A stretch of DNA of 33,119 nucleotides from a virus. The notes under the pieces were generated by a model. The model was not told the origin of the DNA, made no database searches, and worked only from the letters and a program-made list of their open reading frames with translations. Shown one piece after another: positions 1 through 33,119 of the stretch; positions within the stretch are counted from its first letter, which is position 1; every line of letters starts with the position of its first letter. The DNA lies in the IMG/VR virus record IMGVR_UViG_3300044859_001357, positions 1 through 33,119 of that record; one strand, 5' to 3'. Both the position numbers and the translations under genes were made by a program.

Positions 1-348
1 CTCGGGTTCCGGCGGCGCAACGTAGACAAATGCGGCTCCGTCGAACACGATGTCCGAGCGGCCAGCAGTTACAGGAGCGCGGCTGGCGAATCGCGGGACA
101 GCGAGCGCGTCGAGGCTGGCGTTGACTTGCAGACCTAATGCCGTATTGGCGGCAAATGTGGCGAGCGTGGCGGGGATGTCGGCGTTCAGCACGGCGAGCA
201 GGCGATCGGTTGGAAGACTCCAGAACTGCGCGTTGGTGGTGGCGAGCGTTGACGCAAGATGGTGCGTGGCTTCGCCTGCTTGCAGGACGAGTTGTTCTTT
301 TGCCTGCAAGTCGGCTTCGGCTTGGGTGAGTTGGCGGATGATTGACAT
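1..348 (-). CDS. Tail-region protein of unknown function, 3'-truncated variant copy
   Basis: This frame starts with ATG at 348 and is open to the window edge (116 codons). It is the second variant of the gene at 32728-33087. Twelve of the 15 base differences from that copy are at third codon positions. One serine codon is TCA here and AGC there. The only visible amino-acid change is Ile here versus Val there, in the stretch LNADI/VPATLATF. Such a pattern means both variants have been under selection for protein function. The ATG is only 8 bases past the stop of the collagen-like fibre gene, so it belongs to the same late operon. I do not recognise the family. Position after the fibre suggests a virion or fibre-associated role. 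Confidence 0.7.
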   Translation of the reverse strand, partial: MSIIRQLTQAEADLQAKEQLVLQAGEATHHLASTLATTNAQFWSLPTDRLLAVLNADIPATLATFAANTALGLQVNASLDALAVPRFASRAPVTAGRSDIVFDGAAFVYVAPPEPE

Positions 349-380
349 GGTATTGGTTAGTAAAGGATACAGACAGGGTG
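1..380. repeat. Terminal direct repeat, left copy (contig overlap)
   Basis: These 380 bases align without gaps to 32740-33119. I count 15 mismatches, all between positions 127 and 256; the outer 126 and 124 bases are identical. The repeat lies exactly at both ends of the window, which is what a circular or circularly permuted genome gives when an assembly runs past its start. The mismatches suggest that two co-existing variants of one locus were each captured once. A true tandem duplication is possible but less likely. Confidence 0.9.
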
Positions 381-2198
381 GGTAACTGCCGAGTAGCTGG
401 ACGGTCTGCGGACTTCTGGACTACTCATGTCCGCTGGCAAGGAGCTGATCCCGCCGGTCGCAATGATGCCAAACGCTCCGACGTTTGCACTCAGATCTCG
501 CGGACACGCATTGAAAACCTCCCTAAATCCTGCATTGGCCCCAAATTGATCTGTGGCCCTAACCCCCAGAGTGGTTCCATTGTTAATTACCCAGTCAGCA
601 GCACCTTTTGACGGCAGCAATGCAACGTAGAACAGTCCCGAAACTTCGCCGACATTGATGGTAGCCTCGACGAGGCTGGAGACACTTGCACATGACCATT
701 CCCAAACAGCTCCGAGCCGTGTTTTTGGGAATCCGTTCGCGTCTGGCAAATAAACACCCCCATATAAAACATCCGTCACACTCGTCCCAGCCGTGATGGC
801 GATGGCGCATTTTGTGTAGGTGCGGATTTTTGTGATGTAAAACGGCACGAATACAGTTCCCGCCGGATTTCCGGCAGGAGCCCCAAAGCTAAACGAATAA
901 GTGCTGCCGAATCTGCCACCCAGTATCGGTGCTGTTGCCGTGTTCAGCGTATTTTGCAAGACGACCGTTTGCGGATCGAGATCGTATTTCCCGCGAGGGC
1001 CAAATCGACCCTCCACATCCGCCAGCGTAATAAGACTGGTCGCCGTAGGAGTCCCCGTCCCGCTTGATGTCGGGCGGGTGGTCGAGCTGAAGATCTGCGA
1101 TCCGGTGAACGTCTGAGTGCCGCTGGACGGGTTGATCAGCGCGACCGTGCCTGTATCGTTTGGAAATGCAATCGCGCGGTCGGCTGTCGCGGCGTGGGAT
1201 AGCGTGGTAGTGTAATCGCCGTTGAAGAGTTTGAAGGTCGAGCGCGACTGGATGTAGGCGTTTGTGCCGCTGGTGGAGATATAGGCGTCGGCTCCGAAAG
1301 TGGAGATATAGGCGTCGGAGCCGTTTGTGTAGATGTTGCCGTAGTCTCCGGTTGTGGAGATGTAGGCGTCGGAGCCGGTTGTGTAGATGTGGGCGAAGTC
1401 TCCGTTTGTGTAGATGTTGCCGTCGGAGCCGATTGTGGAGATGGTGGCGTATTGTCCGAATGTAAAGATGCGACCGGTGATTCCGTATGTAAAGATGCTG
1501 GCGGTAGTTCCGGTTGTGAAGATGTCCGCGCCGCTGCCGTTTGTGGAGATGGTGGCGTCGTTTCCGCTTGTGGAGATGGTGGCGTTGGCTCCGGTCGTAG
1601 AGATTACGCCGCTCGCGGTAACCGTCGTTGCGGTGGCGGCTCCCAGCGTGGGGGTGGTGAAAGATGGCGAGATGAGCGGGGCTTTAAGCGCGAGCGCGTC
1701 GAAGACCGCGTTGCCAGCAACGGCATTCGCGCTGCCGTCGATGATGGTGGCGTCCACGGTGGCTTGGATGCCTTGGATGCCTTGTTCGCCTTGGATGCCT
1801 TGGATGCCTTGTTCGCCTTGTTCGCCTTGTTCGCCTTGTTCGCCTTGTTCGCCTTGGATGCCTTGGATGCCTTGGATGCCTTGGATGCCTTGGATGCCTT
1901 GTTCGCCTTGTTCGCCTTGTTCGCCTTGTTCGCCTTGTTCGCCTTGGATGCCTTGTTCGCCTTGGATGCCTTGTTCGCCTTGTTCGCCTTGTTCGCCTTG
2001 TTCGCCTTGTTCGCCTTGTTCGGCTTGTTCGCCGGGTGGGCCTTGGATGCCGGGTGTGCCGTTGTCGCCGTTGTCGCCTTTTAGCGACTCCAGCCACGCT
2101 GCCAGCGTCCCCGCAAATCCATTGGCCACCGCCAGCTGGTAGGCGTCACGCGCCAAAGTGATCGGCGCGGAAATCTCGTTTTTGACGGTAGTGATCAT
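357..2198 (-). CDS. Collagen-like tail fibre protein with beta-solenoid repeats
   Basis: A 613-residue protein with four visible parts. The N-terminal ~40 residues are probably for tail attachment. Residues ~41-150 are Gly-X-Y collagen-like repeats, mostly GEQ and GIQ triplets, expected to form a triple helix. Residues ~195-320 hold about a dozen near-regular 10-residue units of the form xAxIxTxGxx, the sort of pattern that folds into a stacked beta-solenoid. The C-terminal ~290 residues are non-repetitive, contain a typical fibre sentence ([15 protein letters not shown]), and probably form the receptor-binding tip. Collagen-like regions are common in phage fibres. The gene follows the tail hub and a small tail protein and precedes the unknown gene at the circle junction. 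The fibre call is an inference from repeats and position. Confidence 0.8.
1255..1620. repeat. Degenerate 30-bp repeats encoding beta-solenoid units
   Basis: Imperfect repeats of about 30 bases, such as GTGGAGATATAGGCGTCGG and GTGTAGATGTTGCCGTCGG on the plus strand, encode the 10-residue xAxIxTxGxx units of the fibre. The variation between units is mostly at non-core residues, which fits selection for a solenoid fold. Confidence 0.75.
1763..2034. repeat. 9-bp tandem repeats encoding Gly-X-Y triplets
   Basis: About 30 tandem 9-base units alternate between two forms, read on the plus strand as CCTTGTTCG and CCTTGGATG. They encode Gly-Glu-Gln and Gly-Ile-Gln triplets of the fibre. All units keep the reading frame. 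A perfect 9-base tandem array is prone to slippage, so fibre length may vary between individuals, and the assembled copy number may be unreliable. Confidence 0.95.
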
Positions 2199-2214
2199 GC
2201 GTTAATTTGGTTGC

Positions 2215-2577
2215 TCATCGTGTGGCGTCTAGTAGGACGCGAAGAATCCCTTTGTAAAACGTAAGCGGAGCGGTGTCGCCTTCCGCCCAAAATTCCATAT
2301 CCCAAGCCCAATCTCCGGCCCCCAATGGCAACGGTTGGACCTCGGGAATCTGAGCGAACCAAGTTGCGGCATTTAGAATCTGGATCGGGTGAACCCCTTC
2401 CCCCGACTCGGTGTCAAAGGTCATGCCCGGATTTTCCGATTTCCGGAACTGCATCCGAATTCTCGCAAGCGGCAGAGTAGGGGCCACGCCGTTGACTATG
2501 ATCGGCCCGATGGCCGCGACGCCCTGCCATTTGTCCCCGCGCACGGCGGGTTCTAGATTGATGGTGATCGGTGTCAT
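2215..2577 (-). CDS. Small tail protein, unknown function
   Basis: A 120-residue protein between the tail hub gene and the fibre gene, on the same strand. It is beta-rich in appearance, with a central stretch RIRMQFRKSENPGMTFD and a C-terminal stretch WDMEFWAEGDTAPLTFYKG. This resembles small fibre-proximal adaptor or baseplate upper proteins, but I cannot assign a family. The ATG at 2577 is preceded by GACCC and has no Shine-Dalgarno sequence. A GGGGACCACC motif lies 48 bases upstream. A tail role is inferred from position only. Confidence 0.7.
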   Translation of the reverse strand: MTPITINLEPAVRGDKWQGVAAIGPIIVNGVAPTLPLARIRMQFRKSENPGMTFDTESGEGVHPIQILNAATWFAQIPEVQPLPLGAGDWAWDMEFWAEGDTAPLTFYKGILRVLLDATR

Positions 2578-2624
2578 GGGTCGGGTGGATTAAGCGCGGG
2601 ATCACTTCCGGCGGCGAGGTTTGG

Positions 2625-2635
2625 CGGTGGTCCCC
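2625..2635 (-). promoter_or_regulatory. GGGGACCACTC-family motif before a tail gene
   Basis: The minus strand reads GGGGACCACCG here, 48 bases before the ATG at 2577. It differs from the exact form GGGGACCACTC at the last two bases and can form a small hairpin (GCGG/CCGC). It belongs to a family of six sites. Function is unknown. Confidence 0.45.
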
Positions 2636-2652
2636 GCTGCCTAACGCTTGTT

Positions 2653-4437
2653 TTAGCCGGGCTCGTAGTTGTCTTCCGGCGGGATGCGGAGGCGGTCCAC
2701 TAGGCTGCTGAAATCCATCCGGGGGCTCGGTCCGATGGCCACGGTGGCGGCTCCGTTGCTAAGGTCGATGGAGAGCTCGGCGACCGGGACTTTCATGGCC
2801 GCCCACTCGGCGGGCGAGCCCTCGCCTCGGACGCTGAGGAAATCGCCGGGGGCCGGGAAATCCGGCGCGGTGGGGGCGAGGGTGAGACTGCCCTTGTAGG
2901 GCGTCCAATCTTGGCGCGCGAAGTAGTTGGCGGCGAGGTCCGGCGGGGCTTCCACAAACTCGGCGCGTTCGATGAACCCAGAAGCCTGAGTTCCAGCTGC
3001 GGCGGCCTTGACGGCGGCAGCCACGGCGGAGGGGCTCATGTTAATGGCGTCCACGGGGTAAAAAGCTGTATAACTGAGATATTTACGGTAGAAATCATCC
3101 GTGTCCGCACAGTAAAACGTGTAACCCTGCGTCCAACCGGTGTATGCCTGACATTTCGTTGGCTGGTTCGTTTGCAGCACGTTCATTGCCGTATTGCTGG
3201 CCCCGGACACCCGATATGTCAGGAGTTTCCCGCTAATATAGCGGGTGGCTTTGGTCGCCCCAGCGGTGTTTAACTGAGCCGTCGTGAAAGCATTGGGTTT
3301 GATCGCATACCAGCCAGTTGCCGCTGTTGCGTTCGCGTTGCCTAGGTAAAGCCCGCCTGTGTTGTAAGAATTCAGATTTCCACTCGCCCCGCCGCTGCAG
3401 CCGATGGAGTCGTAGAGCGAGAAATACCCACCGGGGCCCATCGTGAATCCCGGTTGCGCGGCGGCGGCCGCTTGCAGGTCAGCGTCCCGCTCCAAGCACG
3501 CCGCCCAATCAAGCGATAGTGCTGCGGTGGCGGCGGCGGCATCGACGCCAGCCCCAGTGACCGTGATGAGCTCATTGATTTTAATGAGTGCTAGTTGGGC
3601 GGATGTGAGGGCGTCGGAGACGAGGGAATCGCTGCGCTCCACTCCCGAGAGGAAGATGCTGAGCTTACGCCGCGACTCAGCGGCCACGTCGCCCGCAAAC
3701 TGATTGAGAGCGATGATCAAACTATCTCCTGACCGACGGGCGTAGGAGAGGGAGACGCCGAGCGCTCGGGCTTCCGGGTAGGATGACAGTTCCAGTCCGG
3801 TGGTTTTGTGGCCCTCGCCATCGAGGTCGATCACCTTGGCGACAGCATCGGTGCGGGATGCGAATCGCAGGGTCGGCGGGGTGGTCGCGTAGTCCATTCG
3901 GGTCACGGTGTCGGGGGCCCATTTGAGCATATCTTCCAGCGCGGACGCGTAGCTCGCGGCTCGGAATGCCATTTTGGGGACCAGATAGTATTCCGGCATT
4001 TCGCTCTCACTTGGCGCTTGCACGGGGAGGCCCGTGTTTTCGGCGCGAACAATCACATCTCGCAGCCGCGTGCCGATTTCGTCGGCCGTATACAACAAAA
4101 ACGGGCGGTTGTCGTCGCCCAGAAGCGGCGTCTCCATCATCCCCTGATAAACATTGTTCACCTCGTAGCTGTAAATCTTCTCCGGGAAGCGAAAGGACCG
4201 CTTGACGATGCCCGTGAACAAGCGCGTGCCAGTCCCGTCATAGAGGCTGATCCACTGGCCGTCGTCGGGAATCACCTTGCTGCGGCTGCCGAGGAGTTGG
4301 AACGTCAGCGTATCGACGGCCAGCGAACGCAGCGAGAGCGTCGCGTTGTAGCAGCACAAGTCGGCCAGCGAAATTTGCAACTCGCCCAGCGCCTTGCCAG
4401 CCTCTCCGGCGAGGTAATAAGGGGCGGTCGGTTTCAT
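2653..4437 (-). CDS. Tail hub / tail-tip protein
   Basis: A 594-residue protein starting by a 4-base ATGA overlap with the tape measure stop. Residues ~15-110 (including TFQLLGSRSKVIPDDGQW, YDGTGTRLFTGIVKR and SYEVNN) look like the first beta-barrel of phage tail hub proteins of the gp27/Tal type, which form the ring at the tail tip. The C-terminal stretch (GSLTLAPTAPDFPAPGDFLSV) resembles the returning hub domain. Between about 330 and 470 is a Ser/Gly/Asn/Tyr-rich stretch with several cysteines that reads like an inserted surface domain. Order after the tape measure and before the fibre supports the hub call. The exact family is not certain. Confidence 0.7.
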   Translation of the reverse strand: MKPTAPYYLAGEAGKALGELQISLADLCCYNATLSLRSLAVDTLTFQLLGSRSKVIPDDGQWISLYDGTGTRLFTGIVKRSFRFPEKIYSYEVNNVYQGMMETPLLGDDNRPFLLYTADEIGTRLRDVIVRAENTGLPVQAPSESEMPEYYLVPKMAFRAASYASALEDMLKWAPDTVTRMDYATTPPTLRFASRTDAVAKVIDLDGEGHKTTGLELSSYPEARALGVSLSYARRSGDSLIIALNQFAGDVAAESRRKLSIFLSGVERSDSLVSDALTSAQLALIKINELITVTGAGVDAAAATAALSLDWAACLERDADLQAAAAAQPGFTMGPGGYFSLYDSIGCSGGASGNLNSYNTGGLYLGNANATAATGWYAIKPNAFTTAQLNTAGATKATRYISGKLLTYRVSGASNTAMNVLQTNQPTKCQAYTGWTQGYTFYCADTDDFYRKYLSYTAFYPVDAINMSPSAVAAAVKAAAAGTQASGFIERAEFVEAPPDLAANYFARQDWTPYKGSLTLAPTAPDFPAPGDFLSVRGEGSPAEWAAMKVPVAELSIDLSNGAATVAIGPSPRMDFSSLVDRLRIPPEDNYEPG

Positions 4438-6125
4438 CGGGCGAGGGAAAAGAGGTGGTTGATCTGTGACTGCTGGTGGTTGATCCGGTTATTGATGGAG
4501 GTTATACCAGCGGTCAGGCCATTGAGCGCGGACAGGAAGGCGTTGCCCTGTTCGGAAAGCCCCGTGCCGACGTCTTGCACGGCCTTGGTGATTGCCTGCG
4601 TGTCCTGCGGGTTGGGCGTTAGCGTTTGGATCTGGGCGACCGTGCCCGTGCGCTCGCCGTCGAGCGAGGTTTTCACTTCCGTGACTTTGTCGGCGGCGGC
4701 GGTGGTGATGGTGCCGACTTCCACTTTGATTTGTTCAATCGCGGCGGTGGGGCCGGAGGCGAGAGTTTCCTTCAGGCTGTCTTCGATGGACTTGAATGCC
4801 TTCCCGGCTTCCTTGGTGACGGAGCCCTTGTATTTGTCCCGCAGGTCGATGAGCGCGACCTCCACGTCCTCCGCCACGTTGAGCTTGGCGTCGGCAAACA
4901 GCCGGGCTTGCTCGTTGGCGATGTCCTTGGATTTCTGGAGTTCCTTATTGGTGGCGTCGAGCTTGTCGCTGAGTTCTTTGAACTCAGCGGGGTTGAGCTT
5001 GTCCTTGCTGTCCGTGAGCGCGCGCGTGTAGGCGCTGTATGCCGTGGACTGCGCTTGCTGCGCGATAGTCACGGCGGATTGGCTTTGGCGGAGGTTTTCC
5101 GAGAGCTTCGCCACTTCCACCTTGAGCCGCACGGCGAGCGCGTTGGCCTCGGCGAGCGCCACATCGCCGCCGTCTTGCTGGGCGATTTTGATTCCCCGGT
5201 TGGCCCGTTGTTGTTCGATGCTTTGGAGCTGCCCCCGCAGCGTGGCGATGCGTTGTAAAGTCTGCTCCTGTTCCTTTAATCCGTCCGCCTCGTCTTGGTA
5301 AACCTTGGAGAGGGACGAACCTGTCTCATTCGCCATTTTCAGGCGGGTGGCGTTGAGCTGGTTGAGGAGGCGGTCTTGCTCCGCCAATGATTCCTTCAGG
5401 TCATTCAGGCCAGTGAGTTCCCCCACCGGGTCTTTGGCTACTTTCCAGATTTCTGCCAGCCCATCGGACACGCTGGTGATCACCGTTTTGACAGGTGAGA
5501 TGAGCGTTTCGATGCTGGCGATTTGTGCCGCGAGATCTTCCCCAAGTTCCTCGCCTCTCGCTTTGAGTTCCGTTTCAAACTCCCGCCAGCGCTCGACTGT
5601 CTCGTCCAACATATCGTAGGACACCACCGCCGCCGCGCCGATGGCCACGAATGATCCGGCCACCGCCACCGCGTCCGCGCTGATGAGTTGGGAAACGGCC
5701 CGGAATTGTTGACCGAATCCGGCGTAGTCCGCCGCCTCTTGGCCGAGTTTCTGGGCACCGCCGGAAACATCCACGTCGAGCAGTCCTCCGGTTTTTCCGC
5801 TCGCGCTTTCGGTGGCGCGGCGCTTGGCTTCCAGCACGTCCATCTCTCGCTCGGCCTTTTTGACTGCGTCTTCAATCTTGAAGATGGATTTCTCGGCCTT
5901 GTTCGCCGAAGCTGAAATCTCGTCGATGGCGTCCGGGATTTTTTCGATGGCCCGACGCGCATCCTCTGCTGACTTCGGAATTTTATCGAGCATTCCGCCG
6001 AAGCCAGTGCTCGGCTTGACGGGGGCGGACAGGTCTTTGCCTGCATCCTCCACTTTACGGATTTCCGCTGCCGCCGTTTCCGCTCCAGTCGTCTTGATGC
6101 CAATCGTAATGTCGTTGTCAGCCAT
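4434..6125 (-). CDS. Tail tape measure protein (short)
   Basis: A 563-residue protein rich in long charged helices and coiled-coil stretches (for example residues ~60-110 and ~290-420), with one hydrophobic segment near 150-175 (SFVAIGAAAVVSYDML). These are the hallmarks of tape measure proteins, which set tail length and pass into the cell envelope at injection. At about 1.5 angstrom per residue the tail would be near 80-85 nm, short for a siphovirus. The gene lies between small tail proteins and the hub, to which it is joined by ATGA. The N-terminus (NDITIGIKTTGAETAAAEIRKVE) is typical of the family. No lytic or peptidase domain is seen. Confidence 0.85.
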   Translation of the reverse strand: MADNDITIGIKTTGAETAAAEIRKVEDAGKDLSAPVKPSTGFGGMLDKIPKSAEDARRAIEKIPDAIDEISASANKAEKSIFKIEDAVKKAEREMDVLEAKRRATESASGKTGGLLDVDVSGGAQKLGQEAADYAGFGQQFRAVSQLISADAVAVAGSFVAIGAAAVVSYDMLDETVERWREFETELKARGEELGEDLAAQIASIETLISPVKTVITSVSDGLAEIWKVAKDPVGELTGLNDLKESLAEQDRLLNQLNATRLKMANETGSSLSKVYQDEADGLKEQEQTLQRIATLRGQLQSIEQQRANRGIKIAQQDGGDVALAEANALAVRLKVEVAKLSENLRQSQSAVTIAQQAQSTAYSAYTRALTDSKDKLNPAEFKELSDKLDATNKELQKSKDIANEQARLFADAKLNVAEDVEVALIDLRDKYKGSVTKEAGKAFKSIEDSLKETLASGPTAAIEQIKVEVGTITTAAADKVTEVKTSLDGERTGTVAQIQTLTPNPQDTQAITKAVQDVGTGLSEQGNAFLSALNGLTAGITSINNRINHQQSQINHLFSLAR

Positions 6126-6134
6126 GACCGTGGG

Positions 6135-6788
6135 TTAGGAAACGCGAGTGATTTTCACGAACGATCCGACCTTGACGGCCACGGCGGAGGCTGCCACCTC
6201 GCTCTTGATTTGAAATTGCAGCGCGGCCGTTGAGCTCGCGGTGAACACGCCTTGCAGCAATATGCCAAATGGATTCGTCGCCACCGGGGCGGAGGTGGCG
6301 GCATAAGTCCCCCCGATGGCGGCGATGGACAACGCGGAGCCCGAGTCCATCATGATCAGCGTGCCCGCCCCGCCGGAGTTGACGATCTGCACGCCCGTGG
6401 TGGTCGCCGCGCTTGTGGCGATGAGCGCCATCTCGATCAAATATACCGCCCCTGAAACGGGGACAAAATCCCATTCAGTGAGCGCGACCGGGGTGGTGGT
6501 GGACGCGAGAACGTCCGAGGTGATCCGCATGATGACAGGCACGTTAAGGGCCGTGAGTGCGCCGGAGACATTGAGTGCGCCGGAGACATTGAGTGCGCCG
6601 GAGACGGTGAGTGCGCCGGAGACGGTGAGTGCGCCGTTGATTTTGAAGCCGCCGGAGACGAGTTCCATCACGGTGGCATTTCCCGCGCCGTCGCGGATCA
6701 CGGCCGCTCCGGTAGTTCCGGTGCCGATGTGGAGAAGCTGGGCGTAAGTCGAGGAGAGGCTTGATCCGGTGAGGCTATTGGCTGGCAT
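6135..6788 (-). CDS. Repeat-containing virion protein, unknown function
   Basis: A 217-residue protein. Residues ~45-80 consist of six-residue repeats (GALTVS and GALNVS) of the kind seen as beta-structured stalks in trimeric fibre or tail-decorating proteins. The following ~130 residues are a beta-rich domain with many Ala, Thr and Val (MALIATSAATTTGVQIVNSG), similar in feel to small receptor-contact domains. It lies just before the tape measure gene. No enzyme motif is visible. A minor tail or fibre-like role is inferred from repeats and position. The start ATG at 6788 has the leader AAACC and no Shine-Dalgarno sequence. Confidence 0.65.
   Translation of the reverse strand: MPANSLTGSSLSSTYAQLLHIGTGTTGAAVIRDGAGNATVMELVSGGFKINGALTVSGALTVSGALNVSGALNVSGALTALNVPVIMRITSDVLASTTTPVALTEWDFVPVSGAVYLIEMALIATSAATTTGVQIVNSGGAGTLIMMDSGSALSIAAIGGTYAATSAPVATNPFGILLQGVFTASSTAALQFQIKSEVAASAVAVKVGSFVKITRVS
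6553..6636. repeat. 18-bp tandem repeats (4.7 units)
   Basis: Units of TTGAGTGCGCCGGAGACA / GTGAGTGCGCCGGAGACG repeat in tandem. They encode GALTVS or GALNVS hexapeptides. The repeat keeps frame and can vary in number by slippage. Confidence 0.95.
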
Positions 6789-6808
6789 GGTTTGGTGGAG
6801 TTAGAAAA

Positions 6809-7324
6809 TCAAAGGGTTTCCCAGTTGTTGGCCACGGCGTTCCAATTTTGCAGCACCCAGTCAAATCGGATGCCTTGGTAAAGCGGGATCGCGGAAACCG
6901 GGGTTTTATCGCCGGATTCGGTCTGGTAGTCGGTCATGGAGGCGAATGACCCGCTGAAGGCTTGGGTCGATGAGCAGCCGAGGATCACCGCGTCGAGAAA
7001 GTCCCACGTCTCGCCCGCTTGGACGGCGACGCGCAGCTTGCCCGTCTTCATGTAAGGGATGGACGCCGGGTGCCGCATGGCATAGCTGGCGGCTTCCGCA
7101 TGGCTGGCGTGGCTTTTGCGCCGTCCCCACTCCACGGCCACCCTCGCGCCCCATTTCGGAATGGCCACGCCATAGGTTGAGCCAATCGGCGCGTAAGCGT
7201 CCGAGGAAACCGACACCGGGAAGGTCAGCGGGTTTTGCATCCGGTCCCCAAAGTCGAGCAGCCGCACGGTGGCGCTGCCATCGTCCGGTATAAAGTCGAT
7301 TTGATGGATCGAGGAGGTCATCAA
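6809..7324 (-). CDS. Tail protein, unknown function
   Basis: A 171-residue protein beginning MMTSSIHQIDFIPDDG and ending NNWETL. It has no recognised motif. The composition is soluble and mixed alpha/beta, with no signal or membrane segment. It lies between the tail tube gene and the tape measure gene on the late strand, where chaperone, connector or distal tail proteins are often found. The stop is 20 bases before the next ATG, and its ATG is 3 bases past the upstream stop, so translation is probably coupled. A distal-tail role is possible but not shown. Confidence 0.65.
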   Translation of the reverse strand: MMTSSIHQIDFIPDDGSATVRLLDFGDRMQNPLTFPVSVSSDAYAPIGSTYGVAIPKWGARVAVEWGRRKSHASHAEAASYAMRHPASIPYMKTGKLRVAVQAGETWDFLDAVILGCSSTQAFSGSFASMTDYQTESGDKTPVSAIPLYQGIRFDWVLQNWNAVANNWETL

Positions 7325-7327
7325 CCG

Positions 7328-7771
7328 TTATGGGATGAAGACTGTGGCCGGGGCTGAGACCGTGGGCGGGGTGTAACTGGCCACAACAAAGTCCGGAAGA
7401 TCAGCCCCGCCAACGCCGACGGTTGGACTGCCAACTCCGGTCGTGATCGTCCAAGCCGTGAGTCCTGCCGGGTATTGAACCAGAGATGCCTTGGTTGCCA
7501 AATAAGTCGTCCCCATTTTCAGACGCCAAGACGTCCCATCATGAGACATGATGATGTTGGTTGGACTGTCAGTTTGCGTGCCGTCCGTGGAAAAAGCCAC
7601 CTTGCCTGCGCTCCATCCTGCAAAATACAACATTCCGTTCACGCCAGCTGTGGTGACTCCCGAGATTGAGCATCTGATCGCGTTTTGATCCGTGCCGTTA
7701 AATATCAGCTGAGGCGGGTTCTCGGAAAAATTAGTCGTCGGCGTGAAGATTGAAGTGGGTGCGGATGGCAT
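7328..7771 (-). CDS. Virion protein, unknown function
   Basis: A 147-residue beta-rich protein starting MPSAPTSIFTPTTNFSE. It has a segment (GMLYFAGWSAGKVAFSTDGT, SHDGTSWRLKMG) like small Ig- or jelly-roll-type virion domains that bind carbohydrate or decorate the tail. It sits right after the tail tube gene and its hairpin. I do not recognise the family and infer a tail role from position only. Confidence 0.6.
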   Translation of the reverse strand: MPSAPTSIFTPTTNFSENPPQLIFNGTDQNAIRCSISGVTTAGVNGMLYFAGWSAGKVAFSTDGTQTDSPTNIIMSHDGTSWRLKMGTTYLATKASLVQYPAGLTAWTITTGVGSPTVGVGGADLPDFVVASYTPPTVSAPATVFIP

Positions 7772-7808
7772 GGGTGGGAATCAGTGAAGGGTGACGAGGA
7801 AGGATCAA

Positions 7809-7839
7809 GCCGGGGCAGAGGGTTGGACTCCGCCCCGGC
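7809..7839 (-). terminator. Hairpin after the tail tube gene (weak terminator or processing site)
   Basis: An 8-bp perfect stem GCCGGGGC / GCCCCGGC with a 15-base loop, beginning 12 bases past the tail tube stop. On the minus strand it is followed by TTGATCCTTCC rather than a clean T run. It is therefore more likely an attenuator or mRNA-stabilising hairpin than a full terminator. The capsid gene has a comparable hairpin after it. Confidence 0.5.
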
Positions 7840-7850
7840 AACGATCAGGA

Positions 7851-8405
7851 TCACGCGTAGGTGACGAACGTGTTGAGCGGGCTTGGGCGTTGCTCCAAGC
7901 TGAACTCGACCGAAGACGTCACTGGGCCGATGTCGCCGTCATTGACAAGGCGCAGGCGGGACCAGACTTGGACGCGCTCGATGATCGCGCCGGACTTGTT
8001 TTGGACTTCCAGCAGCATGACGCCATCAAGGAAGTTGTCAGCCTTCACGCCGGGCGATTGGGCGGAGGAAGCGACCAGCGCAGCGGCAAGACCGTTTTCG
8101 AGTTGCTTGAGGTAACTGTTGGTCTTGTGGGTGGTAGCCGTCCACTTGCGCATCGTGACCATCTCCTCGATGTCTTCATAGTAGCCGCCGTTATCGGCTG
8201 GCACGTTGAAGGTTTCGCTTTTGACCGTCTTCGCGGACTTGACGGTTTCGATGTCTTGGAACTGGTAGCTGGTCCAGTTGCTCGACGGGCTGTTGTCAGG
8301 CCATGTGGCATTGGCGACGGTGATTCCATCGACGAGTTCGCCGGACGGGACGAAATAAAGGCGGGCGTTTTTGAGTTCGCGGCGGATAAGGGTAGGAGCA
8401 GCCAT
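7851..8405 (-). CDS. Major tail (tube) protein
   Basis: A 184-residue protein starting MAAPTLIRRELKNARLYF. Its size and its place between the head-tail connector genes and the tape measure match a tail tube protein, which polymerises into the non-contractile tube. Beta-rich stretches (ENFLDG-like VMLLEVQNKSGAIIERVQV; SSVEFSLEQRPSP near the end) fit the tube fold. No sheath gene is found anywhere, so the tail should be a flexible siphovirus-type tail. A stable hairpin follows the gene, as it does after the capsid gene, which fits high expression. Sequence identity to a named family is not certain. Confidence 0.7.
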   Translation of the reverse strand: MAAPTLIRRELKNARLYFVPSGELVDGITVANATWPDNSPSSNWTSYQFQDIETVKSAKTVKSETFNVPADNGGYYEDIEEMVTMRKWTATTHKTNSYLKQLENGLAAALVASSAQSPGVKADNFLDGVMLLEVQNKSGAIIERVQVWSRLRLVNDGDIGPVTSSVEFSLEQRPSPLNTFVTYA

Positions 8406-8437
8406 AATTTATTGAGTTGGAGGTTGAGGTGAGAGGA

Positions 8438-8644
8438 TCAAAAGAGGCCGATGATTCGGACCTTGCCGAGGGCTTCCAGCGCCTTGGCGTCGCTAGCAGT
8501 CAGCGGGAACGAACATGGGCCGATGCCGCAGATGGCGTTGCCAATCTTCAGCCCGTTTTCGAGGATTTGGACGGCGACATTCCGCGCTTCGGGCGCGGCC
8601 TCGACAGCGGTGGATTCGGCGGGTGATTTGTTAATTTTAGTCAT
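8438..8644 (-). CDS. Small structural-module protein (Mu gp38/DUF2635-like position)
   Basis: A 68-residue protein. The start MTKINKSPAESTAVEAAPE is charged and probably disordered. The rest (VQILENGLKIGNAICGIG...ASDAKALEALGKVRIIGLF) resembles small proteins found between the gp37-like and tube genes in Mu-like phages. Its stop is 33 bases before the tube ATG. Function is unknown; it may be a tail assembly factor. Confidence 0.6.
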   Translation of the reverse strand: MTKINKSPAESTAVEAAPEARNVAVQILENGLKIGNAICGIGPCSFPLTASDAKALEALGKVRIIGLF

Positions 8645-8647
8645 GGG

Positions 8648-9076
8648 TCAGAGTTGGGACGGAGTGGTGAGTTTGATTTGATGGGCGAGCAAATCAGGCA
8701 CGTCGGTCGGCGTAATTTCGGTGCAAATCAAGCGGCCGCTGTAAGGCGTCGCGGCGGTCTCGCGCCAGTCGTGGAGGTGGTTGGCAATGGCTTCGGCGAG
8801 GTCGTCGGCGGGCGTTTCACCGGGGCGCAGGATCGGCTTGGAAAAGAGGGTGACGCTGAAACCGCTTTGAATGCGCGGGCCGTCGGCCGAGACGTCCTTG
8901 TTGGTGCCGCCCGTCCACGAAACCAAAACGAGGTTGCCGATTTGCTTGCCGATGACTTTGCGCAGGTCGCTGAGGATGTCGTGCTGGCGGTCCACTACGA
9001 TCCGGCAATCCGCGAGGATCGGCAGCGCCTGCAATGAGGCGGCAATCGCGTCGGCCTGTTCGTAAAAGCGGGACAT
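8648..9076 (-). CDS. Mu gp37-like head-tail joining or tail terminator protein
   Basis: A 142-residue protein. The N-terminus (YEQADAIAASLQALPILADCRIVVDRQHD) and a later segment (GFSVTLFSKPILRP, LAEAIANHLHDW) have the layout of Mu gp37 and tail terminator proteins, which close the tail tube at the neck. It lies between the gp36-like and tube genes in the standard order. Its stop is 4 bases before the next ATG. The family call rests on size, position and secondary-structure feel, not on a diagnostic motif. Confidence 0.6.
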   Translation of the reverse strand: MSRFYEQADAIAASLQALPILADCRIVVDRQHDILSDLRKVIGKQIGNLVLVSWTGGTNKDVSADGPRIQSGFSVTLFSKPILRPGETPADDLAEAIANHLHDWRETAATPYSGRLICTEITPTDVPDLLAHQIKLTTPSQL

Positions 9077-9079
9077 GGT

Positions 9080-9514
9080 TTAGAAATTGAGAAAAGTGGA
9101 GCCGCCGCTGACGGTGGTGGCTTCGGTGGATTCCGGGATGGTTCCGGTGGCGTCTTCAATCCGCACGTCGCCCTTGGCCACGGCGTCGAGGAAATCATGG
9201 GCTTTGCGTAACTCCTCCTTACGGGTTTCGGTCGATCCCTCGGACAGCGGCAGCGAGCCGACGAGCGCGTCGCGGGCGATGGTGCAGGCGGCGAACAGGC
9301 ACTCGTCGGGGATGGTTCCCGCCGCGCCGAGCTTGACGAGGTTTTCACGGTTGGAGGCGACCTTGCCGCGCACCATGGCCGTGACTTGCAGGATGATCTC
9401 GGCGAGCGTATCCACGCCGTCCGAGGCTTGATCGCCCGCATCGACGTAGCTCTCCAACTCGTCCTTGGCAAGACGGCCTTTGATGTTAACGGCGGTGAGG
9501 GTGATCCAAGACAT
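9080..9514 (-). CDS. Mu gp36-like (DUF1320-type) head-tail connector
   Basis: A 144-residue mostly helical protein. I chose the ATG at 9514 (MSWITLTAVNIKGRL) over a GTG at 9538. The stretch MSWITLT then DELESYVD, followed by LAEIILQVTAMVRGKVASN, matches the head-tail connector fold of Mu gp36/DUF1320, in which subunits form a ring below the portal. The conserved feature is the helix with VxxxVRGxV. It follows the major capsid gene after a stem-loop and precedes the gp37-like gene with a 3-base gap. Confidence 0.75.
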   Translation of the reverse strand: MSWITLTAVNIKGRLAKDELESYVDAGDQASDGVDTLAEIILQVTAMVRGKVASNRENLVKLGAAGTIPDECLFAACTIARDALVGSLPLSEGSTETRKEELRKAHDFLDAVAKGDVRIEDATGTIPESTEATTVSGGSTFLNF

Positions 9515-9529
9515 GAGAGGAAAAGAGAA

Positions 9530-9561
9530 CGGCCCCACCCGCGTTGATACGAGCGGGGCCG
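9530..9561 (-). terminator. Hairpin after the capsid gene (attenuator candidate)
   Basis: A 7-bp stem CGGCCCC / GGGGCCG lies between the capsid stop (9583) and the next ATG (9514). On the minus strand it is followed by TTCTCTTTTCC, an imperfect pyrimidine run. A partial terminator here would give more capsid transcript than downstream transcript. Confidence 0.5.
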
Positions 9562-9582
9562 ATCTTGGGTTTTAGGCAGCGA

Positions 9583-10500
9583 TTAGCTGAGGGTCAGGGC
9601 GAAACGAGCGGCGGCCGATGCGTTGTTCACATAGGCTGCTTCGGTCCATTCCGTGATGATTTTTTCGCCGAAATCCTTCTGAATTGCGCGAACGCCACCG
9701 AACGGGTTGGCGGAGACGCGGAAGGTTTTGAAGGCGGAGGCGTCGAACTGGTTGGCGTTGTCCGCTGCGAAGTAGATCCAGATTTCTGGGAGCGTCGCGT
9801 CGGTCAATGCGTTGTTCTTGGTGCTGGTCGTGCGGGCCGGAGTGTCGAAGGTCGCGGTGGAAACCATGCACTGGGTGTTCGGGTTGAGGAACAGCGAGCC
9901 GACGTCTTGGATCATCGGCGAAACCTTCGTTGCGTTGGGGTAGCGTGCGATGGTCTTGCCGTTGTTCTTGAAGTAGCTCCAAGCGGCCAAGCTGAACACC
10001 ACGCGGTTCGGGATCACGCCGAGGTTTTTGGCGAGCGCTTCCATTTGCGCGTCGATTTCGGCAACCGGGTCGGTGGTCGAGGACCAGCTTTTCGCGGTAG
10101 CGCCAACGCCCGTGCGTAGCACCGAGAGAGTTTCGCTCAGGCGGCTGTTGCCAGCTTGGGAAACGAGGTTGCGCACGCGAGCTTCGCGCAGCATCCGCGA
10201 GCCTTCGCCCGTGGTGGCAAGGTCGAGCTCGTGGTTGTCGATGATGTCGTGGAGCGCGTAAGGAGCCAGTGAGATGCTGATGCGCTCGCCGTCGGTGATC
10301 ACTGCGGTGGAGTCGCCGCCGATTGCGCGCTTGGCGCTTGGCACTTGGAGGCCGGAGCGTTTGGCGTAGTCGATGATCGAGAACGACGCGGCCCCCGTCT
10401 GAACGACAGGAGCGAGGAAGTCAGCGAGGGGCGAAGCGGTTTCTTGGAACAGTCCTTTGGCGAACTGGTTCAGAGTGGAGATGTTAGCAGGAGTAGCCAT
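9583..10500 (-). CDS. Major capsid protein
   Basis: A 305-residue protein of the HK97 fold type by size and position, directly after a small decoration protein and the protease/scaffold gene. Typical features: N-terminal residues FAKGLFQETASPLADFLAPVV, a middle section with HDIIDNHELDLATTGEGSRMLREARVRNLVSQAGN, and a C-terminal stretch with ASAFKTFRVSANPFGGVRAIQKDFGEKI. It lacks a long N-terminal scaffold domain, consistent with a separate scaffold. Capsid proteins of this length are common in Mu-like and B3-like phages. The ATG at 10500 has the leader CCACC and no Shine-Dalgarno sequence. A hairpin follows the gene. Confidence 0.85.
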   Translation of the reverse strand: MATPANISTLNQFAKGLFQETASPLADFLAPVVQTGAASFSIIDYAKRSGLQVPSAKRAIGGDSTAVITDGERISISLAPYALHDIIDNHELDLATTGEGSRMLREARVRNLVSQAGNSRLSETLSVLRTGVGATAKSWSSTTDPVAEIDAQMEALAKNLGVIPNRVVFSLAAWSYFKNNGKTIARYPNATKVSPMIQDVGSLFLNPNTQCMVSTATFDTPARTTSTKNNALTDATLPEIWIYFAADNANQFDASAFKTFRVSANPFGGVRAIQKDFGEKIITEWTEAAYVNNASAAARFALTLS

Positions 10501-10536
10501 GGTGGTGGGTCAGTGGATGGATTGAGGATTGGCGAA

Positions 10537-10914
10537 TTAAACGGTGACGGATGGATTGCCGAGGCAGACCCGGATCAGGTGGCCAGCAGCGGTAGCAGCT
10601 TGCAGGGCGACGCCGATGCAGGAGTTGGTCGAGGTAGCGGTTGCGACGCGGCCAGCGGTGGCAGGCATCACCTTTGCACCGAGCGCGATGGCTGCGGAGG
10701 CTTCGACGAACACGATGGAACCGGAGCCGAGCAGCGCGATGGCTGCGGCTTCACCGGAAGCAACGTCTTCAAGGATGATGCCAAGGCCGACGTCGGTGCC
10801 GGAAGTGCCAGCTGCGACAACAGTGCCGCTGGAAACCTTGACGTGTTGACCTTGCGAGAGGGCGGCACCCGCTGGGAGGGTGATGATTGGCAATGCAGAT
10901 GCGAGCGATGACAT
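10537..10914 (-). CDS. Head decoration protein (DUF2190-like)
   Basis: A 125-residue protein of low-complexity beta composition. The pattern is typical of DUF2190 capsid-stabilising proteins: a start with LPAGAALSQGQHVKVSSGTVV, a middle GIILEDVASGEAAAIALLGSG and an end with GVALQAATAAGHLIRVCLGN. These coat or cement the HK97-fold shell. It sits between the protease/scaffold and capsid genes, the usual place. Its ATG leader is ACCACC with no Shine-Dalgarno sequence. Confidence 0.8.
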   Translation of the reverse strand: MSSLASALPIITLPAGAALSQGQHVKVSSGTVVAAGTSGTDVGLGIILEDVASGEAAAIALLGSGSIVFVEASAAIALGAKVMPATAGRVATATSTNSCIGVALQAATAAGHLIRVCLGNPSVTV

Positions 10915-10937
10915 GGTGGTATTTCTTAGAGTTGGAT

Positions 10938-11990
10938 TTAGTTAGCGAAAGCGGATGGATCAATTTCGGAGGCGCGATCCCAGACGCGGGAGAACGTGGC
11001 GGATTCGCCGAGTTCCGTGCGGGCCTTGACTTGCGCGGCTTCGATGCGGGCGACGAGAGATTCAGGGCGGGCTTGGCCTGCTTCGATGATCGGTTGGTCG
11101 AGGCCGTCGTGCTGTTTGACGAGGCCAGCAAGCACCGTCTGCACGAAGGTTTCGCCGGAGGCGAGTTCGGCAGCGATGCGGGAGCAATAGCCGTCGCGGG
11201 TGGCTTCATCCTTGGGAGCGAGGCGACCGTCAGCAACGGCAGCTTCGACGAGGCCCTTGGCGCGCTCTTCACGGGCGGCGGAGGCTTCGGCGACAGCGGC
11301 TTCCTTCTCGCCCTTGAGTTCGGCGAGTTCGGCTTCCAGCTCGGCAATGCGGGCGGCTTTTTCGGCGTCGCTGAGGGTCATTTCAACGACGCGGTCGGCG
11401 GCGAGTTTTTCAGCATCGGGCAGGGCGGCTTCAGCAGCGGAAAGCAGGCCGCAAGTGGCGAGGATTAACATGGGGTGGGTAGTTGGTGTTGAGTTTGTCC
11501 CCGCGTCACTTGCGGCGATGCGCTCAATCTCCCGAAATGCGGGTTCATTCACTAGCGCTCCGAGTGGTCCCCGTTCTGGGAGTCCAGCCGGGCTGTGATC
11601 GTCGGCCAAATCGAAGCGCGGCGAGAAGTAGGCGAAGTCACGCCCCTCGATGGCGGCGGCACCTGCGCCGGACCAATCGACCGCGCAAAGCAGGCCGCGC
11701 CCGGCTTCGTAACGGAAGCCCGTTGGGTAGCCCGAAGTCGGCCCATCGGCCTCGTGTTTGAAGTCGAGACGGGGCTTGATGTTGCCCTTGGCCAATCGCT
11801 CCAGATCGGCTTGAAAAGCCGCCGCGATGGTGTCGCCCTTGTCGGCGTCCATCTTGACGAGGATGCCGTTCGGGTGGCTTTGCGGATAGATCAGGCTGTC
11901 GCCCTCCGGGATGTAGACGATCTCCGACGGCAAACCCTTGGCGGGCAGCGCGGAGGCGAGGGCGAGGACGAGACGGTTCACGCCTCGCAT
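10938..11990 (-). CDS. Mu gpI-like head maturation protease with C-terminal scaffold
   Basis: A 350-residue protein. The N-terminal half (GLPSEIVYIPEGDSLIYPQS, IKPRLDFKHEADGPTSGYP, DFAYFSPRF) matches the Mu gpI protease domain (Mu-like_Pro), which cuts scaffold during head maturation. Residues ~205-245 are a coiled coil (KAARIAELEAELAELKGEKE), and the C-terminal half is a scaffold-like charged helix region. In phage Mu the scaffold gpZ is made from an internal start inside gene I in the same frame. Here ATG 11471 (residue 174, MLILATCGLLSAAEAAL) is a candidate for the same trick. A GGGGACCACTC motif lies 91 bases before it. The full-length gene follows a 50-base gap that carries another copy of that motif. 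Confidence 0.85.
   Translation of the reverse strand: MRGVNRLVLALASALPAKGLPSEIVYIPEGDSLIYPQSHPNGILVKMDADKGDTIAAAFQADLERLAKGNIKPRLDFKHEADGPTSGYPTGFRYEAGRGLLCAVDWSGAGAAAIEGRDFAYFSPRFDLADDHSPAGLPERGPLGALVNEPAFREIERIAASDAGTNSTPTTHPMLILATCGLLSAAEAALPDAEKLAADRVVEMTLSDAEKAARIAELEAELAELKGEKEAAVAEASAAREERAKGLVEAAVADGRLAPKDEATRDGYCSRIAAELASGETFVQTVLAGLVKQHDGLDQPIIEAGQARPESLVARIEAAQVKARTELGESATFSRVWDRASEIDPSAFAN
11562..11572 (-). promoter_or_regulatory. GGGGACCACTC motif inside the protease gene
   Basis: An exact GGGGACCACTC on the coding strand inside the protease frame, 91 bases before the possible internal scaffold start at 11471. It is one of four exact copies. Since it codes for Gly-Pro-Leu in the protein, it could also be a chance match. 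Confidence 0.4.
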
Positions 11991-12024
11991 TGCACGACCG
12001 ATCCACGCCGGATGCTATCCGGGG

Positions 12025-12035
12025 GAGTGGTCCCC
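12025..12035 (-). promoter_or_regulatory. GGGGACCACTC motif before the protease gene
   Basis: An exact GGGGACCACTC lies in the 49-base gap between the gpF-like stop and the protease ATG (11990), 35 bases before that ATG. Here the bases can form GGGG-ACCACT-CCCC, a small hairpin. It may be a regulatory RNA or DNA element. Confidence 0.5.
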
Positions 12036-12039
12036 GCTC

Positions 12040-13068
12040 TTACTCGTTAGACGGCGGGAAAAGAATCGCATCCCCGCCATCCGTGACGGGCAACCCTTGG
12101 GATGGAGCGAGCCGCTCATTGAGGTCGGCGATGGCCTTGCGGTATTTCTCCGCCTTGCCCACTTTGCCGCTGAGAATAGCGTCTTGCAGCCCTTCGTTAA
12201 GTTGCTCGGCACGCACCTTGACGACGGCGATCTTGGCCGCTTCCTGCGGGCTGCGTGGCTTCGGGGCGGCTTGCAGCTCGGCGATGAGCGCGGCCTTGAT
12301 GTCCGGGTCCATGGCTTTGACTGAAGCGAAAAGCCCGTCGCTGAATTTCGGTTGCGGCTTGGCCTCGGCGGTCTTTTCACCCGTTAGCCCGAGCGCGGCG
12401 GCGTCCTCTTTGGAAACGTCCTCTTGATTGCACCCGGAACTGTAACCATACGGCCCCCACGGCACTTCAAACCCGCCGATGTCTTTCGCGTTGTGAAACT
12501 CGGCCCAGCGCGGATCGGTCTTGAGCAGCACTTCGCCGAGGTTGTCTTGGTGGCGCTGGCGCGGAGTTTGCACGCCCCGCTCGCGGATCAAACGGGCGGC
12601 GGGAAACGCGTCCAGCGCGGCGGGCGTCATCCCCTGCTTCCACTGGCCGTAGCCGTAAGCCTGCCTGACGTTGGTGTCGAAGATCAGCCGCAGCCGCGCC
12701 TCGCTCTTGATGTCGGTGATGCTGCTTTGATCCGTGTCGAAAAACTCCTGCTTCGTGGCCATCCCCTCGGCGATCATGAACTCGCGCATCTTCCGCACGA
12801 AGTGGGCGCGGTCGAAGACGCTGAGGGCTTCGGATTGCACGCCGTCCGGGTTGGTGACGGTTTCCTTAACTCCGGCCATGTAGTCGAAAATCAGCGAGTG
12901 CGCCCGGTCGAGGAAGCGGGCGCTTTCAACTCGGGCCGAGAAGAAGGCGCGGCTGCGAAACTCCGGCTCATGCGTCGCCCAGCCTGCCGAATCCCACTCC
13001 GCCGGGAGTTGTTCCTTGTCGGCGAGAAAGCTGATCGCTTCCTTGAAGGGCATGGGTTCGTTAATCAT
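12040..13068 (-). CDS. Mu gpF-like minor head protein
   Basis: A 342-residue protein. The stretch FSARVESARFLDRAHSLIFD and a long helix, then RLRLIFDTNVRQAYGYGQWK, FHNAKDIGGFEVPWGPYGYSSGCNQEDV and KKAAALGL-type residues match the Mu gpF/SPP1 gp7 family of minor head proteins. These attach near the portal and aid head assembly and DNA ejection. It starts by a 4-base ATGA overlap with the gpG-like stop, so the two are translated together. The C-terminal ~90 residues are helical and charged (KAEKYRKAIADLNERL). The order portal, gpG-like, gpF-like differs from Mu, where F precedes G. Confidence 0.8.
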   Translation of the reverse strand: MINEPMPFKEAISFLADKEQLPAEWDSAGWATHEPEFRSRAFFSARVESARFLDRAHSLIFDYMAGVKETVTNPDGVQSEALSVFDRAHFVRKMREFMIAEGMATKQEFFDTDQSSITDIKSEARLRLIFDTNVRQAYGYGQWKQGMTPAALDAFPAARLIRERGVQTPRQRHQDNLGEVLLKTDPRWAEFHNAKDIGGFEVPWGPYGYSSGCNQEDVSKEDAAALGLTGEKTAEAKPQPKFSDGLFASVKAMDPDIKAALIAELQAAPKPRSPQEAAKIAVVKVRAEQLNEGLQDAILSGKVGKAEKYRKAIADLNERLAPSQGLPVTDGGDAILFPPSNE

Positions 13069-13727
13069 GATGAAAGGATTTCAAGCAAGCTCCGACGATA
13101 CCGATCCATGAACGCATCGGAAAGCAAATTGTTGGGAGGCAGCGCCCCCGGCCACGGCTTATGCGTGACGCTGCGCACCAGCGCGTAAACGGCGCGGATG
13201 GTGTTGGTTTTGATGGTCGAGGTTCCGGCCGCTGATTTGCCTTTGCCACGCTCACCCGTGACCACTCCGCCGACCCGCTCAAACAAAGCTCGCTTGCCTT
13301 TGATCACAAAGAGATTCGTGCGGGCGAATATCTCGTAGTCCGCAGCGCGTCGGCCGCGTGCTTCAGCAATGAGCGGGATCGTGAGGAACTTCGTCCGCTT
13401 CGGCACGACGGTGCCGCCCGTTGATTTGAATTTGAGGTGCCGGGCGTCATTGGTGATCGTGGCCCCTTGCTGGTCAGCGCTCTGGAAGCTCCAAGCCCGC
13501 GTGACGTCTGACCCGTAGCTGCTGCCGTCAGTGGATGGGCCGAGGTAACGCTTCCCTTTCCATCCTCCCGCTTGGTCAAATTCGCGGTGGTAAGCGATTG
13601 CGGCGGTCACGGCTTCCCGCCCGCCCTGCTCATTGATGGCCGAGCTGTCCGCGCCCGTCATGGCCGAAATAGCCCGCCGAAGCATCGGACTCGCGCCATC
13701 GGTGACGCTGACCCGGATCTCAATCAT
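13065..13727 (-). CDS. Mu gpG-like virion morphogenesis protein
   Basis: A 220-residue protein with an N-terminal helix (DGASPMLRRAISAMTGADSS) and a basic middle section with KGRK-like residues (GGTVVPKRTKFLTIPL, FVIKGKRALFERVG). These features fit the Mu gpG-type virion morphogenesis proteins, which act in head completion or head-tail joining. Both ends overlap its neighbours by 4 bases (ATGA), placing it firmly between the portal and gpF-like genes. Sequence recognition is moderate. Confidence 0.65.
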   Translation of the reverse strand: MIEIRVSVTDGASPMLRRAISAMTGADSSAINEQGGREAVTAAIAYHREFDQAGGWKGKRYLGPSTDGSSYGSDVTRAWSFQSADQQGATITNDARHLKFKSTGGTVVPKRTKFLTIPLIAEARGRRAADYEIFARTNLFVIKGKRALFERVGGVVTGERGKGKSAAGTSTIKTNTIRAVYALVRSVTHKPWPGALPPNNLLSDAFMDRYRRSLLEILSS

Positions 13728-15520
13728 GGCCGCTTGAAGCGTTGCGTGCTGCCTGCAAGGGCTGCGCTGCCGATAGCTTCCTCAAAGGCGGTTTGCAGGG
13801 TGTCGGTGTCGAGCAGGTTGAATAATTCCGGCAGTTGCTTCTGCGCCTTTTCCAGCGCGGCGAGGAAGTCAGCGTCGCTCACGTTCTTGGCCATAGCCAG
13901 CGCGGCGAGGCGGTCAAACATCGGGCGGACTGGGGCCAGCCATTCGCGGGCAACGCCCGTCAGACCCTCCAGCACGGCGCTGGACAGTTGCTCGATGTCG
14001 GACAGCTTCTTCGCGGGCTGATCCGCAGCGGCGGCGGCGGCAACTGGAAGTGGGTTCACGCGCCCCTTTGTTTCATGAGGAAAAACAACAACTCCCGGCG
14101 CAGGATCTCCCTGCGCACCATCCGGCGACGCGTGAAAAATTTTCTCCCCATCAGCGGGCAACGGCACGCCGAGGTCTTCGTAGACGAACGCTTCCGACAT
14201 CGGAAGGTTAAGGCGGGCGAGAATCTCCATTCGTTCGGCCTTGGCCTTGGAGTCGGATGCTTCCTCACGGCGCACCCACATTTCCGGCAAGTCTTCGCGT
14301 CCTTCGCCCCAGTTGTGCGCGACGATCGCCGGGATCAATTGACGGGATAAGACTTCACCCACGAAATCCGCAAGGCCATCCACCACGCCGTCGAGCGTTT
14401 CCGCATGGACTTCGCCGAGCGCCCGGCTGCCTTGGTTGGCGGTGCCGCTGGTCAAGGTTTGGCCGAGGATGAACTTGTCGCACTGCTCATCGGCGAGGTC
14501 GATCAACACCTTCTGCGGCAGTTGGTCGCCGCCCTTGGCTGCGTCGAGCACGTTGATCTTGGTTCCCGTCTTGGTGACGATGTAACCATTGGCCCCGATG
14601 GAATTGAGCGCGGCCTCGACGCTGCGCTGGTCTTTGGAATCGGCCACCTCGGCGTGACGCCACGGGATGCCGTAGATTTGCGTGAAGCTCATCAGCCACT
14701 TGAGGCCGTAGCTGCTCGCCAGCCAATAGCCCGTGAGCGCCCGCAGCGGCGCGCCAACGAGCGGGTGGCCCGTGTGGCCGGAGTTGACCGCCACCAAGAA
14801 ACGATGCGCCGGGAAGTCTTGCATGGCGTAGCTGCTGCCGCTGCCGGAGGCGTCCAGCATGAGGCGGTCTGACGTCGCTTCGTAGGTCGGGTAGCCGTAG
14901 TAGCGGGCGGGCAGTTGCTTGGTGCAGCGCGGCCTCCACGTCTTATCCTTGTCCTGCGTCCAATGGATTTCCGATACGGAGTGCCCGTAGTAGTAGCCGA
15001 AAACGATGTTGCGGATGGTCGCTTCCAATCCGTTCTCACCCCGATCCGAGGCCGAGCGCATCCGCCAGACGAGGTCTTCGATCTCTGCCGCCATTTGCTC
15101 CGCTTGTGGGTCAGGGTTTTCCCCGCGCTTGGCGTAGGGCAAGACCTTCCACGGCGAGCAGATCACGCGGCGGGCGATCTCGTTGAGGTTCTTTTGCAAG
15201 CGCGGCCATGTGTCGAGCATCGCGTTAAAGAGCATTGCCTGCATCCGCAGGTCGCCGCCCCATGCCGAGGACAGGGTTGCCCGCACGTCGCCCGGCAACT
15301 GGTCGCGCTCGAAAAAGTCCAGCGTCCGTTCTTGTGGCGCGGGTTGAATCATCGGCGTATCATCGCGCTCAATCGTGCGAAGGGTCGCGGCCGCAGTAAT
15401 GGTGTCGCGGCGGAGCGGCAGGGCAGAGCCGATGGGCAGGAAGGCAGTTTCCATGAGCGCGGATTCTGGCCGTGATCCCCACGCGAAGTCGCGGCTTTCG
15501 AGTGGTCCCCCTTTGCTCAT
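13724..15520 (-). CDS. Portal protein, Mu gp29-like (DUF935)
   Basis: A 598-residue protein when read from ATG 15520; ATG 15454 (METAFLPIGS) may be the true start because a GGGGACCACTC motif lies 46 bases before it. It contains the portal-type stretch LNEIARRVICSPWKVLPYAKRGENPD and the DUF935 signature YGYPTYEATSDRLMLD, KWLMSFTQIYGIPWRHAEV and a middle QTLTSGTANQGSRALGEVHAE. The last resembles the TSG-GSxAxGEVH motif shared by Mu gp29 portal proteins. It forms the dodecameric ring through which terminase packages DNA. The C-terminal 100 residues are helical. Confidence 0.9.
   Translation of the reverse strand: MSKGGPLESRDFAWGSRPESALMETAFLPIGSALPLRRDTITAAATLRTIERDDTPMIQPAPQERTLDFFERDQLPGDVRATLSSAWGGDLRMQAMLFNAMLDTWPRLQKNLNEIARRVICSPWKVLPYAKRGENPDPQAEQMAAEIEDLVWRMRSASDRGENGLEATIRNIVFGYYYGHSVSEIHWTQDKDKTWRPRCTKQLPARYYGYPTYEATSDRLMLDASGSGSSYAMQDFPAHRFLVAVNSGHTGHPLVGAPLRALTGYWLASSYGLKWLMSFTQIYGIPWRHAEVADSKDQRSVEAALNSIGANGYIVTKTGTKINVLDAAKGGDQLPQKVLIDLADEQCDKFILGQTLTSGTANQGSRALGEVHAETLDGVVDGLADFVGEVLSRQLIPAIVAHNWGEGREDLPEMWVRREEASDSKAKAERMEILARLNLPMSEAFVYEDLGVPLPADGEKIFHASPDGAQGDPAPGVVVFPHETKGRVNPLPVAAAAAADQPAKKLSDIEQLSSAVLEGLTGVAREWLAPVRPMFDRLAALAMAKNVSDADFLAALEKAQKQLPELFNLLDTDTLQTAFEEAIGSAALAGSTQRFKRP
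15500..15510 (-). promoter_or_regulatory. GGGGACCACTC motif near the portal start
   Basis: An exact GGGGACCACTC (in a run of five G) lies 46 bases before ATG 15454 and 10 bases inside the longer frame from 15520. Sequence next to it (CGAAAGCCGCGA) resembles that next to the 16179 copy (CGCGGCTTTCGC). The match supports 15454 as the real portal start, if the motif acts upstream of genes. Confidence 0.45.
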
Positions 15521-15546
15521 CCGGGCGACATCCTTACGCGGGGGGT

Positions 15547-16134
15547 TCAGCTAATGAGGTCTTCGACGAGGATCAGCGGAAAGGTTTTCTGGTCGGCTAA
15601 CTCAAGCGCGGCGGCTAGCTGCCCGTAATACGCGGGCCATTGTTCCGCCGGAAGCGTCACGCAGCCCTCGGAGGACGTGCCACTGATCCCGCCCCGGTGC
15701 AGATTAATCCCGAAGCAGCCCGTCTCTTCGTTATGCACGGTGCCGTCGGCTTTCACCCGTTGAACGGTCACGGGTGCGGCTCCCTGCCCGAACGCCATGT
15801 AGCCAGTTGGGCGGCTCGGGTGGTGCTTGAGTCGGCGGAACTCCCAGCACCCAGCCTTGAGGCGGGCCATGAATTTCTTGGCGGCCGTGTTCCAGCCGAA
15901 GCGGCTTGGATCGGTGTTGCCGTTCCAAGAGGAAAAGCCGTGAGGGGAAACGATGAAAAGGGCATCGTCATAAATGCCCACGTCATTGACTCCGGCCTTG
16001 CCCATCGTGTCCCGATAGTAACCGCGCACTGCCAAAACGTAAACCGCAGGCAATGTTTCGCCGTAAGCCGACGAGGCTTTTGCCGTGACTATCGCGCGCG
16101 ATGCTTTGGGTTTTACCTTGGGCAGAGTCTTCAT
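15547..16134 (-). CDS. L,D-transpeptidase-fold protein, endolysin candidate
   Basis: A 195-residue protein. Residues ~30-60 (AVYVLAVRGYYRDTMGKAG...GIYDDALFIVSP) begin the fold. Residues 146-160 carry H146-R-G-G...S155-x-G-C158-V-T-L-P, which mirrors the His...Ser-x-Gly-Cys catalytic site of YkuD/L,D-transpeptidases and related phage lysins. If active it would cleave or rearrange peptide cross-links of the cell wall. No signal peptide is visible, so export would need a holin. It lies between terminase and portal, away from the small lysis cassette, which is unusual. An alternative is a virion-associated wall enzyme used at entry. Confidence 0.55.
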   Translation of the reverse strand: MKTLPKVKPKASRAIVTAKASSAYGETLPAVYVLAVRGYYRDTMGKAGVNDVGIYDDALFIVSPHGFSSWNGNTDPSRFGWNTAAKKFMARLKAGCWEFRRLKHHPSRPTGYMAFGQGAAPVTVQRVKADGTVHNEETGCFGINLHRGGISGTSSEGCVTLPAEQWPAYYGQLAAALELADQKTFPLILVEDLIS

Positions 16135-16178
16135 GCGCGGGCAAGATGCGTCGAATCAAACGGCGATGCGAAAGCCGC

Positions 16179-16189
16179 GAGTGGTCCCC
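16179..16189 (-). promoter_or_regulatory. GGGGACCACTC motif before the lysin candidate
   Basis: An exact GGGGACCACTC, extended to a run of seven G, lies between the large terminase stop and the lysin ATG, 45 bases before that ATG. This is one of four exact copies in the late region. Confidence 0.5.
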
Positions 16190-16198
16190 CCCTTTTTC

Positions 16199-17539
16199 TC
16201 AAAACCGGGCGAAGCTGCCCGCGAAGCCATTGCTGCTCGGGCTGGAAAGGATTGACCGCTCGGAAACGGCCCCGCTCATCCGCGCCCCGCAGCAAATTGC
16301 GCCAAGCAGCGCGTCAGCCCGGTCGGGTGATTTGATTCCCTGCTTGCCGAGACTGTCCTTGCTCTCGATCCGCAGCCGCCCGTTGTCGGTCCACTCGCTC
16401 CGGCGGGTCGTAAGCTGGCGAAACGTGATCGGGTCGAGCACGCCCACGTTGACGCGGCCCCGTTCAATCTCGCGGGTTCCGACGTGCCAGACTTCGCCGA
16501 TCAGGTTGGCGTATTCGTCGGGGTCGCTCGCGGCTTGGCCGCCGTGAAACTTGTTGATGTGGCAGCCCATCTCGGCGAGGTCATTGATCATGACGATGCC
16601 CAGCCCGTCGGCGTCGCCCCACGCTTGGCTAGGGCTGACTTCATGCTCGCGCAGCAGTCGCGCAAACTCGCGGCAGGCCTGCACGGTGTCCTTCTCGACC
16701 CACGCTTTGATGATTCTGACGCGGTTGCCCTTGCGGATCGCCAGCACGTTCTCATCGCGCCCTGCGGCGAAGTCTAGGAAGGCGACAACCTCGCCGTCTG
16801 TAACCTCCTGCGGCTGGGCTTCAATCGCCTTGGCGAGCCTGTCAGGCGTCAGCACCATGCGCTCGACGTTCTCGGTGAACTCGGCTTCGTGCATGGAGCG
16901 AAACACCGGATGGTCAGCCCCGTATTTTTCAAGGTCACGCGCCCGTTTCTCCGGCTCGATGTGCGGGCACTCGGTGGACGGCACACGGCGCGTCCAGTAG
17001 TATTTCCTGTCCTTCCCGAACGAGTCGAAGAACTGGCCGCGTGGTGCGCCGGGCGAGGATACCCAAAGCTGATACTTCCGCGTGCAGCGGTCGAACGCTT
17101 CAAAGATTGAGTTGGGCACGGTCTTGGCCTCGTCAACGATGATGAAGACCGGGTCAGTCTCGGAGTTGATCTTCGGGTGCCATCCTTCGGCGCGGCCCGG
17201 ATCGTCAGTTGAAAAGCCAACCGCGAAGCCGCCCTCGGGCGTGCGAAGCTCCACCGACATGAAAGACCACGCCGGGAACAACGACTGGAACCGTCGCACG
17301 GCTGGCCAAAGCTGCTTCTCAATCTGCCGGAATGATCCCGAAGTGAAGACGACTTGCCCGCGTGGGTGTTCGTGCAGGAACCAAAGAATCAGCGGAGCGA
17401 CGAGGTTAGCCGTCTTGCCGCTTCCGTTAGCCGCCACGACCGACGAGTGCCAGCCCTGCCCCAGAGCCTCCATCGCTTCAAATTGCCAGCCGTAAGGCCG
17501 CAGGCCAAGCACCTTGACCGCGAACTCGCTGGGCGTCAT
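16199..17539 (-). CDS. terL: Terminase large subunit
   Basis: A 446-residue DNA packaging motor. Walker A is A37-N-G-S-G-K-T43; Walker B with its catalytic acidic residue is VFIIVDEA (132-139). Motif III is LWVSSPGAPRGQ near 159-170. The C-terminal nuclease domain has its acidic residues D257 (VAFLDFA), D310/D312 (WGDADG) and D407/D410 (SPDRAD). It starts by an ATGA overlap with the small subunit stop and is thus translated with it, with the TAGT and TET genes above in the same chain. It works in the cytoplasm at the portal. No inteins or frameshifts are seen. Confidence 0.95.
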   Translation of the reverse strand: MTPSEFAVKVLGLRPYGWQFEAMEALGQGWHSSVVAANGSGKTANLVAPLILWFLHEHPRGQVVFTSGSFRQIEKQLWPAVRRFQSLFPAWSFMSVELRTPEGGFAVGFSTDDPGRAEGWHPKINSETDPVFIIVDEAKTVPNSIFEAFDRCTRKYQLWVSSPGAPRGQFFDSFGKDRKYYWTRRVPSTECPHIEPEKRARDLEKYGADHPVFRSMHEAEFTENVERMVLTPDRLAKAIEAQPQEVTDGEVVAFLDFAAGRDENVLAIRKGNRVRIIKAWVEKDTVQACREFARLLREHEVSPSQAWGDADGLGIVMINDLAEMGCHINKFHGGQAASDPDEYANLIGEVWHVGTREIERGRVNVGVLDPITFRQLTTRRSEWTDNGRLRIESKDSLGKQGIKSPDRADALLGAICCGARMSGAVSERSILSSPSSNGFAGSFARF

Positions 17540-17955
17540 TGACCCGGCGGAATCAATCCGCTGCGCAGGTTGCTCAGGTAGCCGTCGAGGGCTTCGGACT
17601 GCTCCGGCGTGAAGCCGCCTCCTTCATTGCGGATCGTGCCGCTGAGTTCGGTGTGGTTGCTGATCTGGTCCGACTGGCCGAGCAACTGCTTGCCGAGCCA
17701 AATCAACATGGTGACGTTGCCCGCCAAGGCCAGCTCGATCTGCTTCTTACGCAGGCGGGTTTTCCCCCCGTTGCGGCCTTTGTCAATATCCTCCGCAAAA
17801 CGGCGCGCCAGCGTATCCACTGAAACGCCAACGATGGATGCGATCTCTGAGTTGGGGCAGCCAATCCCGGCAAGGTTCTCGACCAGCTTTGCATCGACCA
17901 CGGCCAGCGGCCTTCCGGTGGTTGTCTTTGATTCGTTTTTGGGCTTGAGCTTCAT
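17536..17955 (-). CDS. terS: Terminase small subunit
   Basis: A 139-residue DNA-recognition subunit. I chose ATG 17955 (MKLKPKNESK), which overlaps the upstream glycosyltransferase stop by 4 bases (ATGA), rather than the longer frame above. A helix-turn-helix is visible near the N-terminus (GCPNSEIASIVGVSVDTLARRF). A helical oligomerisation segment follows (RKKQIELALAGNVTMLIWLGKQLLGQSD). Small terminases bind pac or cos DNA and load the large subunit. The coupling directly to a DNA-modifying enzyme gene is unusual. Confidence 0.85.
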   Translation of the reverse strand: MKLKPKNESKTTTGRPLAVVDAKLVENLAGIGCPNSEIASIVGVSVDTLARRFAEDIDKGRNGGKTRLRKKQIELALAGNVTMLIWLGKQLLGQSDQISNHTELSGTIRNEGGGFTPEQSEALDGYLSNLRSGLIPPGQ

Positions 17956-18701
17956 TTTTTGATGGGGGCAAAATGTTTCCAGTTGATCCGGCAATCCTCC
18001 CGGCCGTCAGGCTTGGTGAAGGCTTCGCAAATCGCCCGGCCCCACAGTTCCTGCATCTTACGGGACGACGCGGCTTCCTTTCCGGCTTTGAGGTAAAGCG
18101 ATTGCAGCCCGCCTTTGTTGCTGCCGTTTTGGGGTGCCGAAAAGGAAATCTGTGAAGCCCGCGCTGTCATCCTGCCGGATGCTAGGACTTGAAGCGTGAA
18201 ATCGCGGTCTTCCTTCATGGTGACCTCGGGTCGGTATGAAAAATCGGCCGTCCGCTGCGTGTTAATGCAGACCGCCACGTCACAATATCCGTTGAGTTTG
18301 ATTGGGCTTTTCGCTGACCAAGCATATTGCTGATATTCCAAGGCCGCTTGACCAAGATTCGGGATGCCCGAAAGAATCATCTGCGCTTCAAACAAGGCGG
18401 CTTTTGCCGTAACGCGGGAATTCTTCTTGCCGTTGGAGCGGTAGAACCCGGAAATGTCGTCGTCCAGCATCCAAAACCACTTGATGCCCGCTTCCCGGCA
18501 ATGGGTCAGAATGCTGTTGCGGGAATAAACCAGCCCCCGGTCGTTTTCCTCAAGCCTCATCACCCGGCCTTTGCTGGCGTAATGCTCCGCCTCTTGCGGC
18601 TCGACAACGAACTTGAACGCCAAGCCGGACTCGCCCAAAAGCTGGCCCGTGCGCTGAGTTTCGGCGCGGCCCTTGCTCGGGATGAATATCGGCCAAATCA
18701 C
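17952..18701 (-). CDS. TET-associated glycosyltransferase (TAGT), DNA base sugar transfer
   Basis: A 249-residue GT-A-like enzyme. Visible motifs: an N-terminal IFIPSKGR (5-12), then GLVYSRN (56-62), the acidic metal-binding triad MLDDDI (78-83), KEDRDF (163-168) and a glycine-rich PQNGSNKGG (190-198). These match TAGT proteins, which phages pair with TET/JBP dioxygenases and which add sugar to hydroxymethylated bases in DNA; the trypanosome base-J glucosyltransferase is a relative. Here the gene is joined to the TET-type gene above by ATGA and to the terminase small subunit below by ATGA. The sugar donor and the base it acts on cannot be read from sequence. Confidence 0.85.
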   Translation of the reverse strand: MIWPIFIPSKGRAETQRTGQLLGESGLAFKFVVEPQEAEHYASKGRVMRLEENDRGLVYSRNSILTHCREAGIKWFWMLDDDISGFYRSNGKKNSRVTAKAALFEAQMILSGIPNLGQAALEYQQYAWSAKSPIKLNGYCDVAVCINTQRTADFSYRPEVTMKEDRDFTLQVLASGRMTARASQISFSAPQNGSNKGGLQSLYLKAGKEAASSRKMQELWGRAICEAFTKPDGREDCRINWKHFAPIKK

Positions 18702-19522
18702 TTTTTCTGCCTTTCCTTGGTGGTTTTAGACTTTTCGATCAGCGAGCGCGATGCCCGCATTTTCTCAACTTCGTCGTGCGGCGTTTCGCATGACCACATA
18801 TTCTTGAGTGAATAAAAAACGACCGTGTAGCGAACCGAGTCGGCTTTGAGCTTCATGATTGGCGTTACCCCGTGCAGCAAGGATTGCCCATCGAACATGA
18901 TCAACGATCCGTCCGCGCACTCAAATTTCATGTCTAGCTCGGGAACCGCAAGGTGGCCCCCCTTTATGTCCCGCTTAACGGCGAACATGGCCGACCAGAC
19001 TCCGACGTAGTTGCCCGTGTCGTAGTGGTATTTGAGCGGGTTGTTGTGGTTGACGATTCCGCTGGTGAACATCGACCCGTTCATCCGGTAGTTTTCCTTG
19101 ACGTTCTCGCGGGTCATGGCGCTGTGCCGCTCGTGTAACTGTTTGTTGACCCGTTCGTATTGCTCCTCCGCGATGCAGGCGAATCGTTTCAGCACGTCGT
19201 TTTCCTCGGGTTGACTGCGGGCCAGTGAAGCCGCCCGGCAAGACAAGTTGCGGATCATGTTGCGCGGGGCGTAGCCGAAAATCTTCGATGACGTCACAAG
19301 GCCGTTGGTGCGGGTGCTGTTGTCATACTTGATCCTTTCAAGGGTCTTCAACAACACCGTCGTCTCCTTGGACGGGTTTTTAAGGTAAACGATAATCGGC
19401 GTGCCGTCTTGCGTGACTACCGTATCTTCCGTGACCAGCGCCGAACAGTCACCTTCGCCCGCTGACCTGTTGCGGAATTCCTTTAGGTCAATCTTCTTCG
19501 GTTTGACGCTGAGAAATTGCAT
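18698..19522 (-). CDS. TET/JBP-family 2-oxoglutarate/Fe(II) dioxygenase, DNA base oxidation
   Basis: A 274-residue enzyme. The double-stranded beta-helix core carries the iron ligands H166-x-D168 (KYHYDTGN) and H217 (LLHGVTPI), and R231 (VRYTVVFYS) for 2-oxoglutarate. GGHLAVPEL at 188-196 and an N-terminal FGYAPRNMIRNLSCR (82-96) are typical of the phage TET/JBP family. Family members hydroxylate 5-methylcytosine or thymine in DNA. The start overlaps the ParB-like gene by 35 bases, and the stop overlaps the TAGT start by 4 bases. No C5-methyltransferase is present in the window, so the substrate may be host-made 5mC or thymine. Confidence 0.88.
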   Translation of the reverse strand: MQFLSVKPKKIDLKEFRNRSAGEGDCSALVTEDTVVTQDGTPIIVYLKNPSKETTVLLKTLERIKYDNSTRTNGLVTSSKIFGYAPRNMIRNLSCRAASLARSQPEENDVLKRFACIAEEQYERVNKQLHERHSAMTRENVKENYRMNGSMFTSGIVNHNNPLKYHYDTGNYVGVWSAMFAVKRDIKGGHLAVPELDMKFECADGSLIMFDGQSLLHGVTPIMKLKADSVRYTVVFYSLKNMWSCETPHDEVEKMRASRSLIEKSKTTKERQKK

Positions 19523-20153
19523 ATCCGTTGGTTTCTAGTAGGTGGTTGACGACCTCCGTGTTGTTGCTCAGGCCGTGCTGTTCGGCGTACTGGCCCATAG
19601 CCTCGATGGCGGCGTCGTATTCCGCCATGGTGTAAACCAAAATCACCTGCCGGATGATGGACTCGTCGTAATTTTCAAACCGCTCGGCCATGGTTTTGTC
19701 ATGGTTGACGACCTCGGCGATCTCGGGTTCGGGCGGGTTCAAAAACTCCTCAATGGCGCTGTTGTCGAAGCCAGTCAGATCAAGATCAAAGTCGGCTTCG
19801 CGCAGATCGGCCAGTTCAAGTCCGAGCATCTCCTCATCCCACGCGCTGTTCATTGCGAGCTTGTTGTCCGCGATGACGTAGGCGCGTTTTTGATTCTCGG
19901 TCAGGTGACTCAGCCGGATGCAAGGCGCGGTTTCAAGCCCTAGCTTGCGGGCTGCCAAGATCCGTCCGTGCCCGGCGATGATGCCGTTTTTCCCGTCGAT
20001 CAGCACGGGGTTGGTGAAGCCGAATTCGCGGATCGAAGCAGCCACTTGAGCCACTTGGGCGTCGGAATGGGTGCGGCTGTTGCGGGCGTATGGGATCAGC
20101 GCCTCGACGGCGACTTGTTCAATTTTCGGGTCTGCTTTAGTTTGCGATTTCAT
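19488..20153 (-). CDS. ParB-like nuclease/DNA-binding domain protein of the modification cassette
   Basis: A 221-residue protein. Residues 14-72 form a ParB/sulfiredoxin-type N domain (VEALIPYARNSRTHSD, GFTNPVLIDGKNGIIAGHGR with GHGR at 61-64, AARKLG), followed by LTENQKRAYVIADNKLA and a helical C-terminus. Such domains often sit at the N-terminus of DNA methylases, but here no methylase follows. ParB-like proteins recur next to phage TET/JBP and TAGT genes. I chose ATG 20153 over a TTG at 20177. A GGGACCAC motif lies 41 bases upstream. It overlaps the TET start by 35 bases. It may direct the modifying enzymes to DNA, by inference. Confidence 0.75.
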   Translation of the reverse strand: MKSQTKADPKIEQVAVEALIPYARNSRTHSDAQVAQVAASIREFGFTNPVLIDGKNGIIAGHGRILAARKLGLETAPCIRLSHLTENQKRAYVIADNKLAMNSAWDEEMLGLELADLREADFDLDLTGFDNSAIEEFLNPPEPEIAEVVNHDKTMAERFENYDESIIRQVILVYTMAEYDAAIEAMGQYAEQHGLSNNTEVVNHLLETNGYAISQRQTEED

Positions 20154-20183
20154 CTCAATTTTATTTATCGTTGTCAAAACGGG

Positions 20184-20441
20184 TCAAATCTTTGTTGTGG
20201 TCCCTGCGGTCACTTCAATATCAACGATCTTCCATCCGTTGATGATCTGGGCCTTGCTCATGGCCTCGCCGACGATTTCCCGCCGCTGCCGAGCCTCGTT
20301 CTCGTCCTTGGTTCGGAGACTTATGATCACCCGCTCGCCCACAAATTTCGGCCCGCGATCCACCGTGAACCGGAGCTGAAAAAGTCCGCTTGGCTTCCGG
20401 CGCAAATGGTGGTTCGGCTTTTGAAAGTCGGCGGCGGACAT
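20184..20441 (-). CDS. Small protein resembling a tyrosine-integrase arm-binding domain
   Basis: An 85-residue protein. The segment GLFQLRFTVDRGPKFVGERV, then SLRTKDENEARQRREIV, has the three-strand-plus-helix layout of the N-terminal arm-binding domain of tyrosine integrases. It has no catalytic domain. The phage integrase at 27851 carries its own such domain, so this is an orphan copy. It lies between the SSB-like and ParB-like genes. It may bind DNA; an AP2-like or integrase-modulating role is speculative. Confidence 0.6.
   Translation of the reverse strand: MSAADFQKPNHHLRRKPSGLFQLRFTVDRGPKFVGERVIISLRTKDENEARQRREIVGEAMSKAQIINGWKIVDIEVTAGTTTKI
20194..20204 (-). promoter_or_regulatory. GGGACCAC motif before the ParB-like gene
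   Basis: The minus strand reads AGGGACCACAA, sharing GGGACCAC with the late-region motif, 41 bases before ATG 20153. It overlaps the end of the small gene above. It is a divergent member of the family. Confidence 0.4.
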
Positions 20442-20468
20442 GGTTGCGGGGGCTGGTGTTGGAGTGGA

Positions 20469-20783
20469 TCAAAACGGGATGTCGTCTTCGTCGTCGCTGG
20501 TTGCGGTGACGGCGACGGCGACGGCTGCCGTGGCGCTGGCGGGTTGGGCTGCGGCCTTCACCGCGTCGGCGCGCTTGGCGTAGCCGAGCTTGGGGCTGGT
20601 TGCTCCGGCGTCCCGCATGGACTTCGGCAGGTCTTGGGTAATCCCACCGCAAGTGCCGTATTCGGCGTGGTCTTCGTCATCGAGCCACAGCGTGCAATCG
20701 GCATAAACCGCGCCGGAGTTCGCTTTGAAAAATGCGTCTTTGTTGAGCTTTTTCACGTCGATTTTCAATCTGATTTTAGTCAT
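20469..20783 (-). CDS. Single-strand DNA-binding protein candidate with DDIPF tail
   Basis: A 104-residue protein. The N-terminal ~60 residues (MTKIRLKIDVKKLNKDAFFK, GAVYADCTLWLDDEDHAEYG, GGITQDLPKSMRDAG) are beta-rich and match a phage family seen at replication loci. After a flexible Ala/Val/Thr linker (~75-95) the protein ends in SDDEDDIPF, the acidic hydrophobic tip by which bacterial SSB recruits repair and replication proteins. That tip is the reason for the call. No classical SSB OB-fold signature is visible, so this may be a divergent or convergent SSB. It lies just after the replication/recombination operon. Confidence 0.65.
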   Translation of the reverse strand: MTKIRLKIDVKKLNKDAFFKANSGAVYADCTLWLDDEDHAEYGTCGGITQDLPKSMRDAGATSPKLGYAKRADAVKAAAQPASATAAVAVAVTATSDDEDDIPF

Positions 20784-20790
20784 GGGGTTG

Positions 20791-20979
20791 TCATGGGGTT
20801 GTTTGGTTGTTGGAGAGGATTTGCAGCTTTCGCTCGTATTGCTGGCGCAGGTAATCTGCGGTCGCTGTAACGGTTTTGAGTTTGATTTTTGCGTCGATTA
20901 AAACGGGGCCACTCGGTGTGGTGATCTCCCAGTATTCGCCCCGGCTCGGCTTTTGGATTTTGAACCAGTGGCCGCTCAT
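20791..20979 (-). CDS. Small protein, unknown function
   Basis: A 62-residue protein read from ATG 20979 (MSGHWFKIQKPSRGEYWEI). The leader CCCAACC before this ATG matches other start sites here; a longer frame upstream runs through a terminator hairpin and is unlikely. It is a beta-rich N-terminus followed by a helix (TADYLRQQYERKLQIL). The gene is first after the 21049-21074 terminator and 7 bases before the SSB-like gene. Function is unknown. Confidence 0.6.
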   Translation of the reverse strand: MSGHWFKIQKPSRGEYWEITTPSGPVLIDAKIKLKTVTATADYLRQQYERKLQILSNNQTTP

Positions 20980-21048
20980 GGTTGGGCCGGGTTGTGCAAA
21001 TTCATATTTGCAACATTCCGCCAGTAAGTATCCGTGAAAAGGAAAAAG

Positions 21049-21074
21049 GCGGCTCCATCGAATTATGGAACCGC
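21049..21074 (-). terminator. Rho-independent terminator of the early operon
   Basis: On the minus strand a 10-bp stem GCGGTTCCAT / ATGGAGCCGC (one G-T pair) with a 6-base loop is followed by CCTTTTTCCTTTT. It lies in the 111-base gap between the genes ending at 21091 and starting at 20979, so it should end the early transcript. A new promoter is then needed for the middle genes. The remaining gap has an inverted repeat CAAAT-atga-ATTTG (near 20998-21013) that may be an operator. Confidence 0.75.
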
Positions 21075-21090
21075 GCATAGTTTCGCCGCG

Positions 21091-21237
21091 CTATGGTTCA
21101 GGTTCAGGCTGTTTATCATCGCGCTCATCATTGCCCGTCGCGCCGTCGTCAAAATCGCGGTCGTCTTCCTCCGCTTCCTCCCAGCAAACATAGCAGCTCG
21201 GAATCGGGTGGGTGGATGCGCAGCGTGAGCAGTTCAC
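21091..21237 (-). CDS. Small zinc-ribbon-like protein, GTG start
   Basis: A 48-residue protein. The start is a GTG at 21237 that overlaps the upstream stop as GTGA, and GGAGGA lies at Shine-Dalgarno distance before it. Two cysteine pairs are visible (NCSRC and CYVC), which suggest a zinc ribbon, followed by a very acidic tail (EEAEEDDRDFDDG, ERDDKQPEPEP). Function is unknown. It is the last gene before the early terminator. Confidence 0.6.
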   Translation of the reverse strand: MNCSRCASTHPIPSCYVCWEEAEEDDRDFDDGATGNDERDDKQPEPEP

Positions 21238-21557
21238 TTCCGCGCCTCCTCCCATGCTTCGTATGCCGATTGGCATTCGTCTGCTTTTGGGTGGTCCCAA
21301 GAACATATGACGAGGCATCTCGCCAGCCGATTCGCCAGAGCGCGTTGGGCAGTGAGTTGCTCGCGTAAATCATCCCGCTCGCGTTCTAGTTTCTGTGCGA
21401 GCTCAAACATTTCGCTATAATCACAAGCGTAGGTGTTCCACGATTTCATAATGCGTTCGTTTTCTGCGTCTGTTTCCGGTGTAGGTGTGTTCATAATTTT
21501 CTTTGGTTTCGGTACATCTTCGGGGTCAGGCCACCCGAGGCCGTCTAGTCCGCTCAT
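21234..21557 (-). CDS. Small phage protein with coiled coil
   Basis: A 107-residue protein from ATG 21557, which overlaps the upstream stop by ATGA. An internal ATG at 21494 (MNTPTPETDAENERIM) begins the segment that resembles a widespread phage protein with an N-terminal TPETDA and a coiled coil (FELAQKLERERDDLREQL). That may be the real start. Function is unknown. Related short proteins lie in early regions of many phages. Confidence 0.65.
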   Translation of the reverse strand: MSGLDGLGWPDPEDVPKPKKIMNTPTPETDAENERIMKSWNTYACDYSEMFELAQKLERERDDLREQLTAQRALANRLARCLVICSWDHPKADECQSAYEAWEEARK

Positions 21558-21910
21558 GGTTTCATCTCAGTTGCGTTCTCTGGATTAAATCGGAACCGTT
21601 TGCGGAGGCTGGCGATCACCCGTTGCTGCATGGCATTCCACGCGGCTCCATAGTCGGAATCGCAGTGATCGTGACACCATTGCCACCATGAGTTGTGGTC
21701 GATGTCCGGCTCTTTTGCGCAGTGGAGTTCCACGCTATCCGCCGCCCATGTGCCGTCATCCTCTTGCGTCCAGCCGTCCACCGTTGCCGTCATTTTTGCG
21801 CGGCAGTAGGGGCAGCCGGAAGAAATGCGGAACTCACGATCCATCGCAACGAAGACCAGAGAACAAGTCTTCGCATCCGTTGTGCAGTAGCTTTCCAGTT
21901 TCTTTTTCAT
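21554..21910 (-). CDS. Small protein with zinc-binding cysteines
   Basis: A 118-residue protein. I chose ATG 21910 (MKKKLESYCTTDAKTC), which overlaps the upstream stop as ATGA. Cysteines C9 and C16, a CPYC pair at about residues 33-36 (SGCPYCRAKM) and a further C/H group (HCAKEPDID, WCHDHCDSDYG) point to one or two zinc sites. A C-terminal helix ends the protein. No enzyme motif is recognised. Possibly a regulator or host-interaction protein of the early operon. Confidence 0.65.
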   Translation of the reverse strand: MKKKLESYCTTDAKTCSLVFVAMDREFRISSGCPYCRAKMTATVDGWTQEDDGTWAADSVELHCAKEPDIDHNSWWQWCHDHCDSDYGAAWNAMQQRVIASLRKRFRFNPENATEMKP

Positions 21911-22263
21911 GGCTTTCCAATGTCGCCCACGGATGGACTTGTTTCGTTCTCCGTAATAATCTTCGTCAGGCGCGTGGTTACTTTGGCCGCGCATCTTTCC
22001 GCGCCCGCCAGCGTTTTGAACCCCGCCCAGCATCGCCACTCGCCATCCACGTCGTGCAGCACGGTGTAGCGGATCGGTTCTGGCGGTGGGTTGCATTCGT
22101 CGTGGCTATCAAAATCGCTGCCTCCCATGCAGTCGCAGTCGCTGCACAGCTGGCAGACTTCGCGCAGGGTCTTGCGGAATATCGCGTCGTGGTTTTGGCG
22201 GTAGGTTTTGCCGTCCACATTTCGGGGTGTGTCGCCTTTTCCGGCGGGGTGTTCTCGGTTCAT
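21907..22263 (-). CDS. Small cysteine-rich phage protein
   Basis: A 118-residue protein from ATG 22263, joined by ATGA to the DnaA-like gene above. The N-terminus (MNREHPAGKGDTPRNVDG, YRQNHDAIF) resembles a common short phage protein with KGDxPRxV and YxxNxDxIF. Residues ~34-45 hold CQLCSDCDC, a dense cysteine cluster. A C-terminal beta/alpha part follows (YTVLHDVDGEWRCWAGFKTL). A zinc-binding role is likely. Function is unknown. Confidence 0.65.
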   Translation of the reverse strand: MNREHPAGKGDTPRNVDGKTYRQNHDAIFRKTLREVCQLCSDCDCMGGSDFDSHDECNPPPEPIRYTVLHDVDGEWRCWAGFKTLAGAERCAAKVTTRLTKIITENETSPSVGDIGKP

Positions 22264-22625
22264 TTTTTTAGTAGTTCGGCGCACTGGTCAGCGTGCTTTC
22301 TGAAATGCGGGTTGACGTCGTATTGGTCTTCGTAGGATTTCAGCGCGTGAATGATCGTGGCGTGGTCTTTCCGGCCGAACTGCTTCGCGGTTTTTTCGAG
22401 CGTCCAGCACGGGTTCGACTTTCGCGCTTGATAGATGCAGATAAACCGGGCAAAACTGGCCGCCCCGGTTCGGCACTTGCTGAGGATGATATCCGCCGGA
22501 ACGCCCGTGACCTGCGAGACGGCCAAGACGACGTCGAGGGTTTTGGATTGCTCGCCCGCTATGGCGCGGCGTTTTAGCTCGGCAATCAGCTCGGGCGTGG
22601 TGAAGTCGATGATTTCAACGATCAT
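22260..22625 (-). CDS. Stand-alone DnaA domain IV-like DNA-binding protein
   Basis: A 121-residue protein. Residues ~33-100 match the C-terminal DnaA-box-binding domain of DnaA: VSQVTGVPADIILSKCR, then ARFICIYQARK and the signature FGRKDHATIIHALKSY (83-98), equivalent to the GRDHSTVLHA motif. The ATPase domain is absent. It would recognise DnaA-box-like sites on phage or host DNA and either help initiate phage replication or block host initiation. It is joined by ATGA to the helicase loader above, which suggests a common role in replication start. Confidence 0.8.
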   Translation of the reverse strand: MIVEIIDFTTPELIAELKRRAIAGEQSKTLDVVLAVSQVTGVPADIILSKCRTGAASFARFICIYQARKSNPCWTLEKTAKQFGRKDHATIIHALKSYEDQYDVNPHFRKHADQCAELLKK

Positions 22626-23362
22626 GCGGTGGCCCTCCGGTATGATTCCCAGTCGAAAACGAACGCTTTTCCGTTCTCGCGCATCCGGCTTTTGATCGAG
22701 TCACCGAGCGCATCGCGCATCTGCTCCCGGTTGTAGTTGCCGATGATGACGGTCGGCCGTTTGGCGGCGTAGCGTTTGTCAATCAGGTTGGCGATGATGC
22801 GGTTTTCCCACTCTGATCCGCCGCGCTCTTGGAACTCGTCGATGACCAGAAATCCGGGCGATGACAGTTTGCCCAGCACGTCCTTTTCGGAAACCTTCGA
22901 CCCGCTTTTGTTGCAGTCCCTCAGGTCGAGGAAAATGTCCATGGCCCGGCGGTAAAGCGCGGATTGTTTGCGCTGCATTCTGCCGCCCGGCCCGCCGATC
23001 CATTCGCCCTCGTCAAGCGGCCAATCTCCGGCCTTCGCGATCTCCGCTGCCATTTGGGTTTTCCCCGGCCCGCGCCCGCCGATGAAAGCGACGAGCGCGG
23101 AATTTGAAACCAGCGTTTTAGCCTCGGCGAACACCTCAAGCCAGCGGTCGCCCGTCAGCTCGATTGGCTTGACGTATTTCTCGCCCCAGCCGTTGGCCAG
23201 TTTGACGAGATTCGGCTTTGCGGCGAGGAGGCCCCCAGAATCGCTTTGAACGTCCCCTCCCTTGATTCCCCCTACGGGGGCGGCTTCAGCCATGCTGGCG
23301 AACGTCCTAGCGAGCGTGAGGGCGAAGTCTTGCGCTTCGTTGATGTTTCGATTTGGATTCAT
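22622..23362 (-). CDS. DnaC-like replicative helicase loader ATPase
   Basis: A 246-residue AAA+ protein. Walker A is G95-G-R-G-P-G-K-T102, Walker B is FLVIDEF (171-177). Sensor-1-like and arginine-rich features follow (TVIIGNYNREQM, IKSRMRENGK). The architecture matches DnaC/IstB-type loaders that place DnaB helicase at the origin. The N-terminal 60 residues, which would bind helicase, are divergent. Both ends overlap neighbours by ATGA. The neighbours are the initiator and the DnaA-like protein, consistent with a replication module. Confidence 0.85.
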   Translation of the reverse strand: MNPNRNINEAQDFALTLARTFASMAEAAPVGGIKGGDVQSDSGGLLAAKPNLVKLANGWGEKYVKPIELTGDRWLEVFAEAKTLVSNSALVAFIGGRGPGKTQMAAEIAKAGDWPLDEGEWIGGPGGRMQRKQSALYRRAMDIFLDLRDCNKSGSKVSEKDVLGKLSSPGFLVIDEFQERGGSEWENRIIANLIDKRYAAKRPTVIIGNYNREQMRDALGDSIKSRMRENGKAFVFDWESYRRATA

Positions 23363-24144
23363 GGCAGTTCTAGGTTTTCGATCATGCCTGCGAATCGGCG
23401 GGCGGGTGGGCGGTTTGCCGGGAGGTCTCCGCCCCGTTCTTGCTCACGGGCCAGCCATGCGCTCAGGTAGCGACCGACGGCCTTTTTCCTCTTCGCCGGG
23501 TTGCGCTTGAGCCATTCCCCGGCGGCCGCGATTGAGCGGTCGATGTTCACGGCTGGGTAGGCCTGCTTCCACCCGAGGCGGTCGGCTTCGGTGATTCCCG
23601 AAAATCCGACTTCGTCGTCGTAGGTGATCCCGGCTTTTTTCGTCGGCACGGAGCAGGAACTTGTTCCGCTCAGTGCAAAAGGAGATTCATCTCCTAATTC
23701 TATTTCCTTCTTTTCTATTCCATTCCTTTCTCTTCTCTTCTCTTCCGTTGAAGCTGAGCTTGAAGCCGTGCTTGAAGCTATGCTTGAGGCATCTTCTGGA
23801 ATGCCTTTGGCTACGGCGTTTTTCGCTCTTGCTTTTCCGCCTCGTTGCCCTCCTTCGCGCTTCATTCGCACCTCGTTTTCCTTCTCGACCGGGTAGCCCC
23901 AGACGGCCAGTGAATCCGCCTCCCATATCCACAGGTCGCAGTGGCCGGAAACCTCCTCTTTGGTCACTCCGCACGTCTGCTGCCAGCGGCGTGTCTTCCA
24001 CTCTCGGCACGCTGCAATCTTACCTCCATTCTCCTGCTCGGCGCAGTAAGCCAGCAGGCAGAGCCATGTGGCTCGCTGCTCTGGCTCGGAGCCGATGAAT
24101 TCGGGCGAGCGCAGGGTTTTTGTTTCAATGTTGATCCAGTTCAT
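23359..24144 (-). CDS. Phage replication initiator (replisome organiser-like)
   Basis: A 261-residue protein. Residues 1-95 (MNWINIETKTLRSPEFIG, RATWLCLLAYCAEQENGGKI, RRWQQTCGVTKEEV) form a winged-helix N-terminal domain as in phage replisome organisers. A Ser/Ala/Glu-rich linker follows (~115-155), and the C-terminal part (FSGITEADRLGWKQAYPAVN, AAGEWLKRNPAKRKKAVGRYLSAWLAREQE) resembles helicase-loader-contacting domains. It is analogous to lambda O in place and arrangement. The linker DNA holds 12-base repeats next to an A/G-rich tract, a likely origin. The stop overlaps the loader start by ATGA. Confidence 0.8.
   Translation of the reverse strand: MNWINIETKTLRSPEFIGSEPEQRATWLCLLAYCAEQENGGKIAACREWKTRRWQQTCGVTKEEVSGHCDLWIWEADSLAVWGYPVEKENEVRMKREGGQRGGKARAKNAVAKGIPEDASSIASSTASSSASTEEKRRERNGIEKKEIELGDESPFALSGTSSCSVPTKKAGITYDDEVGFSGITEADRLGWKQAYPAVNIDRSIAAAGEWLKRNPAKRKKAVGRYLSAWLAREQERGGDLPANRPPARRFAGMIENLELP
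23688..23792. other. Candidate replication origin (iterons and purine tract)
   Basis: Inside the initiator gene, three tandem 12-base repeats TTGAAGCTGAGC, TTGAAGCCGTGC and TTGAAGCTATGC plus a partial fourth (23748-23792) lie next to a ~58-base stretch that is nearly pure pyrimidine on the plus strand and AT-rich (23688-23747). Iterons beside an asymmetric AT-rich tract within the initiator gene is the arrangement of the lambda origin. The repeats also encode a Ser/Ala linker, so a protein-level explanation is possible. Confidence 0.5.
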
Positions 24145-24152
24145 TTCTGTTT

Positions 24153-24641
24153 TTATAGGTTTTTGATTCTCCCGTATTCAGCGATCAGCGCGGCGTCGAT
24201 CATGCCATCGTGCGGCTTCACGCATCGCTCCGACCGCAGCCACCGCTCGTCCGGCCAGAGTTGCCTCGCCTTGGTCAGCGCGGCGGGCTTGGTGTCGCCC
24301 TTCGCGCAGCCCGGCAGCATGACTTTCTGCCATATCTGCGGCGTGACCCGGTGGTGCCGAATCTCCAGCGTTTCAAGCACGCCCCGGATGCAGCCGTAGC
24401 TGTCCCACATGGATGAGATGGCCATGACTCCCGCGCTGAACTTGCCGGGCGTTTCAAGGATCGCCGTCACCTTGCCTGTGTGCCGCAGCTTGAGCAGGAA
24501 GTCGCCGACGTCTATCGCGTCAACCTCGTTGCCTGTCTTCTTGCGCCTCGTCGGCATCTCGATGCGGTCAATCAGCGATCCGGCATAGCCAACCGCGACG
24601 AGGCCGCCTGTCAGGCCGTTGTCGATTCCGATGTAGATCAT
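24153..24641 (-). CDS. RuvC-like Holliday junction resolvase
   Basis: A 162-residue protein with an RNase H-type fold. The acidic catalytic residues are visible: D7 in IGIDNGLTGG, E63 in AILETPGKFS, and D145/D149 in KPHDGMIDAALIAEYG. These match phage RuvC-like resolvases, which cut branched DNA during recombination or before packaging. The start overlaps the upstream stop by ATGA. It lies between the RecE/RecT genes and the replication initiator. Confidence 0.88.
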   Translation of the reverse strand: MIYIGIDNGLTGGLVAVGYAGSLIDRIEMPTRRKKTGNEVDAIDVGDFLLKLRHTGKVTAILETPGKFSAGVMAISSMWDSYGCIRGVLETLEIRHHRVTPQIWQKVMLPGCAKGDTKPAALTKARQLWPDERWLRSERCVKPHDGMIDAALIAEYGRIKNL

Positions 24642-24850
24642 TGGCGTGCCTCCCTGTTTTTGACTGAGGCCAATCCGTCGTAGGTGCCGATGATTTCGGG
24701 AAACGCTCGGACGATTCGGCGGAGGTTTTCAGGGTCGGCTGCCAGCATGGCTTCCGCCAAACAGTTGACGAACGAGCCGCCCCTTTTGCGCATCTCCCAG
24801 ACGATTGCGTGCAGCGGGTTTTCAAGCTCGAGGCCGTGAATGTCAGACAT
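24638..24850 (-). CDS. Small protein of the recombination operon, unknown function
   Basis: A 70-residue mostly helical protein (MSDIHGLELENPLHAIVWEM, then CLAEAMLAADPENLRRIVRAF). Its start overlaps the exonuclease stop by 8 bases and its stop overlaps the RuvC-like start by ATGA. No motif is recognised. A role as a partner of the neighbouring nucleases is inferred from position only. Confidence 0.65.
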   Translation of the reverse strand: MSDIHGLELENPLHAIVWEMRKRGGSFVNCLAEAMLAADPENLRRIVRAFPEIIGTYDGLASVKNREARQ

Positions 24851-25616
24851 ACTTCGTCGGCCCCTCCAAAGCGATTATACCTTGATAGCTCGCGGGCCAC
24901 TTGCCGCTGGCTTGGCATTTTTTATATTCGGTCAGCACGGTTTCCAGCTTGGCCATCCCGCTTTCCATCCAGTTCTCAGCGGTGTAGACCGCGTTGGCAT
25001 AGGGCGCGGATTTCTCGACTGCGATCCACGTCCAAAACGGGCTGGAATCAAGGTTTTCGGCCTTGCCAAGCACCGAGCAATACCACGCCGCTTGCAGGTC
25101 GTAATGGTAGTTCATGACGTTCCGCCGGAATTCACGCGGCGAGGCGTCTTGGCAGGTCTTCAAGTCCGAGATGACCCACTCGCCGTCCTCGTTGCTCCCG
25201 TGGCAGTCGAGCAACGCCTTGCACTCGACACCGTGGAGGGTGGCGAAGATCGGCGTCTCGCGGTGCTGGCACTGCGTCAGGAGCGAACGCGCATAGACGT
25301 TACCTCGCACCGCATGGGCCATGAGGTTGAGGTCGGTTTCCTCCTCCTCTGAGATGATCGGCAGCGTCTGCTCGGCTTTCCATGCCTTGCCCTCTTTCGT
25401 GACGAATGACATTCCTTCCGGCTTGATTGCGCAAAGTTCGCCGAGCGTCTTGTCTTCAAGGATCATCGCGTGGGCGAAGGTTCCAATCTGCATCGCCGAG
25501 GTCGGCGCTTTGCGCTTCTCGTTGAGCGCGGCTTGGTAGTGCGCAGGCAGCTTAAGGAGCTGCTTGGCCAGCGAAAAATTGAGCGCCGGGTGGGCGCGGT
25601 ATTCTTCGACGGTCAT
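24843..25616 (-). CDS. RecE-like exonuclease, PD-(D/E)xK (DUF3799-type)
   Basis: A 257-residue nuclease. The fold signature is present: GTFAHAMILE (His 49), then CKALLDC (D137), SDLKT (D151, K153) and a Gln in DLQAAWYC (Q175). This is the RecB-type active site pattern of RecE and phage DUF3799 exonucleases. They resect double-strand ends and give 3' tails to RecT. The RecT gene is just upstream and joined by ATGA, the normal pairing. Confidence 0.87.
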   Translation of the reverse strand: MTVEEYRAHPALNFSLAKQLLKLPAHYQAALNEKRKAPTSAMQIGTFAHAMILEDKTLGELCAIKPEGMSFVTKEGKAWKAEQTLPIISEEEETDLNLMAHAVRGNVYARSLLTQCQHRETPIFATLHGVECKALLDCHGSNEDGEWVISDLKTCQDASPREFRRNVMNYHYDLQAAWYCSVLGKAENLDSSPFWTWIAVEKSAPYANAVYTAENWMESGMAKLETVLTEYKKCQASGKWPASYQGIIALEGPTKYV

Positions 25617-26260
25617 GGCTCGATCCCTCCTTCGTTTTCTTCTGCGGCGTCTTCGATGGCGAGCGGAAGGATGAATGATGGCGCGGCCGCGCTGACCGCT
25701 GGGCGGCGGGTGACGTTGCGTGCTTCGCTGATGTCGTGGACTTCCTCGGTGGACTGCATCCCGAGGGTGATGTCAGGAGCGTAAAGGCGGCAGAAGAAAG
25801 CGGCGGCTCGGTAGCGCAGCATCAACTCCGGCATGGTGATCCATTTGCTGCCGCTTTTCGTTGACCAGCCCTCCGCCTTAGCCATCGCCATAGAAATGAC
25901 TGGCCCTTCGTAGCGTTCGCCCGTCTCCCGCAGTAGCGCCCATGCGTAGCACTCGCGGCTTTGACCTTCGCCGCTCAAAGCGTATTGCAGCGGCGTGAAC
26001 CGCTCCGACTTGTTGAGCATGGCGATCTGGAAGGTTGCCCGAAACGACGGCCGACCGTGGATGATGTCGCAATTTTGCATGACCATAAACGGGTCAGCGC
26101 AGAGGCGCTTGGCGATGTTGAAGGCGATGGCGCAATTGCTCAGATTGCCTTGGAATTCTTTCGGAACCAAGGTGGATGCCGCGAGCATTTTGGATTCGCG
26201 TTGGAGTAGCTCAAAGGCCATGGTGTTTTGCTCGACGAGCGTCAGTGTTGTTGTTGTCAT
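25613..26260 (-). CDS. RecT-family single-strand annealing protein
   Basis: A 215-residue protein. The RecT core is visible: LSNCAIAFNIAKRLCADPFMVMQN, then GRPSFRATFQIAMLNKSERF, EGPVISMAMAKAEGW and MPELMLRYRAAAFFCRLYAPD. RecT proteins anneal single strands in homologous recombination. It is paired with the exonuclease below by ATGA, forming a RecE/RecT-like unit. The C-terminal ~35 residues are acidic and variable. No Shine-Dalgarno sequence is seen before ATG 26260. Confidence 0.9.
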   Translation of the reverse strand: MTTTTLTLVEQNTMAFELLQRESKMLAASTLVPKEFQGNLSNCAIAFNIAKRLCADPFMVMQNCDIIHGRPSFRATFQIAMLNKSERFTPLQYALSGEGQSRECYAWALLRETGERYEGPVISMAMAKAEGWSTKSGSKWITMPELMLRYRAAAFFCRLYAPDITLGMQSTEEVHDISEARNVTRRPAVSAAAPSFILPLAIEDAAEENEGGIEP

Positions 26261-26279
26261 ATTTTTGTTTTTCTAGGAT

Positions 26280-26462
26280 TCAGTTTTTGGTGGTTTTCAG
26301 GAGTGATGCGACAAATGCGGCTACGGATTCTGCCGCGTGAAATCTGGTGCGGGTTGCGCGGCATTGGCGGATTCTCATCCGCCGCAGGAACTCGATGTCC
26401 ACGCTCGGATTGTTACCGAAGCACGGCACCAGCGGACGGCGATTGATTTGGATCGGGGTCAT
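26280..26462 (-). CDS. Small basic protein, unknown function
   Basis: A 60-residue arginine-rich protein (IEFLRRMRIRQCRATRTRFH). The start overlaps the upstream stop by ATGA, which supports its reality. The C-terminus is helical (AAESVAAFVASLLKTTKN). It may bind nucleic acid, by charge alone. No family is recognised. Confidence 0.55.
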   Translation of the reverse strand: MTPIQINRRPLVPCFGNNPSVDIEFLRRMRIRQCRATRTRFHAAESVAAFVASLLKTTKN

Positions 26463-26728
26463 GCGGATAGCGGCCGGAGTTGATAGAGGAAGTCCCGTGA
26501 TTCACTGTCGCGCTTGAGCCGCACGTCGTAGCCGCTCGACCGCAGATCACGCAGACGCCGGAGCGATTCGCGCTGGCCGCCGACCTCGATGATCTTGCTG
26601 GCCGGGTGCCATTCGCCGTCCGACATGAGGCCGAGGATTAGCCGCTGGGCTTTGTTAAAATCCTTCAGGTCTTGGGTGGTCAGAACACCCACGCCGCCGA
26701 GACTCTCGATTGTTGCGTTGGTTTTCAT
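26459..26728 (-). CDS. Winged-helix protein, early-operon regulator candidate
   Basis: An 89-residue protein. Residues ~25-85 (NKAQRLILGLMSDGEWHPAS, GQRESLRRLRDLRSSGYDVRL and SRDFLYQLRPLSA) have the helix-helix-wing layout of winged-helix DNA-binding domains. Both ends overlap neighbours by ATGA. It may regulate early transcription. The target is not known. Confidence 0.6.
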   Translation of the reverse strand: MKTNATIESLGGVGVLTTQDLKDFNKAQRLILGLMSDGEWHPASKIIEVGGQRESLRRLRDLRSSGYDVRLKRDSESRDFLYQLRPLSA

Positions 26729-26853
26729 GGCTGAATGAGTTTGACGAGTTCGCGCAAGGCGATGACGGCTCCGATTCCGGCGGCTCCGAAGGCGGCTGCC
26801 ATCGGGACGGCTAGCCAGTCGGGCGGGTTGGCGATGATTTTCGGGATTTTCAT
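26725..26853 (-). CDS. Small single-span membrane protein
   Basis: A 42-residue protein from ATG 26853 (MKIPKIIANPPDWL). Residues ~13-36 (LAVPMAAAFGAAGIGAVIALREL) form one transmembrane segment. The stop overlaps the next start by ATGA. It follows a copy of the 17-bp operator-like repeat. Function is unknown; superinfection exclusion is one of several options. Confidence 0.6.
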   Translation of the reverse strand: MKIPKIIANPPDWLAVPMAAAFGAAGIGAVIALRELVKLIQP

Positions 26854-26881
26854 ACTTGTTTGGGGATGTTGATTTAATTTG

Positions 26882-26898
26882 GTTGAATTGCGTTTAAC
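26882..26898. promoter_or_regulatory. Operator-like palindrome (site A)
   Basis: GTTGAATTGCGTTTAAC is a 17-bp imperfect palindrome with halves GTTGAA and TTTAAC spaced by five bases. It lies in the gap between the HTH gene and the small membrane protein. Sites at 27296, 27352, 29796 and 31730 share this layout. Confidence 0.55.
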
Positions 26899-26905
26899 TG
26901 TGAGA

Positions 26906-27076
26906 TCAAAAAATGAACGCTTTCCGCTCGGGTTTGATTTGGATCTGGTCAAGGTCGTAGCGGATCGGCTTGACGGGCAGGATCGGCCGGATGGCCCCCG
27001 ACTTGTTCCAGCGGCTAACCGTGCGGCGCGAAACCTTGAAGTGCTCGGCGAACTGTTTTGGGCTGACGGGGTTCAT
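26906..27076 (-). CDS. Excisionase/MerR-type small HTH protein
   Basis: A 56-residue protein (MNPVSPKQFAEHFKVSRRTV). The HTH is PKQFAEHFKVSRRTVSRWNK, followed by GAIRPILPVKPIRYDLDQI, the short-wing pattern of MerR-like excisionases. It starts by ATGA overlap with the RHH gene above. Such proteins act as excisionases or early regulators. Being near attP and the integrase, an Xis role is plausible but unproven. Confidence 0.7.
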   Translation of the reverse strand: MNPVSPKQFAEHFKVSRRTVSRWNKSGAIRPILPVKPIRYDLDQIQIKPERKAFIF

Positions 27077-27246
27077 GGCTTATCCCGGTTGATGGTGGCT
27101 TCCAAAGCGCGGCGAAGAACGAGGCGGCAAAATGCCGATTCGCTCCGCTCTTGGGCTTTGGCGAGCTGTTTGATTTGGCTGCGCAGTTCGGGGCTGACCC
27201 GGATTGCGAGGTAGGAGTAGGCTTGGTCTGGTTTTGGTTTAGGCAT
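27073..27246 (-). CDS. Ribbon-helix-helix regulator, first gene of the early operon
   Basis: A 57-residue protein. The strand SYLAIRVSPELR and the two helices SQIKQLAKAQERSE and SAFCRLVLRRALEA match the Arc/MetJ-type ribbon-helix-helix fold, a dimeric DNA-binding unit. It is transcribed leftward from the shared region 27247-27414, opposite the RHH gene at 27415. Two divergent regulators around shared operators are the usual arrangement of a lysis-lysogeny switch. Stop and next start overlap as ATGA. Confidence 0.7.
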   Translation of the reverse strand: MPKPKPDQAYSYLAIRVSPELRSQIKQLAKAQERSESAFCRLVLRRALEATINRDKP

Positions 27247-27295
27247 CGGTTTAGTTTAGGTTGGCTTATATTTGAGCGCGCGGACCTTTTACTCA

Positions 27296-27312
27296 GTTAA
27301 ATTGCGTTTAAA
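27296..27312. promoter_or_regulatory. Operator-like palindrome (site B)
   Basis: GTTAAATTGCGTTTAAA, halves GTTAAA and TTTAAA with a five-base spacer. It lies in the divergent regulatory region. It shares AATTGCGTTTAA with site A. Confidence 0.55.
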
Positions 27313-27342
27313 AGATAAATTTTGCGAAAACGAAAAATTATT

Positions 27343-27370
27343 TTTACACGGTTTAAAACGCGTTTAAAAT
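27343..27370 (+). promoter_or_regulatory. Sigma70-like promoter for the rightward regulator, with operator C
   Basis: TTTACA (27343-27348) and TAAAAT (27365-27370) are separated by 16 bases and lie 45 bases before ATG 27415. The operator-like palindrome TTTAAAACGCGTTTAAA fills the spacer (27352-27368), so a bound repressor would block RNA polymerase. The region around is AT-rich. Confidence 0.5.
27352..27368. promoter_or_regulatory. Operator-like palindrome (site C)
   Basis: TTTAAAACGCGTTTAAA has halves TTTAAA and TTTAAA with spacer ACGCG, an almost perfect palindrome. It matches the layout of sites A, B, D and E. Confidence 0.55.
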
Positions 27371-27414
27371 TCCTCCCAATGACGGACCAAAGCCCCCGTC
27401 AAAAATAAAAAAAA

Positions 27415-27630
27415 ATGACCGAAAAATCTCAGCCCGGCCGCTCCCCCGGTAACACGATGCTCGGGGTTTCCATGACAGTTGAACTCAAGGCAGCGATCCG
27501 CAAGGCCGCCGAAAAAGAAAACCGCACGATGGCCAATTGGTGCGCGGTCTACCTGCAAGCGGCCGTCGATGAAATCCAAGCCACGACCAAGCGCGAGGCC
27601 GGAGGCAAGCCGCCGACCAAATCCGCGTAG
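27415..27630 (+). CDS. Ribbon-helix-helix repressor candidate
   Basis: A 71-residue protein. The strand LGVSMTVELK followed by helices AAIRKAAEKENRT and MANWCAVYLQAAVDE is the RHH pattern. The flanks are disordered and basic (MTEKSQPGRSPGNT; TTKREAGGKPPTKSA). It is the only gene besides the integrase on the plus strand. It lies between the operator region and attP. It is the best candidate for the lysogeny repressor, binding the palindromes in its own promoter and those at 26882, 29796 and 31730; this is an inference. Confidence 0.75.
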   Translation: MTEKSQPGRSPGNTMLGVSMTVELKAAIRKAAEKENRTMANWCAVYLQAAVDEIQATTKREAGGKPPTKSA

Positions 27631-27642
27631 CGTCATCTTAGA

Positions 27643-27652
27643 GTCAATAATC
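27643..27652 (+). other. Integrase arm-type site candidate P1
   Basis: GTCAATAATC lies 48 bases left of the tRNA-like core. Two related decamers lie to the right of the core (27817 and 27826). Short repeats on both sides of an attP core are typical of integrase arm sites. Confidence 0.4.
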
Positions 27653-27699
27653 GCCCTGATGACCCGAAAACCACTGCAAATAAAGGATCGGCCTGTTTC

Positions 27700-27743
27700 T
27701 TCGTAATGAATAGGTCGTGAGTTCGAATCTCACCAGCGGCTCC
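27700..27743 (+). other. attP core: 3' half of tRNA-Thr(CGT)
   Basis: From the anticodon loop TTCGTAA (anticodon CGT at 27702-27704) on, the sequence matches the end of a bacterial threonine tRNA. It has a T-stem GTGAG with loop TTCGAAT and CTCAC, acceptor strand CAGCGGC and TCC. The 5' half is missing, and the base after TCC is T, not A of CCA. This is what a phage attP looks like when it restores the host tRNA on integration. The site is 108 bases before the integrase gene. Confidence 0.85.
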
Positions 27744-27816
27744 TGTTTTTCAAAGAGTTACGAAAAACGAGAAAGCGGAAACGGGACGGAAATGGACACG
27801 TTCGGACAGGTGTAGC

Positions 27817-27835
27817 GTCAATAACGTCAACAATT
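27817..27835 (+). other. Integrase arm-type site candidates P'1 and P'2
   Basis: GTCAATAACG (27817-27826) and GTCAACAATT (27826-27835) form two adjoining decamers related to GTCAATAATC at 27643. They lie between the attP core and the integrase start. The wider context TAGCGTCA is also shared (27628 and 27814). Confidence 0.4.
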
Positions 27836-27850
27836 CTAACTGAGGAAACC

Positions 27851-28909
27851 ATGCCCCGGACACCTAAAATGATCGTCATCTCATCGCCGGATGGGCACAC
27901 GGTGGACATCCCCGCTTGCCTTTCCGCTGACGGTAAAAGGCACCGGAAACGGTTTGCGGCAAAGACGGAGGCGGAAAAGTTCGCGGCCCGGCTGCGGGCG
28001 GAATACGGCTCAGGCGTGCGCGGCTCGGCCTTGTCGGCCAATACCGCAGCGGATGCCGTCCGGGCGATGCAAATCCTTGCCGCCCACAAAATGACGCTTA
28101 CGGAGGCCGCTAAGATCGCCGTGGCGATGGCCGAGAAGGATCACGGCGGCGAGACGTTTGCCGACCGATTCCGGCGCTGCTACGCGGACGGGAAAACGCA
28201 CTGGTCGCCGAAATACGAAAAGCAGATGAGGAAGATTCCGACGTGGGTGCCGGACTGGTTTTTGGAATCCCGCTGCGGCGCGTGCGACCGGGCGACGATT
28301 GAGCGAGCCGTCCTTGAGATGAAGCCGGGTGCCTCCCTAAGTTCGCTGGGTTATTATTCGATTCGGATCAATTCGGCCCTGCATTTCGAGCGCCCCCGCC
28401 ACCGCAAGAAAGCCAAAATCGTGATCCTCGATGCTGACCAGCGGCTGGCAATGTTCGCGGCCTGCAAGTCACGGGCGGAGACGTTCGCCGTCGCTCTCCT
28501 GATGTATGCCGGAATTAGGCCGGACTCTGAAAATGGAGAAATCATGCGGCTCGACTGGGCCGCGTTTGCTAATGATGAAATCGAAATCAGTGAATTCGTC
28601 TCAAAAACCAATCGGCCCAGAAAGATTCCGATCTTGCCCGCGTTGCGGCGGTTGATTGCTGACCGCCCGACGCAGGGCCGTGTCACCCCGAAAAACTGGC
28701 CGAGAGTCTGGACGCGGCTGCGGGCGGCGGCAGGGCTGACAGACTCCGACGAATGCCGCCACACGTTCGCTAGCCACCTGCTTGCGCATTACGAGGGGCA
28801 CGAGGGGAAGACGAAGCTAGCCATGGGCCACACTGAGGGCAGCGCGGTCCTCTTTCGGCACTACGCCGCAGCGGTCAACATTGCCGAGGGCAAGGCGTAT
28901 TTTGCGTAA
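27851..28909 (+). CDS. int: Tyrosine recombinase integrase
   Basis: A 352-residue site-specific recombinase. N-terminal residues ~20-55 are an arm-binding domain (GKRHRKRFAAKTEAEKFAARLR); a core-binding helical domain spans ~75-180. Catalytic residues are R223 (GIRP), K252 (SKTNRPRKIPI), R303-H304 (ECRHTFAS), H327 (MGHT) and nucleophile Y338 (FRHYAA). The usual His at the start of the HxxR box is replaced by Asp (D300). GAGGAAACC before the ATG is a Shine-Dalgarno-like leader, rare in this genome. A two-way terminator follows. It catalyses integration at tRNA-Thr(CGT). Confidence 0.92.
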   Translation: MPRTPKMIVISSPDGHTVDIPACLSADGKRHRKRFAAKTEAEKFAARLRAEYGSGVRGSALSANTAADAVRAMQILAAHKMTLTEAAKIAVAMAEKDHGGETFADRFRRCYADGKTHWSPKYEKQMRKIPTWVPDWFLESRCGACDRATIERAVLEMKPGASLSSLGYYSIRINSALHFERPRHRKKAKIVILDADQRLAMFAACKSRAETFAVALLMYAGIRPDSENGEIMRLDWAAFANDEIEISEFVSKTNRPRKIPILPALRRLIADRPTQGRVTPKNWPRVWTRLRAAAGLTDSDECRHTFASHLLAHYEGHEGKTKLAMGHTEGSAVLFRHYAAAVNIAEGKAYFA

Positions 28910-28914
28910 CTAAA

Positions 28915-28945
28915 AAAAGCCCCGCCGGATTAGGGCGGGGCTTTT
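28915..28945. terminator. Bidirectional terminator between integrase and accessory operon
   Basis: AAAAGCCCCGCC and GGCGGGGCTTTT form a 12-bp perfect stem with a 7-base loop. A T run follows on one side and an A run precedes on the other. It can end transcripts from the integrase (plus) and from the leftward operon ending at 28960 (minus). Confidence 0.9.
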
Positions 28946-28959
28946 AGTGGTTAGGAGGA

Positions 28960-29250
28960 TCAGGCGTCGCACTCGGGAAGCCGCTTTGCCCCCCAGCCGT
29001 GCTCCTTCGCGTAGGCTTTCGCGTCGGCGACCGTCCGGAACAATGGTTGCCTGCCGATGTTGTCGCCTTTCCAGTGGGCAAGTTTCCAGTCCCCTTCTGC
29101 GCGCCTGAAAATCATCGCTATCGTCTGATGTTTCGGAGGCCGCCCGCCCTTCTTACCATTGGCCGCGCTGGCGGCGTTCTGGGCGGGTGTCGGGTTAATG
29201 CGGGAGAGTTTGCCGAGGGCAACGGCGGCGGGGTTCTTGGTTGTTTTCAT
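28960..29250 (-). CDS. Small protein with AT-hook-like segment
   Basis: A 96-residue protein. The N-terminal half (NPAAVALGKLSRINPTPAQN) is disordered and includes GKKGGRPPKH, an AT-hook-like basic motif that could bind DNA minor groove. The C-terminal half (AEGDWKLAHWKGDNIGRQPLF, VADAKAYAKEHGWG) looks like a small alpha/beta unit. It is the last gene of the leftward ArdA operon and ends at the terminator. Function is unknown. Confidence 0.6.
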   Translation of the reverse strand: MKTTKNPAAVALGKLSRINPTPAQNAASAANGKKGGRPPKHQTIAMIFRRAEGDWKLAHWKGDNIGRQPLFRTVADAKAYAKEHGWGAKRLPECDA

Positions 29251-29271
29251 TTTCGTATTTCGTTGGGTGAT

Positions 29272-29787
29272 TCAATTTTCGAAGAAATGAAGCTCTCCTG
29301 ATTCACCTCGCTCGCACCAGTAGTCGTAGCGCAAGGAGCAGTTCCACGTTGCCTCCCAGTCAATGATAATCCAAGAAGGAAAATCAGCCGGAATGGCGTC
29401 CGTTTCAATCGCCTGATTTTCCGTGAAATCCGCTCTGCTTTCGGCGGTCCCGGCATACTTCTCAAGGAAGTCGTCAATGCTCGGCCCTACGTTCTCGGCG
29501 TATAACCCGAAGGCCTCCTTTTGCCATTCTTCCATTTCGATCCATTCCCAGAGAATCGCGGGAGGGGCGGAGCTTTCGGAATACCAGATTTCCGGGAACC
29601 CTTGAAAATCTTGAAACATGAGTTCCGGGTCTTGCTCGTCGGAATGCAGGGCGGCTGCGGCCTCAAGGAACTCGTCGCGGGTTGAGTATTCGCTGAGGTC
29701 GAGCCAGTCCCCAGCAATGCTGCCTGAGTTGTATTTGGCGTAGGTTCCGACGTAGAGCATCGGGTGGTTTGCGTGTTGCGTTTTCAT
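29272..29787 (-). CDS. ardA: Antirestriction protein ArdA
   Basis: A 171-residue very acidic protein. The ArdA signature is clear: MLYVGTYAKYNSGSIAGDWL, then FQGFPEIWYSES and LWEWIEME, LYAENVG, FLEKYAGTAESRADFT, and SWIIIDWEATWNCSLRYDYW. ArdA dimers mimic bent B-DNA and block type I restriction and some modification enzymes. The length matches the family (~165-170). The start lies next to a 17-bp operator-like site, so it may be among the first genes made after infection. It complements the DNA base modification cassette. Confidence 0.93.
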   Translation of the reverse strand: MKTQHANHPMLYVGTYAKYNSGSIAGDWLDLSEYSTRDEFLEAAAALHSDEQDPELMFQDFQGFPEIWYSESSAPPAILWEWIEMEEWQKEAFGLYAENVGPSIDDFLEKYAGTAESRADFTENQAIETDAIPADFPSWIIIDWEATWNCSLRYDYWCERGESGELHFFEN

Positions 29788-29795
29788 TTAATTGG

Positions 29796-29812
29796 TTTGA
29801 ATGGGGTATAAC
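29796..29812. promoter_or_regulatory. Operator-like palindrome (site D) at the ardA promoter
   Basis: TTTGAATGGGGTATAAC, with halves TTTGAA and TATAAC, begins 9 bases before ATG 29787 on the minus strand. The surrounding ~52 bases are about 90% identical to the block at 31719-31770. On the minus strand TTTTTTTTGACT lies at a -35-like place. Confidence 0.55.
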
Positions 29813-29827
29813 TGGATAGTCAAAAAA

Positions 29828-29852
29828 AAGCCGGGGGATCGAACCCCGGCTT
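29828..29852 (-). terminator. Rho-independent terminator after 29857
   Basis: On the minus strand AAGCCGGGG / CCCCGGCTT forms a 9-bp stem with a 7-base loop and is followed by a run of eight T. It ends the operon that runs from 31721 to 29857. The T run merges with the TTGACT-like box of the ardA promoter. Confidence 0.88.
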
Positions 29853-29856
29853 GTGA

Positions 29857-30147
29857 TCATGCGTAGAAATAGACTCGCCGTGAGTCATCGAGATTCCAAG
29901 CGTCATGGCGGTGTGCGGACGGGTTGTAAGGATCATACGGCAAGATGCCGAAGCTCTTGCCGTTGACGCTGCGCTCCATGTCGCGCTCCGTAAGATTGTT
30001 GTAACCTCTATATGCACCAGAGGCGTGCAGAACATCGCCAAGGACAATAGCGGCCCCAATCCGGCGTTCTTTCCAATCATCGGGGGAATGGATGAGTAGC
30101 GAATTTACAGCGTCAAGCAGGTCTGTGATTTTGATCGTTTTTTTCAT
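29857..30147 (-). CDS. Small accessory protein, unknown function
   Basis: A 96-residue protein. The N-terminal half (IKITDLLDAVNSLLIHSPDDW, GAAIVLGDVLHASGAYRG) is helical. The C-terminal half (YDPYNPSAHRHDAWNLDDSR) is rich in Tyr, Asp and His. No family is recognised. It is the last gene before the 29828 terminator. Confidence 0.6.
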   Translation of the reverse strand: MKKTIKITDLLDAVNSLLIHSPDDWKERRIGAAIVLGDVLHASGAYRGYNNLTERDMERSVNGKSFGILPYDPYNPSAHRHDAWNLDDSRRVYFYA

Positions 30148-30165
30148 AGTGGTGGCGGTTTTTAT

Positions 30166-30336
30166 TTAGTAGGAATGAAGTTGGATGCTGTCGTTTGCGC
30201 CGCTATTTTCCGGCTCGTTTTGTTGGTCCTCAAACTCAAGCTGATCGTGCGCAAGGTCACGCGCCGCGCTGGGCGGGGCGTCCTTTGCAATCCAATAGTC
30301 ATAAGCTGCGGCAAATCGTTCTTGGTAAGTTTTCAT
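30166..30336 (-). CDS. Small acidic protein, unknown function
   Basis: A 56-residue protein from ATG 30336 (MKTYQERFAAAYDYWIAKDA). It starts by ATGA overlap with the upstream stop. The rest is acidic and likely disordered (HDQLEFEDQQNEPENSGAND). No function is known. Confidence 0.55.
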   Translation of the reverse strand: MKTYQERFAAAYDYWIAKDAPPSAARDLAHDQLEFEDQQNEPENSGANDSIQLHSY

Positions 30337-30812
30337 TTGGTGTGTGTGTGTGTTGTTGCCTTGGCGATTGCAGCGTGGTGCGCTGTCATTGCTTGTTCGC
30401 AAGCGATACGTTTTTCTAAGTTGTCGCGGTCTTCTCGATGCGCGGCGGCGGCTGTGTTCCAAACCGTAGCGGTGTCGCCGTTCGCTTTGGCGATTGCGGT
30501 GCGAGCAGCCCCCCACATTGCAAGGTCGTAGCTGTCGGCTTCCCGTGGCTCCTGTGGCATGAGCATTTGCAAAGCCTCCAGCAATTCAGGCGCGGCGGCG
30601 ATTAAGCGAGCATTTGCCCCGGCATCGTTGTCTTGGATGTGATATTGCGTTACGTTTGATGAGTGATTATGGACTATCGCAATCCGCAATCCCCGCGCCA
30701 AATAAAACGACGTTTCGGAAAGCTCGTTTTGAATGTAGCCGTCCCAAGTTATTGTATCGTTGCCAATTAGCAACCATGCTGCTTCTTTTGTGATTTCTAC
30801 GGAATGTGTCAT
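30333..30812 (-). CDS. Phage accessory protein, unknown function
   Basis: A 159-residue protein. It contains the phage phrase NARLIAAAPELLEALQ, seen in many uncharacterised phage proteins. Residues 1-60 are beta-rich (SVEITKEAAWLLIGNDTITW). The C-terminus ends in Thr-His repeats (ATTHTHTK) from a CA dinucleotide tract that runs to the next start. It belongs to the leftward operon from 31721. Confidence 0.65.
   Translation of the reverse strand: MTHSVEITKEAAWLLIGNDTITWDGYIQNELSETSFYLARGLRIAIVHNHSSNVTQYHIQDNDAGANARLIAAAPELLEALQMLMPQEPREADSYDLAMWGAARTAIAKANGDTATVWNTAAAAHREDRDNLEKRIACEQAMTAHHAAIAKATTHTHTK
30340..30352. repeat. CA/GT dinucleotide tract before a start codon
   Basis: On the minus strand CACACACACACAC followed by CAAATG leads directly into the gene at 30336. 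A second such tract is at 31100-31116. It occupies the ribosome-binding region. Confidence 0.7.
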
Positions 30813-30845
30813 TGTTTCGTTTGGTTTTGTGTTTGTTGCAGTGGG

Positions 30846-31091
30846 TTAGCGGGTGGCAGCGACGGCAGCAGTGACTACTGCGACTAACTGTGGGGCGACT
30901 TCGCAAATCACTGATCGACCGTCGATGATTGCGTGAGCGATCAGCTTGCAGGTGGCAGTGGTGATTTTCTGATTTGCGGTGACGGTGAACGTGTCAACGT
31001 CGCCTTCGATGACGATGTCGCCGTTAGGGATTCGTTCGCCGAGAAGGATGCTAAGGACTGCGTTCTCTGCGTTGCGGATGGTGGTGTTCAT
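30846..31091 (-). CDS. Small accessory protein, unknown function
   Basis: An 81-residue protein (MNTTIRNAENAVLSILLGER...). It is beta-rich in the middle (NGDIVIEGDVDTFTVTANQK) and has an Ala/Val-rich C-terminal end (APQLVAVVTAAVAATR). No motif is recognised. A CA dinucleotide tract stands just before the ATG. The gene is in the leftward operon from 31721. Confidence 0.6.
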   Translation of the reverse strand: MNTTIRNAENAVLSILLGERIPNGDIVIEGDVDTFTVTANQKITTATCKLIAHAIIDGRSVICEVAPQLVAVVTAAVAATR

Positions 31092-31099
31092 TTGGTGTG

Positions 31100-31116
31100 G
31101 TGTGTGTGTGTGTGTG
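31100..31116. repeat. CA/GT dinucleotide tract before a start codon
   Basis: A 17-base GT repeat (CA on the minus strand) lies 9 bases before ATG 31091. Like the tract at 30340 it is joined to an ACCAAATG leader. Such tracts can change length. Confidence 0.7.
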
Positions 31117-31151
31117 GAGAGAGTGAAGCGGGGGAACCGCTTGTGGTTGGT

Positions 31152-31721
31152 TTAGGCTTCCGTGCAGGCATCCCAAACGGCGTCGAATGCCTCGGCGTTT
31201 TTCTTGTTGCGGCGACCTGTTGCAGAGGTTGCTTTGGCAACATACTCAGCCTGCCGAGATGAGAGTGGGCGAACCTCAAGTTGGTCAGCGAGGGACTGGT
31301 AGAATTCGTTGCCTTCATGCGACCGGAGCATATCGGCGATGTAGCCAATTTTTTCCCGGCGGCTGGCGAGGAGTTGGGCGTGAGCGTCCTCTGCTGCCTG
31401 CTGGCGTTGCCGGTAAGCGTCAAACTCGGCTGCGCGTTTTTGATTGCGAGCCTCAAGCTGCTGAGTGGTCAATCGGTAACGGATTGATTCAGAATCGGCT
31501 CCAACTTTAAGAGCGCATTCGCTGCCAATGAATCTAAGAACGCCCTCATCGTCTTTAATAACAACATGGTGGAGGATGCCAGTGCCGCAATGTGAGCAAC
31601 TCCCAGCCCCTTCGGGGGCGTTGGCGAGAGCTGCATAGTATGCGCTTGGGTTATGCTCGGCAAGTGAAGGAGACGGCAGGCTGAAAAAGCCAATGACATT
31701 AGCGTTTCTGAGTGATTTCAT
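31152..31721 (-). CDS. Phage protein with zinc-finger-like CxxC motif
   Basis: A 189-residue protein. Residues ~42-75 carry CSHCGTGILHHVVIKDDEG and a GSECALKVG, a zinc-ribbon pattern seen in uncharacterised phage proteins. A long charged helix follows (QLEARNQKRAAEFDAYRQRQ). The C-terminal part (LSSRQAEYVAKATS) may be another helical unit. It is the first gene of the leftward accessory operon and lies next to operator site E. Confidence 0.7.
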   Translation of the reverse strand: MKSLRNANVIGFFSLPSPSLAEHNPSAYYAALANAPEGAGSCSHCGTGILHHVVIKDDEGVLRFIGSECALKVGADSESIRYRLTTQQLEARNQKRAAEFDAYRQRQQAAEDAHAQLLASRREKIGYIADMLRSHEGNEFYQSLADQLEVRPLSSRQAEYVAKATSATGRRNKKNAEAFDAVWDACTEA

Positions 31722-31729
31722 TTAAATGG

Positions 31730-31746
31730 TTTGAATGGAGTTTAAC
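31730..31746. promoter_or_regulatory. Operator-like palindrome (site E)
   Basis: TTTGAATGGAGTTTAAC, with halves TTTGAA and TTTAAC, begins 9 bases before ATG 31721 on the minus strand. It lies in a ~52-base block nearly identical to the one at ardA (29785-29836), including TTTTTTGACT at a -35-like place. The accessory and ardA operons are therefore probably co-regulated. Confidence 0.55.
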
Positions 31747-32014
31747 TGGAGAGTCAAAAAAGAGCCGGGGGGTTGGTTGGTGTTTCGGTGTCAGCGTCGG
31801 CTGACTGAATGGAAAAAAACCCACTCGCTCCGGTTTGTAAACTACCTTTTTTAACGACACGAAAAAACCCTTTATTTCTAAAGGGTTGCACGGGCAAAAA
31901 AATCAAATTTTGCGTCAGGATTCTCCGAAACTTGTGAGGCGCTTCAAGGGGGCGGTCAGCACGATGAGGCGGCACTCCCCGCGAACCCGAACCCGAACCC
32001 GCTGGCGGTCATGG
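31747..32014. other. Non-coding region between late and accessory operons
   Basis: No convincing gene lies here. It holds the promoter-like end of site E, a terminator at 31866-31887 and a short CGAACCCGAACCCGAACC repeat near 31982-31999. One frame on the minus strand (31754-31975) runs through the terminator and is judged random. Confidence 0.7.
31866..31887 (-). terminator. Rho-independent terminator of the late/lysis operon
   Basis: On the minus strand AACCCTTT / AAAGGGTT forms an 8-bp stem with loop AGAAAT, followed by a T run (plus-strand A run at 31862-31867). It lies past the last lysis gene and should end the long leftward late transcript. Confidence 0.75.
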
Positions 32015-32131
32015 TTAGTAGCTGACGAACAAATAGGCCAGCCAGAAGGCCGCAAGAAACAACATGGCGATGACCCCCGGCCACCAAGGTGGGGATTCGG
32101 GCGGCTCCATGTCGTAGTTAGAAGACATCAT
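32015..32131 (-). CDS. Tiny membrane protein of the lysis cassette
   Basis: A 38-residue protein from ATG 32131 (or the second ATG at 32128): MMSSNYDMEPPESPPWWPGV. Residues ~19-36 (VIAMLFLAAFWLAYLFVS) form one transmembrane helix. Its ATG overlaps the lipoprotein stop as TAATG, so they are translated together. It may be a second holin or antiholin, or a small spanin-like helper. The assignment is inferred from size, helix and context. Confidence 0.55.
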   Translation of the reverse strand: MMSSNYDMEPPESPPWWPGVIAMLFLAAFWLAYLFVSY

Positions 32132-32268
32132 TACTTTTCGGCGAGGATTTCGATCACCCGCATGGCGGACGGCGCGTCCACGCTAACGTCTTTGCTGCCG
32201 TCCGGATTGACCCGGACGGAGCAGGAGGCGAGGCAGACAATGGCAACAAGTGTGGCGATGGTTTTCAT
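32131..32268 (-). CDS. Small lipoprotein, o-spanin candidate
   Basis: A 45-residue protein (MKTIATLVAIVCLASCSVRV). The signal peptide ends in the lipobox LASC, with Cys16 as the lipidated residue. The mature chain is ~30 residues. Small phage outer-membrane lipoproteins of the Rz1 type act with an inner-membrane partner in the last step of lysis. Unlike Rz1 it is not proline-rich. Starts by ATGA overlap with the holin-like gene. Confidence 0.6.
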   Translation of the reverse strand: MKTIATLVAIVCLASCSVRVNPDGSKDVSVDAPSAMRVIEILAEK

Positions 32269-32429
32269 GGTTCTTGGGTTGGGGTTGCGTCCTTGGCCAA
32301 ATAACCGAGGATGGCGAGAGTGACGGGCAGCGCCCATGTTTTCCAGTCCGCGATGTCGTGGCCCTGTTGGACGATCCCTTGGATGGCGGCGGCGGCGGCT
32401 GCAAGCAGTCCGATGAGTGTGGTTTTCAT
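32265..32429 (-). CDS. Small holin-like membrane protein
   Basis: A 54-residue protein (MKTTLIGLLAAAAAAIQGIV). An N-terminal hydrophobic segment (3-20) and a second (WALPVTLAILGYLA, ~33-46) give two membrane passes with a short charged loop (QGHDIADWKTW). This is the size and pattern of small phage holins, which open the inner membrane for the lysin. Its stop overlaps the lipoprotein start by ATGA. Confidence 0.6.
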   Translation of the reverse strand: MKTTLIGLLAAAAAAIQGIVQQGHDIADWKTWALPVTLAILGYLAKDATPTQEP

Positions 32430-32434
32430 AACGA

Positions 32435-32707
32435 TTATTTCCAGAACTTAGAGATGAGGTATAGGACGAAAACTCCGAGGGCGTTGAGCAGGACAGCCGC
32501 GCCGATAATTTTGTGTTTGTCCGCTTCCAGTTCGCTGACCCGTTTATTCACGGCCTCAAGCTGGTGAACCCGAACATACTCAAGCCGCATCTCGGTGATC
32601 TGGGAAAGCAGCAGGTCCACCTTGGCTTCGGTGCTTTTAATGGATGCGCCGACGGAAAGACGCCATTCGCGTTGCAGCTCGGATACTTCGGAGTGGGGTT
32701 CTGACAT
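32435..32707 (-). CDS. XhlA-like coiled-coil membrane protein, lysis cassette
   Basis: A 90-residue protein. Residues ~10-65 form a coiled coil (EVSELQREWRLSVGASIKST, VHQLEAVNKRVSELEADKHK) and residues ~66-87 one C-terminal membrane helix (IIGAAVLLNALGVFVLYLIS). XhlA/BhlA-type lysis proteins share this layout. It stands 6 bases before the holin-like gene. Role inferred from architecture and context. Confidence 0.65.
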   Translation of the reverse strand: MSEPHSEVSELQREWRLSVGASIKSTEAKVDLLLSQITEMRLEYVRVHQLEAVNKRVSELEADKHKIIGAAVLLNALGVFVLYLISKFWK

Positions 32708-32727
32708 GGGGGAGGTGGGTGAAAGTG

Positions 32728-33087
32728 TTACGGCTCGGGCTCGGGTTCCGGCGGCGCAACGTAGACAAATGCGGCTCCGTCGAACACGATGTCCGAGCGG
32801 CCAGCAGTTACAGGAGCGCGGCTGGCGAATCGCGGGACAGCGAGCGCGTCGAGGCTGGCGTTGACCTGCAGGCCCAATGCGGTATTGGCGGCAAATGTGG
32901 CGAGCGTAGCTGGCACGTCGGCGTTCAGCACGGCCAGCAGGCGGTCGGTTGGAAGACTCCAGAACTGCGCGTTGGTGGTGGCGAGCGTGCTGGCGAGATG
33001 GTGCGTGGCTTCGCCTGCTTGCAGGACGAGTTGTTCTTTTGCCTGCAAGTCGGCTTCGGCTTGGGTGAGTTGGCGGATGATTGACAT
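32728..33087 (-). CDS. Tail-region protein of unknown function, full-length copy
   Basis: A 119-residue protein. A coiled-coil N-terminus (QLTQAEADLQAKEQLVLQAG, ATHHLASTLATTNAQFW) is followed by a small domain and a PPEPEPEP tail. The ATG at 33087 has the leader ATACC. In the circular genome it comes right after the collagen-like fibre gene (the copy at 1-348) and before the lysis cassette. Family not recognised. A fibre-associated or assembly role is inferred from position. Confidence 0.7.
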   Translation of the reverse strand: MSIIRQLTQAEADLQAKEQLVLQAGEATHHLASTLATTNAQFWSLPTDRLLAVLNADVPATLATFAANTALGLQVNASLDALAVPRFASRAPVTAGRSDIVFDGAAFVYVAPPEPEPEP

Positions 33088-33119
33088 GGTATTGGTTAGT
33101 AAAGGATACAGACAGGGTG
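32740..33119. repeat. Terminal direct repeat, right copy
   Basis: This copy aligns without gaps to 1-380 with 15 mismatches between offsets 127 and 256. It marks the overlap of the circular molecule. With the repeat counted once, the genome is about 32.74 kb. Confidence 0.9.

Follow-up and report, generated by a model that had tools for sequence, protein, structure and literature searches.

Lysogeny is usually explained by CI-type HTH repressors, and in phage lambda CI and Cro are divergent regulators that share operators at the lysogenic/lytic boundary, near the integrase gene and the early operon. Arc and Mnt of the temperate phage P22 are two small RHH repressors of a secondary immunity region, next to C2, the main repressor. 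Both are mentioned in PMC10516654. Outside phages, Reg of the conjugative plasmid p576 (pLS20 clade II) is described in PMC8708921 as an RHH repressor with tandem operators.

Here we analysed a window of 33,119 nucleotides of viral DNA (IMG/VR record IMGVR_UViG_3300044859_001357). Its predicted regulatory locus resembles that of P22 in having two small putative RHH repressors, RHH1 and RHH2, near each other in a temperate phage; unlike in P22, a C2-like repressor was not found here by PF00717 or PF01381. It shares with lambda CI/Cro, and with the S24-repressor modules of the related phages G394 and G395, the arrangement of divergent regulators on putative common operators next to the integrase and the early operon, and it differs from them in having RHH proteins instead of HTH-S24 proteins and no autocleavage domain. 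Short boxes at about one helical turn are found here as in tandem-operator repressors of the p576 Reg kind, whereas Reg is plasmid-borne, uses another heptamer with a 2-bp gap, has operators on either side of the promoter instead of within it and, in the part of PMC8708921 consulted, is a single protein with no divergent RHH partner described. Repression by RHH proteins is already known from P22 Arc/Mnt and p576 Reg; the paired, CI-replacing form looks new.

Five intergenic sites read as pairs of heptamer boxes within promoters

The original prediction was of five dispersed 17-bp palindromes, [GT]TT[GA]AA-N5-T[TA]TAA[CA], that define an early regulon. This motif (KTTRAAN5TWTAAM) occurs at exactly five places in the window (7 strand-matches), at the predicted positions 26882, 27296, 27352, 29796 and 31730, compared to a mean of 0.03 and a maximum of 1 in 100 dinucleotide shuffles of the window. 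All five sites are intergenic, and each is followed within 80 bp by a start codon; none is in coding DNA, which makes up 94.8% of the window (noncoding, 5.2%) with a gene set chosen by hand. Allowing one mismatch gave eight places, six upstream of starts, including one at 27341 that overlaps the 27352 site, and two in coding DNA (3058 and 19336). At two mismatches there were 15 places, nine of them noncoding, and five of those nine were grouped at 27341-27363.

Rather than as one 17-bp palindrome, each site makes better sense as two GTTWAAC-like boxes of 7 bp, placed 10 bp, or one helical turn, apart. Across 11 regulatory regions of six phages, the window included, box autocorrelation at lag 10 was 57 compared to 1.5 +/- 1.6 in 500 first-order Markov resamplings, none of which reached 57, for a box that was picked by eye from those same regions. 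More peaks were observed at lag 20-21, and in L003 three boxes stand in tandem at 8219-8245.

Each box pair is embedded in a promoter, with a -35-like TTK about 11 bp ahead of box 1 and with box 2 over the -10. On the minus strand, the putative operator at 26882-26898 consists of GTTGAAT (26882-26888) and GTTTAAC (26892-26898), has a -35-like TTGATC 11 bp ahead of box 1 and precedes the leftward early operon, which starts at 26853; the same position is occupied in L003, L084 and L148. The operator before RHH1 (27296-27312, minus strand) reads GTTAAAT and GTTTAAA on the plus strand. The one before RHH2 (27352-27368, plus strand) lies, as predicted, between the -35 and -10 of the rightward regulator, TTTACA (27343-27348) and TAAAAT (27365-27370), which are spaced by 16. 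The minus-strand operator before ardA (29796-29812), which has an orthologous site at 5618 in L003, has a -35-like TTGACT 11 bp ahead of box 1, and its box 2 ends 8 bp from the ATG. The fifth (31730-31746, minus strand) precedes the accessory operon, so that sites are indeed placed just ahead of the leftward early, ardA and accessory operons. The 29796 and 31730 sites are in a duplicated block, identical at 48 of 55 positions, or about 90% without the first four bases.

The end of box 2 was 6-10 bp ahead of an ATG at 10 of the 18 sites in a hand-assembled table, which is without the weak RHH2 site of L003, the L148 lineage, the L004 site at 1108 (the end of RHH2) and the exact boxes within genes (3268 in the window, 7731 and 9783 in G390, and 10867 in G391).

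Two divergent RHH-like genes lie beside the cluster

As predicted, two RHH-like genes flank the central sites. RHH1 (57 aa; 27073-27246, minus strand) is in the position of Cro, and RHH2 (71 aa; 27415-27630, plus strand) is in that of CI. Both match the 'Arc-like repressor' profile phrog_3431, RHH1 with E 1.3e-10 and RHH2 with E 1.7e-5, which suggests that they belong to the RHH (MetJ/Arc/CopG) superfamily. Pfam RHH matches of the window proteins (RHH_5 for RHH1) were below cut-off, and RHH1 of L084 was above the RHH_5 cut-off with 30.9 bits. The monomer models of RHH1 (pLDDT 79.6, two helices, bridge residues) and RHH2 (pLDDT 71.9, two helices, no strand) both had RHH proteins as their best PDB folds, but with Foldseek E values above 0.3. 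The nearest PDB folds and sequences were CopG, PutA and 2kel-like RHH proteins, all of them weak matches (sequence E 0.025-0.15). PutA reads GTTGCA, which also begins with GTT.

The start of a small HTH_17/excisionase-like gene (26906-27076, minus strand) overlaps RHH1; its product matched Pfam HTH_17 just under cut-off (E 1.5e-5), as well as excisionase and small terminase PHROGs. Next in the leftward direction is the first gene of the early operon, for a 42-aa protein (26725-26853, minus strand), whose homologues in G394 and G395 come after the S24-repressor module. Downstream of RHH2 and co-oriented with it is a tyrosine integrase gene (27851-28909, plus strand; PF00589, E 5.6e-4, below cut-off). 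The 29796 operator is followed by the gene for the anti-restriction protein ArdA (29272-29787, minus strand; PF07275, E 2.4e-17, above cut-off), and the 31730 operator by the first accessory gene (31152-31721, minus strand; phrog_2319 of unknown function, E 3.3e-5).

We can only guess that the host belongs to Verrucomicrobiota, because the integrase has 32-36% identity to the annotated integrases of two Akkermansia phages. With 2 mismatches or fewer, a tRNA-3'-end-like 45-base stretch of the window had no counterpart in any of 387 genomes from the phylum to which an Opitutales MAG belongs. RHH2 had matches in 10 of these genomes, most of them to a different type of RHH protein, whose strand is TQISISL, with no evident kinship. 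Scans of genome contigs returned none for RHH2 and 17 distant loci for RecT, neither RHH2 nor the capsid protein had a match in 50,697 phage records, and an Rfam search gave nothing. The LexA pattern was rejected: the Verrucomicrobia LexA palindrome, at up to 2 mismatches, occurred 4 times in the window compared to 12.2 expected, and at none of the five sites. We know of no isolate or lysogen of this phage.

The boxes accompany the RHH pair in related phages

The divergent RHH pair, the small HTH gene and the boxes ahead of the pair are kept in seven phage lineages; the pair itself is present in the window, G389, G390, G391, G392 and G393. Divergent regulators beside an integrase and an early operon, as in a temperate switch, were found in the window, G389, L148 and L170, and G390 has its integrase on that side too, in convergent orientation to RHH2. 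A matrix trained on 10 sites, taken from four distant phages and selected by eye before scoring, placed the window sites at ranks 1 (27296), 2 (26882), 3 (31730), 4 (27352) and 8 (29796); a separate matrix scan used the window's own five sites. Scoring with the matrix of the distant phages gave no site after the HTH gene in L086, L087 or L004.

The pattern GTTWAACNNNGTTWAAM, with at most 1 mismatch, matched in 6 of 9 RHH records, always at the regulatory sites; among 7 pair-less records, 1 had a match. A blind DNA search with the operator of a relative returned 32 viral stretches, of which 28 were without the RHH pair and four had it (one known and three new, the latter being one lineage, mutually 93-96% identical where aligned). 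A second operator pattern, after the ardA and early sites, gave 22 stretches, none with the pair.

G394 and G395 have no RHH pair; an S24-peptidase (CI-like) repressor is at that position, and the regulatory region contains no boxes. In a search for lambda-type CI repressors, S24 peptidase PF00717 matched 0 of the 6 RHH records searched, and HTH_3 PF01381 exceeded its cut-off in 0 of 8 records; some of these records may be partial. Since 21 of 22 further RecT-bearing records also had no S24 match, the S24 replacement was seen only in G394 and G395. Tracking with the RHH pair, together with an S24 repressor in two pair-less relatives, fits a lysogeny/early-gene switch.

The many pair-less stretches returned by the two operator searches speak against RHH operators, and so does a box array ahead of the capsid gene of G394, a phage that phrog_3431 does not match; the capsid-upstream array of G389 and G394 is absent from the window.

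Candidate proteins for the boxes

Judging from sequence, we consider it likely that the five sites are dual-heptamer operators for RHH1 and/or RHH2, which would bind and repress there in a lysogeny/early-gene switch held by RHH2. Among sites up to 75 bp upstream, the best one scored lower for RHH2 than for RHH1 in six of seven phages, with a difference of just 0.2 bits in L084, and the two tied in L087, where the sites are poor; the RHH2 site is also poor in L003 and L148. Because the RHH2 site usually scores below the RHH1 site, we suggest that RHH2 may be the maintained repressor.

The same scores also suit RHH1 as sole binder, an autoregulated, Arc-like early repressor with its better site usually at its own promoter, which would leave RHH2 for other tasks such as integrase control; the Arc-like score is also better for RHH1. 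This is unlikely, since RHH2 is the more strongly conserved of the two (40-48% identity between the window and L004, L084, L086 and L087, compared to 25-40% for RHH1), its strand GVSM is invariant across six aligned sequences, and it occupies the position of the S24 repressor of G394 and G395.

P2 Cox boxes are a precedent for a Cox-type repressor/excisionase that acts at direct repeats, and the HTH_17/excisionase-like protein might bind here in that way. Such a gene was identified after RHH1 by HMM in the window, L003, L004, L084, L148, L156 and L170, by Pfam in L086 and by eye only in L087, and the window protein has a weak Cox match (phrog_575, E 0.071). We regard this as improbable, as L013, L090 and L091 have an HTH_17-looking gene (from sequence reading only) next to other repressors and have no such boxes in the vicinity, and the inner symmetry of each box would fit a dimeric RHH ribbon. 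The HTH protein is also only 24% identical between the window and L004, yet their boxes are alike; RHH1 is about as divergent (28%). That the sites are merely a host promoter class or targets of a host regulator, for example LexA, would agree with the sigma70-like core overlapped by each site and with possible host SOS control of early phage genes, and is the most doubtful reading, as the one-turn box repeats exceed what a -35/-10 promoter requires and the two S24-repressor relatives do not have boxes in the regulatory region.

Discussion

The lysogeny switch of the original prediction is partly retained, in that the sites form a regulon, overlap promoters and track the RHH pair across phages; its single 17-bp palindrome is replaced by the dual heptamer. 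For operators read by the RHH proteins, we propose that two RHH dimers would sit side by side on one helix face, over the spacer and the -10, and exclude RNA polymerase. In a lysogen, RHH2 would silence the leftward early operon and RHH1-HTH as well as ardA and the accessory operon. RHH2 is assigned this role on account of its CI position, its co-orientation with the integrase and the usually weaker site ahead of its gene. In a newly entered cell that contains no repressor, all promoters would fire together (zygotic induction), and ArdA would therefore be made early. RHH1, which is encoded first in the lytic operon, may be a Cro-like partner that competes for these boxes.

More tentatively, the locus could be a complete immunity switch, an RHH counterpart of CI/Cro in which two antagonistic RHH paralogues act on the same dual-heptamer operators. 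Its cassette would be exchangeable with S24-repressor modules, and operator, promoter and start codon would be fused within ~45 bp, with leaderless early mRNAs.

The operator has the specificity required of a DNA tag, as the blind search with that of a relative yielded more RHH-pair phages. ardA falls within the early regulon, much like the anti-restriction genes of conjugative plasmids. With no autocleavage domain, induction of an RHH switch would have to work some other way, and such a switch therefore poses the question of how the phage gets induced. If true, a switch of two RHH proteins of 57-71 aa, with no self-cleaving domain, would mean that CI/Cro logic arises from another fold.

A putative early regulon of paired heptamers

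The motif of the original prediction occurs at exactly five places in the 33,119-base virus record (starts 26882, 27296, 27352, 29796 and 31730), with 0.03 expected, confirming five dispersed sites. The matches are not random hits in coding regions, as none of the five lies in the counted genes, which make up 94.8% of the window. As predicted for one site, 27352 falls between the -35 and -10 of a rightward regulator, flanked by TTTACA and TAAAAT upstream of the gene for the ribbon-helix-helix (RHH) protein RHH2 (27415-27630, plus strand). The remaining four are upstream of RHH1 (27073-27246, minus strand), the early operon, ardA and the accessory operon.

A matrix was built from ten sites of four relatives only (L004, L084, L086 and L087, whose RHH2 proteins are 40-48% identical to that of the window), without the window sites. 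Over all window positions it ranked 27296, 26882, 31730 and 27352 first to fourth and 29796 eighth; of the ranks between, two (5 and 6) fall on positions overlapping the 27352 site and one (7) on a coding position, 3058. A matrix independent of the window sites thus recovered all five in the top eight. At the level of sequence, the regulon is real.

The sites stood, but the 17-bp palindrome did not hold as their unit. The L004 sites are direct repeats (GCCGTTTAACGCCGTTAAA) and L003 has an array of three boxes (TTTAAACTCAATTAAACTGAGTTAAAA), pointing to repeated 7-bp boxes. The box, GTTWAAC, is near-palindromic in itself, so that two boxes 10 bp apart take on the appearance of a 17-bp palindrome. 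Across 11 regulatory regions of six phages, box autocorrelation peaked at lag 10 (57.25; resampled mean 1.47, sd 1.62; reached in 0/500 first-order Markov resamplings) and also at lags 20 and 21, although this gauges spacing more than existence because the box was picked by eye from the same regions.

When 18 chosen sites were oriented to their genes and positions counted from box 1, T was found at -11 in 14, T at -10 in 15 and G at -9 in 10, and box 2 overlies the promoter's -10 position. The second box ends 6-10 bp upstream of the ATG in 10 of the 18, which predicts leaderless mRNAs. Such a placement within the core promoter suits repression.

The RHH pair as candidate regulator

Both RHH1 and RHH2 match phrog_3431, the Arc-like repressor profile. 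Their AlphaFold models are moderate (pLDDT 79.6 and 71.9, respectively), and the top PDB matches of both are mostly RHH proteins (CopASO, CopG, AmrZ, Arc, PutA), all with weak E-values. Among PDB entries, RHH1 comes closest in sequence to PutA (E 0.025) and RHH2 to 2kel, 'Uncharacterized protein 56B' (E 0.15); 2kel is SvtR, a repressor from an archaeal virus.

The two genes are oppositely oriented in seven lineages (the window, G389, G390, G391, G392, G393 and G418-420), with G389, a close relative of the window, counted separately. The window, G389 and L148/L170 have integrase downstream of RHH2; G390 also carries it on the RHH2 side, but in convergent orientation. Further divergent RHH pairs, of a different strand type, were seen in L114 and L115 (genomes G211 and G103). 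Between RHH2 and integrase in the window, a stretch at ~27690-27743, ending TTCGAATCTCACCAGCGGCTCC, resembles a tRNA gene's 3' half and is likely attP; ARAGORN called no tRNA.

A DNA-only search of the viral collection with CCGTTWAACGNCGTTWAA matched 32 stretches, of which four encode the RHH pair and the adjacent HTH protein (26906-27076, minus strand, in the window). One is L004's own contig; L148, L156 and L170 are new, and are counted as one lineage because they are mutually 93-96% identical over aligned parts. HMMs found no RHH pair in the available DNA of the other 28. RHH2 is rare, with five contigs from protein scans of the same collection. Allowing ≤1 mismatch, GTTWAACNNNGTTWAAM was present in 6/9 RHH records, always at regulatory sites, and in 1/7 records without the pair (G394, upstream of the capsid gene); the reversed pattern matched once in total over the 16 records. 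The RHH pair stands as the best candidate regulator of the regulon.

When the 75 bp upstream of each gene are compared, the top-scoring site before RHH1 beats the one before RHH2 in 6/7 phages, by 0.2 to 13 bits; in L087 the two tie, both poor.

Relatives with other regulators

The first protein of the early operon (42 aa; 26725-26853, minus strand) also occurs in G394 and G395 (54%), where an S24-peptidase repressor lies upstream of it, at the RHH pair's expected place. No boxes were found in this regulatory region. Only 1/22 further RecT-bearing records has an S24 match, so most use some other regulator, and the replacement of the RHH pair by an S24 repressor is thus seen in two close relatives. 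The RecT-sharing phage L013 has an RHH-like gene (phrog_3431, E 5e-4) facing what reads in the sequence as an HTH repressor; different palindromes, ~ACTTTCYATTTTTRGAAAGT, lie between the two at ~6290-6370.

Tandem boxes with 10-bp spacing stand directly before the capsid gene in L133 (G389; ~6475-6515) and L135 (G394; 9778-9814, reading GTTTAACTCGGTTCAACTAGATTAAAC). One of these two relatives gave no phrog_3431 match, and no capsid-upstream tandem boxes were found in the window.

Window ends

Positions 1-380 and 32740-33119 are identical at 365/380 positions, with all 15 differences within 127-256; by sequence this is an imperfect terminal repeat, and the genome is probably circular or redundant, with strain variation. 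A tail-fibre-like gene (357-2198, minus strand) carries collagen-like GEQ/GIQ repeats at 1684-2140.

Precedents

Among the matches listed from open-licence literature, none describes a phage switch made of two divergent RHH genes. One report mentions P22 Arc and Mnt, and SPbeta YosL as an RHH protein (PMC10516654). In another, Reg of p576 represses through dual heptamers at four promoters, acts more weakly at its own, has homologues with a predicted RHH fold, and the anti-restriction gene ardC is under a Reg-type operator (PMC8708921). Binding of the boxes by the RHH pair, and a lysogeny that depends on it, would be candidate roles for these proteins.
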